Shown: one piece after another, positions 1 through 64,000 of the stretch
Numbering within the stretch: position 1 is the stretch's first letter
Layout: each line of letters begins with the position of its first letter
Source of the DNA: Limisalsivibrio acetivorans
Lineage (GTDB): Bacteria; Chrysiogenota; Deferribacteres; Deferribacterales; Geovibrionaceae
Direction: 5' to 3'
Assembly (NCBI RefSeq): GCF_000421105.1
Contig: NZ_ATWF01000001.1
Coordinates: forward strand, 902,930-966,929
Length of the DNA stretch: 64,000 nucleotides
The notes under the pieces: model-generated
Databases searched by the model: none
Told to the model about the DNA's origin: nothing
Seen by the model: the letters and a program-made list of their open reading frames with translations, nothing else
Made by a program: the position numbers and the translations under genes

Positions 1-25
1 AGAACAAAGATAATTGAAAGTATTC

Positions 26-733
26 TCATTTGTCTGTTTTAACTATGATCGGGCTGTATTTTGTGCTCGATTTGACATTTGCAAGCCTCTTCTTTGCCGC
101 CGTGTAGCCCGGTTCCTCACAACAGCGCACTCTGTACCATACACCTTTGCTTCCCAGATCTATTCTAACCATAAAAACATCAGGAAATACAGACTTAAGG
201 GATCGCATCTCCTCCACTGCCTTGTATTTCTCTTTGTAGGCAACCAGTTGAAGAACATATTTAGGACCCGAATCAACCTTTTTTACAGGCTCAGGTTTCG
301 GCTTTGGTTGTGGTTTTGGTTTGGGAGCTGGCTTCGGTTTTGGCTTGGGCTTAGGCTTTGGGGCAGGTTTTGGTTCAGGCGCAGGCTCAGGTTTCGGCTC
401 AGGTTTAGCCTCACGTTTCGGCAACGGCTTCTCCTTTGCCTCATCCTCAGCTTTGGCCGTCTGAACAGGCTTCTCTTCAGGGGCTCGCTCACCCTCACGT
501 ACAACGAGATCGCCATTTCCATCGAGAACATAATGGATTCGCTCCCCTTCGCCGGGATCGGTATAAGCACTTCCATTCAGAGGCTTTTTCAACCCCGCAG
601 TGCGGTTGTCACCCTTCGGGGAGCCGAACATGCTCCCCACATACGCAACTAGAACCGCCGCTCCGCCGAAAAGCAGAAAGAATATGAATACTACAAGAAT
701 ATTCCTGCCGAAGTTATCCTTGTTTTCGGGCAA
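26..733 (-). CDS. SPOR-domain membrane protein
   Basis: A 235-residue protein with a short cytoplasmic start, one membrane segment at about residues 11-33, a long Pro/Lys/Glu-rich linker (about 80-150, many PKP repeats) and a C-terminal SPOR domain (about 157-232). SPOR domains bind denuded septal glycan, so a division-site envelope protein is likely. The linker is long enough to cross the periplasm to the peptidoglycan. The start lies 2 bases after the argS stop, so it is cotranscribed with argS. Apparent ORFs on the opposite strand come from the low-complexity linker. Domain recognition is good; the precise role is inferred. Confidence 0.85.
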   Translation of the reverse strand: MPENKDNFGRNILVVFIFFLLFGGAAVLVAYVGSMFGSPKGDNRTAGLKKPLNGSAYTDPGEGERIHYVLDGNGDLVVREGERAPEEKPVQTAKAEDEAKEKPLPKREAKPEPKPEPAPEPKPAPKPKPKPKPKPAPKPKPQPKPKPEPVKKVDSGPKYVLQLVAYKEKYKAVEEMRSLKSVFPDVFMVRIDLGSKGVWYRVRCCEEPGYTAAKKRLANVKSSTKYSPIIVKTDK

Positions 734-735
734 AT

Positions 736-2385
736 CTACATCCTTTCCGGTGCGCTAACACCAAGAAGACCAAGCCCGAAACGAACAGCAGAAGCTACTG
801 CCAGTGCTAGGGAAAGCCTTGCACCTGTGAGTTCGGGGTTATCGGGCATGATGATTACAGTATTGTAGTAGTATGAGTGGAACATGGAGGCAAGATCCTG
901 CAGGTAATAAACAATCCTGTGCGGTTCCCTGTGTGATGCCGCCGATTCCACGATACCCTTGAGCTCAAGTATTTTTCTGGTAATAGCCTGCTCGTCGTCG
1001 AGGGTAAGAAGGGACAGGTTCTCACCACTCTTAAACTCAACCCCCTGCTCCTCCGCCTTGCTTAAAAGACTGCAAACACGGGCATGGGCGTACTGAACAT
1101 AGTAAACAGGGTTATCGGAGGTTCGCTTCTTTGCTAGATCCAGATCGAAGTCGAACTGCGCCTGAAAATCCCTCATGAGATAGAAGAAACGTGAGGCATC
1201 AATACCAACCTCGTCCAAGAGCCACTTAAGGGTTATAAACTCCCCTGCCCTTGTGGACATGGAAACACGCTCCCCGTCTTTAACAAGATTCACCATCTGG
1301 ATGAGCACAACCTCAAAATCCCTGTCGTCATACCCTAGGGCCTTAACAGCGGAATCGAGCCTCTTAACGTATCCATGGTGGTCCGCTCCCCATACATCGA
1401 TGGAGGTCTGAACACCCCTTTTATATTTGTTCCTGTGGTATGCGATATCCGAAGCGAAGTAGGTGTATTCACCGTTCTGCCTCTGCACAACCCTGTCCTT
1501 ATCATCGCCGAATTTTGTTGAAGCGAACCAGACAGCGCCGTCCTTATCGTAGACGTGCCCTTTCACTCTGAGCTCGTCGAGGCATTCCTGCACATCCCCC
1601 TTATCATAGAGGGATTTCTCACTGAACCATTCATCAAATTCCACACGGAACTGGGCGAGATCATCCTTTATACTGCCGCCGATCTCATCAAGCCCGTAGC
1701 TCAGGCAGACCTTCAGAGCCTCGTTTTCGCCCATGAGGTAAACCTTTTTCCCCTCATTCGCATATACGACCTTAGCCACATCCATGATGTAATCACCCTT
1801 GTAACCATCCTCGGGGAACGGATACTTTTCGCCGATGAGCTCATGGTAGCGTGCGAGAATACTTTTTGAGAGGTTAAGCATCTGCTTGCCGGCATCGTTT
1901 ACGTAATACTCCCGCTGAACGGAATATCCGGCTGCCTCGAGGATCCGGGCCACGCTGTCGCCGTAGGCGGCGTTTCTTCCGTGGCCGATATGCAGGGGCC
2001 CTGTGGGGTTTGCGCTGACAAATTCAACCATAACCCTTTTGTCGCCACCCATGTCGGAGCGGAAGTGCTTGTCGGAATCGATTGAGTCCCTGATCATATC
2101 TTCAAAAAATGAGTTTGATATCCTGAAATTTATAAAACCGGGGCGGACAGCCTCGGCACTTTCCACCATAGGGTGGTTTATCCGTGTGCAGATATCCCCT
2201 GCAATCTCAAGGGGGTTTTTCCTGAAAGCCTTCGCGAGCTTGAGTGCGCAGTTAGCGGCAAAATCACCGTGGTCCCTGTTGTTGGGTATCTCCACGGTAT
2301 ATTCAGGGAGGGCGCATTCAATCTCCGCTTCTTTGATCATATCATCAAGTATTTTGTCCAGTTCTTTCTTAAGAGCTTCTTTCAA
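736..2385 (-). CDS. argS: Arginyl-tRNA synthetase
   Basis: Class I aminoacyl-tRNA synthetase of 549 residues that charges tRNA-Arg. The N-terminal additional domain is followed by the HIGH signature inside FVSANPTGPLHIGHGRN. A KMSKS-equivalent stretch (GERVSMSTRAGE) follows, and a C-terminal anticodon-binding DALR domain ends in the usual GVxxPERM form. Length is normal for the family. First gene of a two-gene operon with the SPOR protein; the upstream region is shared with a divergent signalling gene. Confidence 0.97.
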   Translation of the reverse strand: MKEALKKELDKILDDMIKEAEIECALPEYTVEIPNNRDHGDFAANCALKLAKAFRKNPLEIAGDICTRINHPMVESAEAVRPGFINFRISNSFFEDMIRDSIDSDKHFRSDMGGDKRVMVEFVSANPTGPLHIGHGRNAAYGDSVARILEAAGYSVQREYYVNDAGKQMLNLSKSILARYHELIGEKYPFPEDGYKGDYIMDVAKVVYANEGKKVYLMGENEALKVCLSYGLDEIGGSIKDDLAQFRVEFDEWFSEKSLYDKGDVQECLDELRVKGHVYDKDGAVWFASTKFGDDKDRVVQRQNGEYTYFASDIAYHRNKYKRGVQTSIDVWGADHHGYVKRLDSAVKALGYDDRDFEVVLIQMVNLVKDGERVSMSTRAGEFITLKWLLDEVGIDASRFFYLMRDFQAQFDFDLDLAKKRTSDNPVYYVQYAHARVCSLLSKAEEQGVEFKSGENLSLLTLDDEQAITRKILELKGIVESAASHREPHRIVYYLQDLASMFHSYYYNTVIIMPDNPELTGARLSLALAVASAVRFGLGLLGVSAPERM

Positions 2386-2694
2386 CTTTTCTCACCTCAA
2401 GGGATTATCAACCGGGATAGTATCAGCTTGGTGCCGCTAATTCAATAATATTATACTTATCACAAAACCTGCTTAAAAAACATTTGCTTTTAAGCATGCC
2501 GATGCTTCAGCAGAGTTTTACAGAGGTAAAAAAGAGTTGAATGTTACCATCCGATAATATACATATATTAAGTATATTTTTTAGGGGCGAAATGTTCGTA
2601 GGTGTTAATACACTCAAATTCTTAAAGTTTCACATTAAAAACCCTTATTTCAGTGATAGAATAATATTATTAACTCATTGCAGGTTGGTGGTTG
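2386..2694. other. Divergent intergenic region with two inverted repeats
   Basis: No gene seen. It separates argS from the diverging signalling gene and should hold both promoters. Two hairpins are visible: GCTTAAAA (2471-2478) with TTTTAAGC (2488-2495), and AATATAC (2556-2562) with GTATATT (2572-2578) followed by a T run. Either could be an operator or a weak terminator. I could not fit a c-di-GMP riboswitch consensus here. Confidence 0.4.
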
Positions 2695-4011
2695 ATGAAC
2701 AGCGGCTTTATAGACAAACTTTCCATACTATACGTAGAGGACGAAGACGCCATACGTGAGCGTCTGTCCAGATTCCTCCAGAGACGTACCCAGACCCTCT
2801 ATCAGGCTGCAAACGGCCGTGAGGGGCTTGAGATGTTCCATGAGTATAAGCCGGACATCGTTATTACCGACATACGTATGCCCGTTATGGACGGCCTCAG
2901 CATGGCAGAGCAGATCCGGGAAGCGGATCACGACATCCCGATTATCATCACCACAGGCCACAACGATGAGGAATTCTTCCTGCGCTCCATTGATATAGGC
3001 ATAGACAAATACGTCAAGAAACCCATCAACTTCAAAGAGTTTATACAGATCCTCCTGCGCACTGCAAAGACAGTAATCCAGCAGAAGGAGATCGAAGCAA
3101 AGAACGAGTTCATCAAAACCGTTCTCGACATCAATCCCCAGCTCATCCTCATCACAGACGGCGAAAGGATAAGCTACCTTAACCAGTCTTTCCTGGATTT
3201 CATAGGCTGCACCAGTATCGAGGAATTCAGCGACCGTTTCGGCAGTATCGACTACTTCCTCGTTGAAGAGGAGGGCTCCTTCTATAAGAACAAGAATTTC
3301 GCCGAATGGGTCAACTACGCCATCAAGGACCAGTCCGGTCAGCTTTCTGTGGTTATGACCAAAGACTTCCAGAACAGAAGCCGTGAGGATATAGACAAAA
3401 GCACCTTTATGCTCACCGTAAACCAGGTTCCCTCCCAGGAGGAATGGCTCCTCAGCTTCAGCGATGTAACAAGGATAGAAGAGGAAAAGCAGCTGTACCG
3501 TGTTCTCTCTCTGCAGGACCACCTCACAGGAATATACAATCGTAAAAAGTTCTATGATGAACTCTCCAAGGAGATCGACAGGGTAAACCGCTACCAGCAG
3601 AAGCTTAGCGTTATCATGTTTGATGTGGACCATTTCAAGTCGGTAAACGATACCTACGGACACCAGGTAGGTGATAAGGTTCTGCAGGATATCTCCCAAA
3701 TAGTCCGCAGGGCAATTCGTAAAACGGATGTCTTTGCCAGATACGGCGGCGAGGAATTCACTTTGCTTATGCCCGGAACCCACGAACAGGGAGCTGTGGA
3801 CATTGCTGAAAGGCTGAGAAGAGAGATCGAGGAGTACAGGTTTGCCCACGGCGGCGGTGTTACATGCAGCTTCGGGGTTGCAGAGATTGACCATAACGAT
3901 GATTCAGACACCTTTGTCAAAAAGGCGGATGTAGCCCTATACAATGCAAAGGAAAACGGCAGAAACAGGGTGGAGGTTTTCAGAACCGGCGGGTTCTCCT
4001 GCATTAAGTAA
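2695..4011 (+). CDS. Response regulator-PAS-GGDEF diguanylate cyclase
   Basis: A 438-residue protein: receiver domain (about 1-120, phospho-acceptor Asp in IVITDIRMPVMDG), a PAS-like middle domain (about 135-260), and a C-terminal GGDEF domain with an intact GGEEF active site. An RxxD (RKTD) lies exactly five residues before GGEEF, the spacing of the c-di-GMP inhibitory I-site. It should make c-di-GMP when phosphorylated and be product-inhibited. ATG 2695 is preferred over the adjacent TTG 2692 because of GGTGG upstream. No cognate kinase is next to it. A long ORF on the opposite strand is a shadow. Confidence 0.9.
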   Translation: MNSGFIDKLSILYVEDEDAIRERLSRFLQRRTQTLYQAANGREGLEMFHEYKPDIVITDIRMPVMDGLSMAEQIREADHDIPIIITTGHNDEEFFLRSIDIGIDKYVKKPINFKEFIQILLRTAKTVIQQKEIEAKNEFIKTVLDINPQLILITDGERISYLNQSFLDFIGCTSIEEFSDRFGSIDYFLVEEEGSFYKNKNFAEWVNYAIKDQSGQLSVVMTKDFQNRSREDIDKSTFMLTVNQVPSQEEWLLSFSDVTRIEEEKQLYRVLSLQDHLTGIYNRKKFYDELSKEIDRVNRYQQKLSVIMFDVDHFKSVNDTYGHQVGDKVLQDISQIVRRAIRKTDVFARYGGEEFTLLMPGTHEQGAVDIAERLRREIEEYRFAHGGGVTCSFGVAEIDHNDDSDTFVKKADVALYNAKENGRNRVEVFRTGGFSCIK

Positions 4012-4146
4012 ACCGCACCCTTTCCGGGTAAAAACCGTTTGCCTTGAACCTGTTTTAGTTGTACATTCCGGTCAAGTATTCACCAAGCGGGACGAATAAG
4101 TATCGTAGGGTTCTATTGATATAAAAGCGTAAACACCGGCGGGTTT

Positions 4147-4842
4147 ATGATCAAGCTATATAATGTCAGCGTATCTTTCTTTGGAGAAAAAAAGGCACTG
4201 GACGGCGTTAACATAAAGGTTAAGCCGGGCGAATTCCTCTATATTACAGGGGAGAGCGGTGCCGGTAAGTCCACTTTGCTCAGACTCATCTATGCGGACC
4301 TCTACCCCACAAGAGGCGTTGTTATGGTGGATGGGCAGAATGTCAGCAATATGGATTCAAAAAGCATACCATTCCTGCGCCGGCGGATCGGGGTTGTCTT
4401 TCAGGACTTCAAACTTCTGGAGGAAAAATCCGTTTACGACAATCTCAAGATGGCCCTCGAGTTCTTCTATATGGATCCAAAGGCTATGCAGGAGAGGATA
4501 CACCCCCTTCTCAAACAGCTGGGCATCTTTGTTAAACGTGACACAACGGTGAAAAAGCTCTCCGGCGGTGAGAAGCAGAGGGTCGCCATCGCCCGGGCGC
4601 TGATCAATGAGCCCCGTGTTATCCTCGCCGATGAACCCACAGGAAACCTCGACCACGATAATGCAGATTCCATCATGAAACTTCTGCTTGAAAACAGGGA
4701 CAAGGGCGCAACGGTTATAGTTGCCACCCATGACGACAGACTCATGCAGGAATACCCCGCCAGAACCATCGCCCTCAAGTACGGCAAGGTGAAAGAGGAC
4801 ACAGGCGCTGAGGAGTCGGAAGAAAAGGAGGCCGAGGCATGA
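4147..4842 (+). CDS. ftsE: Cell-division ABC transporter ATPase FtsE
   Basis: ABC ATPase of 231 residues with Walker A GESGAGKST, signature LSGGEKQR and Walker B VILADEPTGN. It pairs with FtsX to transmit ATP-driven conformational change across the inner membrane and control septal peptidoglycan hydrolysis. Its stop overlaps the ftsX start by 4 bases, so the two are translationally coupled. It starts the run of genes reaching to about 11.4 kb. Confidence 0.96.
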   Translation: MIKLYNVSVSFFGEKKALDGVNIKVKPGEFLYITGESGAGKSTLLRLIYADLYPTRGVVMVDGQNVSNMDSKSIPFLRRRIGVVFQDFKLLEEKSVYDNLKMALEFFYMDPKAMQERIHPLLKQLGIFVKRDTTVKKLSGGEKQRVAIARALINEPRVILADEPTGNLDHDNADSIMKLLLENRDKGATVIVATHDDRLMQEYPARTIALKYGKVKEDTGAEESEEKEAEA

Positions 4843-5735
4843 ACAGGCTGAGAATTATGCTCCAGCACGGTTTCCGGCTCTTCCGTGAAACGATGACCCT
4901 CAATGTTGCCTCGGTTATAACCGTTGTCACCGTTCTTTTCATATACAACATGTTTGTGGTGGTCGGCATCAGTGTGGACTCCTTCCTCAAGGAAATGACA
5001 AGGGTAAACTCCATACGTGTCTACCTTCGCACAGAGAACAAGATCGCCATAGACGAGCTCAGGAAAGACTTCGCCGACCTGCAGGGTGTTGAGGAAGTGG
5101 TGTACTACTCCTCCGAGGATTCCTTCAAGCACCTGCAAGAAACAACGGTAAACATAAACTATCTGGACAAGATACCCGAGGATCTCTTCCCCAGCTTTAT
5201 AGAGGTTAAGGTTGAGGAGGGGTTTCAAGACGGAGGCTACATACGGAAGCTTGAGCGGCAGATAATCGCCTTTGAGAATGTCGATGTAGCCAGCTACGGT
5301 GAGAAATGGGTCCAGAACTTCAGCGACATCCGCTCAGCGGTTAAGCTCTTTATGATAATACTTACCATGTTCCTCACTATCTCCATGGGAATAATCATAT
5401 TCAACACAATACGATTGAGCCTCTTCCGCTACAGGGAGGATATACAGATATACAGCCTGGTGGGGGCTACACGCTCTTTCATTGAGATGCCCTACCTTAT
5501 CTCCTCCTTCGTTGAGGTAAGTATCGGCTTTGTGCTTTCCTCCTCTGTTGTGTATGGCTTTATGCTATTTCTTAACAACAAACTTCTCGCCCCTGTGGAG
5601 CTGGATTTTGTCCTTCTTCCCGGTCTTGGCTACTATATAAAAACATATCTGTTCCTCATATTTGTGAGCATCATAGCTAGTATGTTGAGCGTAACCTCTT
5701 TCCTCAATAAGGTGAAGAGCATCAATGATCCGTAA
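4839..5735 (+). CDS. ftsX: Cell-division permease FtsX
   Basis: A 298-residue FtsX-type permease. It has an N-terminal cytoplasmic stretch and first membrane helix (about 22-43). A large periplasmic domain (about 45-165) is the part that binds EnvC-type activators in this family. Three further C-terminal membrane helices follow. It sits between ftsE and an EnvC-like gene with overlapping ends (4 bases upstream, 11 bases downstream), which supports the assignment. Confidence 0.94.
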   Translation: MNRLRIMLQHGFRLFRETMTLNVASVITVVTVLFIYNMFVVVGISVDSFLKEMTRVNSIRVYLRTENKIAIDELRKDFADLQGVEEVVYYSSEDSFKHLQETTVNINYLDKIPEDLFPSFIEVKVEEGFQDGGYIRKLERQIIAFENVDVASYGEKWVQNFSDIRSAVKLFMIILTMFLTISMGIIIFNTIRLSLFRYREDIQIYSLVGATRSFIEMPYLISSFVEVSIGFVLSSSVVYGFMLFLNNKLLAPVELDFVLLPGLGYYIKTYLFLIFVSIIASMLSVTSFLNKVKSINDP

Positions 5736-6900
5736 GATCATCGCAACCGCCACCCTGTTTCTGCTGGCTCTCTCCTCATGGGCCGATTACAACGAGGACA
5801 GACTGCTCGAAACAAACTCCTACCTCAAAGAGTTGAAGCAGCAGCTGGACGAGGAGCGTGAACAGCTTGAGGAGATCGAAAACACCAAGAAACAGCTTGC
5901 CGAGAAGATCGACAACCTGAACGAAACCATAGATTACCAGAAGAAGCTTATCCGTGAGCTTACCCTCCAATCCAGAGAGGCGAGGGAAGCTGTTATGGCG
6001 ATGGATAAAGAGATGCGTACTCTAGAGGTGGAGCTGCGCAAACTCCGGGAATCCATCGAGCAGAGTAACATCTATCTTATTGACAACATAGACTATGTTA
6101 ACGTAAAACTCCTTCTCTTCTCCAAACACTCTAGAGATACCATAAAGAATATGGAGATTGTTGAGAACATAAACCTCCAGCTTATCAAAAAAGTAAGCGC
6201 CATCAAGGAGAAGACAACACGCCTCGAACAGCTCACCGAGGAAAAAGAGGCTAAAGCTAAGGATCTTGAGCATCTAGTTCGTGTAAAGCGCAGGGTTATG
6301 GACGACTACGAGGCAGAGCAGACAAGGCTCGAACAGCTTGTGGCAGTCATGAAAGAGGATGAAGCGAGCAAGAACGAATACATGAGGCTTCTCAAGGAGA
6401 AGCAGGAAGAGTTCGAAAACAAGCTCGATAGGATCCGCAAAAAGATCGAACGTGAGAAAGAGAAAGAAGAGGAGAAGAAAGCGGACTCCTCAGGCTTTGC
6501 CTCCCTTAAAGGTAAGCTCGACTGGCCCGTTCGGGGAACTGTAATCGAACACTTCGGGCCGAAAAAGGTCAAAGGATTCAAAGGGACTATACAGAATAAA
6601 GGTATAAAGATACGCCCCGGAAAATCGGGGGAGATAAGAACCGTTTACGGCGGCACAGTGAAATACGTTGACACTATAAGGGGGTTCGGCAACCTTGTTA
6701 TCGTTCGCCACCCCGACTCGTACTTCACTCTGTACGCCAATATGGACAGGGTTAATGTAACAGTGGGACAGGAGCTCGCCAAAGGGCAGGCCATCGGCAC
6801 CGTGGGAGTTGACCTTGGCGGCGTTGAGTCCTATCTTTACTTTGAAATAAGAAGGCATAATGTTGCCGTTAATCCGGCAGAATGGCTGAAACCTCTCTAG
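5725..6900 (+). CDS. EnvC-like murein hydrolase activator
   Basis: A 391-residue secreted protein: signal peptide (about 1-20), long coiled coil (about 20-255), then a C-terminal LytM/M23 domain (about 265-390). The catalytic zinc ligands look lost. The usual GxDI position reads GIKI, the YxHL position reads YANM, and the HFE position reads YFE. This matches EnvC/NlpD-type activators that switch on amidases rather than cut themselves. FtsEX-EnvC is the known control route, and the gene overlaps ftsX. The target amidase is not in the window. Confidence 0.88.
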   Translation: MIRKIIATATLFLLALSSWADYNEDRLLETNSYLKELKQQLDEEREQLEEIENTKKQLAEKIDNLNETIDYQKKLIRELTLQSREAREAVMAMDKEMRTLEVELRKLRESIEQSNIYLIDNIDYVNVKLLLFSKHSRDTIKNMEIVENINLQLIKKVSAIKEKTTRLEQLTEEKEAKAKDLEHLVRVKRRVMDDYEAEQTRLEQLVAVMKEDEASKNEYMRLLKEKQEEFENKLDRIRKKIEREKEKEEEKKADSSGFASLKGKLDWPVRGTVIEHFGPKKVKGFKGTIQNKGIKIRPGKSGEIRTVYGGTVKYVDTIRGFGNLVIVRHPDSYFTLYANMDRVNVTVGQELAKGQAIGTVGVDLGGVESYLYFEIRRHNVAVNPAEWLKPL

Positions 6901-6910
6901 GAGAAGATAA

Positions 6911-8155
6911 ATGAATTTTACTAAGAAACTGCTGCCTGCACTGGCCGCCGTTACAATGATTGCGCTGATTGCGGCGTCCGCCTTTGTTATCCGCACAGGG
7001 AGTGTCCATGCGGCAAAGGATGAAAGATATAAAAACCTCGAGCTTTTCTCCGAGGCGATGCACCTTATCGAGCAGAACTACGTTGAGCCCGTTGAGAATA
7101 AAAAGCTCATCGAAGGTGCCATCAGTGGTATGCTCCATGAGCTGGACCCCCACTCAACATACCTCTCCGCCGAAGACTTCAACGAGTTCAAGGTGGACAC
7201 CAAGGGAGAGTTCGGCGGTCTCGGTATAACCATAGGGATGAGGGACAACATACTCACCGTTATATCACCCCTTGAGGATACACCCGCCTACCGCAAAGGC
7301 ATTAAGGCCGGTGACAAGATAATCAAGATCGAAGATAACTCCACAGCCGGAATTACCCTGAACGAGGCGGTTAAGAAGCTCAGAGGGAAGAAGGGAACGG
7401 ATGTAACGATAACCATCATGCGCGACACGAAGGACAAGCCTTTCGATGTAACAATAACAAGAGACATCATCAAGATACACTCGGTCAAGCATTCCATGAT
7501 AGGGGACGATGTGGGCTATATCCGTATAATCCAGTTCCAGAACGACGTATCCGATGAGATAGCAGCTGCCGTTACAGACCTGCGGAATAAAGGGGCAGAA
7601 GGGTTTGTTATCGACCTGCGAAATAACCCCGGCGGACTCCTTTCCGAGGCTATCAAGGTATCCAGCATCTTCCTCCCCGCAAACCTGGAGGTTGTTTACA
7701 CCAAGGACAGAAACGGGCGTGATCAGCACTTCCGCTCCTCTATGCTCTCCACAAAGGAGAAGGAGAAGCCTCTGGTCGTACTCGTGAACGAAGGCTCGGC
7801 CTCCGCATCGGAGATATTCTCAGGCGCCGTTCAGGACCACGGCAGGGGAACTCTTATAGGTAAGAACACCTACGGCAAAGCCTCTGTTCAAACAATCATC
7901 CCCATCGGCGAGGGTGCAGCCATGAAGCTCACCACTGCAAAATACTACACCCCCAAAGGAAGGATGATTCACGAAACAGGCATCAAGCCCGATGTTGTGG
8001 TTGAACAAAAGGATGATGAGATGGATATTCAGGAAGGGGAAGATATCGACCCTGAACTCGTATCCAACACCGCAAAGCCCAAGCTCGACCTTGAAAAGGA
8101 CGAACAGCTCAAGGCCGCGTTTGACAAGATGAGGGAAATGCTCGGCAATGGCTGA
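6911..8155 (+). CDS. ctpA: C-terminal processing protease (S41), CtpA
   Basis: A 414-residue periplasmic protease with an N-terminal signal/anchor (about 8-30), a PDZ domain (about 90-170) and an S41 Ser-Lys catalytic core. The nucleophile region is NEGSASASEIF and the lysine region is GKNTYGKASVQ. Family members trim or degrade envelope proteins, including peptidoglycan hydrolases. It lies 10 bases after the EnvC-like gene and overlaps the next gene by 8 bases, which suggests a shared role in controlling wall hydrolysis. Confidence 0.95.
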   Translation: MNFTKKLLPALAAVTMIALIAASAFVIRTGSVHAAKDERYKNLELFSEAMHLIEQNYVEPVENKKLIEGAISGMLHELDPHSTYLSAEDFNEFKVDTKGEFGGLGITIGMRDNILTVISPLEDTPAYRKGIKAGDKIIKIEDNSTAGITLNEAVKKLRGKKGTDVTITIMRDTKDKPFDVTITRDIIKIHSVKHSMIGDDVGYIRIIQFQNDVSDEIAAAVTDLRNKGAEGFVIDLRNNPGGLLSEAIKVSSIFLPANLEVVYTKDRNGRDQHFRSSMLSTKEKEKPLVVLVNEGSASASEIFSGAVQDHGRGTLIGKNTYGKASVQTIIPIGEGAAMKLTTAKYYTPKGRMIHETGIKPDVVVEQKDDEMDIQEGEDIDPELVSNTAKPKLDLEKDEQLKAAFDKMREMLGNG

Positions 8156-9422
8156 AAAGAAAAGAACACAGAGAAAGCCGGCAGCTAAGAAGCCGGCTTC
8201 TAATAAAAGAAAAACCACGGGGACCCGCAAAAGGACCACGAGGAAGAAGAATACTCCTATATTTGAAAGTAAGCAGGCGCTTATACTCGGCGGTGTGCTC
8301 CTTGTAGCACTTGCTGTTTTCGGAGGCCTTTTCCTTGGGATGAAGGCCGCCACGGGTGATGAGACCCCATCCGCAAGCCAAGAGGTTCAGCCCAGTGAAC
8401 AGCCCGATGAGGAAGTGGCCCAGACGGACTATGCAGATATAGACAAGGCTCTGAAGCTTGCCATGTTCAACCTAGGCATCCCCAAGGAGAGCATTACCGA
8501 AAGAAGCGTTATGCCCGGTGCCGAGAACACAGTCTTCTACACAATGAAGCTCGACAAGGCTGAACAGGAAAAGCTTGTGGAAGCTGCATCGGAAAGCTTT
8601 GAAAAGCTCGGACTCAAAAGTAGCGAGGAGGAAGGCGGCCTCATGGCGGGCAACGGGGAGATCTCCGTTACCCTCGTTTTCCCCGAGGAGAAGCGGGTAG
8701 AGAAGCCTGTGGAGAAGCCCGAAGCTGTCGAGAAAAAGCCTGAGCTTGGAGATGATGCTCCCAAGATGGCTCTTTTAATCGATGACTGCGGCTATAACCT
8801 GGGACTTGCAAAAAAACTCGCTTCCCTTCAGTACCCCGTCACTATGGCCGTATTACCCCACCTCCCCTACGACAGGGAGACGGCGGACCTTGCAAGAAGT
8901 GGCGGCAAAACCGTATTCCTTCACATGCCCATGGAACCCCTCTCCTACCCAGATACGGACCCCGGCAAGGGTGCACTACTGCTGAATATGCCCCCTACCC
9001 TCATTGAGGCGCAGGTCAAACGCAACGTGGAGTCTTTAGGGATGATCGACGGCTTCAATAATCATATGGGCTCCGCCTTCACAGAGAACGGCAAGAAGAT
9101 GCAGCAGGTTCTCACCTTCATGAAGAGCTACACCGACACCTTCGTGGACAGCTATACATCACCCCGCTCCGTGGCGTATGAAACATGCGTGGCTGCCGGG
9201 TACAAATGCGGACACAACCGCAAGTTCCTTGACAACAAGGCGGATGCTGAGTATATCAAATCGAAGCTCAGAGAGAGTGCGGACTATGCGAAAAAGCACG
9301 GAAGCGTAATCGCCATCGGTCACCTGCGTGACAGCACTGTGGATGTCCTCAGCACATACCTGAGCGAGATAGAGCGTTCCGGCGTTAAGATCGTATCTGT
9401 AAAGGAACTTGTAGGCGGTTGA
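8148..9422 (+). CDS. YibQ-like divergent polysaccharide deacetylase
   Basis: A 424-residue protein with a very basic cytoplasmic start (about 1-40, KK/RK rich), one membrane helix (about 45-65), an acidic linker and a C-terminal divergent polysaccharide deacetylase domain (about 200-424). Recognisable family signatures are LIDDCGYN, VTMAVLPHLPYD, FLHMPMEP, NNHMGSAFT and AIGHLRD. YibQ proteins are periplasmic and often neighbour EnvC and CtpA, as here. The activity is not well established in the family. Confidence 0.88.
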   Translation: MAEKKRTQRKPAAKKPASNKRKTTGTRKRTTRKKNTPIFESKQALILGGVLLVALAVFGGLFLGMKAATGDETPSASQEVQPSEQPDEEVAQTDYADIDKALKLAMFNLGIPKESITERSVMPGAENTVFYTMKLDKAEQEKLVEAASESFEKLGLKSSEEEGGLMAGNGEISVTLVFPEEKRVEKPVEKPEAVEKKPELGDDAPKMALLIDDCGYNLGLAKKLASLQYPVTMAVLPHLPYDRETADLARSGGKTVFLHMPMEPLSYPDTDPGKGALLLNMPPTLIEAQVKRNVESLGMIDGFNNHMGSAFTENGKKMQQVLTFMKSYTDTFVDSYTSPRSVAYETCVAAGYKCGHNRKFLDNKADAEYIKSKLRESADYAKKHGSVIAIGHLRDSTVDVLSTYLSEIERSGVKIVSVKELVGG

Positions 9423-9423
9423 T

Positions 9424-10407
9424 TTGATATTCCTCGGTATAGAAACTTCCTGCGATGAAACCTCCCTTGCGATATACTGCACCAACAAGGGCATTCTTGC
9501 GGCAAAAACCGCATCCCAGGCGGATATACACTCCCGCTTCGGCGGTGTTGTGCCGGAGGTAGCATCCAGAAACCACATCCTTAAGCTTGAAAGCCTCTTT
9601 AACGAATGCCTAAGCATATCGGGCTTGGGTACCTCCGATATCGACTGCATCGGGGTAACCAACGCTCCAGGGCTCATCGGCGCACTCTTCGTCGGTGTAG
9701 GCTTTGCAAAGGGGCTGGGCTATTCCCTCGGCATACCTGTGATCCCCATAAACCACCTCTCTGCCCACATACTCGCCGCAGAGATAGAGCACGAGGAGCT
9801 GAAGCCCCCTTACCTTGCACTGATCATCAGCGGAGGTCACACCCACATCTACGACGTCGACAAGGCGCTCAACTACAGGCTTCTGGCAAAGACCCTCGAT
9901 GACGCCGCAGGGGAGAGCTTCGACAAAGTTGCCAAGATGATCGGCCTCGGCTACCCCGGCGGACCTGCCATTGAAAAGCTTGCAAAGGACGGGGACTCCG
10001 ATGCCGTAAAGCTCCCCATAGCCATGAAAAAGGATGACAACTTCAGCTTCTCCGGCCTGAAAACCGCCGTGCTGAATGCTTACAACACCGGGGAATACAG
10101 CAAAGCGGATCTTGCGGCATCCTTCCAGAAAACAACAGCTGAAACCCTCGTTCTCAAAACCATGCGGATAGCTAGAAGGTTCGGCAGAAAGCGGATAACC
10201 GTAGCCGGAGGTGTTGCCTGCAACGGATATATCAGAAACAGCTTCGCCGAAGCCTGCAGTGAAGGCGAGAAGGTCTACTTCCCCTCCTTCCGCCTGTGTA
10301 CCGACAACGGCGATATGATCGCTTATGCCGCCTCAAGATTTTATAACAGAAGGAGATTCTTCCCACTCGAAGGAAGAGCTTATGACACTCAACCCGAGAT
10401 CGGATAA
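9424..10407 (+). CDS. tsaD: tRNA N6-threonylcarbamoyladenosine transferase TsaD
   Basis: A 327-residue Kae1/TsaD protein that transfers threonylcarbamoyl to A37 of ANN-decoding tRNAs. It begins FLGIETSCDET and carries the metal-binding HxxxH in NHLSAHILA, then SGGHTH and the phosphate-binding GGVACN. A TTG start is chosen because the family starts at this point and no ATG precedes it in frame. It begins 1 base after the previous stop, so translation is likely coupled. Confidence 0.96.
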   Translation: MIFLGIETSCDETSLAIYCTNKGILAAKTASQADIHSRFGGVVPEVASRNHILKLESLFNECLSISGLGTSDIDCIGVTNAPGLIGALFVGVGFAKGLGYSLGIPVIPINHLSAHILAAEIEHEELKPPYLALIISGGHTHIYDVDKALNYRLLAKTLDDAAGESFDKVAKMIGLGYPGGPAIEKLAKDGDSDAVKLPIAMKKDDNFSFSGLKTAVLNAYNTGEYSKADLAASFQKTTAETLVLKTMRIARRFGRKRITVAGGVACNGYIRNSFAEACSEGEKVYFPSFRLCTDNGDMIAYAASRFYNRRRFFPLEGRAYDTQPEIG

Positions 10408-11368
10408 CACCATACTCCGGCTCCTTGATAATAACAGGCTAATCGCCGCACCCCTTGCCGGAATAACAACTCCCCCTTTCAGAAAAATGCTCCGGGATTT
10501 CCATGATGGGATTATATACACAGAGATGATCTCCGTCGAAGGCCTCATACGCATGGGTGCAAAGACCCTTGAATACCTTCGTCTTAACGATGCGGATCAC
10601 CCTGTGGGAATACAGCTCTTCGGCGGAAAGCCGGAATCATACCCCGAAGCGGTTCGTGTTGCCGAGGAATGCAGCAGCCCCGATTTCTACGATATTAACA
10701 TGGGCTGCCCCGTTAAGAAGGTTATCAAAGGGGGTAGCGGCTCCGCCCTCCTGTGCGACCTTCCCAGAGCAGGGAAAATAATCTCTGCACTCCGCAGAGC
10801 TACGGATAAACCCGTCACCGTAAAGATCCGCCTCGGCTGGGATAGGGATTCACTCATATATAACGAGCTCATCCGAATTGCCGCCGAGGAAGGGGCAGAC
10901 GCTGTAACCCTCCACGGCAGAACTAAAACAGAGATGTTCTCAGGTGTACCCGACTATGAACTCATCGCAGATGCTGTAGCCAACAGCTCCATCTCCGTTA
11001 TTGGAAACGGTAATGTTGCGGATGTAGAATCCATGAGAAGGATGGAGCAGACAGGATGCGACGGAATAATGATAGGCAGGGGGCTTATGAAGATGCCCTG
11101 GATCTTCGAATCACTCCGAAACGGAAAAAACCCCGAAGGATACCTTTCGGGCCCCCAGCTTTATGAACTGCTTCTCAAGCTCTACGACTACACCGAAGAA
11201 TTCGCTGAAGGGAAAAAATTCATCGATGCCTATAAGAAATACAGCGTATGGTTTTCCAAGGGTTTCCACGGTTCATCGGATTTTCGTACTAGGGTGTACA
11301 AATGCGGTGATGAATCCTCACTAAAAAAGTGTATGAAAGACTTTTTTCTTACTAGCGATCCGGTATAA
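10382..11368 (+). CDS. dus: tRNA-dihydrouridine synthase
   Basis: A 328-residue FMN-dependent tRNA-dihydrouridine synthase. The TIM barrel opens with IAAPLAGITTPPFR. The catalytic cysteine is in NMGCPVKKV, followed by KGGSGSALL, and the FMN phosphate site is GNGNV...GIMIGRG. ATG 10382 is chosen because GGAAGAG lies just upstream and the family begins here. A longer in-frame start at 10325 lies deep inside tsaD. It overlaps tsaD by 26 bases, and DusB-like features place it in the bacterial Dus family. Confidence 0.93.
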   Translation: MTLNPRSDNTILRLLDNNRLIAAPLAGITTPPFRKMLRDFHDGIIYTEMISVEGLIRMGAKTLEYLRLNDADHPVGIQLFGGKPESYPEAVRVAEECSSPDFYDINMGCPVKKVIKGGSGSALLCDLPRAGKIISALRRATDKPVTVKIRLGWDRDSLIYNELIRIAAEEGADAVTLHGRTKTEMFSGVPDYELIADAVANSSISVIGNGNVADVESMRRMEQTGCDGIMIGRGLMKMPWIFESLRNGKNPEGYLSGPQLYELLLKLYDYTEEFAEGKKFIDAYKKYSVWFSKGFHGSSDFRTRVYKCGDESSLKKCMKDFFLTSDPV

Positions 11369-11433
11369 TATTTTATATGATAAACGGCCTTCAATCTGAA
11401 AGAGCCGATACTTAAATTTTCATTGGATATGAT

Positions 11434-14340
11434 ATGAGGCTGAAACTTATACTTACAAGTCTGGTTTCCGTTACAGCCGTGGCCCTGCTTGTGGCGTATT
11501 CTGTTCTTACTTTGCGCATCGCAAACACAAAAGACACGCATAACCAGCTTACAGGTTATACATATACAAAGATAAGCTCATCCTTCTTTGAAAAACATCG
11601 CTCCGAGATAACAAAACTCGCCTCGCTGGAAACTGTAGGGAAACACCTGAAACTCGGCGAAAACCCTCACGATATACACATCATAACCAAAAGCTTTCAG
11701 GATCTTTCCGGTGCACTCTTTACTGGGATAATCCAAAACAGCGGGGCTCTTGAGGTATTCGCTGCCGATCAATCAAACAGATACATAAAAACTTCCATGT
11801 CAGAGCACGATCTCTTCATAAAGGGTATGAAGGGTAACGGGCTTGTATCCCCCAACTACGACAGTGTACTGGATAAACGCTACATTACCTTCTCTTCACC
11901 GGTATTCTATAATGGAGAGCCGGACCCTGTTGGTGTTGCCTTTGCCAAATTCTCCACAGAAAGCATCGGAAATGTACTTGAAGGATACCCCTACCCCGCC
12001 GCACTGATGACACCGGAGGGGGTTGTCTTCGTCTCCAATGTTGAGGAGTGGCTCTTTAAAACCGCCTTTGAAAGTAATGAGAGCACTCAGAAGCCCCAGC
12101 GCCTTGAAGGGGTAAAGCTCGGCAGTATCCCCCAGAAACTTGACAGCGATATAATATCACTCAGCGGGATAAAATACAGAACCATTATCAGCGAAATCGG
12201 CTCAGATCCCGACAACCGCTGGTATCTTTTCACAGCGTACCCCGCCGGACCCCACGACGGCCTCACAAGTCTGCAGACCAATCTAATTTCCGTAACTGGG
12301 CTGTTTGTCCTAGTCATGCTTTTCATCATACTCCTTTACACAAAGAGCCAGCACGCCCTTGTAAAGTCCGAAGAACAGTACAGAAAGATATTCGAAAACG
12401 CCCAGGAAGGTATTTTCCAGATAAACACAAGCGGCGAAATAATAAGCATAAACCCCTCCCTCGCAAGGATATTTGGTTATTACTCAACCCAGGAGATAAT
12501 CGACAATAACGTCCGGGTTACCGATGAGCTATACAACGACCCCAAGGACAGACAGAAACTCCTCGACCTACTCAGAACCCACGGAAAGATTAAGGACTAC
12601 GAGGTCAGAGTAAGACGGAATGACAACAAGGATATCTGGGTTATGATTCAGGCAAGATCAGTACGAAACAGCCAGAACGAGATAATTTATTATGAAGGCC
12701 TTGTTGAGGATGTGACGCAGAGGAAGGAGTCCGATCTTAAGCTTCGTAAGGCGTACGATGAACTCGAAAGGAAGGTTATAGAACGTACCGCAGAGCTTGA
12801 GGAGATAAACAGCGAACTGGTTAGAGCAAAGGAGACTGCCGATTCCGCCACAGCGGCGAAGAGCCGTTTCCTTGCGAATATGAGCCATGAGATAAGAACG
12901 CCCATAAACTCTATCATAGGCGCATCGGACATGGCGATGAATGAGGAGCTCCCGAGTCATACAGAGTATCTCGTCAAAATAATCCACTCCTCCGCCTACT
13001 CACTCATGGGAATAATAAACGATATCCTCGATTTCTCAAAGATCGAAGCAGGCAAGATGGAGGTGGATAACAAGCCGATGAAGCTCAACTCCATCATCCG
13101 TAAATCCGTAACCCTCTTCACCTCCCGTTCCGAAGAGAAAAAGATAGAGATATTTACCGACTGCGATCCGGATATCCCAGTCACTGTTATAGGAGATCCG
13201 GTACGTTTTCAGCAGATAATCTCAAACCTGCTAAGCAATGCCACAAAATTCACTGGTTACGGCGGGTTTATCATGGTCAGCACAAAGCTAGTCAATAAGT
13301 CAGCAAACGCCGTTCAGGTTCGGATAAACGTAGAGGACAACGGTATAGGCATCCCAAAAGAAAAGGTCGACGCCCTCTTTGAGCCCTTTATCCAGTCCGA
13401 CTTTTCAACCACAAGAAAATACGGCGGAACTGGGCTCGGACTCACCATCACCAAAGAACTTGTGGAGCTTATGGGGGGAACCATAAGCCTCGATTCCGAA
13501 AAGGGGCGTGGAAGCTGTTTCAGTATTATCATCAGATTTCCCATTCAAAACGAAGAACCGGAAGAACAGCCTGAGATTTTAAACCCCAGGCAGGTTGTGC
13601 TGTTTGACGAAAACCGTGAATTCACCCTTCGCATAAGCCGCCTTCTCCAACACCTCGGCATACCTTGCGAGAGGGCTGAATCGGATGCCGAACTCATAGA
13701 ACTCTCTATACCAGGAGGCTGTATCATCATCTGCTCCCCCGAATCATTGGAGAAGAGCCTAGATATAAGCCAGATTAACGATATACGTGAAAACAACAGC
13801 TTCATCTTCATGCTCAGCTCCGGTGACAAAAACCTCCCGCTTACTCCATCAGCGACAATCAGCAAACCGATATTCAGGGATATGCTCATGGAAAAGCTCG
13901 CTCTCGTAAACAGCAAAGGGGACGAACAGAGCCAGCTGGAAGCAGAGGACTCAGAGTTTGACATAGACTTCGATCTGAACGGATATAAAATCCTTATCGC
14001 AGAGGATAATATAGTAAATCAGAATATCGCCCTGGCTATCCTTCAGAAGGAGGGAGCAGAGGTTTTTACTGCAATGAACGGTGTAGAGGCGTGCAGGTTG
14101 GCGGAAAGAGGAGGCTTCCATATCATACTGATGGATGTACAGATGCCCGAGATGGACGGCCTTGAAGCAACGGCAAGACTACGCCAGAGTTTCACCAAAG
14201 AACAGCTCCCCATTATAGCTATGACAGCCCACGCCTCCGAAGAGGACAGAGAGGCTTGCTACGCCGCCGGGATGAACTTCTACCTGTCAAAGCCGGTCAG
14301 CAGGGTTAAACTGCTCGAAGCAGTAAAGATGTTCGGGTAG
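11434..14340 (+). CDS. Membrane hybrid sensor histidine kinase
   Basis: A 968-residue sensor: membrane helix (about 7-28), periplasmic Cache-like sensor (about 30-280), second helix (about 284-306), PAS domain (about 315-435), coiled coil, HisKA with phospho-His 485 (NMSHEIRTPINS), and HATPase with a GTGLGL box. A receiver-like domain (about 705-810) lacks the phospho-acceptor Asp, having CIIICSPE where the Asp should lie. A proper receiver follows with Asp 901 in ILMDVQMPEMDG. The signal and target are unknown, and no response regulator is adjacent. It starts 65 bases after dus. Confidence 0.93.
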   Translation: MRLKLILTSLVSVTAVALLVAYSVLTLRIANTKDTHNQLTGYTYTKISSSFFEKHRSEITKLASLETVGKHLKLGENPHDIHIITKSFQDLSGALFTGIIQNSGALEVFAADQSNRYIKTSMSEHDLFIKGMKGNGLVSPNYDSVLDKRYITFSSPVFYNGEPDPVGVAFAKFSTESIGNVLEGYPYPAALMTPEGVVFVSNVEEWLFKTAFESNESTQKPQRLEGVKLGSIPQKLDSDIISLSGIKYRTIISEIGSDPDNRWYLFTAYPAGPHDGLTSLQTNLISVTGLFVLVMLFIILLYTKSQHALVKSEEQYRKIFENAQEGIFQINTSGEIISINPSLARIFGYYSTQEIIDNNVRVTDELYNDPKDRQKLLDLLRTHGKIKDYEVRVRRNDNKDIWVMIQARSVRNSQNEIIYYEGLVEDVTQRKESDLKLRKAYDELERKVIERTAELEEINSELVRAKETADSATAAKSRFLANMSHEIRTPINSIIGASDMAMNEELPSHTEYLVKIIHSSAYSLMGIINDILDFSKIEAGKMEVDNKPMKLNSIIRKSVTLFTSRSEEKKIEIFTDCDPDIPVTVIGDPVRFQQIISNLLSNATKFTGYGGFIMVSTKLVNKSANAVQVRINVEDNGIGIPKEKVDALFEPFIQSDFSTTRKYGGTGLGLTITKELVELMGGTISLDSEKGRGSCFSIIIRFPIQNEEPEEQPEILNPRQVVLFDENREFTLRISRLLQHLGIPCERAESDAELIELSIPGGCIIICSPESLEKSLDISQINDIRENNSFIFMLSSGDKNLPLTPSATISKPIFRDMLMEKLALVNSKGDEQSQLEAEDSEFDIDFDLNGYKILIAEDNIVNQNIALAILQKEGAEVFTAMNGVEACRLAERGGFHIILMDVQMPEMDGLEATARLRQSFTKEQLPIIAMTAHASEEDREACYAAGMNFYLSKPVSRVKLLEAVKMFG

Positions 14341-14420
14341 TGTTAAATAACTATGCTTAAAAGACTGATAATTAGAGACTAGTTCAAGCTAAATAATGTA
14401 TTTATAATAATTTAAGTGGT

Positions 14421-14452
14421 AAGGAGAAATTTTTAGGGAATACTTTCCCCTT
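14421..14452 (+). repeat. TTTTTAGG-loop hairpin, copy a
   Basis: The stem AAGGAGAAA (14421-14429) pairs with TTTCCCCTT (14444-14452) with one mismatch. The loop is TTTTTAGGGAATAC. The same loop sits on different stems at 15041, 54702 and 55362. Confidence 0.7.
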
Positions 14453-14484
14453 AGAATCACCTTTAAAACTCCTTTATCTATCTG

Positions 14485-14738
14485 AATAATTTTCCATCCA
14501 TGGAAATTATTCTGCCGTTCGAAGAAAGAAACTTCCTTCTCACTTGCGCAAGCGAGCTTTCATCCATGAAAGCTTATGCTGATCATACGTTTGAGGTTGA
14601 AGCGAATAAAGCCAACACGGATGTTGGCTCTGAAGTGAAGAATATGGAGCTATGCTTCATATTCTGTAACGGAAGTAAGCGGAGCGAAGGCTTTGCCAAG
14701 CGTAGCGGCAGGGAAATTCTCAGGATGATAAATTTCCC
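14485..14738 (+). repeat. Composite hairpin unit 1 (with leader)
   Basis: Full-length unit with a leader. Hairpins in order: AATAATTT/AAATTATT (14485-14511), AGCTTTCAT/ATGAAAGCT near 14556-14575, GCCAACA/TGTTGGC (14611-14628), GAATATG/CATATTC (about 14640-14664), a GGCTTTGCC...GCGGC segment, and GGGAAATT/AATTTCCC (14711-14738). Confidence 0.75.
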
Positions 14739-14753
14739 AGATAGGATTAGTCT

Positions 14754-14883
14754 GGCTTCCAAGGATGGAAGCCCTGAAGGCGAAAGGAAGAACAGCTTTG
14801 CTGGTCTGACGAAGCCGGAAGTACGAGAGGGCAAAGTCCCTTTGCCCGAACAGCAATGGAATTTCCACGGACGGGAAATTCCA
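14754..14883 (+). repeat. Composite hairpin unit 2
   Basis: Hairpins in order: GGCTTCC/GGAAGCC (14754-14773), CAGC/GCTG (14793-14803), GGGCAAAG/CTTTGCCC with loop TCC (14829-14847), and GGAATTTCC/GGAAATTCC at the end. It is colinear with the unit at 55217 but has a different third stem. Confidence 0.75.
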
Positions 14884-14895
14884 TAGATTAAAATA

Positions 14896-15024
14896 GGCTT
14901 CCAAGGATGGAAGCTCTGAAGTGAAGAATATGGAGCTATGCTTCATATTCTGTAACGGAAGTAAGCGAAGCGAAGGCTTTGCCGAGCGCAGCGGCAGGGA
15001 AATTCTCAGGATGATGAATTTCCC
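14896..15024 (+). repeat. Composite hairpin unit 3
   Basis: Begins with the GGCTTCC stem, has GAATATG/CATATTC as the second hairpin and the GCCGAGCGCAGCGGC segment as the third, and ends with GGGAAATT/AATTTCCC. It lacks the leader. Confidence 0.75.
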
Positions 15025-15040
15025 ATATAAATTAAGACTT

Positions 15041-15072
15041 AAGGGGTGCTTTTTAGGAACAAACCACCCCTT
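15041..15072 (+). repeat. TTTTTAGG-loop hairpin, copy b
   Basis: A perfect stem AAGGGGTG (15041-15048) / CACCCCTT (15065-15072) around the loop CTTTTTAGGAACAAAC. Compared with the copy at 55362 both stem arms have changed together (GGGGAAA/TTTCCCC there). Confidence 0.8.
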
Positions 15073-15104
15073 AACAACCCCTCAAAAACTCCTTTATCTA
15101 TCTG

Positions 15105-15358
15105 AATAATTTCCCATCCATGAAAACTATTCTGCCGTTCGAAGAAAGAAACTTCCTTCTCACTTACGCAAGCGAGCTTTCATCCATGAAAGCTTATGCT
15201 AATCACACATTTGAGGTCGATACGTAAAAGGCTTCCATGGACGGAAGCCCTGAAGTGAAGAATATGGAGCTGTGCTTCATATTCTGTAACGGAAGTAAGC
15301 GGAGCGAAGGCTTTGCCGAGCGCAGCGGCAGGGAAATTCTCAGGATGATGAATTTCCC
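15105..15358 (+). repeat. Composite hairpin unit 4 (with leader)
   Basis: Second full-length unit, nearly colinear with unit 1, including the leader with AGCTTTCAT/ATGAAAGCT. The first variable stem is GGCTTCC/GGAAGCC instead of GCCAACA/TGTTGGC. The GAATATG hairpin has loop base TGT instead of TAT. Confidence 0.75.
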
Positions 15359-15394
15359 AGATTATATGGACGGGAATTTCCATATATTAAAATA

Positions 15395-15523
15395 GGCTTC
15401 CAAGGACGGAAGCCTCTGAAGTGCAGAATATGGAGCTATGCTTCATATTCTGCAACGGAAGTAAGCGAAGCGAAGGCTTTGCCAAGCGGAGCGGCAATGG
15501 AATTTCCATGGATGGGAAATTCC
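15395..15523 (+). repeat. Composite hairpin unit 5
   Basis: Starts with GGCTTCC/GGAAGCC, then GAATATG/CATATTC and the GCCAAGCGGAGCGGC segment. It ends with GGAATTTCC/GGAAATTCC instead of GGGAAATT/AATTTCCC, so end modules are exchanged between units. It ends 16 bases before the tex stop codon. Confidence 0.75.
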
Positions 15524-15538
15524 ATAGATTAAATGGCC

Positions 15539-17656
15539 CTAGTTCATACTAAGACTTACCCTTCCCCGCTCCTTATCAACCTCAAGCACTCTCACCTTAA
15601 CGTTGTCCCCCACAGAGACTATATCCGAAGGGTGTTTAACGAACCTGTCCGCCAAACGCGAGATATGAACCAGGCCGTCATTCTTCAGACCAATGTCCAC
15701 AAATGCGCCGAAGTCCACAACGTTTGTAACCTTACCATCCAATACCATACCAGCCTTAAGCTGCTCGAGGTTTACAACGCCCTTTTTGAACAGGAGTGGA
15801 TCCAGATCGTCCCTGATATCCCTGTCCGGCTTTTCGAGGCTTTCTATAATATCTTCAAGGGTGAACTCACCCAGATCAAGCTCCTTACCGAGCCCTTTCA
15901 TGTTCTTATTACGAAGTGCCAGCTTGATAAGTTCGGAGTTTGCCAGCGATACATTCAGCTTTTTAAGCAGAAGATAGGCGGATTCGTAGCTTTCGGGGTG
16001 GATGAACATGCTGTCCATGGGCTCTTCGCCGTCATAGACCTTAAGAAAGCCTGCACACTGCTTAAAGGTCTGCTCACCGATACCTTCTACCTCCATGAGC
16101 TGTTTACGGCTCATGAATTTGCCAAGTTTTTCCCTCGTGCTGACGATCCTTTCAGCCAGACTGCGGCTAAGCCCTGCAACGTACTGGAGGAGTGACACAC
16201 TGGCTGTATTGAGGTCCACACCAACGCTGTTCACAACATCCTCAACAACGTTTTCCAGTGATTCCCCCAGTCTTTTCGGGTTAACATCATGCTGATACAT
16301 CCCTACACCGATGGATCTGGGTTCTATCTTAACCAGCTCTGCGAGGGGATCTATGACACGTCTGGCGATGGAGACCGCACCCCTTATGGATACATCCAGA
16401 TCGGGGAACTCCTTCTGGGCAATACTGCCTGCAGAATATACGCTTGCTCCCGCTTCGCTTACAATGGCATAGCTTAATTCGAGGGCGCTGTCCTCTATAA
16501 CCGATGCCACGAACTCCTCTGTCTCGCGGCTTGCGGTTCCGTTTCCGATAACGATGGAGTTAACGCCGTACTTTCTGACCATATCTGTAACAGTGCGCCT
16601 GCTCCCCTCGTAATCCGCCTGGGGCTTGGTGGGGTAGATAACGCCGTAATCGAGCAGTCCCCCCATATCGTTGACAACGGCAAACTTACACCCCGTGCGG
16701 AATGCTGGGTCGATCCCGAGAATAACTCTGCCCGAGACCCTTGGTGTAAGCAGGAGGCTTTTAAGGTTGTTTGCGAAGACCTCAATCGCCTTTTCCTCAC
16801 CCTTGTCCTTAAGGGTTGCACGCAGATCCAGTTCTGCGGAAACGGAGAGGGTCTTCCTATATGATGCGGAGGCGCATTTCATAGTCACGTCGTTCTGAAC
16901 TATCCCTTTTTCGCCCATGTTCCGGAGGATAGCCGCCATACATTTTTCTTCATCGGGATTTATCTTCACACGGAGGATCTTCTCCCGTTCGCCACGAAAT
17001 ATCGCCAGAACCCTGTGCGGTGGTATCTCTTCCGCCTTCTGTTCGAACTCGTAGTAGTCCTCATAGGATGTACGCTCGGTGACATCCTTGCGCTTGGAGC
17101 AAGCGAGGACGCCAGTTTCGTGGTAAAGCTCCCTTATCCTTGTTCTGGTATCCGGATCGTGTCCGATCTCTTCTGTGATTATATCCTTTGCCATCTCAAG
17201 TGCTATCTCGGCGGATTCCACATTCTCACCAATGAATTCTGCGCACTTTGAATCGAGAGCTGATAGATCGTCATTCTCCTTGATCCAGTCCGCAAGGGGC
17301 TGCAGACCCGCTTCCCTCGCTATATCCGCCTTGGTCTTCTTCTTCGATTTATAGGGTGCATAAAGATCCTCGAGATCCTTCATGGTGGTGGCATCGAGGA
17401 TCGCCTTTTTGAGCTCATCGGTGAGCTTGCCCTTTTCATCGATGGCGGCGAGCACCTCTTCCTTACGCTTTTCCAAGGCCACAAGATACTCGAACCGTTC
17501 TATAATGTTACGTATATCCTCCGCTTCCATCCCACCGGTCATCTCCTTGCGGTATCGGGCTATGAAGGGGACTGTGTTTCCATCCTGATGGAGGGCTATG
17601 AGGTTTTCTACGCTTTTTTTGTTTTTAGAAAACTCTGACGCAACGATTTCAATCAT
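15539..17656 (-). CDS. tex: Tex family RNA-binding transcription accessory protein
   Basis: A 705-residue Tex protein: N-terminal helical region, YqgF-like RNase H fold (around VILGIDPAFRTGCKFAVV), tandem helix-hairpin-helix repeats (LNTASVSLLQYVAGLSRSLA) and a C-terminal S1 domain (VTNVVDFGAFVDIGLKNDG). It binds nucleic acid and affects transcription and RNA handling. ATG 17656 is chosen because AGAGGA lies 7 bases upstream; the ATG at 17674 has no ribosome site. Length is normal for the family. Confidence 0.95.
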   Translation of the reverse strand: MIEIVASEFSKNKKSVENLIALHQDGNTVPFIARYRKEMTGGMEAEDIRNIIERFEYLVALEKRKEEVLAAIDEKGKLTDELKKAILDATTMKDLEDLYAPYKSKKKTKADIAREAGLQPLADWIKENDDLSALDSKCAEFIGENVESAEIALEMAKDIITEEIGHDPDTRTRIRELYHETGVLACSKRKDVTERTSYEDYYEFEQKAEEIPPHRVLAIFRGEREKILRVKINPDEEKCMAAILRNMGEKGIVQNDVTMKCASASYRKTLSVSAELDLRATLKDKGEEKAIEVFANNLKSLLLTPRVSGRVILGIDPAFRTGCKFAVVNDMGGLLDYGVIYPTKPQADYEGSRRTVTDMVRKYGVNSIVIGNGTASRETEEFVASVIEDSALELSYAIVSEAGASVYSAGSIAQKEFPDLDVSIRGAVSIARRVIDPLAELVKIEPRSIGVGMYQHDVNPKRLGESLENVVEDVVNSVGVDLNTASVSLLQYVAGLSRSLAERIVSTREKLGKFMSRKQLMEVEGIGEQTFKQCAGFLKVYDGEEPMDSMFIHPESYESAYLLLKKLNVSLANSELIKLALRNKNMKGLGKELDLGEFTLEDIIESLEKPDRDIRDDLDPLLFKKGVVNLEQLKAGMVLDGKVTNVVDFGAFVDIGLKNDGLVHISRLADRFVKHPSDIVSVGDNVKVRVLEVDKERGRVSLSMN

Positions 17657-17698
17657 ACCAAATCCTCTTTCCATAAAGTAGTTATATATTGTTAAAGT

Positions 17699-18604
17699 TT
17701 AGACTCCACCGAGGAGATAAAACCAGACGGGGAGTGTAATAAACGAAAGTGGAATCCCGATGCCCAGCATAAGTGTGGCTAGCGGAGGGTCTAGATCGTA
17801 GTCCATGGCAACGATGCTGGAGGTGACCATCGGCCCCATGGCTGCCTCGAAGACGGTTACCTGCACGATCTCCCCAGTGCCCCCCATGAGCCAGACAAAG
17901 AGGATATATATCACAACAGGTGCCACTGCAAGCTTATACAACAGACCGACACCGAGCTTACCCAATGCCCCTTTCATATAGCCGAGGTGAAGCTGAAAGC
18001 CCACCGAAACCAGCGCAAGGGGTGTTATGGTGGAACCGAGCTCCGACAGAGTTATTATAAGCCATTCGGGATACTCCACCGGCTTAAGCAAAACTGCCAC
18101 CACAAGTGCTTGAAAGGGGGGGAACATAGCGACCTTTTTGAGCACCTGGGCAAAGCTGAGTTTACCGGATGAGAATTTTGCCGCAGTGAAAATCCCTAAT
18201 GTTGAGAGGCAGAGGAAAGAGCCCGCCTGATCCGCCAGAACGCCTATGCCCACAAGGGATGCACCGTAGTATGCGTTAATCATAGGTATGCCGACGAAGG
18301 ATGTATTTCCGAACCCGCCGGAGAGCATAAGGCATCCGATACTCTGCCTTCCCAGACCCATAGCCTTGCCCACTATGAGGAAAAACACAACGCTCACAAG
18401 AAAGACTATCCAGGCCATCGTTATGGGGAAGGCGAGGGAAAGGTCTATCTTGAGTTCGTGGATATGGAGCAGTGCGAGTGCGGGGAGCGAGATATTGATA
18501 ATGAACTGATTGAGTACCGTGGCTGAACCTGAGGGGAACCTTCCCGACCGGCGCATTATCATGCCCGCAAGAAAACACACAACAAGAAGAATTATATTAC
18601 CCAC
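17699..18604 (-). CDS. AEC family transporter
   Basis: A 301-residue membrane protein with about ten hydrophobic helices in two similar halves, typical of the auxin efflux carrier family. Typical stretches are NQFIINISLPALALLHI near the N terminus and SVGFQLHLG in the middle. Bacterial members carry organic acids such as malate or malonate; the substrate cannot be read from the sequence. It lies upstream of tex on the same strand with a gap of about 40 bases to the chosen tex start, so cotranscription is possible. Confidence 0.85.
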   Translation of the reverse strand: MGNIILLVVCFLAGMIMRRSGRFPSGSATVLNQFIINISLPALALLHIHELKIDLSLAFPITMAWIVFLVSVVFFLIVGKAMGLGRQSIGCLMLSGGFGNTSFVGIPMINAYYGASLVGIGVLADQAGSFLCLSTLGIFTAAKFSSGKLSFAQVLKKVAMFPPFQALVVAVLLKPVEYPEWLIITLSELGSTITPLALVSVGFQLHLGYMKGALGKLGVGLLYKLAVAPVVIYILFVWLMGGTGEIVQVTVFEAAMGPMVTSSIVAMDYDLDPPLATLMLGIGIPLSFITLPVWFYLLGGV

Positions 18605-18728
18605 CTGAACGCCGCCTCCGGGATAGAATGAACTAAAAAAATAGTCTGGGTAAATCAGTGATCCTTTACTAAATCTTCAGGATTTTAACTGGAAATTGGC
18701 AAATTAATCAAGTGCCTGTTTCCAGATG

Positions 18729-18737
18729 TGTTATAAT
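18729..18737 (+). promoter_or_regulatory. Extended -10 promoter for the YqiA-like operon
   Basis: TGTTATAAT is a perfect -10 hexamer with the TG extension, 27 bases before the ATG at 18765. No good -35 box is seen, as expected of extended -10 promoters. Confidence 0.5.
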
Positions 18738-18764
18738 AACCCATATGATTAAAGGTTTATTGCA

Positions 18765-19280
18765 ATGAGAGTGCTTTACTTCGCCGGCCTAAGCCACGTA
18801 ATAGAAAACAATATCAACCTTCAGAACAGCTCGAAGCTTGTGTACCTGAGCAAATTTCTGGATGTAGATGTGTTCAGCCATACCGGTATGCTTCCCGATG
18901 CAGATGGATACGATGCCTTTATCGGCTCATCCTTCGGCGGATTTTTCGCCCTATGGGGAGCCGCAAGATACGGGATAACTGGTATAGGCATAAACCCCTC
19001 CCTCCTTCTTCCCGAACGTATCGAACACCATAAGCAGATCTTCCCCGAACAGCTCAGCATATTCAGCCGAGAAAGCCTTAACGCAATGCGCATGGAGAAT
19101 CCCCACGGCGATCTCCATGTTCTTATCAACATGGATGACGAGGTTCTCGGTGCAGAAAATGTTATTCGAGAGGCTGGCAAAAATGGAATGAAAACATTAG
19201 CTTACAATAAAGGGGGGCATGAGGCTGTGAACTTTTCAGAGGAGATGCTTCCGAACATAAAGGAGATACTTAAGATATGA
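18765..19280 (+). CDS. YqiA-like (UPF0227) alpha/beta hydrolase
   Basis: A 171-residue small alpha/beta hydrolase. The nucleophile elbow reads GSSFGGFFA, the acid is likely in the NMDDEVL stretch, and the catalytic His in KGGHEAVNF. This matches YqiA-like esterases, whose natural substrates are unknown. It is the first gene of a five-gene operon in which every neighbour overlaps the next. Confidence 0.75.
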   Translation: MRVLYFAGLSHVIENNINLQNSSKLVYLSKFLDVDVFSHTGMLPDADGYDAFIGSSFGGFFALWGAARYGITGIGINPSLLLPERIEHHKQIFPEQLSIFSRESLNAMRMENPHGDLHVLINMDDEVLGAENVIREAGKNGMKTLAYNKGGHEAVNFSEEMLPNIKEILKI

Positions 19281-19951
19281 AAGAAGCTGTATGCGTTTTT
19301 GTTAAAAACCCGGTTCCGGGAAAGGTTAAAACCAGACTTGCGGAGGGGGTTGGCAATGAAAAAGCTGCCGGCATATATAGGATAATGGCCAGCGAGGCTA
19401 TTGCTGTGGCAGAGAAATCCGGTGCGGATACCATGATATTCGTGTCCCCCGTAGATGAAATTGACGACGCTAAGAACAGCCTCGGCCTTGAGGGGAAGAA
19501 GGTTCTCCCCCAGGAGGGTGAGGATCTGGGGATAAGGATGCTTAAGGCTTTTGAAACCGTATTCGAGATGGGCTATGACAGGGCCGTGCTCATCGGTACA
19601 GATATCCCCTCCATAGACTACCTGATGCTCAGGGAGGCACTGGACAGCCTGCACACAAGCTCTGCTGTGATAGGACCGGCAGATGACGGCGGGTATTACC
19701 TGATAGGATTCAAGAAGGACACCCTCTCCGAAAAAGCGTTTCTCGATATGACATGGAGCCACAGTGAGGTTACCGGCAACACTGTGGCAAGGCTTGAGGA
19801 GGAGGGGTATGAGTATTTTGTTCTCCCCGAACTCATAGACATAGATGACTACGACGATCTGAAACGATACATGGAAGAAGAGGGAATAAACTCCGAAATG
19901 GTAGAGGCGTTTAAAGGCGTCATGGAGAATGGAGATGGCACAAAGGTATGA
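19277..19951 (+). CDS. TIGR04282-like glycosyltransferase (DUF2064)
   Basis: A 224-residue GT-A fold protein. The N-terminal signature is FVKNPVPGKVKTRLAEGVG, the metal/nucleotide motif is GTDIPSIDYLML, and a later motif is GPADDGGYYLIG. The family is named rSAM/selenodomain-associated transferase 1 and is tied to arsenosugar-type clusters in some bacteria. It overlaps its neighbours on both sides. Its usual partner, transferase 2, lies three genes downstream at 22027. The acceptor is unknown. Confidence 0.85.
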   Translation: MKEAVCVFVKNPVPGKVKTRLAEGVGNEKAAGIYRIMASEAIAVAEKSGADTMIFVSPVDEIDDAKNSLGLEGKKVLPQEGEDLGIRMLKAFETVFEMGYDRAVLIGTDIPSIDYLMLREALDSLHTSSAVIGPADDGGYYLIGFKKDTLSEKAFLDMTWSHSEVTGNTVARLEEEGYEYFVLPELIDIDDYDDLKRYMEEEGINSEMVEAFKGVMENGDGTKV

Positions 19952-21368
19952 TCTCGCAGTTATAGGTGGTGGAGCGGCGGGGTTTGTTTCCTCCAAGCTC
20001 GCCTCCGGAATGGGAAAGAAGGTAGTTCTAATAGAGAACAACAGGCTCGGCGGTGAGTGCACATGGAGCGGATGCGTACCGAGTAAAGCTTTACTGAGAG
20101 CGGCTTCCGCCGCACATGCAGTTAAAACCGCCGACAGGTATGGGATTAAAACATCGGGAGAAGTAACCGATGCCTCAGGTGCCTTCCAGTACGCCAGAGA
20201 TGCGGTGCAGAACGTTTACAACGGCCACAGACCGGAGGCCTTCGAAGAAGAAGGTATCGAGCTCATATTCGGCTCACCATCATTCAGGGATGAGAAGAGC
20301 ATAGAGGTTAACGGCGAAGTTATTGAGGCAGATAAGTTTATCATCGCCACAGGCTCATCCCCATTCGTTCCACCAGTTTCAGGGTTTGACAGTGAGCACC
20401 TTCTCACAAACTCCAACTTCTTTGAGCAGACGGATATACCCGAGTCGCTTCTGGTTATCGGCGGCGGCTCCATAGGTACGGAGATGGCTTCTGCGATGAA
20501 CAGGCTGGGTTCTGCTGTTACCGTTGTGGAGATGATGCCACGGATCCTTATGCCGGAGGATGAAGAGATGTCTGTTCGGCTCCAGGAGATGCTTACAGCG
20601 GAAGGTGTATCCTTTTTTACGGGCACAAAGGCCATTTCCGCAGAGATAGGAAGTAATCAAGTTGTCCTGGAAGTTGAGGACAGCAGAAAGGAACGCAGAA
20701 TACTCAAGGCTCAGAGGATCCTCGCCGCCTCCGGCAGGAAGGCAAACGTGGACGGTCTGAACCTCGAGGCAGCCGGCGTTGAATATACAGATAAAGGGAT
20801 ACGGGTAAACGAGAAACTGCAGACTTCAAACGACCGGATCTTCGCCGCAGGTGATGTTGCAGGCCCCTTCCAGTTCAGCCACATGGCTGAGTATCAGGCG
20901 AAGACGGCCGTTATGAATGCGCTCCTGCCCATAGCGGCAAAGCGTGTGGACTATACCCATGTGGGGTGGTGCACCTTCACAGACCCCGAACTCGCCCATA
21001 TCGGAGTAACCGAAGCGGAAGCCAGAGAGGAGCTCGGGGATTCGATCAAGGTCTACACATTCAGCTATTCAGGCGCAGACAGGGGAAAAACAGACGGAAC
21101 GGAAACGGGTTACGCCAAATATATCGTAGACAGCGGCGGCAGACTCGTCGGTGCCCATATCCTCGGAGCAAGGGCCGGAGAGCTCATCCACGAGGCTCAG
21201 ATAATAAAGAGCTTAGGTAAGCCTTTTAAGGAGCTTTACGGCATGATCCACATATATCCGACCTATTCCGATGTGGTAAAACAACCCGCCAAGAACGCCT
21301 ATATAGACTCGCTTATGAGTAATCCATTCATCAATCTTGCGAAAAGGTTCCGGGGTGATGGAGATTGA
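19935..21368 (+). CDS. Mercuric reductase-like pyridine nucleotide-disulfide oxidoreductase
   Basis: A 477-residue flavoprotein. It has an FAD-binding GGGAAGF near the start, the redox-active pair in GGECTWSGCVPSKAL (CX4C), an NAD(P) site GGGSIGTEMAS, and a C-terminal dimerisation domain with HIYPTYSDV at the active-site base position. It resembles mercuric reductase and dihydrolipoamide dehydrogenase but has no heavy-metal-binding N-terminal domain and no C-terminal Cys pair, so Hg reduction is doubtful. ATG 19935 is preferred for GGAG spacing; ATG 19929 is possible. Confidence 0.85.
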   Translation: MAQRYDLAVIGGGAAGFVSSKLASGMGKKVVLIENNRLGGECTWSGCVPSKALLRAASAAHAVKTADRYGIKTSGEVTDASGAFQYARDAVQNVYNGHRPEAFEEEGIELIFGSPSFRDEKSIEVNGEVIEADKFIIATGSSPFVPPVSGFDSEHLLTNSNFFEQTDIPESLLVIGGGSIGTEMASAMNRLGSAVTVVEMMPRILMPEDEEMSVRLQEMLTAEGVSFFTGTKAISAEIGSNQVVLEVEDSRKERRILKAQRILAASGRKANVDGLNLEAAGVEYTDKGIRVNEKLQTSNDRIFAAGDVAGPFQFSHMAEYQAKTAVMNALLPIAAKRVDYTHVGWCTFTDPELAHIGVTEAEAREELGDSIKVYTFSYSGADRGKTDGTETGYAKYIVDSGGRLVGAHILGARAGELIHEAQIIKSLGKPFKELYGMIHIYPTYSDVVKQPAKNAYIDSLMSNPFINLAKRFRGDGD

Positions 21369-22030
21369 AAAGGCTTCTGATACTAGCCCTCGTTGTTACC
21401 CTCATCCTCATCCTTCGCTACAGCGGCCTTGGGGATGCGATAACCTTCGAGGCACTCAAGGAAAACCGTGAGATACTCCTTGAGCGGGTAAACTCAAACT
21501 ACGCCCTCAGCGCCATGGGATTTATCTTTTTATATATTGTTGTTACAGGGTTCTCCCTTCCTGGTGCGGCTGTGCTGACCCTCTCCTCGGGCTTCCTCTT
21601 CGGCATGCCCCAGGGGTGGCTCTTCTCTGTGGCAGGGGCCACCATAGGTGCTTTGGCCGCCTTTCTGATATCCCGATACCTGCTGGGGAACTGGGTACAA
21701 AGGACATGGCCCCACAGGCTTGAGAGATTCAATGAGGACTTCCGGCAGAACGGCGCAATGTATCTTCTCACGATGCGCCTTATTCCAGCTTTCCCCTTCT
21801 TTCTAATCAACTTCTTTGCCGGACTCACAAGAGTGAGGGTCTCCACATATATCTGGACAACGGCAATCGGAATCGCACCGGGGGGCTTTGTATACGCCTT
21901 TGCCGGAAGACAGCTGGGAACCATCGACAATCTCGGAGACATCGTATCCGGACGAATGCTCGCCGCCCTCGCCCTGCTCGGTCTGCTGAGCCTTGCGCCG
22001 GTAATCTACAGGAAGCTGTTGCGCCGATGA
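21365..22030 (+). CDS. TVP38/TMEM64 (VTT) family membrane protein
   Basis: A 221-residue inner-membrane protein of the DedA/VTT superfamily. It has an N-terminal helix, then the conserved core LFGMPQGWLFSVAGATIGA and the RLIPAFPFFLINFFAG segment. Family members are implicated in lipid movement or small-solute transport. It overlaps the flavoprotein gene and the next glycosyltransferase by 4 bases each. This order recurs in arsenosugar/selenodomain-type clusters. Confidence 0.88.
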   Translation: MKRLLILALVVTLILILRYSGLGDAITFEALKENREILLERVNSNYALSAMGFIFLYIVVTGFSLPGAAVLTLSSGFLFGMPQGWLFSVAGATIGALAAFLISRYLLGNWVQRTWPHRLERFNEDFRQNGAMYLLTMRLIPAFPFFLINFFAGLTRVRVSTYIWTTAIGIAPGGFVYAFAGRQLGTIDNLGDIVSGRMLAALALLGLLSLAPVIYRKLLRR

Positions 22031-22710
22031 GCTTTTCCGTAATTATCCCTGTGTACAGTGAAGAGAGTACGATAAACCGTCAGCTGGAGCATGTGGCTTC
22101 TATCTTTCAGGGACACTGTTTCGAGATAATCGTCATCGACGGCCATCAGGAGGATTCTACCCTCAAGGTAGTAGAGGATAATTCTATCATAAAGGTTAGC
22201 AGTGCCAGGGGAAGAGGTATACAGCTCCAGAAGGGGCTGGAGGCCGCTTCGAAGGATATCTGCCTCTTTCTCCATGCGGATACAAAGCTGCCGCAGGATG
22301 CTCCCGCAGAGATTAACCGTATCCTGGGAGAATACTATGCAGGGGCGTTTGATCTAAGAATAGACGACTGGCATCCGGCATTCAGGTTTATCGAGCAAAC
22401 CGCCGCACTCCGTTCAAGGCTCACAAAGATACCCTATGGCGATCAGGCTGTCTTCACCCGAAGGGGTACAGCCCTAGCTATCGGCTTTGAACCCATCCCG
22501 ATCATGGAGGATGTGACGTTCATGAAAGAGCTTAAGGGTAAGGGTTTCAGCGTGGGCTTTTCGGATAGATGCGTTTACACCTCATCCCGAAGATGGCGTA
22601 AAGAAGGTATCCTCAGATGTACACTACGCAACTGGAAGCTGGCTGTGCTGTATAACTACGGCGTCCACCCTTCAAAACTTGCCGAGGAATATAGTCCTAA
22701 TGTGGATTAG
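22027..22710 (+). CDS. TIGR04283-like family 2 glycosyltransferase
   Basis: A 227-residue GT2 glycosyltransferase. It starts SVIIPVYSEE, has the nucleotide-binding IDGHQEDST, the acidic motif LHADTKLP and the late YGDQAVFTRR. It fits the rSAM/selenodomain-associated transferase 2 family, the usual partner of the gene at 19277. It is the last gene of the operon. No methyltransferase or radical SAM gene that would complete an arsenosugar pathway is present here. Confidence 0.85.
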   Translation: MSFSVIIPVYSEESTINRQLEHVASIFQGHCFEIIVIDGHQEDSTLKVVEDNSIIKVSSARGRGIQLQKGLEAASKDICLFLHADTKLPQDAPAEINRILGEYYAGAFDLRIDDWHPAFRFIEQTAALRSRLTKIPYGDQAVFTRRGTALAIGFEPIPIMEDVTFMKELKGKGFSVGFSDRCVYTSSRRWRKEGILRCTLRNWKLAVLYNYGVHPSKLAEEYSPNVD

Positions 22711-23028
22711 CAAAAAATGAACAAATAAGACCAGTATTTAATCGATACTTATAAACACTTTAGACTTCCCTTAAGCTTTTATTTGAACAAATAAACGAAC
22801 AAAATAAACGACATAATAAGCCGGACTGGGTATTCACATCAAATTAAGACTTTAGTGGAAACATTTGCTCTGGTTCTCACTTGCGGCGTGGTGAGAGGGG
22901 CTCGTTGTATAAACAGCCGTTCTCCTTGAGGTTGGGGAGTGTAGAGGACACGAACTATTCAGACCTGATATCTGTATGGTAATACTCTGAACTGATTCTC
23001 ATTTGCCGTATGGTGAGCAGAGAACGGA
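22711..23028. other. Intergenic region with a degenerate direct repeat
   Basis: No gene seen. Two related stretches begin near 22870 and 22992, each with TTCTCA(C/T)TTGC and GGTGAG, whose CTCA/TGAG ends form a short inverted repeat. AGGGGCT near 22896 also matches AGCCCCT near 23035 in reverse complement. It may hold terminators for the flanking convergent genes, but no T-run hairpin is clear. Confidence 0.35.
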
Positions 23029-23418
23029 CTATTCAGCCCCTCTTTCGTTCAGTTTGCGAACGCATTTATCAAGGGTTTCCAGAAGCATGTCCTTATGCAC
23101 AGGCTTAACCATAACATAATCCGCCTTATCCACCTTTCTCGCTTGATCGGGGAAGGCTGTGATAACGATTATGGGGATCTCCGTGTCCTCTTTGCGTATC
23201 TCATCTATCATTACAAGACCGTCCATAATAGGCATGGCCAGATCAGCAACAATGATATCGGGGCTTTTCTCGCTGTAAACGGAAAGGCCAACCTCGCCGT
23301 TTTCAGCCGTGTATATCTCCCCCACCCTGCGGCGAATGATATTCACTATTGAAAGTCTGGCGATCTCATCATCTTCAACACAAAGAACCTTAAGATCCTC
23401 AAGCTTGATATCGGACAA
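23029..23418 (-). CDS. Single-domain response regulator
   Basis: A 129-residue stand-alone receiver domain: acidic pair in CVEDDE, phospho-acceptor Asp59 in IIVADLAMPIMDG, conserved Thr in VITAF and Lys in VKPVH. There is no output domain, so it likely acts in a phosphorelay or by protein contact. It uses a TTG start at 23418 with GAGGAG six bases upstream; no ATG fits. No kinase is adjacent. Confidence 0.88.
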   Translation of the reverse strand: MSDIKLEDLKVLCVEDDEIARLSIVNIIRRRVGEIYTAENGEVGLSVYSEKSPDIIVADLAMPIMDGLVMIDEIRKEDTEIPIIVITAFPDQARKVDKADYVMVKPVHKDMLLETLDKCVRKLNERGAE

Positions 23419-23449
23419 GGGAATCTCCTCTGTTTATACTAATAATCAT

Positions 23450-23478
23450 TTATTACTACAGGATTTTTATATAGTCAA
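23450..23478 (-). promoter_or_regulatory. Promoter of the single-domain response regulator
   Basis: TTGACT (23478-23473), a 17-base spacer and TAATAA (23455-23450) on the minus strand, about 30 bases before the TTG start. It directly follows the hcp terminator. Confidence 0.55.
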
Positions 23479-23484
23479 GCGGGG

Positions 23485-23552
23485 AAAAAATCCCGGCCTG
23501 CCTGAGAGACGGGATGCTGTGCCTTATTAAGGAATAAGGGAGGCAGACCGGG
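23485..23552 (-). terminator. Rho-independent terminator of hcp
   Basis: On the minus strand CCCGGTCTGCCT pairs with AGGCAGGCCGGG (one G-T pair), followed by ATTTTTT. The loop carries its own small hairpin, CCTTATT/AATAAGG. It lies about 40 bases after the hcp stop. Confidence 0.8.
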
Positions 23553-23592
23553 CTATTATCTGTAAATCGGTATGTCTATTCAGTTATGCAAT

Positions 23593-25218
23593 TTACGCAG
23601 AAAGTGAGTTTACAAACCCCTCTACGCTGTCCATAGGCTTAAGCTCGAACTTATCCACGATGATATTCGCAACGTTCGGTGAAAGGAACGCAGGAAGTGT
23701 GGGTCCGAGGTTTATGTTCTTAACTCCAAGGGCAAGGAGCGCGAGAAGAACTGTAACCGCCTTCTGCTCATACCATGCCACATCATAGTAGATGGGGAGC
23801 TCATTGATATCCTCAAGACCGAAGGCCTCCTTAAGCTTGAGTGCTGTTACGGCAAGGGAGTACGAGTCGTTGCACTGTCCGGCATCAAGAACCCTGGGGA
23901 TTCCACCTATTTCGCCGAGGTCGAGCTTGTTGTAGCGGTACTTGGCGCAACCTGCCGTAAGGATGATAAAGCCTTCGGGGAGATTTTTGGCAACATCTGT
24001 GTAGTGTTCCCTTGTCTTGTGCCTTCCGTCGCATCCGGCCATAACAACAAAACCTTTAACAGCGCCCGCTTTAACAGCATCCACAACGGTTCCGGCGATG
24101 CTCTCCACATAATCGTGGGCGAAGCCGCCTGTAACGGAGCCAGTCTCGATCTCTTCGGGTGCATTGCAGGTTTTTGCAAGCTCGATGATCTCGCTGAAGT
24201 CCTTCTGCTTACCCGCTTCTCTGTTGGGCACATGCTTAACACCGGGATATCCGGCCATTCCTGTGGTAAAGATCCTTTCCCTGTAATCGTCCTTAACGGG
24301 TACGATGCAGTTGGTTGTCATAAGGATGGGGCCGTTGAAGGAGGCGAACTCCTTATCCTGCTTCCACCATGAACCGCCGTAGTTTCCTGCGAAATGATCG
24401 TACTTCTTGAATGCGGGATAGTAGTGCCCGGGAAGCATCTCACTGTGGGTATAGACATCAACGCCGGTTCCTTCGGTCTGCTCGAGCAGTTCCTGAAGAT
24501 CCTTAAGATCGTGGCCGGAGATTAGTATTCCGGGGTTATTCCTGACACCGATGTCCACCTTGGTGGGCTCGGGCTTTCCGTAGGTATTTGTATTCGCTTT
24601 ATCGAGAAGCGCCATGGTGTTAACAGCATTCTCGCCGCACTTCATAACAAGGCCGAGGAGCTCATCTGCATCGTTTGAAACTGCCGCTGCAGCGAGTGCA
24701 TCCTTGGCAAAGCTGTATATTGATTCATCCTCAAAGCCGAGAACAGCCGCATGATCGCCGTAAGCTGCGATACCCTTAAGCCCGTATGTGAGCAGCTCTC
24801 TGAGTGAGCGGATATCCTCATGCTCTGTGTTCAGAACGCCAACGCTCGCTCCCTTTGAGTCATATTCTTCGGGTGAAGAGGGCTTCCATGTTACGCAGTC
24901 GGGAAGGTTAGCGGGGAGATCCGCTTCCTTCGCAAGGGCATCCCTCCTTTCAATAGCTTCGTCTATAAGGCTTGTGATCCTTGCCTTGTCGAAGTTTGCA
25001 TTGGTGATTGTGGAAAAAAGGGCTTCGAAGGTGAAACGTCCCATTTCCTTCTCGAATTTTCCTTCGGGTGCGTGCTTTCCTGCAAAGGCGGCACCTTTAA
25101 GTACATATACGAGAAGATCCATTAGATTAGCCGCATCATCCGGCTTACCGCACACTCCTCTAACCGTACATCCTTCGTTCTTAGCTGTTTCCTGACACTG
25201 GTAGCAGAACATTCCCAT
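23593..25218 (-). CDS. hcp: Hybrid cluster protein (hydroxylamine reductase / NO-stress protein)
   Basis: A 541-residue Hcp. The N-terminal cubane-cluster cysteines are C5, C8, C17 and C23 (CX2CX8CX5C). Downstream regions for the hybrid Fe-S-O cluster include [41 protein letters not shown] and DAGQCND. It reduces hydroxylamine in vitro; in cells it is linked to NO reduction and S-nitrosylation. A strong GGAGG precedes the ATG. It is divergent from a Crp/Fnr regulator with a perfect FNR-type box between them. Confidence 0.96.
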
Positions 25219-25252
25219 AATTTTCCTCCTGTGTTGTTTTCGATGTTCTTAT

Positions 25253-25258
25253 GCTATA
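25253..25258 (-). promoter_or_regulatory. hcp -10 element
   Basis: TATAGC on the minus strand predicts a start near 25246. This puts the centre of the TTGAT-N4-ATCAA box about 40 bases upstream, the spacing of class II activation by FNR-type proteins. Confidence 0.5.
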
Positions 25259-25278
25259 GTCTTAAGCTAGGAAATAAC

Positions 25279-25292
25279 TTGATCAGGATCAA
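25279..25292. promoter_or_regulatory. FNR/HcpR-type binding site between hcp and its regulator
   Basis: A perfect TTGAT-CAGG-ATCAA palindrome. For hcp it sits at about -40 and should activate. For the divergent regulator gene it ends 2 bases before the ATG and covers its ribosome site, so occupancy could also limit regulator expression. A second perfect copy is at 52940. Confidence 0.8.
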
Positions 25293-25294
25293 AT

Positions 25295-25942
25295 ATGGAC
25301 AAAAAAAGTGCTGTTAAGGATTTCACCGACAACTTCTTCGGTGATGGTGATCTTGTTCCTATGATGGAAAAAATCACCCGTGTAAAATATTTATCACAGA
25401 AAGAGATACTTTTCCTTGAAGGAGAATCGGGTAGATATATTTACTATTTGCTGAGCGGATCCATAAAACTTTATAAAACCAACGATGAAGGCAAAGAGGC
25501 GATTGTACATTTCGTGTACTCGGGGGATATGTTCGCAGAGATCATCCTCCAGCTGGAGTGCTGCTATCCCGTTACCGCCTCCGCCATAGAGGACTGCACC
25601 CTTTTGGAGATAGACGCCGCCGCCCTCTTCCGAGAGATCGAGCAGGACCCCAAGCTCGGAATGCGGATAATCGCCCTGCTCTCACGCAGAATTAAAAACT
25701 TCGTGAATATGATAGAGAACCTCACCCTCAAGGATGTGCGAGGACGGTTTCTGAACTATCTTGCAAACCTCGCTGAGAACCGGGGGAGCAATGTTGTTGA
25801 GCTCCCAGTTCCAAAGGGGGACATCGCCCTTCTTCTAGGCACTACGCCTGAGACATTCTCCCGACTCCTGAAGAAGCTTTGCGATGAAGGTATACTGCGA
25901 ACAGACGGAAAGAAGATAATCATTCAGGAGGAGATTGAATGA
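25295..25942 (+). CDS. Crp/Fnr family regulator, probably HcpR/DNR-like
   Basis: A 215-residue regulator: cyclic-nucleotide-binding-like sensor domain (about 25-125), long dimer helix, and C-terminal winged helix. The recognition helix reads TTPETFSRLLKKL. Its E-x-x-S-R pattern matches FNR, whose Glu, Ser and Arg read TTGAT, and such a box lies just upstream. There is no N-terminal cysteine set for an oxygen-sensing Fe-S cluster, so a haem-based NO sensor (DNR/HcpR style) is more likely than true FNR. It probably controls hcp and the polyferredoxin at 53006. Confidence 0.88.
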   Translation: MDKKSAVKDFTDNFFGDGDLVPMMEKITRVKYLSQKEILFLEGESGRYIYYLLSGSIKLYKTNDEGKEAIVHFVYSGDMFAEIILQLECCYPVTASAIEDCTLLEIDAAALFREIEQDPKLGMRIIALLSRRIKNFVNMIENLTLKDVRGRFLNYLANLAENRGSNVVELPVPKGDIALLLGTTPETFSRLLKKLCDEGILRTDGKKIIIQEEIE

Positions 25943-27171
25943 GGGAGAACGCCCTCGAGATCTTCAGACACGCCCTCGATGCTGTACACCCCGAAAGGGC
26001 AGTAAGCAGTATATTGCGCATGGATGGGATACAGCTAGTAGCGGGCAGAAGCAGATACACCCTTAAGAACCGTGTTCACTTGCTCGCAAGCGGTAAGGCG
26101 GCCGAAGGTATGTGCAGAGGCGCCCTTGATGTCCTTGGTGATAAGGTGCACTCCGGTCTGGCTGTGAGCCACACCGGCGGTGACGATATCGGTCCTGTAA
26201 GCCACATAAAGGGCTCCCACCCCGTACCGGATCATTCAAGCATTGAGGCCGGAAAATCCATGCTGGATTACATGAAAGGTATGGGAAACGATGATTTCTA
26301 CGTATACCTGCTGTCAGGGGGGAGCTCATCCCTGATGGAGCTCCCTGTGCACCCCCTCGGGCTTGCGGATATTAGAGAGATTACCGACCGTCTCCTCAAG
26401 AGCGGTGAGGATATACACGGTATTAACGCCGTACGCAGACGCCTCTCCATGATCAAAGGGGGAGGACTGGCCTCTGCGGCTCCATGTCAGGGGATTGTTC
26501 TGGTTATCTCCGATGTTATGGACAACGACCCTGCCTCCATCGGCTCCGGCCCTTTCTGGCCTTCGGAAACGGGCTTTGCCAAACTAGGCATAGACCCCAG
26601 ACGTATTGCTGAGAATGCCAGCGTAGATCCGGATCTCCTTATGCCTCAGAAATCTGCTGAAACACCCCCCCACTACATCGCCGCAGACAACTCCTTTGCT
26701 CTCAAAGCGGCGGAGGAGAAGGCTGAAGAGCTGGGCTATAAGACTGTCGTGCTCGATAGAAACCTGTCTGGGGAGGCATCCAGAAAAGGAGCCGAGGTTA
26801 TGATGCAGATCGCAGAGAGGGATGAGCGTGGACGCATGTGCTACATCCTTGGGGGGGAAACCACAGTAAAGGTAACGGGGGACGGTAAAGGGGGACGGAA
26901 TCAGGAGTTTGTACTCGGTGCCCTACCCTATATAAAGAAGGGGATGACCATACTCTCCTGCGGAACGGACGGAAGGGACGGCCCCACCGATGCCGCCGGA
27001 GCCGCAGCAGATTACGATACATTCCGCACCGCTTCAGAGAAAAAGCTGGACAGCAAAAGGTTTCTGAATAAGAATAACTCCTTTGAGTTCTTCAGCCAGA
27101 CAGGGGGGCTCGTGCATACCGGGTCTACCGGAACAAATGTCTGTGATATTGCATTAATACTAACGGAGTAG
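25939..27171 (+). CDS. Glycerate 2-kinase (GckA/MOFRL family)
   Basis: A 410-residue protein of the GckA/MOFRL glycerate kinase family. It has SGKAAEGM in the N-terminal domain, SGGSSSLMELP in the nucleotide region, and the C-terminal MOFRL signature GGETTVKVTGDGKGGRNQE. It phosphorylates D-glycerate to 2-phosphoglycerate. It overlaps the regulator stop by 4 bases and is 3 bases before the exchanger gene, so all three may be cotranscribed, although no functional link is evident. Confidence 0.92.
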   Translation: MRENALEIFRHALDAVHPERAVSSILRMDGIQLVAGRSRYTLKNRVHLLASGKAAEGMCRGALDVLGDKVHSGLAVSHTGGDDIGPVSHIKGSHPVPDHSSIEAGKSMLDYMKGMGNDDFYVYLLSGGSSSLMELPVHPLGLADIREITDRLLKSGEDIHGINAVRRRLSMIKGGGLASAAPCQGIVLVISDVMDNDPASIGSGPFWPSETGFAKLGIDPRRIAENASVDPDLLMPQKSAETPPHYIAADNSFALKAAEEKAEELGYKTVVLDRNLSGEASRKGAEVMMQIAERDERGRMCYILGGETTVKVTGDGKGGRNQEFVLGALPYIKKGMTILSCGTDGRDGPTDAAGAAADYDTFRTASEKKLDSKRFLNKNNSFEFFSQTGGLVHTGSTGTNVCDIALILTE

Positions 27172-27174
27172 TCC

Positions 27175-28146
27175 TTGTTCTATATAATCTTCCTTATGGC
27201 AGCAGCCGCAGTTATATTTGCCGGTGTTAAACTCTCCATTTACGGAGATGTCATTGCAGAGAAAACGGGGCTTGGCGAAAGCTTTGTGGGGCTCACCCTA
27301 GTTGCCGCCTCCACAAGCTTGCCAGAGATCATATCATCCATCGGCTCGGTCACCGTTGTGCAGTCTCCCGATCTTGCCTTCGGAAACGCCTACGGCTCAA
27401 ACATGTTCAACATGTTCATTATATTCATCCTTGATGCGGTCTACCGAAAGGGGAGCATTCTGGTCAAGGTGAGCCCTTCAAACGTAACCACTGGCCTCTT
27501 CTCCATCCTTCTCACTATGATAAGCGGTTTCGGCTTTATACTTGATATGCCCACGATAGGCTGGATGAACCCGATAAGCTTCGCCATCATAGGCGGCTAT
27601 CTCATAGCCATGTACACAGCATACAGGCTCAAAGACGACATTGTCGAACCCGATGCCCCAAGCGATATAACACTCTCCAAGGCGGCCACTGGCTTTGCCG
27701 TTGCGGCTTTCATAATCGTGGTTTCAGGACTTGCCCTCAGCAAATCGGCAGACTACATCGCAACAGACACCGGCCTCGGCGGGTCATTTGTGGGGACGCT
27801 TCTGCTAGCACTCGTAACATCACTCCCCGAGCTTGCCTTCTGCTTCCCGGCTGTACGCTCAGGAATGGCAAATATGGCCATCGGAAACCTTGTGGGCTCA
27901 AACGTGTTCAACATGACAGTGATCCCCATCGCCGATGCCTTCTACGTCAAAACTCAGGTATTTGCAGATGTCAGCGCCGCACACCTTGGCTCTGCACTGT
28001 TTACATCCATTGCGGCAGGTCTGCTTCTGCTGGGTATAGAGGTGGACAAGAAGCTGAGTGGCAGGATGCTCTCAATATCACTGATCTCATGGGCGCTTGC
28101 CCTTTTCTACATACTTAACCTCGCATTCGTCTATTTCAAAGGGTAG
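27175..28146 (+). CDS. Sodium/calcium exchanger family protein (CaCA)
   Basis: A 323-residue membrane protein with two alpha-repeats of the CaCA superfamily: VAASTSLPEIISS with GNAYGSNMFNMF, and LALVTSLPELAF with GNLVGSNVFNM. It exchanges Ca2+ for Na+ or H+; the ions cannot be settled from sequence. A TTG start 3 bases after the glycerate kinase stop is used because no ATG lies near the expected N terminus. Confidence 0.9.
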   Translation: MFYIIFLMAAAAVIFAGVKLSIYGDVIAEKTGLGESFVGLTLVAASTSLPEIISSIGSVTVVQSPDLAFGNAYGSNMFNMFIIFILDAVYRKGSILVKVSPSNVTTGLFSILLTMISGFGFILDMPTIGWMNPISFAIIGGYLIAMYTAYRLKDDIVEPDAPSDITLSKAATGFAVAAFIIVVSGLALSKSADYIATDTGLGGSFVGTLLLALVTSLPELAFCFPAVRSGMANMAIGNLVGSNVFNMTVIPIADAFYVKTQVFADVSAAHLGSALFTSIAAGLLLLGIEVDKKLSGRMLSISLISWALALFYILNLAFVYFKG

Positions 28147-28158
28147 CCGCACAAGCTG

Positions 28159-28188
28159 TTGATACCTCCAACTATGAGGGTTTATAAT
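28159..28188 (+). promoter_or_regulatory. Sigma-70 promoter of the STAS-diguanylate cyclase pair
   Basis: TTGATA (28159-28164), an 18-base spacer and a perfect TATAAT (28183-28188), 19 bases before the STAS ATG. GGGAGG serves as its ribosome site. Confidence 0.7.
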
Positions 28189-28207
28189 CCTTATATGGGA
28201 GGCTTGC

Positions 28208-28597
28208 ATGTGGAGCATAGAAAGTATTAATAACAGCATAGCGGTTCTCTGCTCCCCAAAAACTGTTAATCAGGACAGCGTAATTGAGCTGCAGCCTGTT
28301 CTGGATGAGCTTCTTATGAAAAACATCAACAGGATAGTGATCAATATGAGTGCATCAGTTTATATAGACTCCTCCGGGCTGGGCTCACTGGTTAAGAGGG
28401 TAGCACATTTCCGCTCCGCCGATGGAGATATACGTCTCGCTTCTCTCTGTTCAGGTATAAGGGATGTTTTCTCCACCACCAGCCTTGACCGAATCATCAA
28501 GCTCTTCCCCGATGTTGATTCCGCCGTAAAAAGCTACAGCAGCTACCACGGCCCCTCAGTTCCCATATATAAGACAGAGAAGGACGAGGATAGCTAG
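28208..28597 (+). CDS. STAS-domain anti-sigma-antagonist-like protein
   Basis: A 129-residue single STAS domain. The phosphorylatable serine is in the conserved YIDSSGLGSL, probably Ser55. Such proteins act in partner-switching with a serine kinase and phosphatase; neither is in the window. Its stop abuts the ATG of a large diguanylate cyclase, so it may regulate that enzyme by direct contact. Confidence 0.88.
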   Translation: MWSIESINNSIAVLCSPKTVNQDSVIELQPVLDELLMKNINRIVINMSASVYIDSSGLGSLVKRVAHFRSADGDIRLASLCSGIRDVFSTTSLDRIIKLFPDVDSAVKSYSSYHGPSVPIYKTEKDEDS

Positions 28598-31585
28598 ATG
28601 CCCTTCTTCCGTAAACTTTCAACAGCCGTATTCTTCTCCTTTATGATATCGATCTTCATTACGCTCGCCGCTGCAGGTGCTTTCTGGATAAACGATATTT
28701 ACCGCTATTTCAGCTTTGAGGCGGATACATTGAAGTCAAATTATATAAGCTCGGTTAAGAACAGGCTCAGAAACAGCGTTCAGGAGATAAGCAACATAAT
28801 TGAGCAGAACCGTTCCACCGTTGAAGAGAAATCCGTTTCAGCCGTAAGCAAGGAGACGGATCTTGCATCCTTGATGGTAAAAAACCTGTACAGTGAGTTT
28901 GAGAGGAGCACAACCGCCCAAAAACTTCGGAGGATAGCGCTTAACAATATCAATTCCCTCATATCAGAAAAGAAACGTGAGCACTGGGTGATCATCTCCT
29001 CCGACGGAACGATCCTCCTTGATACAAATCAGCGGCAGAACGAAGGTAGAAGTGCCCTGTCCCAAAAGGACAGCAGCGGCTCTTTCTTATATCGTGAAAT
29101 GATCGAGAAAAGTAACAACGGCGGGGGGATCGTAAAGGGCTATTGGGGCAACAGAGGGATGGGAACCGGCATGAATCATGAAATAATCTACAGTATCACC
29201 CATCTGCCGGAGCTGGACTGGCATATTGCAGCAGGGATTTTTACTAAAAGCATCGAGGAGGAAATAAAGACAGATATGCTCCGGAATGCAGCATCTGTCC
29301 GCTTTGGTGAGGACGGCTACATTTTCATTGTGGATTATTCGGGGCATATCCTTGCCAGCAGGGGGGTGTACTTCCAGGAGCCTGTTCCTAGAGAAGGCAC
29401 CGGAGGGGAGGATACAGGCACTATCTATAGAAAAGCTATGAGTATAGTTCGGGAGAAGGGTTCAGGATTCTTCGAGTACCAGTTCCCCAGGATAGACACT
29501 AAGGATCCTGAGCCTAAGCTCTCATACGTATACGGGGATAACGAATGGGGCTGGATCATCGGTACAGGCGCCTACACCAACGATATTGATGAATACATAG
29601 CATCCAAGGAGGAGGAGCTCAGGCAGAAAGTGAAAATGAGCTTCATCAAGATGAGTGCGGTTTTCAGCATACTGTTTATCCTGCTTTACCTATTATCCCG
29701 AGTCATATACCGAAAAACCGAAGCGGGATTCTCCAAGTTCTCAGAGTTTTTCCGCAGAGGAAGGGAGAGCTACGAGCACATAAACCCCGATGAACTTCCC
29801 TATGATGAATTCCGAACCCTTGCAGAGCAGGCAAACAGGATGATAGATGAGAAGCTGAGCTTCGAAAACAACCTCAAGGATAAGCAGGCAGAGCTGGAGA
29901 ATGAGATACGGGGGCGCAGGAATATTCAGGAAAGGCTGAACACCATATTCTCAACCATGGAGGAAGGTGTTCTTCTACAGGACAGCCGCGGGAAGATACT
30001 TGATGTAAACAAAAGCTTTGAACAGATCTTGAGACTCAACAAAAAGGAAATCCTCGGCAAACTACCCCACGAACTCGATTTCAGGATCATCTTCGAGGAT
30101 AAAAGCTTCTGCCCCCCCGAAGAGTATCCTATGAACCTTGCAAGAAGAAAAAAGAAGAAGATCAGCAACCATATAACCGGCTTCGTCCTTGCCGGTTCGG
30201 AGATTGTATGGATACAGGCAACATCCGTTCCGATCATCGATGAATACGGAAGGCTCAGCAGGATTGTAACAACCTTTGCAGACATAACAGAGTCTAAGGA
30301 ACTACAGGATAAATTCCTTAAGGCACAAGAGAATATGGAGATGGCACAGGAGGTGTCCCATACAGGAAGCTGGGAGATGAACCTTGCCGACGGAAGGTTC
30401 TGGGTCTCCGATGTTTTCCGGAAGATATTCGATCTACCCGAGGGTGAGCTTAAGGTGGACGATCCGATGGAGAGAATCCATCCGGAGGACAGGGATATGG
30501 TGGAATTGAAGTTCGATGGCGCAGTCAAAACGGGAACCCCCTTCTCCGCCGACTACAGGGTTATAACAAGGAGCGGCTACGAGAGGCATGTCCATGGCCG
30601 CATAAAGGCGGATTACAAAGAGGGAAAAGCCAGACGTGTTTTCGGCACTGTCCAAGATGTTACAAACATACGAAAGGCCCAGGAACAGGTTAAGGAAGCC
30701 TATGAAAAGCTGAATGAGTATGTGCGTATCGTGGACGAGAATGTCATCACATCAGAAACAGATAAAGATGGAAACATCACCTCCGCCAGCGAGGCCTTCT
30801 GCAGAGTTTCCGGCTACTCCAAGGAGGAGCTTATTGGGCAGAACCATAGGATCCTGCGCCATGACGAAACAGAAGAAGGTGTATACAATGAGCTCTGGGA
30901 AACCATCACAAAGGGAAATACTTGGCGAGGCGAGCTTAGAAACAAGCGCAAGAACGGTGAGACATACTGGGTTTCCGCCTATGTAAGCCCGAGGTACGAC
31001 AAGGAGGGGAATGTCTTCGGATACATCTCCATACGTCAGGATATAACAGACCGGAAAATGGTTGAGCGTCTTTCGGTAACCGATGAACTCACAGGGGTTT
31101 ACAACAGACGATTCTTCAATAAAACCATACAGGAAGAACTGCGCCGGATGAAACGGGAACATGGCTTCTTATCCTTCGGAATGATAGATATAGACCACTT
31201 CAAGCAGTATAACGACACCTATGGTCACAAACAGGGTGACACCGCCCTTAGACGTGTGGCGGAGATACTGGACGATATGATGCAGAGGGGTGGCGACTTC
31301 GCCTTCCGTTTAGGTGGAGAGGAGTTCGGTATACTCTTCTCGGGTCAGGACGGAGATAAAACCAGAGCCTTTGCCGAAAGGGTAAAAAACGCCGTTGAGC
31401 AGGCGGGAATACCCCACGCTAAAAACAGCGCATCGGATTATTTAACGATCTCCTTGGGCGTTGTATGCGTAGACCTGTCCGGCAGCGATGTTAATGATAC
31501 AGATACAATATACCGCATTGCGGATGAAGCACTCTATAAGGCAAAGAGCGAGGGTAGAAACAGGGTAGTGCTTAACGTTATCTAG
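28598..31585 (+). CDS. Membrane Cache-PAS-GGDEF diguanylate cyclase
   Basis: A 995-residue protein: membrane helix (about 10-32), large periplasmic Cache region (about 35-345) containing two similar Cache segments (GWIIGTGAY and DWHIAAGIF type ends), second helix (about 347-365), three PAS domains (about 440-815), and a C-terminal GGDEF domain with GGEEF near 906-910. RGGD lies five residues before GGEEF, so the inhibitory I-site is kept. An extracellular ligand likely controls c-di-GMP synthesis. Its stop overlaps by 4 bases the stop of the convergent actin-like gene. Confidence 0.92.
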   Translation: MPFFRKLSTAVFFSFMISIFITLAAAGAFWINDIYRYFSFEADTLKSNYISSVKNRLRNSVQEISNIIEQNRSTVEEKSVSAVSKETDLASLMVKNLYSEFERSTTAQKLRRIALNNINSLISEKKREHWVIISSDGTILLDTNQRQNEGRSALSQKDSSGSFLYREMIEKSNNGGGIVKGYWGNRGMGTGMNHEIIYSITHLPELDWHIAAGIFTKSIEEEIKTDMLRNAASVRFGEDGYIFIVDYSGHILASRGVYFQEPVPREGTGGEDTGTIYRKAMSIVREKGSGFFEYQFPRIDTKDPEPKLSYVYGDNEWGWIIGTGAYTNDIDEYIASKEEELRQKVKMSFIKMSAVFSILFILLYLLSRVIYRKTEAGFSKFSEFFRRGRESYEHINPDELPYDEFRTLAEQANRMIDEKLSFENNLKDKQAELENEIRGRRNIQERLNTIFSTMEEGVLLQDSRGKILDVNKSFEQILRLNKKEILGKLPHELDFRIIFEDKSFCPPEEYPMNLARRKKKKISNHITGFVLAGSEIVWIQATSVPIIDEYGRLSRIVTTFADITESKELQDKFLKAQENMEMAQEVSHTGSWEMNLADGRFWVSDVFRKIFDLPEGELKVDDPMERIHPEDRDMVELKFDGAVKTGTPFSADYRVITRSGYERHVHGRIKADYKEGKARRVFGTVQDVTNIRKAQEQVKEAYEKLNEYVRIVDENVITSETDKDGNITSASEAFCRVSGYSKEELIGQNHRILRHDETEEGVYNELWETITKGNTWRGELRNKRKNGETYWVSAYVSPRYDKEGNVFGYISIRQDITDRKMVERLSVTDELTGVYNRRFFNKTIQEELRRMKREHGFLSFGMIDIDHFKQYNDTYGHKQGDTALRRVAEILDDMMQRGGDFAFRLGGEEFGILFSGQDGDKTRAFAERVKNAVEQAGIPHAKNSASDYLTISLGVVCVDLSGSDVNDTDTIYRIADEALYKAKSEGRNRVVLNVI

Positions 31586-34500
31586 CTGTTGCTCTCCCCG
31601 TTAAGAAGATCCAGTCCCCATGCGTGAAGTATTGCTGCCTTGATTATGATAAAGAATATCGGTTCATCGACTTCACCCTCCTTCCTTGTCATATAATCCT
31701 GAACGATGGGGTAGACATCATTGAAATCAGGGAACGGTTTCCACTTTTCCTCAAAACACTCTATAAATCTGTTATACTGTTTGTATTCTTTTACTGAATC
31801 ATACTGTTTCTCACAGCCGTCGACCTCAAAAAGCGTTTTCAGGTGTTCGATATTGTCACCTTCCAACTTTTTATCCGTGTCAGTAATAGAGCTGCTTGAA
31901 CACGGGGATGACTGGGTATCATCTGTCGATTCTTGGTTCAGCTCCTCTGGAGCGTTTCCGGTAGACTGGGTATCTCCTGTACCTTCTCTGCCGTTCTCAT
32001 TATCTTTGCCAGTGTCACTACTAGATTCATAAAATCCGTTTTCACCCACAATAGGGAATTTCGTTTCCGGTTCAATATTATGGATCTCACTATAGATGTC
32101 TTTCAGAAGACCTTTAGCAACCTCAGTTTTCGGGTTTGAAGAACGTTTCAGTTCGATCCGCAGATCATTAGAGCCATACCCGCAGTTGAATGATCTCTGA
32201 AGAACCTCCATCACTTTTTTGACAAAAGCGCCAGAATGACTCTTACCGAAAAGTAGGTCCAGATATCCCCACCCGTTTCCTGCCAAAAAGAGAGTTAGCC
32301 TGATATTTTTTTTATCTTCTCCATCATTCCAAATGCCCAGTTCAAAATCAGCACCCTTCAGTTGCTTACACCTCTTGAGAGACATACCCGCATAGAACAT
32401 AATTGCCGAGTAGGAGAAGATAGCCAGACTTTGGGCACTCCTGAGCTCTACAACTGCGCTCGGGCCAGCGTTAACAAGTCTGTCAATAAACCTTGTCCCA
32501 CCTGCTTTAAAAAGAAGGGAGAGCGTGGATTCGTTTATCGACTCCATAGCACGATGGATATTGTCGAACCTGCTTCTATACTTGCTACCGAACCACTCCA
32601 GCTTGTAAGAGAGGATCTTGGGGTTCTCCATAAAGTACTGGTTCATTATGTTTCCGGCAAACTTGACCACGGTTTCAATATAGAGACGTTGCTTTCTCCA
32701 TACAGCGAAATCGCTTGTTCCTCCGCCCACATCCACCGTAACCACGGGCACGGACGAACCGAGCATGAGTTCCTCCGCCCTTGCTATGGCAAGGCTTTCA
32801 GACACAAGCTTTACACCAACATTTGCAAAGATGTTATTTAAGAGCTCCTCCCTGTCGCCATCCTCTCCCATGGGAAGAGATGTATAAACATTAAGGTCCT
32901 GAACGCCTATCCTGCGTTCGAAAAGCTCTGCCCGGATAAGGGTTGATATATGCCTCAAATACATACCAAGATATCTTCGGTTGCTTCTGTGTTCCCACTT
33001 AACCCGTTCTTTATATCTTGATGCTATCCTTTCAAAATCCTCATCACTAAGCACTCCGTCCTCAACAAATGGTGGAATACTGTTGTTCATGGAAACAATA
33101 GCAACAGAATCAAGGACAGAATGGCCTTTCAATTCATGATCCGGCACCCTCAGCTTCATCAGAACAGGGACAGAAGACAGAGTTCCCTCACTATCATTCC
33201 TGTAGTAGGGCATGAAGTCCTTGCTGACAAAACAATCAATCGGAACATTAGTTTTGTTATAATCAAGATACCCTGCCTTGTCCTCTGGAACAGTAACCCA
33301 AAGAAGCCGGTTCTTGATCCTAAAACCTTCTATTGTGTCTTTCTCAGGATCGTTCTCCATAACAGCAATGTGAGATGTTCCCACATCTACGGATATGTTA
33401 GTCTTTTTCCCCGGCTGTGTTCCTTTGATATTATTAAGGATCTTAGGCATCAGAAGAACACCTATCTCTCTACCCTTATACTTCACAGAAACCCCTGTGG
33501 GGGGAGTGCTCATAGTCCAGGTAATGGCAAACCGGCCTTCGGTGTGCTGGGTATCGCCATCGACAATGGGGGTAATCTCGAAATCATCCTTTTTAACCAC
33601 CCATATGTAATACTCATGCCATTCATCGGAGTGGAAATCGGGCCATGAACAAACCACAGGGAGCTTCACATCCTGGGATGATGTAAATTCATGGCGGAAA
33701 GTAAGTTTATCAATGGTAAGTTCCATTGTGTTATTGTTGATATCCATACTGAACTCTTTTCGCCTTCGTCCTGTGAAGCAGTGTTTATAAATCCTGCTCA
33801 CACCATCTTTCATGATCGGCATAAGGGGCGCATGATCGTGATCTACAGAACGGTACAGAGTACTCGACAGATCCTTGAAGAGCTCGTTGGGGTTTATGTC
33901 CATAGCAACATGGTAGTTAAGATAGGATAATGAATGTTCATCGTGCAGAAGCTTCTTTTCAGGGAGAACCCTTTTGAGTTCATGCTGATCGTATGGCTCA
34001 CTCTTTTTCTTTTCAACCTGCCACTTGGAAAAGATCCAGGGACTCATATTACCGCAACTGGGATAAACCTCCTGCGTCCAGAAGTTGAGTATCATCTTCA
34101 CATTGTTAAGGGAAAGGGGCCACATATAATCACAGTCTAAGGGATCTTTGAGAATCCTGTCTTCATCGCTGAACCATGGGATCACAGCAGAGCTCATGCT
34201 GTCCGGATATTCAGCAGCAGGGAAGAGGCCTGTATAGTAATCACTCTGGATAAGCCCACCCATTATCTGATTATTCACATATAAGAAATGCAGTGAGGTA
34301 ATGGAGGTGCTGTAAAGATTTTTGGCAATGCTGTCCACAATCCTTTTCTTCTCCCACTCCTCTTCAGCCGAAGAAAAGGTGTACTCTTCAAACCTGATAT
34401 CAAGGTGGGGGTAGTAGTTCCTTAGGATTATAACAGCGTAGAGCCCCCTCAGCTCATCGGTGAGGATATTGCTTATGGTCTCATCGTGGGTTGTATCAGA

Positions 34501-34734
34501 GATTTTTGCAAGAATAACCCGGGACCATATATTCGGTATGAAAGATGAAAGCTCCTGCTGGTTAATCAAACCGATATCGATATTATCCACAAAATCACTT
34601 CTTATATCTGTGAAGTAGTTCCATCCGTGAGAGTAGCTCTGGTCAGACTGGATCTCAGTTCTGTAGCCGTCAGCACCATTGATCTCCTGATTTCTTATAC
34701 TTTCAATCTTTGGGAGGAATGAGTTTATAGACAT
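31582..34734 (-). CDS. Large actin/Hsp70-like ATPase of the vWA-tubulin module
   Basis: A 1050-residue protein. An N-terminal region of about 440 residues is not recognised. An actin/Hsp70 fold follows: phosphate-1 NISVDVGTSHIAV (about 445), phosphate-2 VVTVDVGGGTSDFAVW (about 664) and adenosine motif LFLAGNGWGYLD (about 815). A Ser/Asp/Glu-rich linker (about 900-950) leads to a short C-terminal domain. The large size and Hsp70-like core recall SrfB-type virulence-associated proteins, but I cannot confirm that family. ATG 34734 is chosen for AAGGAAGG 8 bases upstream and a 16-base gap to the tubulin-like gene; ATG 34785 would overlap that gene. Last gene of the operon. Confidence 0.75.
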   Translation of the reverse strand: MSINSFLPKIESIRNQEINGADGYRTEIQSDQSYSHGWNYFTDIRSDFVDNIDIGLINQQELSSFIPNIWSRVILAKISDTTHDETISNILTDELRGLYAVIILRNYYPHLDIRFEEYTFSSAEEEWEKKRIVDSIAKNLYSTSITSLHFLYVNNQIMGGLIQSDYYTGLFPAAEYPDSMSSAVIPWFSDEDRILKDPLDCDYMWPLSLNNVKMILNFWTQEVYPSCGNMSPWIFSKWQVEKKKSEPYDQHELKRVLPEKKLLHDEHSLSYLNYHVAMDINPNELFKDLSSTLYRSVDHDHAPLMPIMKDGVSRIYKHCFTGRRRKEFSMDINNNTMELTIDKLTFRHEFTSSQDVKLPVVCSWPDFHSDEWHEYYIWVVKKDDFEITPIVDGDTQHTEGRFAITWTMSTPPTGVSVKYKGREIGVLLMPKILNNIKGTQPGKKTNISVDVGTSHIAVMENDPEKDTIEGFRIKNRLLWVTVPEDKAGYLDYNKTNVPIDCFVSKDFMPYYRNDSEGTLSSVPVLMKLRVPDHELKGHSVLDSVAIVSMNNSIPPFVEDGVLSDEDFERIASRYKERVKWEHRSNRRYLGMYLRHISTLIRAELFERRIGVQDLNVYTSLPMGEDGDREELLNNIFANVGVKLVSESLAIARAEELMLGSSVPVVTVDVGGGTSDFAVWRKQRLYIETVVKFAGNIMNQYFMENPKILSYKLEWFGSKYRSRFDNIHRAMESINESTLSLLFKAGGTRFIDRLVNAGPSAVVELRSAQSLAIFSYSAIMFYAGMSLKRCKQLKGADFELGIWNDGEDKKNIRLTLFLAGNGWGYLDLLFGKSHSGAFVKKVMEVLQRSFNCGYGSNDLRIELKRSSNPKTEVAKGLLKDIYSEIHNIEPETKFPIVGENGFYESSSDTGKDNENGREGTGDTQSTGNAPEELNQESTDDTQSSPCSSSSITDTDKKLEGDNIEHLKTLFEVDGCEKQYDSVKEYKQYNRFIECFEEKWKPFPDFNDVYPIVQDYMTRKEGEVDEPIFFIIIKAAILHAWGLDLLNGESNS

Positions 34735-34750
34735 ATCCTGGACCTTCCTT

Positions 34751-36367
34751 TTAACTACTAAGCATTCTATTTGCAGCCATGGCACTTGAAAAATAGATCA
34801 TATCCATCAGCCTGCAATTTGGGCTATCAACGTATGTGTGAAGCTTGAGTTCATCTGGGATTCCCTCCTGTTTAGGAGCTCCATCTCTCTCTGCAAGCTT
34901 TTTGTTGGTTGACAAATAGTAAATTGCATCATTATAGATGTGGTTCATGGAGTTCTCTTCTCTGATCTTCTCAGAATGATGAAGAATATAGGATATAAAC
35001 TTTGCCGGTTCCTTTTCCAGTAGTGAGTCCAGATTCTCCTCCCTGGCAAGTTTTAGAAGTTCCTTAACCTTAGCGTAGTTCACAAACTTAACGTTCGTGT
35101 CCTCGCCTGCGTTCAGAATCGTGCCAAAATAGCTTTCATCAACCTGCTCGATATCTCCGGTCTGCATACTCAAAACCCACAGTATGAAATCACAATAGAA
35201 GTCCTTCAACGCATTCAGAAAGTCAGTGTCAATGCCGCTAAAGTATGTAATGTAAAGCTTTGTACGCCTAAAATCATCATTGCGCAGTAGCGGGTTCCAA
35301 TAAAGGAGAAAAGTGGTCGAGCATATCAAAGCTGTGAGGAACTTCCCCTTTACAGTGTTAACGGGTTTGAAGCCTCCGTTAGCACCGATGAGTTCAATAT
35401 CCTTCCAGGAAACCTGTTTGGTGTGTTCCCTTGTCAGATACATATAGTCGGTTTTCAGGTCGGTCTGCTTTGGTCTGTTAAGAAAATCATACAGAGCCAT
35501 TGCCCCCAAAAGCTCAACATGGTGTGCAGGGTTGTTCTGGGTTTGACCACCCACCCCAAGGGGGATCTCCTTGGTATACTGCTCCCCTATCATATATACG
35601 CGGCTCATGGGGTTTGAGCCCTGGAGTGAATAATAATACTCCATATGAAGCTTTGACTTGCTGAGAAAGTTATCCGGATCAACAAAATGCTGATGTGCGC
35701 CCCCCTTAGCACGTCTGAAGTCAAAATAGGGAAAGATCAGGGCACCGCCGACCTCAACCTTCTCGGGATTGAGCCCCATACTAGTTTTGATAAGCCTTGC
35801 AAGCGTTGGGAATATGGATGCGCCTGTACCACCAAAGACAGAACCGCACAGGAACACCTTTCCGCTTTCCCCACCTTTGCCCAGGTGGTTCTGGATCTCA
35901 TTCCACGGCTTGCGATCTATGTCAAACAGGCTCGCCATAACAGCGGAACCCACAGATGCACGCCCTTTAAAGCCTATATCCATGTTTTCGTTCCTGGCCT
36001 TCTCTGCAAAAAGAAGTTTCGGCAGCTTTTGGGGTCCGAAATACTCATTCATCGTGGAGCAATGCGTTCCATCATTTGAATCAAATATAGGAAGAGAGTG
36101 GTAGGTTTTTTCCGGTATGAGATAATCAATATTTTCGGGAAACATATACTTAAAGTTGCCTGTATTCTTGCTTAATGTATTCATGTATCCGGCAACCTTA
36201 TCTGCACGCTGGAAGTTTGCGTTTGCTTTATCCGGGTCTATATTAAGTACCTTGAGTTTGCTCCTTTCATTACCAGATCCGGTACAAAAACCGCCTATGG
36301 CACTATAGAATAAGAAGGCTTCCAGAAATTTAGAGCCTGTACCGCCTATAGATATTATCAGACTCAT
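34751..36367 (-). CDS. Tubulin/FtsZ-like GTPase
   Basis: A 538-residue protein with tubulin-superfamily features: an N-terminal glycine loop SIGGTGSKFLEAF (residues 6-18) and the phosphate-binding GSVFGGTGASIFPTL (about 172-186), equivalent to the GGGTGTG box of FtsZ. It is longer than FtsZ (about 380) and lacks a recognisable FtsZ C-terminal tail, so it is not the division FtsZ. It resembles the tubulin-like families found outside ftsZ loci. A strong GAGGAGGGGG precedes the ATG, 3 bases after the small membrane protein gene. Likely a GTPase that assembles at the membrane with its operon partners; this is inference. Confidence 0.8.
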   Translation of the reverse strand: MSLIISIGGTGSKFLEAFLFYSAIGGFCTGSGNERSKLKVLNIDPDKANANFQRADKVAGYMNTLSKNTGNFKYMFPENIDYLIPEKTYHSLPIFDSNDGTHCSTMNEYFGPQKLPKLLFAEKARNENMDIGFKGRASVGSAVMASLFDIDRKPWNEIQNHLGKGGESGKVFLCGSVFGGTGASIFPTLARLIKTSMGLNPEKVEVGGALIFPYFDFRRAKGGAHQHFVDPDNFLSKSKLHMEYYYSLQGSNPMSRVYMIGEQYTKEIPLGVGGQTQNNPAHHVELLGAMALYDFLNRPKQTDLKTDYMYLTREHTKQVSWKDIELIGANGGFKPVNTVKGKFLTALICSTTFLLYWNPLLRNDDFRRTKLYITYFSGIDTDFLNALKDFYCDFILWVLSMQTGDIEQVDESYFGTILNAGEDTNVKFVNYAKVKELLKLAREENLDSLLEKEPAKFISYILHHSEKIREENSMNHIYNDAIYYLSTNKKLAERDGAPKQEGIPDELKLHTYVDSPNCRLMDMIYFSSAMAANRMLSS

Positions 36368-36370
36368 ACT

Positions 36371-36814
36371 CTACCCCCTCCTCATAAGCAGTTGAACTGG
36401 CGTGGTCATACCAGAATTCCTGGTCAGATATGCTAAAGATAGCCATAGCAATGTTAAGAGTAATGAAATAATCGCGGCGGGAACTGCTTTTCCATAGATG
36501 AAATAAGTGAGTATTCCTAAGTTTACAACCGAGGATAACCCAAATATTATTGTCGATCGTTTAACCAATGCCTTGTTCACCTGATCCTGAACACGAAGCA
36601 AATCACGCCCTTTTAAGATAGTTAGGGTATTGTAATCAGGCCTTCGGATTGATAAATAACAGATAATTGCATTAAAAAGAAAAAGTAGAATAGTTCCGAT
36701 CGCTAGGATATTCTGTTGAGGAATATCTACATCAACTCTAGTTATGTAGTCTGTAAATATCTTAATAAACAGAGCAAAACCAATATCCGCAAGTTTAGCT
36801 ATAATAATTTCCAT
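36371..36814 (-). CDS. Small polytopic membrane protein of the vWA-tubulin module
   Basis: A 147-residue protein with three clear membrane helices (about 35-57, 86-106, 108-128) and perhaps an amphipathic N-terminal helix. No family recognised. It lies 2 bases after the vWA gene and 3 bases before the tubulin-like gene, so it is part of the unit and may anchor the cytoplasmic filament-type proteins to the inner membrane. Confidence 0.75.
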   Translation of the reverse strand: MEIIIAKLADIGFALFIKIFTDYITRVDVDIPQQNILAIGTILLFLFNAIICYLSIRRPDYNTLTILKGRDLLRVQDQVNKALVKRSTIIFGLSSVVNLGILTYFIYGKAVPAAIISLLLTLLWLSLAYLTRNSGMTTPVQLLMRRG

Positions 36815-36816
36815 AA

Positions 36817-38085
36817 TTAATCCCTAACCTCTATGAAATAGGGCGACCATTCACCAATTATTCTATTGATTGATGAAACAAGGCTTTCAAACCTGTAGAC
36901 TTTGTTGTAGTCGTCGCTATCCGTGTCATTATTCGTTGAGACGTCCCTCACCCAGTTGGAGATTATTCTCGGCTGTGCGCTTTCCAACTTCATGTTCAGC
37001 TTGTAATAAACAACGCTGTAGTTACTTCCAGCCTCTCTGGGGATGGATACCTCATAGGTACCATTTCTAGCGGAGTTATCCGGCATGCTGTTGTGCCTCT
37101 CAGAGCGGGAAAACGATGCATCCATGCTTTTCCACACCTGTATTCTAGATATATAGTGCGTGGGGGGGATTTCATAGCTTAACTGGAGTTCAAGTGGCTT
37201 GTTCTCGAGGTTTGCTCTGTTTTGGATCGTAGCACATTTGGAATTCTCTGATATTCTGCGATATTGAGACTGGTTCTTAACCTGTATATCCTTTACTTCA
37301 ATATTTACATTTCTGAAGAAGTCGTAGCTATTCTGAAATAAAGTGTTATTAAAGGGTGCGTTTGTGCTGGTCATGGTATTCAGAGCATCTATGTTTTTTG
37401 CACCAAGAAGGACAAATATTGGCCTGTTCGTGCTCACCTGCCCTATTGGGCCCCCACCGTTCATTTCAGAATAGGCGGTGCCTTCGAAATCGGTCTCCAT
37501 CATGTAAAGTCTGAATTTATAACCCTTACTGGAGATCAGAGCGATGGCATCCAGCATATTCTGCCTTAACCCGTTACTGTTCTCCCTTTCACTGAGCACA
37601 AAGTCTCCGACCACAGCGAAAGAACGGGGCATTTTCTCCGCAATATCCTGAAAGGGGGCGTTGTAATAACTGTAGCTTCTGTAATTGTCAGCATTTAAAA
37701 CATCTTCCACGGCTGATCTGCTCAAATTGTCATTAAACATGTGTATTTCGATATTGTTAGATACTGCAAAGGTAGATATGTGGTTACTAAGATAGTTTCT
37801 ATACCTGGAGCTGGTATTGAGGTAGCCCTTCATAGAAGCTGAGGAGTCAAAATAAAGTACGACACTGTTTTCCTGACTGTACGTATTAATATACTTATCG
37901 CATGCGTCAGAAGAGGTGCTGTCACTATTATTATCGTTAACTAATAATAAGGCCAGCAGTATAATAACCAGCAGGCCTACGGTAATGAACACAATAAGGC
38001 GGCTATTTGAAGGAGCACCCTGAAACTGAGCTCCATACAGTTCATCATCCCCGCTTCTACGAAAAAAGTTAAAATCGAACTTCAT
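36817..38085 (-). CDS. Membrane-anchored vWA-like protein
   Basis: A 422-residue protein: short cytoplasmic start, one membrane helix (residues 30-49), then an outward-facing von Willebrand A-like domain opening with VVLYFDSSASMKGYL. D80, S82 and S84 form the DxSxS part of a metal-ion-dependent adhesion site. The rest (about 250-422) resembles no family I know. First gene of the operon, so it may be the external sensor or adhesive part, with the tubulin-like and actin-like proteins inside. Confidence 0.75.
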   Translation of the reverse strand: MKFDFNFFRRSGDDELYGAQFQGAPSNSRLIVFITVGLLVIILLALLLVNDNNSDSTSSDACDKYINTYSQENSVVLYFDSSASMKGYLNTSSRYRNYLSNHISTFAVSNNIEIHMFNDNLSRSAVEDVLNADNYRSYSYYNAPFQDIAEKMPRSFAVVGDFVLSERENSNGLRQNMLDAIALISSKGYKFRLYMMETDFEGTAYSEMNGGGPIGQVSTNRPIFVLLGAKNIDALNTMTSTNAPFNNTLFQNSYDFFRNVNIEVKDIQVKNQSQYRRISENSKCATIQNRANLENKPLELQLSYEIPPTHYISRIQVWKSMDASFSRSERHNSMPDNSARNGTYEVSIPREAGSNYSVVYYKLNMKLESAQPRIISNWVRDVSTNNDTDSDDYNKVYRFESLVSSINRIIGEWSPYFIEVRD

Positions 38086-38467
38086 TGTCTTTCCCTACCT
38101 TTAAGCTCTAAAAAGGAAACTATATACACATAACGTATATATAGATCACATAACATGTCGTGTCAAACAAATTTCTTTTGATCACAGCCGTTTGAGATCA
38201 CAATCGAACATAACGCTTTAGTTTGCATTCATTAAAAACTTATGGAAAACAGCATCTAATTTACAGAATCACTTACGCTACATTAGATATTTATATGTAT
38301 AATACCCTCATATACTCATAGATACTGATTATCTTCTACAATAAGGGTTAACCCCGGCTTCACCATAACTGCATACTTATTTAAAGATTGACTCACACTT
38401 TCTTGACATTTAAACTCAATAATCAATGCAAATATAATATATCACACTCAAACTTCCGGGGGCTAAT
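38086..38467. other. AT-rich divergent intergenic region
   Basis: No gene seen. It separates the vWA operon (minus) from the chemotaxis receptor (plus). The left 80 bases hold a near-consensus minus-strand promoter with operator-like repeats. The right part has TATAAT at about 38435-38440 that may serve the receptor, but no -35 box at normal spacing. Confidence 0.5.
38127..38166 (-). promoter_or_regulatory. Near-consensus promoter with twin operator repeats (vWA operon)
   Basis: On the minus strand TTGACA (38166-38161), exactly 17 bases, then TATATA (38143-38138); start expected near 38131. GTTATGTG occurs twice, at 38154-38147 in the spacer and 38134-38127 over the start site, 20 bases apart (two helical turns). 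This is a strong promoter arranged for repression by a dimeric or cooperative regulator. No regulator gene is adjacent. Confidence 0.7.
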
Positions 38468-40444
38468 ATGGGAATGCGATTCACAATCAAGATGAGGGTT
38501 ATAATCTCACTCCTAGGTGCTATCCTCATTCCTGTTTTGATACTTTCATTATTATCTATCAATAAAATCCGCAAAGATACCTACGAAAATTTCACTAACT
38601 CCACAAAGCGGGAGATACGTCAGATAGAAAACTCCATTGAGATCCATTTCAAAGGGGTGCGTGAAAACGTTGAATACATGGCGAAGCACCCCATAGTCAA
38701 ACAGGCGGATGATTCCATAACTACCTACTACGACACTAATACAGAGAACAAGATGACCCCCTCCTCCAACGGAGGAATAGAAGAAGATATCTACGATGTT
38801 TATGAACGCTTCGCCTCCACACATAAGGATCTCGCCTACGTATACATGGCCACAAAACACGGCGGCTACATCCAATGGCCCGAAGGAACAACGGGAGCGA
38901 AGTACGACCCCAGAAAGAGACCCTTCTACAAAGCGGCTGTAAATGCCGGCGGAACCACTCGCACACCCGCCTACTACTTCGCAGCCGATGATGTCGTTAT
39001 CGTGAGCACTGTCACAAACATTAAGGACAGCAGAGGAAACTTCATCGGAGTACAGGGCATGGATGTAAGCCTTAAAGGACTTACAGATATGATAAAAAGC
39101 ATAACTATCGGTAAAACCGGATACCTTATGCTCGTTCAGGATGATGGTACAGTCCTTGCCGACCCTTCCGAAGCCTCTAACAACTTCAAGAAACTCACAG
39201 AACTTGAGGGTGAAGGATACAACACCCTGAGCAGCTCCTCAAACGGGCATTACAGAGTCAGCCTGGGTGACAAAGAGTATGAAGCAAACATATACACATC
39301 ACCCGAACTGGGCTGGAAGTTCATCGGCCTCATAGAGTCCTCTGAGATAAAGTCGGTCATCAACAGGGTCACCTTAACATACGCCTTAACAGGGGTTCTC
39401 CTTGTGGGAATCTTCGCCCTCATAGCCCTTTACGTCTCCATGCGCATAACAAAGCCGATCATACGTCTCAAAAATATGATAGAGGACATCGCAGAGGGTG
39501 GAGGAGATCTGAGAAACCGTCTTCAGGTAAAGCGCAACGATGAGATATCAGACCTTGCCTTCTCCTTCAACAAATTCGTAGACAAGATAAACCACCTCGT
39601 CATTGAGGTTAAGCATAACGCACTGAACGTCAGCTCATCATCCCAGGAGATCTCCGCTGCAACAGAGGAACTCTCCACCGTCTTCAACAACACTAATGCG
39701 CAAACCCAGTCCATAGCCGCCGCCCTTGAGGAGCTTTCCAGAACATCGGAGAGTATCAGCTCATCGGTGGACGAAACGAGGAACCTAGCCAAAAACGCCT
39801 CTGAGAACACACGGGAAGGTGGGGAGATAATCCGCAAAACCATAGATGGTATGAACTCCATACAGGATGAGGTGGGCTCCCTCTCCCGCATAATCAGCGA
39901 GCTGAACAGCTCCACGGATAAGATAGGCGATATTCTTGATGTTATTAACGATATCGCAGACCAGACAAACCTCCTCGCACTCAACGCCGCCATCGAAGCC
40001 GCTAGAGCGGGTGAAGCCGGACGAGGCTTTGCCGTAGTCGCCGATGAGGTGAGAAAGCTGGCGGAGAAAACATCCACTGCAACACAGGAGATTACAGGGA
40101 TCATAAGCACACTGCAGAATGAAACAACCCATGCCACAAGCTCCATGGAAAAGGTTAGCAAAGAAGTGGGCAGAGGAGCGGACCTGGGTGAGGATTCCCT
40201 CGTTGTTCTGGATAAGATTGTGGATGCAGGAAACAGAATACTTGAGGCGGCAACGAACGTCTCGGCTGCCGTAAACCAGGAAGTTACGGCCATCGGAGAT
40301 ATAAACAGTAATATCCGGGAAATGGCTGACTCATCAGATGAATCAAACTTATCCATACAGGAGGTTGCCAAATCCTCTGACAGCCTCGCAAAGGATGCCG
40401 AGGAGCTCACAAGCCTTGTCTCCAGATTCAAAACGGATGATTAG
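38468..40444 (+). CDS. Methyl-accepting chemotaxis protein with dCache sensor
   Basis: A 658-residue receptor: helix (about 10-32), periplasmic dCache domain (about 35-298), second helix (about 300-322), HAMP (about 322-376) and a cytoplasmic signalling domain. The signalling hairpin tip reads [21 protein letters not shown], followed by [14 protein letters not shown]. The ligand is unknown; dCache domains bind small molecules such as amino or organic acids. No CheW-type genes are adjacent, so it is an orphan receptor. GGGGG lies 5 bases before the ATG. Confidence 0.94.
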
Positions 40445-40531
40445 TTAACAACCAGGATACTACCTCTATCACACACTGATAAGGAATCTCATTATATTTG
40501 ACTACCCATTAATATAGTATTTGTTCACCAG

Positions 40532-40563
40532 AGATTGACCCCGGTTAAAAAAAGGGGTAATCT
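40532..40563 (+). promoter_or_regulatory. Hairpin in the cas6-like gene leader
   Basis: AGATT-G-ACCCC (40532-40542) pairs with GGGGTAATCT (40554-40563), ten base pairs with one bulged G, around an A-rich 11-base loop. It lies 20 bases before the ATG and has no T run, so it is not a terminator. Its size resembles a CRISPR-repeat hairpin, a possible self-target of the encoded Cas6-like protein. Confidence 0.55.
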
Positions 40564-40583
40564 TGTATTGTTGAGGTGAACAG

Positions 40584-41423
40584 ATGCTTATCCGCGTGGA
40601 TTTAGGAATTCGGGCTCTTCCGGTTATCTACCGCCACCGTTTCGGAGCCATGATTAAGGCCGCCCTGCGTGCCAGCTCATTAAGTACATACAACAGATAT
40701 TTCCCTGAAGGCGATTCCCCCCAGTACCGTTATTACACATTCAATGTCGCCTTCCCCAAAAACAGACGCACCGAATGCGACATAAAGATAGACGACCAGT
40801 TCATCATCCACGAATGTGTCTATATGGTGGATGAAAAGCCTGTGAGTCTTTACATATCAAGCCCCGACCATGAATTTCTTATACACCTCTACGACGGCTT
40901 CCGCACCATGGAACGCTTCCCATTCTCCACCGATACCGGCATGACGGTGAACGGAGAAAGGCTTGAGCTCATAGTACGTGACATAAGCATTGTCCGCCGT
41001 GACCTTCAGATTCAGGACGATGTTATCACTATCCAGACCCACAGCCCCGTTGTTCTGGAATCTGAAACTGGCTCAAAACCGCTCATACCCGATATCGAAG
41101 ATATAGACTTCTTCAATAAGGTATCCCTCAGCGAATACTCCGAAGCCTTCGGGAACAGCTGTGCCCACAGACTTGCCTCATATAGCGGCGTTGAACCCTC
41201 CCGCCCCTTTGAACTTGCCCCCCTGAAAGTGAAGAAGTCCGTTGTTAAGCATACCCTCGGCTCCTTCCGGAAGGAGACGGGCAAACCCCTCATGATGATA
41301 ACGGGGCTGAGCGGAACATTCACCATCAAGGGGGATCCGAAGGACCTCTCTGTTCTTATGGATATGGGCGTGGGTGTGAGAACCGTGCAGGGCTTCGGCA
41401 TGGTGGAGCCGGCAGCAGGCTGA
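40584..41423 (+). CDS. Solitary Cas6-like CRISPR RNA endoribonuclease
   Basis: A 279-residue protein. Its C terminus ends GVGVRTVQGFGMV, the glycine-rich loop that closes the second ferredoxin-like fold of Cas6 proteins. The N-terminal part (RHRFGAMIKAALR, then RYYTFNVAFP) fits the first. Cas6 cuts pre-crRNA inside repeat hairpins. No other cas gene and no repeat array are in the window, so it either works in trans with an array elsewhere or has another RNA target. GAGGTGA gives a good ribosome site. An unrelated RAMP fold cannot be excluded. Confidence 0.7.
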   Translation: MLIRVDLGIRALPVIYRHRFGAMIKAALRASSLSTYNRYFPEGDSPQYRYYTFNVAFPKNRRTECDIKIDDQFIIHECVYMVDEKPVSLYISSPDHEFLIHLYDGFRTMERFPFSTDTGMTVNGERLELIVRDISIVRRDLQIQDDVITIQTHSPVVLESETGSKPLIPDIEDIDFFNKVSLSEYSEAFGNSCAHRLASYSGVEPSRPFELAPLKVKKSVVKHTLGSFRKETGKPLMMITGLSGTFTIKGDPKDLSVLMDMGVGVRTVQGFGMVEPAAG

Positions 41424-41481
41424 TTTCACAGAAATAATCCCGTCAAATACAAGCTAACCTCAGTCACCACCGCTGTTTTCT

Positions 41482-41525
41482 GTTGTCTTAACCGTTTCTT
41501 GACACTATCCTAACAATAAGACAAC
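41482..41525. promoter_or_regulatory. Perfect 9-bp inverted repeat around a -35-like box
   Basis: GTTGTCTTA (41482-41490) and TAAGACAAC (41517-41525) flank TTGACA (41499-41504), just upstream of the MgtC/DUF4010 gene. The layout suggests an operator. I cannot fit a -10 at standard spacing. Confidence 0.45.
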
Positions 41526-41562
41526 ACTTCGCAGGGGGTGAGCCATCATAGATTTCTTTCCT

Positions 41563-42795
41563 GTGCTCCTCTCCTTCTCCCTCGGTCTGCTGATAGGTTT
41601 GGAACGTGGATGGAAGGAGATAAGCGAACACGAGCATTATCCGATTCTGGGGATCCGCACCTTTGGTCTTATAGGTCTGTTCGGCGGGTTGACGGGCTTT
41701 CTGGGCGAGATACACAACAGCCCGCTTATACCCGGACTGGGTCTTTCAGCCTTCATAATCCTTATCATAGCTGCCCACTTCAAGGAGTGCGGCCATGACA
41801 GCGAAATAGGGCTTACAACCTCCATGGCCGCCATTGTAACCTTCACCCTCGGCATCCTGCCCCCCATGGGCTACACCACCGAGGCATCCGCCTTTGCAGT
41901 GCTGACTATGGTCCTGCTGAGTGTTAAACCCTACCTCTACGACATAGTGAAAAAGATCGAAGCGGCGGAGATACACGCCGCCATGAAGATGCTTCTCATA
42001 TCCGTTGTTCTGCTCCCCGTTCTGCCGAACGAAGGCTACGGACCATGGAACGCCCTCAATCCATATGAGCTGTGGCTCCTTGTTGTCCTGATAACGGGCA
42101 TATCCTTTGCGGGATATTTCGCTGTTCGCATTGCCGGTCCCGGGAAGGGTTTTCTCATAACCGGACTTCTGGGAGGCTTCGTCTCCTCCACAGCATTAAC
42201 ACTGAGCTTTGCCAGACTCGGGAGAAAGTACAATCTGAAGAATGTCTTAGCCGCAGGGGTACTCATAGCCTGCGGAACGATGTTCCCAAGGATGATCATT
42301 GAGGTTTCGGTGGTTAACACAGCCCTTCTGCCCAAGGTTGTACCCGCACTGGTGGTTACCGGTGTAGGGATATATGCAGGTATGCTCCTTTTCGCCTTTT
42401 CGGGTACAAGGTCGAAGAAGGCGGAGGATGAGGACATCCCCCTTCACAACCCTTTTCAGATAGCACCCGCACTTCAGTTCGCCGCCCTGCTTGCCCTTAT
42501 AATGCTGCTCTCCGAGGCGAGTACACAATGGTTTGGTGAAACGGGTCTTTATATCCTCTCCTTCCTTTCAGGGCTGACAGATGTAGACGCCATAACCCTT
42601 TCGGTGGCCAAGATGTCCATAGAATCCATTGACCACAGAACAGCCACATTCGCAATCATGATAGCGGCGGCTACCAATACGCTTGTGAAGGGTCTTCTCG
42701 TTCTTTTCATAGGGGGTAAGGAGATGGGGCTCAGGGTTCTGGGCGTATTCACCGCATCCCTGCTTCTAGGCGGGAGTGTTGTCCTCTTTTTCTGA
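41563..42795 (+). CDS. MgtC/SapB-DUF4010 membrane protein
   Basis: A roughly 410-residue membrane protein. The N-terminal MgtC/SapB-like domain (SLGLLIGLERGW, then IRTFGLIGLFGGL) is followed by a DUF4010 domain (GGFVSSTALTLSFAR and LSGLTDVDAITLSVA) with about a dozen helices in total. Function unknown; an ion-homeostasis role is suggested by MgtC. The start is unusual. GTG 41563 is the first standard start, but the only good ribosome site (GGGGGTGAG, 41534-41542) fits ATC 41545 or ATA 41548, which would add IDFFP or so to the N terminus. Confidence 0.85.
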   Translation: MLLSFSLGLLIGLERGWKEISEHEHYPILGIRTFGLIGLFGGLTGFLGEIHNSPLIPGLGLSAFIILIIAAHFKECGHDSEIGLTTSMAAIVTFTLGILPPMGYTTEASAFAVLTMVLLSVKPYLYDIVKKIEAAEIHAAMKMLLISVVLLPVLPNEGYGPWNALNPYELWLLVVLITGISFAGYFAVRIAGPGKGFLITGLLGGFVSSTALTLSFARLGRKYNLKNVLAAGVLIACGTMFPRMIIEVSVVNTALLPKVVPALVVTGVGIYAGMLLFAFSGTRSKKAEDEDIPLHNPFQIAPALQFAALLALIMLLSEASTQWFGETGLYILSFLSGLTDVDAITLSVAKMSIESIDHRTATFAIMIAAATNTLVKGLLVLFIGGKEMGLRVLGVFTASLLLGGSVVLFF

Positions 42796-43392
42796 AAGGA
42801 TTGCTTCATATGCCTTAAGGACGGCCCAGGTAAGCTCATAGCCCCTGGCATCACCGCCAGCTTTTTCTATCCCTTCGGCTGCGGACTTGAAAGCCTTGTC
42901 GTAGTGCTCCCTCTGAACCAGATCCATCACTACTGAGATAGGCTCACCAAGGGCGGACATCGCTATGGCGTCCCTGCACATCTTCTCGCTCAATGAGGTG
43001 ACACCACGGCAGAGCAGAGGCCTTATGGGATGAACGGTACACTCACCCTCCTCTCCAAGGAAAATGCAGGGTGTGTACATAAGGGGCCTGTCCTCTTCCT
43101 CCACCCAGCGAAGCCTCGCCGCCTGCTCCTTGAGCTTTTCATAAAAATCTCTACCGCAGTTTTCATGGGCCCATGAAGCGAGGGAGTAAGCCTCCGGGAC
43201 AAGAACTGTGACATGGACAACGCAACAGTGGGAACACCCCTTCCTACAGTCCGGCTTCCCCTCCCCTCCTGCCGGTTTAAGCTCATCGGCGAGGTCCGCA
43301 TAACTGCGCATACCCATGCTAAGGCATTCGCTCTCACGACATTTCCTGAATAGCACCAGTGCTGTCTCTCTAAGCCTTCTGTATCTGTCCAT
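42766..43392 (-). CDS. YkgJ-type cysteine cluster protein
   Basis: A 208-residue protein with the YkgJ-like metal-binding pattern CRKGCSHCC, then CIFLGEEGEC and PLLCRG. It probably binds zinc or an Fe-S cluster; function unknown. Its end overlaps by 30 bases the convergent MgtC/DUF4010 gene. Confidence 0.85.
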   Translation of the reverse strand: MDRYRRLRETALVLFRKCRESECLSMGMRSYADLADELKPAGGEGKPDCRKGCSHCCVVHVTVLVPEAYSLASWAHENCGRDFYEKLKEQAARLRWVEEEDRPLMYTPCIFLGEEGECTVHPIRPLLCRGVTSLSEKMCRDAIAMSALGEPISVVMDLVQREHYDKAFKSAAEGIEKAGGDARGYELTWAVLKAYEAILSEKEDNTPA

Positions 43393-43420
43393 ACCCTATT
43401 GTACCATCCGGAGAAAAAAC

Positions 43421-43449
43421 TTGACTGCAAAATGATATTATCCGATTAT
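43421..43449 (+). promoter_or_regulatory. Promoter of ndh
   Basis: TTGACT (43421-43426), a 17-base spacer and GATTAT (43444-43449). The -10 lies inside the palindrome CCGAT-T-ATCGG, a possible operator. The ATG is 34 bases downstream with GGAG before it. Confidence 0.6.
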
Positions 43450-43482
43450 CGGTGAGATAATTAGGATATATGGAGTCTTATT

Positions 43483-44751
43483 ATGTCAGAAAAAAGCGTG
43501 AAGAAAGTGGTTATAGTCGGCGGCGGTTTTGTGGGGCTTAATGCGGCCAAAATACTTGGCGGCAGAAATGATGTTGAGGTTACTCTCATAGACAAAAAGA
43601 ATCATCACCTCTTCCAGCCCCTCCTTTACCAGGTTGCCATGGCAGGGCTGAGTCCTGCTGAGATAGCTGTACCCATACGCAGTATTCTGGCAGAACATAG
43701 AAACATACAGGTAATTCAGGACGAGGTTACTGGTATAGATAGAGAGAACTCGAAGGTGGAGACAAAGGGGAGCGCATACTACTTCGATTACCTTATCCTC
43801 GCCTGCGGTGCGAGGCATTCGTATTTCGGCAATGACGAATGGGAGAAGAACGCACCCGGACTAAAGACCCTTGAGCAAGCCACGGAGATACGCCGAAGAG
43901 TGCTCAGCGCATTTGAGGAGGCGGAGAAGACCGACGACAGGGATAAACAGCGCAGACTGCTCACCTTTGTTGTGGTAGGCGGAGGTCCAACGGGTGTTGA
44001 GCTTGCCGGAGCCATCGGCGAGATGAGCCGCTACACACTCGCCAGAGACTTCCGTAATATCGATGCGAAGCTCACAAGGGTCATACTATTGGAGGGGGGT
44101 GACGGCATACTCCCCTCTTTCAGCCCGAAGCTTACATCATGGGCCGTTCGGGCCATGGAGGAGCTGGGTGTTCAGGTATGGACGAAGAGCATGGTTACCT
44201 GCATCGATGAGGAGGGAGTCAGCGTAGGTAATGAGCGTATCGAATGCGCAACGGTCCTCTGGGCGGCTGGCGTTTCAGGGAGCGAGCTTGGCAGAAATGC
44301 GGGGCTTGAGGTGGATAGGGCGTGCAAGGTGAAGGTTAACCCGGATCTGAGCATACCGGGGCATACGAACATATTCGCCGCCGGGGATATGGCCTCCTGC
44401 ATCGGCGAGAACGCAAAACCTCTCCCCGGCATAGCACCCGTTGCCATGCAACAGGGGAACTATCTCGGTGAGCTGATTATAAGCGAACTCGACGGTAAGA
44501 AACGAAGGAACTTCGTCTATAAGGATAAGGGGCAGATGGCCACCATAGGAAGGAGCCGTGCCATAACGGAGATGGGCAGAATCAAGCTCACCGGATTCAG
44601 CGCATGGGCCGCCTGGCTTCTGGTTCACATATACTATCTGGCAGGATTCAGAAACCGCTTCGCCGTGGTATCCCAGTGGGCATGGTCCTACCTCACCTTC
44701 CGCAGGGGAGCCAGGCTCATCCTCGGCAAGGACTGGCGTTTCTACAAATAG
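43483..44751 (+). CDS. ndh: Type II NADH:quinone oxidoreductase (NDH-2)
   Basis: A 422-residue flavoprotein: FAD site VIVGGGFVGLNAAKIL near the start, NADH site VVVGGGPTGVELAGAIGE (about 165-182), GDMAS FAD motif, quinone-region PVAMQQGNYLG, and a C-terminal amphipathic/hydrophobic anchor (FSAWAAWLLVHIYYLAGF). It passes electrons from NADH to quinone without pumping protons. Confidence 0.94.
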   Translation: MSEKSVKKVVIVGGGFVGLNAAKILGGRNDVEVTLIDKKNHHLFQPLLYQVAMAGLSPAEIAVPIRSILAEHRNIQVIQDEVTGIDRENSKVETKGSAYYFDYLILACGARHSYFGNDEWEKNAPGLKTLEQATEIRRRVLSAFEEAEKTDDRDKQRRLLTFVVVGGGPTGVELAGAIGEMSRYTLARDFRNIDAKLTRVILLEGGDGILPSFSPKLTSWAVRAMEELGVQVWTKSMVTCIDEEGVSVGNERIECATVLWAAGVSGSELGRNAGLEVDRACKVKVNPDLSIPGHTNIFAAGDMASCIGENAKPLPGIAPVAMQQGNYLGELIISELDGKKRRNFVYKDKGQMATIGRSRAITEMGRIKLTGFSAWAAWLLVHIYYLAGFRNRFAVVSQWAWSYLTFRRGARLILGKDWRFYK

Positions 44752-44753
44752 AC

Positions 44754-45032
44754 CTATCTGGGTTTGTAGTTCTGGCAGGCGAGGCACAGGCTGTCCTTGG
44801 CGTCCAGCCTTTCATGGATCCTTCGAACGCATTCCTCATGGTGCCTTTCAAGGCGGTAGTAATCATCCTTGGTGGAGTATTTCTCGGAGATATGTAGCCT
44901 TAGTTCACCGAGGGCATCGCCTATGCCGCTGATATTCTTGTTTAGTCTGGAAAGGATATTCCATATGGGTACGAAAACCAGCATAGCCGCTGTGTGTATA
45001 AGGCCCAGAATAACCGCAACTGTTTCAAGCAT
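44754..45032 (-). CDS. Small membrane protein with coiled coil and Cys tail
   Basis: A 92-residue protein: N-terminal membrane helix (about 3-26), a charged helical region and a C terminus with HHEEC and CLAC. The ATG at 45032 has GGGGG just upstream; a GTG at 45038 lies within that ribosome site. No family recognised; the layout resembles small phage or envelope proteins. It is convergent with ndh with a 2-base gap. Confidence 0.6.
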   Translation of the reverse strand: MLETVAVILGLIHTAAMLVFVPIWNILSRLNKNISGIGDALGELRLHISEKYSTKDDYYRLERHHEECVRRIHERLDAKDSLCLACQNYKPR

Positions 45033-45100
45033 ATTCACCCCCTTGCTGCAGGGATGTTATACACCCGGAAGCTCTATGGTATTGTTACGGCATTAAGCAC

Positions 45101-46006
45101 CTAGATGATCTTTATGCAGTTGCGTCCACTATCCTTGGCGGAATACATAGCATCATCCGCTCTTTTAAGGGTATCAGAGAGCTCCTCACCCTTCCTGTAG
45201 ATAGTTCCCCCAATGGATACGGTAACAAAAAGTAAAGAGTCATCTGGCATGTCGAGCCAGCTCTTCTCCACAGAGAAACGGAGCCTCTCTGCAACGTTTC
45301 CAAGGACGGAATCGTCCGCATTTGGGATAATCGCAATAAACTCCTCGCCCCCCCAGCGGCATAGTACATCCATCTCCCGCAGGGCGTAGCTCATGGAGCT
45401 GCTCACAATTTCAAGGACACAGTCGCCTGTATCATGCCCCCATGTATCGTTCACACTTTTGAAATGATCTATGTCTATGAAAAGCACACCGAAGGGAACC
45501 GAACTGCGCAGGTATTCATCCCTCTTTGAGTTGAGGATTATATCAGCGTATCTCCTGTTACCGACACCCGTGAGGGGATCACGAACATTCTCATCCCTCA
45601 GCTTCTCCACCTCAAGGAGGAGATCCATCTGTCTGGAACTGTCCGTAAATATCTCAACAGCACCGGCTATATTCCCTGCTTCATCAAGCATAGGGGAGAT
45701 ACGCACCGCCACGGGGAGACGATACCCAGCCTTATGGTGCAGGCTTACGTTTGCCTCTCTTGTTTCTCCGTCCTTAAGGGTCTCTCCGAGAGGGCAGCCC
45801 TCAACACACAGCTCCACACCTCGGCAGTCGATATGGCGAAGTATGTTATCGGAGCACCTCTTGCCCAGAACCTCATCACGCCTGTATCCGGTAATCCTTT
45901 CAGCAGCTCTGTTCCAGTAGGTTATCCTCATATCCATGTCCACGTAGTATACGCCGTCATAGAGGTTTTCAAGAAGACTTTCATGGATATTCTTAAAATC
46001 AGACAT
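45101..46006 (-). CDS. PAS-GGDEF diguanylate cyclase
   Basis: A 301-residue soluble protein: PAS domain (about 8-125) with CXXXDCRGVELC, a short linker, then GGDEF with GGEEF. REMD lies five residues before it, so the I-site is kept. No membrane segment, so an internal signal is likely. ATG 46006 is chosen because AAAAGG lies 9 bases upstream; ATG 46024 has no ribosome site. Confidence 0.88.
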   Translation of the reverse strand: MSDFKNIHESLLENLYDGVYYVDMDMRITYWNRAAERITGYRRDEVLGKRCSDNILRHIDCRGVELCVEGCPLGETLKDGETREANVSLHHKAGYRLPVAVRISPMLDEAGNIAGAVEIFTDSSRQMDLLLEVEKLRDENVRDPLTGVGNRRYADIILNSKRDEYLRSSVPFGVLFIDIDHFKSVNDTWGHDTGDCVLEIVSSSMSYALREMDVLCRWGGEEFIAIIPNADDSVLGNVAERLRFSVEKSWLDMPDDSLLFVTVSIGGTIYRKGEELSDTLKRADDAMYSAKDSGRNCIKII

Positions 46007-46010
46007 ATAG

Positions 46011-46626
46011 TCAAACCTTTTCATTGTTTTTTTGCACAGTAGCCGCTGTTCTCTGGCCTGGTATGCAAAGGGTCAAGGATGCTCTCCATGGAGTGTTGGA
46101 GGCTTCTATGGTTCTCTTTGCTATGTTGAGCCCGATCCACGAGCCTTCATTGTGGGCCTTGGTCGTAAACTCATTATCGAAGATATCAGGAAGAATCTCC
46201 GCCAGTTATACCAACGCATTTACTGTACAATTCAAAGCATATATCAATCCTACCCTCATATCCACCATCTTTATCATCCAGGACGAACTCCACAATGACA
46301 TCCCTCGCATTGGAAAGGAGGATGAGAAGAACCTGGGGAAACTCGTTCTCCACTCCATGGACAGTGGTTTTTCCAGCTGGAAAGCCGAAGGTGCGGAGTT
46401 TGTTTCCCTTCGCCGATTCCTTGTGGTTTACTCAAAAGGGGCACTCCTGACACTTTGATCCATGCACACGACGGCAGATTGCGCTGAGCTTCATCCCACT
46501 GTGGCTTATTGCGGGGGCGACCATATCAGCAATCCTGCAAGCCGCTGTTCTGATATCCAAGTTTGAGGTCACCAGTTCGGTATTCTCATCGACCTTCGTT
46601 GGCACCTCCTGATTAAAATGTATCAC
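46011..46626 (-). pseudogene. Decayed histidine kinase
   Basis: Two minus-strand frames carry pieces of one HATPase domain. After an in-frame TGA near 46432, the same frame continues NEFPQVLLILLSNARDVI, the N box of histidine kinases, and ends at GITGGDSS. A shifted frame then continues ILPDIFDNEFTTK and IGLNIAKRTIE, the G1/G2 region, with residues missing. A stop, a frameshift and small deletions show a dead gene lacking sensor and HisKA parts. The plus-strand ORF here is a shadow. Confidence 0.8.
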
Positions 46627-46732
46627 TCACCTTTTTGAAATATGGTTTACACAGCTTTTACACCTGAACACAGTTATTGAAATCAGGGGGGAGATCTGCG
46701 ATACTAAAACCCTTTATTAAAGAGGTAAAACT

Positions 46733-47857
46733 ATGGATAGACTGGAAAATGTTACACCATTCATCGTTATGGACATCGTCCGCAAAGCGGGTGAGATTGA
46801 GGATGCGATCCACTTTGAAGTGGGCCAGCCCGACATAAGCCCTTCGGAAAAGGTATTTGACGCACTGCATGAGGCGATTGAAAAACGCTCATTCCCATAT
46901 ACTGAGAGCCTCGGCATTCGCCCACTTCGGGAGAAGATCGCAGGCTTCTACAAAAACCGGTACGGAGTTGATGTGTCCCCCGACAGGATTCTGCTCACCG
47001 TGGGAACCTCCGGCGCATTCCTTATCGCCTATTCCATACTGATGAACAGCGGTGACCGCCTCGCCTTCACCGATCCATCCTATCCCTGTTACAAAAATTT
47101 CTCGAATATCATGGACATAGAGCCGGTGATGATACCCGTGGACAGCTCGACAAACTACCAGCTCACGGTAGATATGCTCAAGGAAAAGGAGAACATCAAG
47201 GCTGTACAGATCTCATCACCCGCAAACCCCACAGGTAACATATACACCGGCGAAAACCTGAAGGAGCTTACAAAATACTGCGATGAGAATGGTATAGCCT
47301 TTATTTCCGACGAGATATACCACGGGCTGGTATACGAGGACGAACCGGAGCACACAGCCCTTGAGCTGAGCGATGAGGCCATTGTAATAAACGGGTTCAG
47401 TAAATACTTCTGCATGCCCGGGATTCGTCTCGGATGGATGATAATGCCCGAAAGACTCGTTCGCAGGGCGGAGATAGTCATGCAAAACCTCTTTATCTCC
47501 GCACCAGTGCTGAGTCAACTGGGCGCCATGGGAGCCTTCGACGAGATCTTTCTAAGAGACTACAAGGAGGAGTACCGCCGCAGGAGGGACTACCTCTACG
47601 GGGAGCTTAAGGAAATGTTCCCCATCGATGCGAAGCCACAGGGAGCCTTCTATATATGGGCGGACATATCCGAATATTCCAACGACAGCTACGCCTTCTG
47701 CATGGAACTGCTGGAGGAAACAGGCGTCGCTGTCACCCCCGGGGTGGATTTCGGCTCCAACGAGACAAATAAATACATACGCTTCGCCTACACCCGCAAC
47801 ATCGACCACATGGCAGAGGGTATAAGAAGGCTGAAGGAGTACCTCAAAAACCGATGA
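46733..47857 (+). CDS. Class I/II pyridoxal-phosphate aminotransferase
   Basis: A 374-residue fold-type I aminotransferase. PLP region motifs: SGAFLIAY, SPANPTGN, SDEIYHGLVY, the Schiff-base lysine in NGFSKYFCMPGIRLGW, and a C-terminal RFAYTR with the carboxylate-binding Arg. The substrate is not clear; aspartate- or aromatic-type amino acids are possible. It overlaps the next gene by 4 bases. Confidence 0.9.
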   Translation: MDRLENVTPFIVMDIVRKAGEIEDAIHFEVGQPDISPSEKVFDALHEAIEKRSFPYTESLGIRPLREKIAGFYKNRYGVDVSPDRILLTVGTSGAFLIAYSILMNSGDRLAFTDPSYPCYKNFSNIMDIEPVMIPVDSSTNYQLTVDMLKEKENIKAVQISSPANPTGNIYTGENLKELTKYCDENGIAFISDEIYHGLVYEDEPEHTALELSDEAIVINGFSKYFCMPGIRLGWMIMPERLVRRAEIVMQNLFISAPVLSQLGAMGAFDEIFLRDYKEEYRRRRDYLYGELKEMFPIDAKPQGAFYIWADISEYSNDSYAFCMELLEETGVAVTPGVDFGSNETNKYIRFAYTRNIDHMAEGIRRLKEYLKNR

Positions 47858-48396
47858 GAGCATTCATCGCTGCGGACATTCCCGAGGAAACCGTTAAGAC
47901 TTTCCCCGATGTTAAGGGGCTAAAACGCTATGGACGCATATCACCTGTCAGGGGAGAGAATATCCATATCACTCTATTCTTTCTGGGTGAGATAGACGAA
48001 GACGAAGCACTCATCGCCGGAGCGTGCATGGAGGGGGCTGAGCCTGAGAGCTTCGCAGTAAACCTTAGCGGAGTGTCGTGGTTCACCAAACAGAAGAAGC
48101 CCTCTGTGGTCTTTGTTGAGGGTGAATCAGAGCGGTTATCAGAATACAGGGAAAGACTGGGAAAGCTGCTCCACACCGAGGGATTCTCACCGGATAAAAA
48201 GCCCTTTGTTCCCCACGCCACACTTGCCAGAGTGCGAAGCATAGATGCCCGAAAGGGCTTTATGGATGAGCTGCAAAGAATTACCGAAGGTTTTGAGCCA
48301 TCATCATTCACACTCCCCTCCCTAACCCTGTACAGAAGCGATATGAATGATAAAGGGGTCTGCTACACACCCCTGAAGAGTATCACCCTCAGCTGA
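47854..48396 (+). CDS. thpR: RNA 2',3'-cyclic phosphodiesterase ThpR (LigT)
   Basis: A 180-residue 2H phosphoesterase with the two catalytic HxTx motifs, H38-I-T40 (IHITLFFLG) and H121-A-T (PHATLARVR). The family opens 2',3'-cyclic phosphates on RNA ends. It overlaps the aminotransferase stop, so they are translationally coupled, a link with no obvious meaning. Confidence 0.93.
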   Translation: MRAFIAADIPEETVKTFPDVKGLKRYGRISPVRGENIHITLFFLGEIDEDEALIAGACMEGAEPESFAVNLSGVSWFTKQKKPSVVFVEGESERLSEYRERLGKLLHTEGFSPDKKPFVPHATLARVRSIDARKGFMDELQRITEGFEPSSFTLPSLTLYRSDMNDKGVCYTPLKSITLS

Positions 48397-48521
48397 AAAA
48401 CAAAAGAACTCTGCAAACATAGCTAATCCTGCCGTAATTCAACAGGACCTTCCCCGCACATACACACTAGCCTTGATTAGGAGTGTTCTTACTGCCCCTC
48501 CCTTCCACAAACCTTTTCCTG

Positions 48522-50009
48522 TTATTGGCTCCATGTATTGTCGTCCAGCAGGGGCATAACCCTGTCCACACCGCCGGGAATCGCCTGAACACTGATACCG
48601 TGGACATCGTCCTTATCCCTTGTGGCGTAGAAGACTGATGTAAAACGCTTTGAATTTAATACAAATGAAGGGAAGGCCTGCTCCGCTCCGGCGATAATGT
48701 CATCCGCCTTTATAACAACAGAGGTTGACGGTGGTATCGATTCGAAGCCCGCTACCTGAAAATCGTAAACGTAGTTATTACCGCTCTCGTCGAAGAGGTC
48801 GAGGTATAGTTGTGCACTCCTATCGGGTGATTCGTTCGATATGCGCACCCAGTTGGAGGAGGTATTGAACATGTAGGGGGCTATAAGAACAGCACCGTTA
48901 CTCCTCCACTCACCAGCTTCGATCTCTTCGGCGTAGTATCTCCCTTCATAATCTTCTGCAGGGTTGCCAAAGACGTTAAGGCTGAAAAGGTTCGCCCGGA
49001 TAACATCCTCACCAGTTACGTTGAAATTGAAGGTGATGGAGCCGTCCTTGTTTTCATCGGTATATTCCCAGCATCCGCTACCGCTATTGTATGAAAGCTC
49101 CTGAACGCCTCCTCCGGTTTCATCGGCATCGTCCACCGACTCAATGGCAGAAAAGTTCCTGCCGCAAATGCTGTATGCAAAGCTGTTTATAACGGCACCA
49201 GTGGGTGAAAGTATGAAATTGCTCCCAAGCGTATAGTCAACAACAAGCTGATCCTGCACTGCACCGCCGGTGAACTTGAGGACATCCTCCTCCACATCCG
49301 CTTTCGCATCAAGGGGAGTCGAGACGCTGAATTCATAATATTTGCTGAACATGGCGAGGGTAGCGGAGTCTGTAACGGTGGTAACAGCATAGTCTGATGT
49401 TGATTTTATACTGAGGTGCTGGTTCGATTCAAGGCCCGGAAAAAGGAGCATCCTTATTCCTGGCGCCACAGTGTCTGCTACATTGCCGTCGCATGCCGTT
49501 GAGTTGCCGTCCACCTCACGCAGAAATACATAGCCGTCAATACTCGAATGTACATTCTTGAAGTCATGACCGGAGATGCTTAGGATCCCACTGGAGAGGG
49601 TCATCTCATACCCCTTTCTCTGCTCGCCAGCATCCATAATGCCGTCACCGTTTCCTGCGCTGTCCGCACCGTACTCTCCGGCATCCACAAAACCGTTGGA
49701 GTTCGAATCCACCCATTCAGCCAGACAGTAGAAATCACCCCTGTTCCCCGCATCGTCTTCAAGGAGAAAGGCGGCGTTGGTCAGGGTAAAGGTGACATCA
49801 ACGGAAGAGATCTCATATTCAGGCTCGTAAAATACCTGAACAGCCTTATCGGAAGCTAGGATCTGATTCTTTGAATAAGCCTCAACGGCTATGGAATAGG
49901 CATCATGATAATCATCGGGACCGTCGGCATCCACAGTAACACCGGCAAAGGCGCATACGGCAGAAAGCTGGAGAAGGGCAAGAAATACAATAAACCTTGA
50001 AACAGACAT
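48522..50009 (-). CDS. Secreted protein with EF-hand-like loops
   Basis: A 495-residue exported protein with a signal peptide (about 1-22). It is rich in beta-type sequence and has two calcium-loop-like segments: DSNSNGFVDAGEYG and GNGDGIMDAGEQ (about 110-135). No family recognised beyond this. Likely a cell-surface or periplasmic structural protein. Confidence 0.7.
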   Translation of the reverse strand: MSVSRFIVFLALLQLSAVCAFAGVTVDADGPDDYHDAYSIAVEAYSKNQILASDKAVQVFYEPEYEISSVDVTFTLTNAAFLLEDDAGNRGDFYCLAEWVDSNSNGFVDAGEYGADSAGNGDGIMDAGEQRKGYEMTLSSGILSISGHDFKNVHSSIDGYVFLREVDGNSTACDGNVADTVAPGIRMLLFPGLESNQHLSIKSTSDYAVTTVTDSATLAMFSKYYEFSVSTPLDAKADVEEDVLKFTGGAVQDQLVVDYTLGSNFILSPTGAVINSFAYSICGRNFSAIESVDDADETGGGVQELSYNSGSGCWEYTDENKDGSITFNFNVTGEDVIRANLFSLNVFGNPAEDYEGRYYAEEIEAGEWRSNGAVLIAPYMFNTSSNWVRISNESPDRSAQLYLDLFDESGNNYVYDFQVAGFESIPPSTSVVIKADDIIAGAEQAFPSFVLNSKRFTSVFYATRDKDDVHGISVQAIPGGVDRVMPLLDDNTWSQ

Positions 50010-50080
50010 CTGTCACCTCAAAGATAACTATTATACTTAGATGTTTACTATATCCTGAGAAAATCCTCAAGAAGTCTGTT

Positions 50081-50758
50081 TCAAATACTCAGTTCTGCGC
50101 AGAGGGGAAGATGGTCAGAAGCTGTCTTCGCTCCCCCTTCCCTGCTAATAAAATGCTCTGCCTCAACACCTTTGACCCTTATACTGTCCAGAGCAAAAAG
50201 GGGGAAGCGTGCGGGGAAACTCCTTATGCGGCAACAGCCGTTAAAGGCCTCATCGAGCACTCTGGATGCCCTTCCCTTTCTCCATTCGTTGCAGTCGCAC
50301 ATCAGCGCCATCGGCTCCCTTGTTCTGCTGGCTATGGCGGCTATCTCCTCCGCCTGCTGGAGCCGTTCACGGTTTTTGAGGCCGAAATGGGTGGCGAAGA
50401 TCGTAAGAACTCTCCCCGAGCACTCCATCTCTGCGATAATAAGCCCCCTCGGCTCGCAGCCTTTGAGGGAGCATGATATATTATGGGTCGATACCTTAAG
50501 CGGCTTCCTTTTACTCAGAAAGACATTGCCGTAACCGGAATCCTCCCGAAGCATCGTCTGACCGAAGAAGGCATACATACCAGTAGAATCCTCAATAAAG
50601 GCCTTTGCATCTGCACCACCGGGTACAGCATCCAAGACAACCTCCTGCAGTGCGGCGCAGTCCGGACTCAGATCCCTCAAAACACCCAGCACACGCTCAG
50701 GGTTCTTACTGCCGTCTCTACCAACCCAGCCGTGGACATTATAGGTGACCAGCCGCAT
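50081..50758 (-). CDS. Endonuclease/exonuclease/phosphatase family protein (YbhP-like)
   Basis: A 225-residue EEP-fold protein: VTYNVHGWVG at the start, LQEV for the catalytic Glu, LMCDCNEW for the second Asp/Asn pair, and a terminal SDHLPL. It abuts the PLD gene without a gap. In E. coli the EEP protein YbhP sits beside the cardiolipin synthase ClsB (YbhO), and the same pairing here suggests a lipid-phosphate role. Confidence 0.88.
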   Translation of the reverse strand: MRLVTYNVHGWVGRDGSKNPERVLGVLRDLSPDCAALQEVVLDAVPGGADAKAFIEDSTGMYAFFGQTMLREDSGYGNVFLSKRKPLKVSTHNISCSLKGCEPRGLIIAEMECSGRVLTIFATHFGLKNRERLQQAEEIAAIASRTREPMALMCDCNEWRKGRASRVLDEAFNGCCRIRSFPARFPLFALDSIRVKGVEAEHFISREGGAKTASDHLPLCAELSI

Positions 50759-52873
50759 TCAGCTCCGCCTCCTCTTCAGTATGGTCTTTCTCACATACCA
50801 TCCAAGCAGAACAAAGAAAGCGAGGAATAGGGCAAATAATGCAATATTCATTGGATCAGGCTGAATAAGGGATCGCTTAATGCTCTCGGTCAAAACGGTT
50901 ATGGCGAATATCCCCGGTGATATACCTATAAAGGTTCCGATAACAAAATCCTTGAAGCCGATCCTGAATGCTCCGGCGACTGCATTGATAACCGTAAACG
51001 GTGCCACTGGCACAATACGCAGGATTGCAACGGTCAAGATCCCCCTGTTCTCCATGGTCTTGCGGAACTTCTCACCCCTCTTGCCGAGAAGGTTTATCAG
51101 CGCCTCACCCCCTATGGCACGCCCTACACCATAGAGTGCCGCTGAGCTCAGGGTTGTTCCCGCAAGGGATACGAAAAAGGCAGTAACCGGTGAGAATACT
51201 GCGGCTGTAACACCTATGAGGAGAGTTACAGGAGCCACAAAAAAGCCCAGCACAACATACGATGCAATCATAATCCATGGGGCATAAACATTGTTTTCAA
51301 TGCTGGAGAGCGCAGTAGTAAGCGTTTCCTTATCAGTAATTTCAGCCAGCGGTGAAAACTTCCACAGAAGTACCATGGCGATGCAGAATACAGCAACACC
51401 CGCCAAACGCACCTTGACGAAACTCTTCTTCTCCTCCGTCTCCTCGATGCTATCCGCCGCTATATCTAGGGGGCTGGGTTTTTCAGGATCAAGAAGTCTG
51501 CCGTCCGGAATGAGCCTCTCAAAGGTTCTCACATCCTTCAACTCAAGGGGAACCATTGTTTTTCCGTAACCCCTCAGCTGCTGAACAGTCTCTGCAAGGG
51601 ATCCGGTTTCGTTCAGAAGCTCGATAACCTTCTTCTGTTCCGTGGATAGATGCTCTGCAATGAGATCGGTCATCATATCCTCAATACCTTTGCTGATCCT
51701 CTCCTCACCGTTACTTTCAAGCAGGAGATTGCATTCTGTATCGAAGCCCATACTCCGGTTGCTGGTATTTGCTGAGCCGAGGAAGAGGTAGTCCCTGTCC
51801 ACGATGATCGTTTTGGAATGGATCTCCTGGAATCCTCCGTCCCCAACACCTATATGCGGGCGGTATATGTGTAGTTTCTTCCGCTTATCCGACTCAACAA
51901 GCCGCCTGAGCAGGACCGAACGGATATTGACCATAGTGGCTTCCTCCAGCCAGCCGGGGCTGTTTCTTGGAAGGAGCATCACAACTTCGGGGGGATTCTC
52001 CCCCTCCAGCCTTTTCTGGAGAGCCTCAAAGACAGAATAGGATGTAAAGTATTGGTTCTCAATGTATATCCACTTTTCAGCACGTTCTATCATCTCTATG
52101 TAGACCCGCTCAATCTCCCGAACCTCTTCCCTTCCTCTAAACTGGGGAAACGTACGGCAGATAGAGATATCCACATTCTCTACAAGTGCTTTACCGTTCT
52201 TCGGTCTGTACTCCGTTGGTTTATCCGCCCTGGGGAGCTCTCCACCCACGGCGTCACGCCAGCGTTGACGAAACAGCTCCCCCATCGCCTCCGCCGCATC
52301 GGAATCCACACAGAGCATCGTATCGTGATATGGGGGGTATTTTTTGTCCATAGGGTCGCTTCTAAGCGGGTTTTCGGGGAGATGCTCCCTTGTGTCCCAG
52401 CGGACGTTTGAGATATCCATACCACCGTTAATCGCCACGGCATCATCTGCGATTACCATCTTCTGGTGATGCGAAGCACCTATGGGGTGGGTGTTATCAA
52501 GCTCGAAATGGATCTGCTCAGGTGTCCCGAACCTCCACTTAAAGGTCGGAAGCTTCTCTCGCTCAAGGGCATAAAGGACTGCAAAATCCCATGAAAGTAT
52601 GAATATCTCAAGATCGGGATTCTTCATCACAGCCTCGGTCAACACCTGCTCAAGGGTTACCTCTTTATCCCCTCCCCGTATTAGGCGGATACGGCTGTCT
52701 ATATCCCATGCGGCAATGAACACGGTTCGCTTGGCACTCAGCACAAGCTCCGCCACGGCACGGTAGTATTCTTCACCGTCAATCAATGGTATAAGCTTGT
52801 CGGTTTTAACGGTTTTCCAGCAGTTACCCTCAATGCCGGATATAGGTTTAAAATCATTCTTATCTTCAATCAT
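50759..52873 (-). CDS. Phospholipase D-like protein fused to a VTT membrane domain
   Basis: About 704 residues: two HKD motifs (HHQKMVIADDAVAINGG about 155 and IHSKTIIVDRDYLFLGS about 365) as in PLD/cardiolipin synthases, then a linker and a C-terminal VTT/DedA-like domain with about six helices (about 515-700). Transphosphatidylation or lipid hydrolysis at the membrane is likely. ATG 52873 is preferred as the family start; ATG 52927 would extend it 18 residues. An FNR-type box lies upstream. Confidence 0.88.
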   Translation of the reverse strand: MIEDKNDFKPISGIEGNCWKTVKTDKLIPLIDGEEYYRAVAELVLSAKRTVFIAAWDIDSRIRLIRGGDKEVTLEQVLTEAVMKNPDLEIFILSWDFAVLYALEREKLPTFKWRFGTPEQIHFELDNTHPIGASHHQKMVIADDAVAINGGMDISNVRWDTREHLPENPLRSDPMDKKYPPYHDTMLCVDSDAAEAMGELFRQRWRDAVGGELPRADKPTEYRPKNGKALVENVDISICRTFPQFRGREEVREIERVYIEMIERAEKWIYIENQYFTSYSVFEALQKRLEGENPPEVVMLLPRNSPGWLEEATMVNIRSVLLRRLVESDKRKKLHIYRPHIGVGDGGFQEIHSKTIIVDRDYLFLGSANTSNRSMGFDTECNLLLESNGEERISKGIEDMMTDLIAEHLSTEQKKVIELLNETGSLAETVQQLRGYGKTMVPLELKDVRTFERLIPDGRLLDPEKPSPLDIAADSIEETEEKKSFVKVRLAGVAVFCIAMVLLWKFSPLAEITDKETLTTALSSIENNVYAPWIMIASYVVLGFFVAPVTLLIGVTAAVFSPVTAFFVSLAGTTLSSAALYGVGRAIGGEALINLLGKRGEKFRKTMENRGILTVAILRIVPVAPFTVINAVAGAFRIGFKDFVIGTFIGISPGIFAITVLTESIKRSLIQPDPMNIALFALFLAFFVLLGWYVRKTILKRRRS

Positions 52874-52939
52874 AATTACCGAATATAACACCTTCTCCAA
52901 TATTTTTAAGCATAAATTACTTAACATAAATTGCCCGAA

Positions 52940-52953
52940 TTGATCGGGATCAA
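52940..52953. promoter_or_regulatory. Second FNR/HcpR-type binding site
   Basis: A perfect TTGAT-CGGG-ATCAA palindrome between the PLD gene and the polyferredoxin gene. A -10-like TACGAT at 52976-52981 predicts a plus-strand start near 52988. That places the box centre at about -41, the class II activator position. It could also affect the divergent PLD gene. Confidence 0.78.
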
Positions 52954-53005
52954 TTATTTATACCAAGCCAGGGGGTACGATTCTTTGAAAATTTCGGAGA
53001 TTGGA

Positions 53006-53959
53006 ATGTTCAGAACAAGCTGGGACAGAAGATTAATTCAACTTCTCTTTGCACTGGTTTCAGTATATGCGGGAGTGCGTTTTGCTTTTTATCTAAACAA
53101 CCTTAAGCTCGGTGAGCTGGATGTTACAAAACCGGGAGGAGTTGAGGCCTATCTCCCAATAAGCGCATTCATGGGGCTTAAACAACTCGTAACAACAGGT
53201 AGTTATGACTTTATCCATCCTGCTGGGCTGACACTGCTGATAACCTTCCTCGCAGTCAGCTTCGTTTTTCGCAGGGGCTTCTGCGGGTATATATGCCCCA
53301 TAGGCCTGCTAAGCGAATGCGTAAGCTCTGCCGGAATGAGCCGCAGATTGACGAAATGGATATCTATCCCTCTATCATCTATAAAGTATCTCATCCTCGG
53401 ATATTTCTTGTTTGTCATAAGCAGTATGTCGGCCAGAAGCATAGATGCGTTCCTATCATCCCCGTACAACATTGTAGCGGATGCAAAAATGCTCCATTTC
53501 TTCACCAATCCATCTGTTACTACGGGCGTGGTCATACTCGTGCTGGCATTCCTCACACTGATTGTCCGCAACTTCTGGTGCAGATTCCTGTGCCCCTACG
53601 GTGCGCTTATGGCAATCCCCGGAATCATATCTCCCATGCGAATCGTAAGGGACGAGATGAGCTGTACAAACTGCCGTAAATGCACCGCTGTCTGCCCTGG
53701 CGGGATCTCTGTCCATGAAAAGAGCACCGTGCTCCATCCCGACTGTATAGGATGCCACGACTGCCTTCGAGTCAGGGATAACGAAAGATGCCTGAAAATG
53801 GTACCGAAGGATGTCTCTTACCGGCATGTGGGGCTTTTGATAATAGCTATGGTAACGGTTTTTATAATCTCCGCCATGGTTGCCGGACTCTGGGAATCTC
53901 GTGTGCCAATCGAGGTTTACCGTTCATGGCTCATGAGGCTGGGGGAGATAAGTCATTGA
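53006..53959 (+). CDS. NapH/CcoG-like membrane polyferredoxin
   Basis: A 317-residue membrane protein with about five helices. It has two CxxxCP-type motifs at the membrane surface (CGYICP and CRFLCPYG) and a cytoplasmic ferredoxin segment with CTNCRKCTAVCP and CIGCHDC. This is the NapH/NosR/CcoG plan of moving electrons between quinone or cytoplasm and a partner. ATG 53006 is chosen for GGAG 6 bases upstream. Control by the same box as hcp suggests it supplies electrons in nitrosative stress; the partner is unknown. Confidence 0.85.
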   Translation: MFRTSWDRRLIQLLFALVSVYAGVRFAFYLNNLKLGELDVTKPGGVEAYLPISAFMGLKQLVTTGSYDFIHPAGLTLLITFLAVSFVFRRGFCGYICPIGLLSECVSSAGMSRRLTKWISIPLSSIKYLILGYFLFVISSMSARSIDAFLSSPYNIVADAKMLHFFTNPSVTTGVVILVLAFLTLIVRNFWCRFLCPYGALMAIPGIISPMRIVRDEMSCTNCRKCTAVCPGGISVHEKSTVLHPDCIGCHDCLRVRDNERCLKMVPKDVSYRHVGLLIIAMVTVFIISAMVAGLWESRVPIEVYRSWLMRLGEISH

Positions 53960-54172
53960 TTTTTGTGTTTCGTGCTAAAGCACGACTTACTTTTGGCGCA
54001 TAAGAGCAAGACATATTAATTAGTGACTAACTTATTTGTTTTGCGCTTATGCGCCACATACTTTTTAAAAAAGTATGCAAAACTATTCCCTCATGGTTTT
54101 CCAGCCGCCTTGGCAGATGATTTATGTTAATAAATCACCTGCTGATGGCGGTGCACTCATTTCGCTCCTTTT

Positions 54173-54286
54173 CCACCTGAAGTTTTGCTGATGCTGAGGA
54201 GTGTAATCGCATATCATACGTGAAAGTATTCAATATTTAGGATTACCTCGTCTGTCACGTGCGGCCAAAACTTCCGGGCGGTTCCA
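54173..54286 (+). ncRNA. 114-bp direct repeat A1, candidate structured RNA
   Basis: Identical to 54920-55033 except for one base (C at 54247, T there). It can fold into nested helices: GAAGTTTTG (54179-54187) with CAAAACTTC (54266-54274), GTAATC (54203-54208) with GATTAC (54241-54246), and ATAC with GTAT at the tip. The single change converts a G-C to a G-U pair in an optional extension of helix 2. Similarity extends more loosely 5' to about 54055. Transcription is not shown. Confidence 0.45.
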
Positions 54287-54298
54287 ATTTAATCTATG

Positions 54299-54426
54299 GA
54301 ATTTTCCATCCATGGAAATTCCATTGTTGTTCGTGCAGGGGAACCCTGCCCTCTCGCACTTCCGGCTACATAAATTGAATACAATTCAATTTAGTTTCGC
54401 CTTCAGGGCTTCCATTCTTGGAAGCC
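54299..54426 (-). repeat. Composite hairpin unit 6
   Basis: Minus orientation: GGCTTCC/GGAAGCC, AAATTGAAT/ATTCAATTT (54372-54392), GCAGGG/CCCTGC (54337-54351) and GGAATTT/AAATTCC. The leader with AGCTTTCAT/ATGAAAGCT follows to about 54515. The third stem differs in both arms from every other unit. Confidence 0.75.
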
Positions 54427-54520
54427 TGTTGCATATCAACCATGATTGTATGATTAGCGAAAGCTTTCATGGATGAAAGCTCGCTCGCGTAAGTAAGAAG
54501 GAAAGTTACTATTAATATCT

Positions 54521-54651
54521 GGGAAATTCATCATCCTGAGAATTTCCCTGCCGCTTCGCTTGGCAAAGCTTTCGCTCCGCTTACTTCCAGCTACGTGAAT
54601 TGAGCAGAGCCCAATTCAGCTTCGCCTCCAGAGCCAACATCCATGTTGGCT
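54521..54651 (-). repeat. Composite hairpin unit 7
   Basis: Minus orientation: GCCAACA/TGTTGGC (54634-54651), GAATTG/CAATTC (54598-54618), the GCTTTGCCAAGCGAAGCGGC segment and GGGAAATT/AATTTCCC at the end. Confidence 0.75.
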
Positions 54652-54701
54652 GATTATATATCAGCCTTAATTATTATCTTCAAAATGGGTTTTTGAGGGG
54701 T

Positions 54702-54734
54702 GCGGGGAACTTTGTTCCCTAAAAAGTTCCCTGC
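54702..54734 (-). repeat. TTTTTAGG-loop hairpin, copy d
   Basis: The stem GCGGGGAAC/GTTCCCTGC (one G-U pair) surrounds the conserved TTTTTAGGGAACAAA loop when read on the minus strand. The stem differs from the other three copies. Confidence 0.75.
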
Positions 54735-54919
54735 GATCTTTTGCTTTCATACTTAAATTAGAAATAAGTCACTAATTTATGTATTTCGTGCTATAGCACG
54801 CCATACTTTTGTCGCAAAAGTATGCAAAACTATTCCCTCAGGGTTTTCCAGCCCCCATTGTTACTCATTTATATTCATAAATTCGTAATTGATGGCGGTG
54901 CCCTCATTTCACTCCTTTT

Positions 54920-55033
54920 CCACCTGAAGTTTTGCTGATGCTGAGGAGTGTAATCGCATATCATACGTGAAAGTATTCAATATTTAGGATTACTTCGTCT
55001 GTCACGTGCGGCCAAAACTTCCGGGCGGTTCCA
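54920..55033 (+). ncRNA. 114-bp direct repeat A2, candidate structured RNA
   Basis: Second copy of the element at 54173, in the same orientation, one base different. Similarity continues 5' to about 54802 through a GTATGCAAAAC segment and small hairpins. Confidence 0.45.
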
Positions 55034-55216
55034 AAAGAGCTCATTCGGCTGTAAAACATTCGGGGAAGATTAAGAGCGTTTATGACAAAACTGGTTGTGG
55101 GCTACTAGTAGCCATCTAACTGGAAAACCTCTCCACGTCTCACGTTGTTATGTCTTAAGTGTAAACGTTATAGCCAACTTGATTCCATCTTGACGATGAA
55201 GGTTGATATATAATAA

Positions 55217-55346
55217 GCCAACATGGATGTTGGCTCTGAAGGCGAAAGGAAGCACAGCTTTGCTGGTCTGACGAAGCCGGAAGTGCGAGAGGGCAAGGTC
55301 TCCTTGCCCGAACAACAATGGAATTTCCATGGATGGTAAATTCCAT
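55217..55346 (+). repeat. Composite hairpin unit 8
   Basis: GCCAACA/TGTTGGC (55217-55234), CAGC/GCTG, GGGCAAGG/CCTTGCCC with loop TCT (55291-55309), and a GGAATTTCC-type end hairpin. Colinear with unit 2 except for compensatory change in the third stem. Confidence 0.75.
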
Positions 55347-55361
55347 AAATATAATAAAGAC

Positions 55362-55395
55362 TAAGGGGAAATTTTTAGGGAAAACTTTCCCCTTA
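55362..55395 (+). repeat. TTTTTAGG-loop hairpin, copy c
   Basis: A perfect 10-bp stem TAAGGGGAAA/TTTCCCCTTA around the loop TTTTTAGGGAAAAC. Confidence 0.8.
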
Positions 55396-55447
55396 TGATC
55401 CCCTTAAAAACCCATCCTTAGGATGAATAGAGTGCTTGATACAAAAC

Positions 55448-55576
55448 GGCTTCCAAGGATGGAAGCCCTGAAGGCGTAGTTGAATTGGGCTTTGCTCAAT
55501 TCACGTAGCCGGAAGTGCGAGAGAGCGGGGTTTCCCCGCTCGAACAACAATGGAATTTCCATGGATGGTAAATTCC
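55448..55576 (+). repeat. Composite hairpin unit 9
   Basis: GGCTTCC/GGAAGCC, TGAATTG/CAATTCA (55481-55503), GAGCGGGG/CCCCGCTC with loop TTT (55523-55541) and a GGAATTTCC-type end. A fragment of the alternative end module follows at about 55585-55606. Confidence 0.75.
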
Positions 55577-55623
55577 ATAGATTAAATAGGATGATGAATT
55601 TCCCAGGTTAACACGCCAGGTAT

Positions 55624-55652
55624 AAAAAAGGCGGCCCCCGAAGGAGCCGCCT
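55624..55652 (-). terminator. Terminator of the 16-haem cytochrome gene
   Basis: On the minus strand AGGCGGCTCC pairs with GGGGCCGCCT around TTCG, followed by six T. It lies 25 bases after the stop at 55678. Confidence 0.9.
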
Positions 55653-55677
55653 CTGATTTAATAGGGTTTAGGTCTTA

Positions 55678-58600
55678 CTAGGGTCTTGATACTGAGGAAG
55701 CATCACCAGCACCCATCCAGGCAGCTGCCTGAGCGTAGCCTGTGAGGTCGATGTTTCCATCAAGAGCACCGTTGTCGAGCCAGTCAAGCGAGTCGAAAAT
55801 AATGCGCTTGGTATACGTGGGTGAGTGTGTGAATGCACCCGGCTCTCCATGGAGGTAGAGCATGTTGTATACCGCACCCATATTCTCTGTAGAGCCCCAG
55901 CCGCCTTCAGGAGCGGGAACTCTGTGGCTGATTTCGGGGTCGAACTTGGCGATAACCATGTCCTCAAGTGCCTTGTAGGCGTTCTCGTATCCAGCTTTAA
56001 CCTCGTCGAACTGAGCCTGGTTCTGGGGATAGAGTGCGCTGTGGCATGAAGAGCAAGTGTCGTTAGTTGCGAAGTCGATACCGAATGCGTGCTTGTCTGT
56101 TGCTTCTGTACCAGTCATGTGACAGGAGATACAGGGACCGTTATCGGAACCGCCGAGACCGAGGTGGTAGTTAGTACCGTAGTCTTTACCATCGAACTCA
56201 TAGGCAACGTTGTTGAACATTGTGCCTGCGGCTACGAAGTAGTGGGGTCCTCTGAGGCTGCCGTCAAGGGTGTTGTTAAGTACCTGGTCGTAGGCACTTC
56301 TGTCTCTACCACCGTGGCAGTTGATACAGAGGTTGGAGAGTCCCTTGTCGGCAAGAGTTACCTGTGCACCTGTGTGCTGGTCTTTGTAGAATGTGGTGTA
56401 AGCACTTGCTTCAACAACCTCTGCGTTGTCGGGAGTTATCACGGAGTCTTCATCGAGCTCGTGACAAACCTGGCATGCGAGGTGGCTGGATATACCCATG
56501 GTATCCTTGCGGTTGAAGCTTTCATCGCTTATGAGAGTACCATCTTCGAGGTCGTAGTGAGCTTCTTTATCTGCATAATAAAGCTCTGCACCTTCGGAAG
56601 AGTGGCATCTTGCGCATGAAGTGCTCATCTCGCCATCCTCATCCCAGTGACGGAAAGCTTCGGATGATGCATCGAAGTGGGCTTCGTCATCTCTGATGAG
56701 TCCGCTTACATCTCCTCCGAGATCCTCAATTGAATCGTAGAGAAGCTGGATAGCGTAAGCTGAGTTGTGAGCATACATACCGGGATCGTTGCTTACTACC
56801 TTATAGTTGAATGCTGCCTTGAACTGAGCTTCAGTTGTGATGTTGCTCCAGTAGGGATAGTGGCCTACATCAACAACGCCCTGAGCGATGAGTTCGTCGT
56901 AGAGAAGCGTCTTGAGACCTTCAACCTCTGCATACATACCTTCGGTTACATTGCTGTCACCGTCGTAGTCAAGGTTGGAGCCTGTCATACGGATATCTCT
57001 GGCGTCCTCATTCTCGGTCATTGCTGTGTGACACTCGTTACAAGTCTTAGCGTCAACTCCGTCTCCGTCGATGTCGCCAGCATAGTTCTTGGTTATAGCA
57101 AGGTCTGTACTGTGCGGGCTGTGACATTCAACGCAGGAGTCGTTGGTTGCAACGTGCTCAAACTTGGATGCATACATCTTACCTTCGTACTGATAACCGA
57201 TCTGCGCAAGTGTACCATAAAGCGTACTTCCAGCTACAAAGTAGTGGGGGTTGATTCTTGCGAAGTTGAATGTTCCAGGGTTCTCAGCAATGTAGGTATC
57301 TACATCATTACCTGCATTTCTACCGCTGTGGCAGCTGAGGCAGAGCTGGTCTTCGCCGAGCTGCTCAGGCGTCATAGTAATGTCTGAGGGGAATGTGTGG
57401 TTGTCTACGAACTCTCTTCTGGGTCCGAGCTCGAAGGGTTCGCTACCGTCAACTTCGGGATCGTAGTCTGCGTTTCTAGCCTGAAGGTCGTGGCAGGCTA
57501 CACAGCCGACAACGTTACCGGAAGTGTTATTGTAGCCGGCATGTCCGCCTACAACTTCTTTAACGAATTCGATACCGGAGTGGCATGCGAAGCATTCTGC
57601 GTCATCAGAGTCGCCGCCTTCCCAGTGGTTGAAAGATTCTGCTTTATACTCAGAGTGTCCGCCTCTGTGCCATCCAACCATATGGTCGAACTTGCTGGCG
57701 GCGTGAACATCGTGACACTGACGGCAGGCGTAGGGGCTTGCTGCGTCGATCTGGTATCCGTCAAGTGTTTCAACGGAGGTTACAGTATCGTTGTCGTCAA
57801 GCATTGCATAGTTACCTGCGAAGTGGGTATCTGCGATGTCTCTGTAGTCTTTGTTGTAGTGGTAGAAGGTGTTTTCTCTCTGGTTCTCGTAGTCAGAGCT
57901 GAGTGCGTAGTCATACTTGTTGGCGTCCTCATCATAGGTTGCGTCGAGGAATACCTGGTGACAAGTAGTACAAAGCTGGAACTCTGCGGAGTAGAGAGTT
58001 GCTTCCACTGTGGAGTTGTCTGAAAGTGTCTCAGTTTGAGTTACATCATCAGTACGAAGCTCGGTGGAGTGAGGTTCGTGACATGTACGACACTGAACTC
58101 TGCTCTCGCCAACCTCTACAGGTGAGTCAGCATCCCACTGTGCACGGAAGTCTTCTCTTCCCATGCCTCTGTAATCGTCTGCATACTCTCTAAAGCCTTC
58201 ATCACTGTGACATACTGAACATCTGCCAGTTTCGTGTCCTTCCATCATACCGTGTGCACTGTCCTCATAGAGGCCGGTTATGTTGTCTGCAAAGGGATGA
58301 TATGTGAAGTGCCCAGCTGAGGGTCCTTCGAACTTGGTGTGGCAGAGCTTGTTTCCGTCCTCGTCCTCGGGTGAGCAACCGGAAGCATCGGGCTCTTTCT
58401 TGAGGAGACCAGACTGAAGGTCGATGTGACATGCTGAACATGAAACAACTGCAACGCCTTCCTCTACGAAGTTTTCAAACTGGTAGCCTTCGTCGAAGGG
58501 GTCGTGGCATGCAAGACATTCTTTGGGTGAATCCTGCGTGATGTGATCACTGTGGGTAACGTGAACGCTTTCAAGGTACTTGGTGCTTTCCACGAGGTCG

Positions 58601-59076
58601 CTGTGACAGTGGAAGGGCCCTTGTGAGCATCCCTGTGCGTGATCTGCGAAATTAGTTGTGTTACAGATGTACTCTGTCTCAGTGATTTCGCTTTCATCAA
58701 GAACACCGTTGCCGTCGGAATCGATACCGGCTGTGATCTTCTGTCCGCCGTATTCACAGTTATCGCCGGGCTCTTCGGTTACGATTTCGATGAGGGATTC
58801 GGCTCCGTCATTTCCGTCATTACCGTTACAGACAGCCTGCTCTGCGTTTACTTCGGACTCGTCCAGCAGACCGTTACCGTTCAGGTCGATACCGGTCTGT
58901 ACCAGGATACCACCGTTGGCACAGGTTTCACCGGGCTCGATGATCTCTGTGTTTGCAACCGTACTGTGGGTCCCCTGATCGGTGACATTGTTGTCTCCGC
59001 CTCCTGAACTTCCGCCGCATGCATAGAGCATGAGTGAAAGGATCGGAATCGCGAGAACAATCAAAAACTTGCGCAT
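55678..59076 (-). CDS. 16+ haem c-type cytochrome lipoprotein
   Basis: 1132 residues. A lipoprotein signal with lipobox LYAC leads into two DUF7151-like calcium-type repeats (EPGETCANGG...DLNGNGLLDESE, EPGDNCEYGG...DSDGNGVLDESE). A long haem region follows with 16 canonical CxxCH motifs, plus CX6CH (CSQGPFHCH) and CX10CH near its start that could bind further haems. The C-terminal half repeats a module containing PHYFVA followed by haem sites, so internal duplication is likely. ATG 59076 follows AAGGAGG. It is probably surface or periplasmic electron transfer. Long opposite-strand ORFs are shadows. Confidence 0.9.
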   Translation of the reverse strand: MRKFLIVLAIPILSLMLYACGGSSGGGDNNVTDQGTHSTVANTEIIEPGETCANGGILVQTGIDLNGNGLLDESEVNAEQAVCNGNDGNDGAESLIEIVTEEPGDNCEYGGQKITAGIDSDGNGVLDESEITETEYICNTTNFADHAQGCSQGPFHCHSDLVESTKYLESVHVTHSDHITQDSPKECLACHDPFDEGYQFENFVEEGVAVVSCSACHIDLQSGLLKKEPDASGCSPEDEDGNKLCHTKFEGPSAGHFTYHPFADNITGLYEDSAHGMMEGHETGRCSVCHSDEGFREYADDYRGMGREDFRAQWDADSPVEVGESRVQCRTCHEPHSTELRTDDVTQTETLSDNSTVEATLYSAEFQLCTTCHQVFLDATYDEDANKYDYALSSDYENQRENTFYHYNKDYRDIADTHFAGNYAMLDDNDTVTSVETLDGYQIDAASPYACRQCHDVHAASKFDHMVGWHRGGHSEYKAESFNHWEGGDSDDAECFACHSGIEFVKEVVGGHAGYNNTSGNVVGCVACHDLQARNADYDPEVDGSEPFELGPRREFVDNHTFPSDITMTPEQLGEDQLCLSCHSGRNAGNDVDTYIAENPGTFNFARINPHYFVAGSTLYGTLAQIGYQYEGKMYASKFEHVATNDSCVECHSPHSTDLAITKNYAGDIDGDGVDAKTCNECHTAMTENEDARDIRMTGSNLDYDGDSNVTEGMYAEVEGLKTLLYDELIAQGVVDVGHYPYWSNITTEAQFKAAFNYKVVSNDPGMYAHNSAYAIQLLYDSIEDLGGDVSGLIRDDEAHFDASSEAFRHWDEDGEMSTSCARCHSSEGAELYYADKEAHYDLEDGTLISDESFNRKDTMGISSHLACQVCHELDEDSVITPDNAEVVEASAYTTFYKDQHTGAQVTLADKGLSNLCINCHGGRDRSAYDQVLNNTLDGSLRGPHYFVAAGTMFNNVAYEFDGKDYGTNYHLGLGGSDNGPCISCHMTGTEATDKHAFGIDFATNDTCSSCHSALYPQNQAQFDEVKAGYENAYKALEDMVIAKFDPEISHRVPAPEGGWGSTENMGAVYNMLYLHGEPGAFTHSPTYTKRIIFDSLDWLDNGALDGNIDLTGYAQAAAWMGAGDASSVSRP

Positions 59077-59095
59077 AAATCCTCCTTTCTTCGCA

Positions 59096-59115
59096 TCCGC
59101 CAGCAAGCAGGCGGA
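59096..59115 (-). promoter_or_regulatory. Leader hairpin of the 16-haem cytochrome gene
   Basis: TCCGCC/GGCGGA with an 8-base loop, about 20 bases before the ATG and just ahead of the ribosome site. It could affect translation or message stability. Confidence 0.4.
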
Positions 59116-59118
59116 CAC

Positions 59119-59969
59119 AAAATTGGGTGAAACTTAGCAATGCTTGGCACTGCTGTTAAATAAATTAATTTTGTAACAAACCATAGCATATTGCTATATT
59201 TTACAAAGTATACCAGACTTCAATGCTATGTCTACTCTATATACCCCTATAAGCGCTAATTAATGTTCCATAAAACACTTGAGCCACAGTAAGTTTTACA
59301 TGCCTAACTAGCATAAGTGCATAAACGAACAACGTTGTATAATGCAATCACCAGGTTAAATTAAAGTAAAACCAAAGGGATAGCTGAACTCATTATGTTA
59401 AATCTAAAAATAAGACAAGAAAGGGTTTGTAAAGATGCGCACAAACGAAAAAGTTCGATTTTTTTTTGTTTTTTCTCAATGTAAATTCCTTGTGTACAAT
59501 AAAAAATATATCTATAGCTATATGCGGATAATGCAATACTCGGCCTCGAGCTCTTTATAACATTGTTTCCATATTGTGAGCTCCCGATTATAGCCCTTCC
59601 AACCTTTTTGTATCATGAGTAAAATATGTAAAGTTTCTACCTTTATCCTGCTACATCATTAGCAATATCTATAGATAAAGACCATTTGTCAGTTAACATC
59701 AAACGGATAAACTCTAATCATATATGTATAGTTTTTTACAGCATAGACCATTGTAACAGACAAGATTATGAACGAATGGGGGTTTGTATTAGTAGACATT
59801 TGTGTCTAGAGCTTTATTACTACACAACCAGCCGTATGGCATGAACATAAGAACGTATTGACAGGAATTATACCAGAATTGAATAATATTGATACGTGGG
59901 CATAATACGACAAATACGGGGCAGATTATCAATAACTTATGAAAAGTTAACCTGCCCCGCAGAAATGAT
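59119..59969. other. AT-rich intergenic region upstream of the 16-haem cytochrome
   Basis: About 850 bases, very AT-rich, no gene seen. A possible minus-strand promoter is TTGAAG (59223-59218), 17 bases, AATATA (59200-59195), overlapping an ATAGCA-TAT-TGCTAT palindrome (59183-59197). The middle (59240-59900) has poly-A/T runs and no recognisable feature. Confidence 0.4.
59917..59959 (-). terminator. Possible terminator of the 8-haem cytochrome gene
   Basis: CGGGGCAG (59917-59924) pairs with CTGCCCCG (59952-59959), and inside it TAACTT (59933-59938) pairs with AAGTTA (59944-59949). It begins about 10 bases after the stop at 59970, but only a short TATTT follows. Confidence 0.5.
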
Positions 59970-60983
59970 TTAGAAGAGTCCTGAATCCCCCGAGCCGTGA
60001 TAGTGACAGTCGGAACAGTTTGAGGAGTAAGGTCCATCATGCACAACCTCTACGAGACCGTTTCCAGTCTCCGCGCCCCCTTCGGTAAAGTGACAGACTG
60101 AGCAGAGCTCGGTGTAGTTGTTTTCATACACGGATATATCTGCTACGGAGGCTGTGTCGTCTGTCAGCTCTGCATTAGAGCCATTCTCTGAAAGGATATG
60201 GCTGTTCGGGGATGTGTGTACCTCATGGCAGGCTGTGCAGGGTATCTCCATATCTGCGGAGTATGTCCCCCTCAGTTCGCCGAAACCTGCCCCTGAACTG
60301 ATTCCGAAGCCGTGGGCATCGGCTGTGTAGCGTTTTTCTTCCTCGGTCTCTCCCGTTCCTATGTAAGTATTATAAATGTTGTCATCCCCATGTTCTGGAG
60401 ATGGGGGGATAACACCGAAATTACCGTTTCCGTCATGGCAATTGAGGCAGAATTCCGTTGTGCTGGAAGCTTTTGAGCCGGACTGAGTGAAGTCGATATC
60501 CATCTCGATCCTGCCGTCCATGTCGGAGAAGTCGTGACAGACAAGGCAGTCTTCGTTGTTGTATTCATCGTCACCGTTAACATCGTGGAACATATGTCCA
60601 TCGAACAGATCGGCGGAACGGGTGAGCTTACTGTCCGTGTGACAGTGGGTGCATCTGTAAGTTCCCGCCGTGATACCTTCAACGCCGTTGGAGCCGTGGC
60701 AGTAGAAGCATACACCGGTATCGTAGCCGTCTATCTCTGTGAAGGAATCCCCCAGAGTTCTTGAGTATTCGTGGATATCTTTAAGGTCGCCAGCCGGGTG
60801 GCAGAGCATACAGTTATCGCTTTCCCAGCCTATCCCGCCGCCGTGGGCTGCAGGTTCGTTAAGCTGGGGGGCTGTGGTTCTTGATTCGCTCAGGGGTGAG
60901 CCGGAATCACCGGAACCTCCCCCGCATGCTGTTATTATCACCGCCGCTGTAATTACCAGTATGTATGTAATAAATCTCATCAT
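59970..60983 (-). CDS. 8-haem c-type cytochrome lipoprotein
   Basis: 337 residues with a lipobox (IITAC) and a Gly/Ser-rich tether. Eight CxxCH motifs: CMLCH, CFYCH, CTHCH, CLVCH, CLNCH, CTACH, CSVCH and CSDCH. It starts 13 bases after the 7-haem gene on the same strand. ATG 60983 or 60980 fits. Likely an outer-membrane-associated electron carrier in the porin-cytochrome operon. Confidence 0.88.
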   Translation of the reverse strand: MMRFITYILVITAAVIITACGGGSGDSGSPLSESRTTAPQLNEPAAHGGGIGWESDNCMLCHPAGDLKDIHEYSRTLGDSFTEIDGYDTGVCFYCHGSNGVEGITAGTYRCTHCHTDSKLTRSADLFDGHMFHDVNGDDEYNNEDCLVCHDFSDMDGRIEMDIDFTQSGSKASSTTEFCLNCHDGNGNFGVIPPSPEHGDDNIYNTYIGTGETEEEKRYTADAHGFGISSGAGFGELRGTYSADMEIPCTACHEVHTSPNSHILSENGSNAELTDDTASVADISVYENNYTELCSVCHFTEGGAETGNGLVEVVHDGPYSSNCSDCHYHGSGDSGLF

Positions 60984-60996
60984 AATTACCTCTTAG

Positions 60997-61563
60997 TTAC
61001 CTGCTGTGGCATTCGATACAGAAGCCTGTTCTGTGGCATACATCACAGGAGCCGGGGTCTATCATGGCATCCATGGAGTGTGTTAGTTTATAGGCTCTGG
61101 GGTGGCGCAGATCCTCTATGGATTTTTGTTTGCTGTGGCAGTCTTCGCAGTACCAGTCGCTGTGACAGCTCTCACAGGAGCTTTTATCAAGCTTGGCTGG
61201 AACTGCATGGAGCTTTGTCCAATCCGCCTGATGATCATCCGGTTTCATTGTCTTAAGGTTGTCATGGCATACCTTGCAGTTGCCGGGCGCTTTAGCAACC
61301 CTTGTGGTTTCGTCCTTATGGCAATCGTGGCATTTACCGTCTATCTTAAGTTCGGCGTCGATCTTAAAGTCCTGCCCCTGGAAAGCGAAGCTCTCAAGAT
61401 CGGGGAGTTTATGGCAGTAGAAGCAGTCCTTCTCCTGCTGGAAGAGAATGTCCACGTGCTTTTCATGGTTAAATGCGAGATAGGGGGTGCGGTAATAAAA
61501 CTTGGAGCATCCCACCGCCGCAATAATAAAAGCTGTCAGTATAAGTAAAGTCCTTTTTTTCAT
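60997..61563 (-). CDS. 7-haem c-type cytochrome lipoprotein
   Basis: 188 residues with a lipobox (AAVGC) and seven CxxCH motifs in a short protein (CFYCH, CHDCH, CKVCH, CESCH, CEDCH, CDVCH, CIECH), about one haem per 25 residues. The dense packing resembles c7-type periplasmic wires. It lies 22 bases after the porin gene. A periplasmic bridge from inner membrane to porin complex is likely. Confidence 0.88.
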   Translation of the reverse strand: MKKRTLLILTAFIIAAVGCSKFYYRTPYLAFNHEKHVDILFQQEKDCFYCHKLPDLESFAFQGQDFKIDAELKIDGKCHDCHKDETTRVAKAPGNCKVCHDNLKTMKPDDHQADWTKLHAVPAKLDKSSCESCHSDWYCEDCHSKQKSIEDLRHPRAYKLTHSMDAMIDPGSCDVCHRTGFCIECHSR

Positions 61564-61585
61564 AGCGAAACCACCGTTCCTCTCT

Positions 61586-62809
61586 TTAGAAATCTATGGA
61601 TGCCTTAACGCCTAGCCTCGAATCGGGGAGGTATCTTGTCTCTCCATTCTGCTCTGCGTAAAGGTTGAAACGCATATTGTCCTTGTACATGTACTCCGCC
61701 TCTGTGTAGAGGGAGTACACCGTGTCCTCCTCCTTCCAGTTTTCGAGCTGAACAATCTCTTTCTGGAATGAGAGGCGGAATTCTCTGGTAAGGTTCCAGT
61801 TAATGGAGAAGCTGAATCCCTTTGCATCGGAGACCTTGCTTTCGTAGCTGTAGCCTTCGATGGTGGAGGTTACACCTATCTTCTTATAGTAGTTCGCCTC
61901 TGCACCCAGCTTGATGATATCGCCGGATATCCATTCGCCGCTGGGGTACTCGATGAGGGTGTGTACCGTTGTCTGATAGAGGGATACGTTGGGGGTAAGC
62001 TTATAGCGGAGACTGAGGCTGTAGCGGTCCTCTTTTCCTGTGGAGAAGTTTGTTATGATAAGCTCACGGTCGTAGTCCTTACCCTCCTCAACGTTGTATC
62101 TGCTGAAGCGGTATATGATGCCGAATTTAGGGTTGCGCAGTGCTGTACGGAAGTTTGCACGGTAGAGGTCGTTCCTGTCTGTGTCGTATTCCGCATCCGC
62201 TCCGGCGGTGAGGAGCATCCCTTTGTTGAGGGAAAAGTGCCTTGAAAGCCCTATCCCTGCGAGCTCCTGAACCACATCGTTATCGTCCGTCTCCTCCTTT
62301 GTGTAGGAGATGAAACCGTTTGTATCCTTAACACCATTCAGGAAGAGCTTTGCTCCGTACATCCTGTCCCCAGTGTCACGGAAGGTTTCGTTGATGTGCC
62401 TTCTATCCGTATCGTAATACTTCGGTGAGCCGGCAAATATTGTTGCACCAAAGTAGTATTCGGTCTTTATCTCAGCCTCAAATCCATCAAGGGTAAGAAG
62501 GCTTTCGCCGAAATAGGGGAATCGGCCGAGCTTTAAAGAGACTGCATCCTCGAAGCCTTTATAGTGAAAATAGGCTGAGTATATGTCGCTTCTGTCCTCG
62601 TCATCCTCAACGGCGTAGCGCCCGAAGAAGTTGAAATCGAGATACGGCTCTGCAAGCTCTGTGCTATCGAGGCGCAGATAGTTTTCCCATGAGGTTTCAT
62701 TCTCATCGCCGCTTTGGAATTCCAGACCTGTGGAATACTCCCCGTTGAAGGTAATTGCATGGGCACTGAGGCTTAGAAGTATAATCAGCGGTATCAGTAT
62801 GCGCTTCAT
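61586..62809 (-). CDS. Outer-membrane beta-barrel (porin-cytochrome type)
   Basis: 407 residues: signal peptide (1-18) followed by alternating hydrophobic/polar beta-strands throughout and a terminal Phe, hallmarks of outer-membrane barrels. No cysteines or haem sites are present. It overlaps the preceding cytochrome stop by one base (TAATG) and is followed by two cytochromes. This fits the barrel of porin-cytochrome conduits, though MtrB-like barrels are usually larger. Confidence 0.82.
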   Translation of the reverse strand: MKRILIPLIILLSLSAHAITFNGEYSTGLEFQSGDENETSWENYLRLDSTELAEPYLDFNFFGRYAVEDDEDRSDIYSAYFHYKGFEDAVSLKLGRFPYFGESLLTLDGFEAEIKTEYYFGATIFAGSPKYYDTDRRHINETFRDTGDRMYGAKLFLNGVKDTNGFISYTKEETDDNDVVQELAGIGLSRHFSLNKGMLLTAGADAEYDTDRNDLYRANFRTALRNPKFGIIYRFSRYNVEEGKDYDRELIITNFSTGKEDRYSLSLRYKLTPNVSLYQTTVHTLIEYPSGEWISGDIIKLGAEANYYKKIGVTSTIEGYSYESKVSDAKGFSFSINWNLTREFRLSFQKEIVQLENWKEEDTVYSLYTEAEYMYKDNMRFNLYAEQNGETRYLPDSRLGVKASIDF

Positions 62810-64000
62810 TATTCAGCCCCCTTGAGATCCGCCAGCGACAGCTCGATGAGTTTTACAGCGTAGTCGAAGTTGTGGTTACCGCCACTGCGGTCGTTCTTTA
62901 TGAAGTTGTAGTTGTAAGCCGCTCTGTTAAGGGAGAGAAGTGTTCCACCTTCGACACCTTCCGCCGCATAGTCACCCTTGACTGCGGTGTCTGTTGAAAG
63001 GCCTGCCTCTGTATTAATAGCCACCTTAAGCTCAGCCATCTTCGAGTTGAGCATATCGGTCTGCCCTGCATAGTCTATGTAGCCATCGGCGGTTATCTCA
63101 TCCACGATGATGCTGTGGCAGACATCGTTGCAGTAATCCGCTCTCCCTTCGTAGTCGTCACTGAAGGAGGCGTGGGTGGTGCCTTCGAGGCGTTTCATAT
63201 GGCAGTCGGTACATGTTGTGCCGGACTTTTTGTGGAAGGAGCGCAGGTTGCCAAGATCATCGCCGTACTCGTATCCACCCGTTCCCTCATACATCTCCGC
63301 CTGGGAATTGTGCACGATGTTTCCCACAGCAGGAAGGGTTTCCTCCGTTGCTCTGTGGCATTCGTAGCAGAGTGCGGATGCACCCGCATCAACGGTTTCT
63401 CCTGCCACAGACGTGCTGCCGTAGGCAAGGAGCTGGTGAGGATTATCACTTTCGCCGTGGGGATCGTGGCATGTGTCACAGCTTACCCCTTTGGGCTGTT
63501 CTATATCGGACGGTGCAATGTCCGTGCCGTAGATACCCGCCTTAAACCCTTGGGAAGTATGGCATTCTATACAGCTGTCGTTTTGTGCGGAACCCTCTGC
63601 GAGGTGTGCTTTGTCGTGGGAATCGGAGTATTCAAAGAAGTGCCCCTGCACTTCGTTACCCGTGTCGTGGCACACGAGGCATGCGCCGGAACCTGGAGAA
63701 ACCTCTGGCTCGTGGGTGAGCTCTGCGGAGCCTTCGATATCGGTTTCATAGGTGAATGCAGGACCGTGACACGCTTCGCATGTGACGCCCCTAGTGTGGG
63801 TGTGTGTTGTATTATCCGGCTCGGACCAGTCTGCTATGAGGTCATCGTGGCCGTAGGTGTTCGGGTGGTCATCGAGGGCATCGGCGTTCCTGTCCACAAA
63901 GAAGAAACCAGTGGTGTGACAGCGGTAGCACTCGGGATCGTCCGAACCCGCCACAGCCGCATAAGCCTGCCCATGGGCACTGGCTTCTACGGTGTCCGCA
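62809..64000 (-). CDS. Multihaem c-type cytochrome (5' part outside window)
   Basis: At least 396 residues; the frame is open to the window edge, so the N terminus is missing. Seven canonical motifs (CYRCH, CEACH, CLVCH, CIECH, CDTCH, CYECH, CTDCH) plus CNDVCH (CX3CH). A GTG at 63954 is a poor start because the coding frame continues upstream. First visible gene of the cytochrome-porin operon. Confidence 0.85.
   Translation of the reverse strand, partial: ADTVEASAHGQAYAAVAGSDDPECYRCHTTGFFFVDRNADALDDHPNTYGHDDLIADWSEPDNTTHTHTRGVTCEACHGPAFTYETDIEGSAELTHEPEVSPGSGACLVCHDTGNEVQGHFFEYSDSHDKAHLAEGSAQNDSCIECHTSQGFKAGIYGTDIAPSDIEQPKGVSCDTCHDPHGESDNPHQLLAYGSTSVAGETVDAGASALCYECHRATEETLPAVGNIVHNSQAEMYEGTGGYEYGDDLGNLRSFHKKSGTTCTDCHMKRLEGTTHASFSDDYEGRADYCNDVCHSIIVDEITADGYIDYAGQTDMLNSKMAELKVAINTEAGLSTDTAVKGDYAAEGVEGGTLLSLNRAAYNYNFIKNDRSGGNHNFDYAVKLIELSLADLKGAE

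Follow-up and report, generated by a model that had tools for sequence, protein, structure and literature searches.

A lone cas6 gene with a leader predicted to fold in Limisalsivibrio acetivorans, and its orphan relatives

Type I-B Cas6b proteins are encoded in cas6-cas8b-cas7-cas5-cas3-cas4-cas1 operons that are accompanied by arrays. In Sulfolobus, SsoCas6 also serves CRISPR arrays, and it cuts RNA without the canonical catalytic histidine (PMC3652601). The Pyrococcus homologue PhCas6nc is inactive but retains binding to unstructured repeat RNA (PMC3727216), and many type III systems use a Cas6 borrowed in trans (PMC12669027). A literature search revealed no lone or orphan Cas6 family.

Here, we describe a cas6 gene located in a 64-kb stretch of the L. 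acetivorans genome, hereafter called the window. The nearest clade to its product consists of I-B Cas6b proteins (from Aquificota, Nitrospirota, and the relative G012), which share its fold and profile families at 33-39% identity. The window protein differs from them at loop residue G268, Y40, and P50, and its gene has neither the operon nor the arrays of the I-B genes. The coding features are as follows:

40584..41423, + strand: lone cas6, 279 aa, ATG at 40584 and stop at 41423 (family profiles, AlphaFold model, fold match)
40656..40730, + strand: N-terminal active-site region, residues 25-49, with K25 kept, Tyr40 replaced by F, and Lys49 by R (alignment)
41379..41402, + strand: Gly-rich loop RTVQGFGM, residues 266-273, with G268 of the I-B relatives replaced by V (alignment)

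Fold and conserved residues of the window Cas6

The window ORF is a Cas6. The initial annotation had called it a Cas6-like protein with a GFGMV loop, and both statements hold: the sequence RTVQGFGMVE lies near the C terminus, and the protein exceeds the curated cut-offs of TIGR01877 (82.1 bits; cut-off, 58.65) and PF01881 (3e-18, 67.3 bits; cut-off, 23). Its best PADLOC match is Cas6b (1e-40). In addition, an AlphaFold model obtained from an alignment of 32 sequences (mean pLDDT 90.9, pTM 0.88) and its comparison with solved structures revealed the two ferredoxin-like RAMP domains of the Cas6 fold. The best solved structures (3qjj, 3ufc, 3i4h, 3pkm, and 5yi6) are all Cas6 proteins, with Z scores of 23-26 over 221-228 residues (25.9 for 3qjj and 24.8 for 3i4h). 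The predicted fold is Cas6-like, so the concern that the structure might depart from Cas6 does not apply. The top matches (Z ~26) are two archaeal proteins of Pyrococcus, PF0393 (PDB 3ufc) and 3qjj, which we take to be the protein named PhCas6nc (PH0350); they share ~22% identity with the window protein, and its likeness to a non-catalytic Cas6nc is one of modeled structure. The fold likeness to SsoCas6 is lower (Z ~13).

The window Cas6 retains the Cas6 fold and the larger part of the conserved core, with 40 of the 59 I-B-conserved columns kept (36-40 across the lone Cas6 proteins described below). In the alignment, both the Gly-rich loop and the N-terminal stretch that surrounds the cleavage centre are altered. 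Residue G268, invariant in all 29 I-B relatives, is V in the window protein, and the positions aligned with the PfuCas6 catalytic residues Y31, H46, and K52 are occupied by K25, F40, and R49, with no histidine among them; the Y40 column is the one that aligns with PfuCas6 H46. All five lone Cas6 proteins are changed at the same I-B-conserved columns, including Y40, P50, K151, and G268, and the second copy of this genome carries a His adjoining the aligned catalytic position. SsoCas6, which likewise has no canonical histidine, is active, and PhCas6nc binds without cutting, so cutting of RNA by the window Cas6 is not readable from these residues.

Orphan relatives and the window site

A maximum-likelihood tree placed the five lone Cas6 proteins in one clade (support 100/99) beside the I-B group. 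More distant relatives in Aquificota, Nitrospirota, and Thermodesulfobacteriota are mostly found in I-B operons when the contig extends far enough to judge, and where an array is within reach, their repeats are of one type, of the form GTTTYRTCTGAACYRNGTGGGATWTAAAG. These relatives were recovered by an alignment-based search, and a scan with the window protein alone found none. Carriage by a mobile element was considered and rejected, as no close relative was found in plasmids, phages, or viral contigs.

The second lone Cas6 of L. acetivorans is encoded on another contig (C2:78939-79766; L003:18940-19776) and is 37% identical to the window copy. There is no array at a distance of up to 18 kb from it, nor a recognisable cas gene up to ~10 kb away. 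Among the 118 genomes searched, all three species examined of one sister genus carry a lone Cas6, two other genera of the same family were without one, and no close orthologue of the window copy was found. The sister-genus genes lie in the order htpG, thioesterase-like gene, RNase D-like gene, cas6, GGDEF/EAL gene, and solute-binding gene, which is also the order at the C2 copy except that a few genes are inserted, and they are orthologues of that copy.

Between the sister-genus species, the lone Cas6 proteins share 91-95% amino-acid identity. Their omega values of 0.026-0.035, against 0.028-0.055 for htpG, are rough because dS is above 1 and near saturation, and a nearby carbonic anhydrase-like gene is under similar constraint. 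Selection was measured solely on these orthologues of the C2 copy. Since some members of this orphan clade are under strong selection, the window cas6 is more interesting than a stray gene would be.

The window copy lies in a segment that the sister genus does not have at the corresponding site:

31586..41562, strand not assigned: low-GC four-gene module, chemoreceptor gene, and cas6, between two genes that are adjacent in the sister genus

There, the order of the genes on either side (hcp, crp, exchanger, sensor, DUF4010, CxxCxxCC, and NDH-2) is the same, but 31586-41562 is absent. The cas6 gene has a core-genome composition (GC3 0.62; neighbouring gene, 0.61) and is therefore not a recent import. 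We consider it improbable that the window cas6 is a functionless, drifting remnant of a lost I-B system. The sister-genus site without cas6 and the many changed I-B-conserved residues would fit such a remnant, but the intact frame, the core-gene composition, the retention of 40 of 59 conserved columns, and the strong purifying selection on the orthologues of the C2 copy argue against it.

The four-gene module itself (31582-38085, - strand) is low in GC and is likewise missing from the sister-genus site. It encodes a 1067-aa protein bearing an actin/Hsp70-like motif (VDVGGGTSDFA), a protein with a weak tubulin-like match (PF13809, 4e-5, under the cut-off), a small protein of the membrane, and a membrane-anchored one of 422 aa that matches no Pfam family; the last three genes have no PADLOC match.

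CRISPR content of the genome

The initial annotation had described the gene as lone within the window and had suggested that it might serve a distant array. The former description is strengthened by the second lone copy and the sister-genus orthologues: no CRISPR array occurs within the 64-kb window, it holds no cas neighbours, and whole-genome searches for Cas1, RAMP, Cas3, and Cas7 gave no match inside its coordinates. Arrays in this genome of 2.97 Mb (three contigs) were sought via cas genes and repeat patterns only. The single CRISPR system detected is of type I-F (C1:1364501-1372851) and comprises Cas1, Cas2-3, Csy1-3, its own Csy4 (Cas6f), and long arrays with the repeat GTTCACTGCCGCACAGGTAGCTTAGAAA; these gene names are presumptive, based on length, order, and the usual make-up of I-F loci. 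A transposase-like gene (L006:10914-11879) and ~170-nt repeated elements near C1:1360385 and C1:1375097 flank the locus.

The genome contains no detectable I-B or type III partners for the window Cas6. Profile searches found no I-B Cas3, no I-B Cas7, and no RAMPs or other type III partner, and all four profiles employed (I-B Cas7 built from this Cas6 lineage, Cas3 core, RAMP, and the lineage repeat) match in the relative G012. No lineage repeat was found within 3 mismatches, a search that a diverged repeat would escape.

Service to a distant array is thus unlikely, since the only arrays detected through cas genes and repeat patterns are of type I-F and have their own Cas6f. We assign a low probability to the broader proposal that the window Cas6 processes an array elsewhere in the genome or aids the I-F system in trans. 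In its favour, I-F genes and arrays are present in each of the four genomes that encode a lone Cas6, and the borrowing of Cas6 in trans is known from many type III systems (PMC12669027). However, the I-F loci encode their own Cas6f, species of the sister genus g3 encode an I-F-like Cas1 but no lone Cas6, and the present genome is without type III RAMPs, I-B Cas7, or a lineage repeat within 3 mismatches.

In favour of a Cas6 detached from CRISPR, the sister-genus genome G007, which has a lone Cas6, is without a full-length Cas1. Its contig C2 holds a minimal I-F-like variant (L123:9076-15320) with a truncated Cas1 frame of 179 aa, a Cas3-like frame of 865 aa, and two frames resembling Csy4, next to an I-F array.

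The leader of the window gene and a possible role for the family

Upstream of the window cas6, the sequence and its computed fold define the following elements:

40521..40529, + strand: outer stem 5' arm TTGTTCACC, pairing with 40575-40583
40532..40542, + strand: inner hairpin 5' arm AGATTGACCCC, AGATT(G)ACCCC with the G bulged (sequence, fold)
40554..40563, + strand: inner hairpin 3' arm GGGGTAATCT, 20 nt before the ATG (sequence, fold)
40573..40578, + strand: Shine-Dalgarno GAGGTG, last four bases paired in the outer stem (sequence, pair probabilities)
40575..40583, + strand: outer stem 3' arm GGTGAACAG, overlapping the Shine-Dalgarno and abutting the ATG (fold, pair probabilities)

The hairpin that had been reported (10 bp, one bulge, 20 bases before the ATG) is accurate in every detail, with a single bulged G and a distance of exactly 20 nt. 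An outer 9-bp stem, overlooked at that stage, encloses it and pairs four of the six Shine-Dalgarno bases with a pair probability of ~1.0. The fold energy of positions -64 to +16 was better than 99.6% of 3000 dinucleotide shuffles (p 0.004), and that of positions -100 to +16 was better than 99.9% (p 0.0007). Across the gene starts in 144 kb of L. acetivorans sequence (93 in all), the window cas6 leader had the lowest fold z, and one further start was nearly equal. A fold this good would arise by chance at about one gene start in a few hundred, which amounts to several in a genome of a few thousand genes, so the fold is notable but is no proof of function. As it occurs in one genome only, it has no covariation support. 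The leader has no Rfam match. We also considered it as a repeated element and rejected this, with chance-level matches only elsewhere in the genome.

There is a sizeable minority chance that the hairpin is incidental or is transcriptional in nature, i.e., an attenuator or terminator of the upstream chemoreceptor gene that is unrelated to Cas6. The chance frequency of such folds and the second start with nearly the same z favour this view, whereas the precise pairing of the outer stem with the Shine-Dalgarno speaks against it, as does the lack of a U-run after the inner hairpin, unlike an intrinsic terminator (the terminator scan does not cover loops this long).

The hairpin had also been described as CRISPR-repeat-like, and this likeness did not hold up. 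Local alignment placed the leader at chance against the lineage I-B repeats (p 0.29-0.98) and the genome's own I-F repeat (p at least 0.32), the latter being the comparison with genome arrays that had been suggested, and a repeat profile model and a gapped weight-matrix scan also gave nothing above chance. Over 144 kb of L. acetivorans sequence and 206 kb from the sister genus, the repeat profile had no match, and the one lineage I-B repeat that was folded is nearly unstructured (-2.6 kcal/mol). A TCTGAAC..GGGG..TTAA stretch before the C2 cas6 seemed repeat-like at first and was rejected, as nothing rose above chance in the same scans. The leader hairpin looks like a possible translation lock, not a CRISPR repeat.

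Given a stable two-stem leader that adjoins the window cas6 and covers its Shine-Dalgarno, one may ask whether Cas6 regulates itself, either by binding its own leader hairpin and so holding the Shine-Dalgarno shut or by cutting it and so removing the Shine-Dalgarno, as first proposed in the initial annotation. The sister genus offers a parallel: the ~230 nt upstream of its lone cas6 genes (L019, L021, and L023) are AT-rich, non-coding, and 84-87% identical between species, although synonymous sites are near saturation between them. Of 11 upstream regions used for comparison, some overlapping with coding sequence, nearly all are less identical, and because the block is so unusually conserved, expression of the lone Cas6 family seems to be regulated. 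Nonetheless, we regard autoregulation as unlikely. The leader shows no likeness to the I-F repeat or to those of the lineage, the lineage repeat has little structure of its own, fold shuffles gave unremarkable stability for the leaders of the remaining four lone cas6 genes (p 0.11-0.72), and the conserved sister-genus block was not found in the L. acetivorans genome. A consensus structure of that block showed no convincing covariation among its three sequences. Self-cleavage of its own message by the window Cas6 is possible but unsupported.

Collectively, the parts of the earlier interpretation that stand are a Cas6-like protein and its lone position; the CRISPR-repeat-like hairpin does not stand, and service to a distant array is unlikely. 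The reading that we moderately favour is that the window Cas6 descends from type I-B, has become detached from CRISPR, and belongs to an orphan family kept for another RNA job, with its own leader shutting translation. Under this reading, a Cas6 of I-B ancestry would have left CRISPR and formed an orphan family together with the C2 copy and the sister-genus orthologues. Another RNA job is probable because some relatives keep the orphan Cas6 as strictly as essential genes. Since the Cas6 fold is kept while the loop and cleavage-centre region are altered, the protein would most likely bind, and perhaps slowly cleave, a non-CRISPR cellular RNA. By computation, the window cas6 mRNA can fold such that the Shine-Dalgarno pairs with the upstream TTGTTCACC and the inner hairpin brings the arms together; the paired Shine-Dalgarno may hold translation low until it is opened, for example by a protein or a change in temperature.

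Tentatively, and with more doubt than confidence, we propose that a Cas6 family may have been domesticated in Deferribacterales for CRISPR-independent RNA binding or processing, with housekeeping-like conservation and with leaders, either structured or strongly conserved, that keep expression in check. Cas proteins with roles outside CRISPR are few. If our interpretation is true, a Cas6 under strong selection in several species without a matching effector or array would provide a ready system for asking what cellular uses Cas6 has, as well as a route to how an array-cutting enzyme turns into a general RNA-binding protein.
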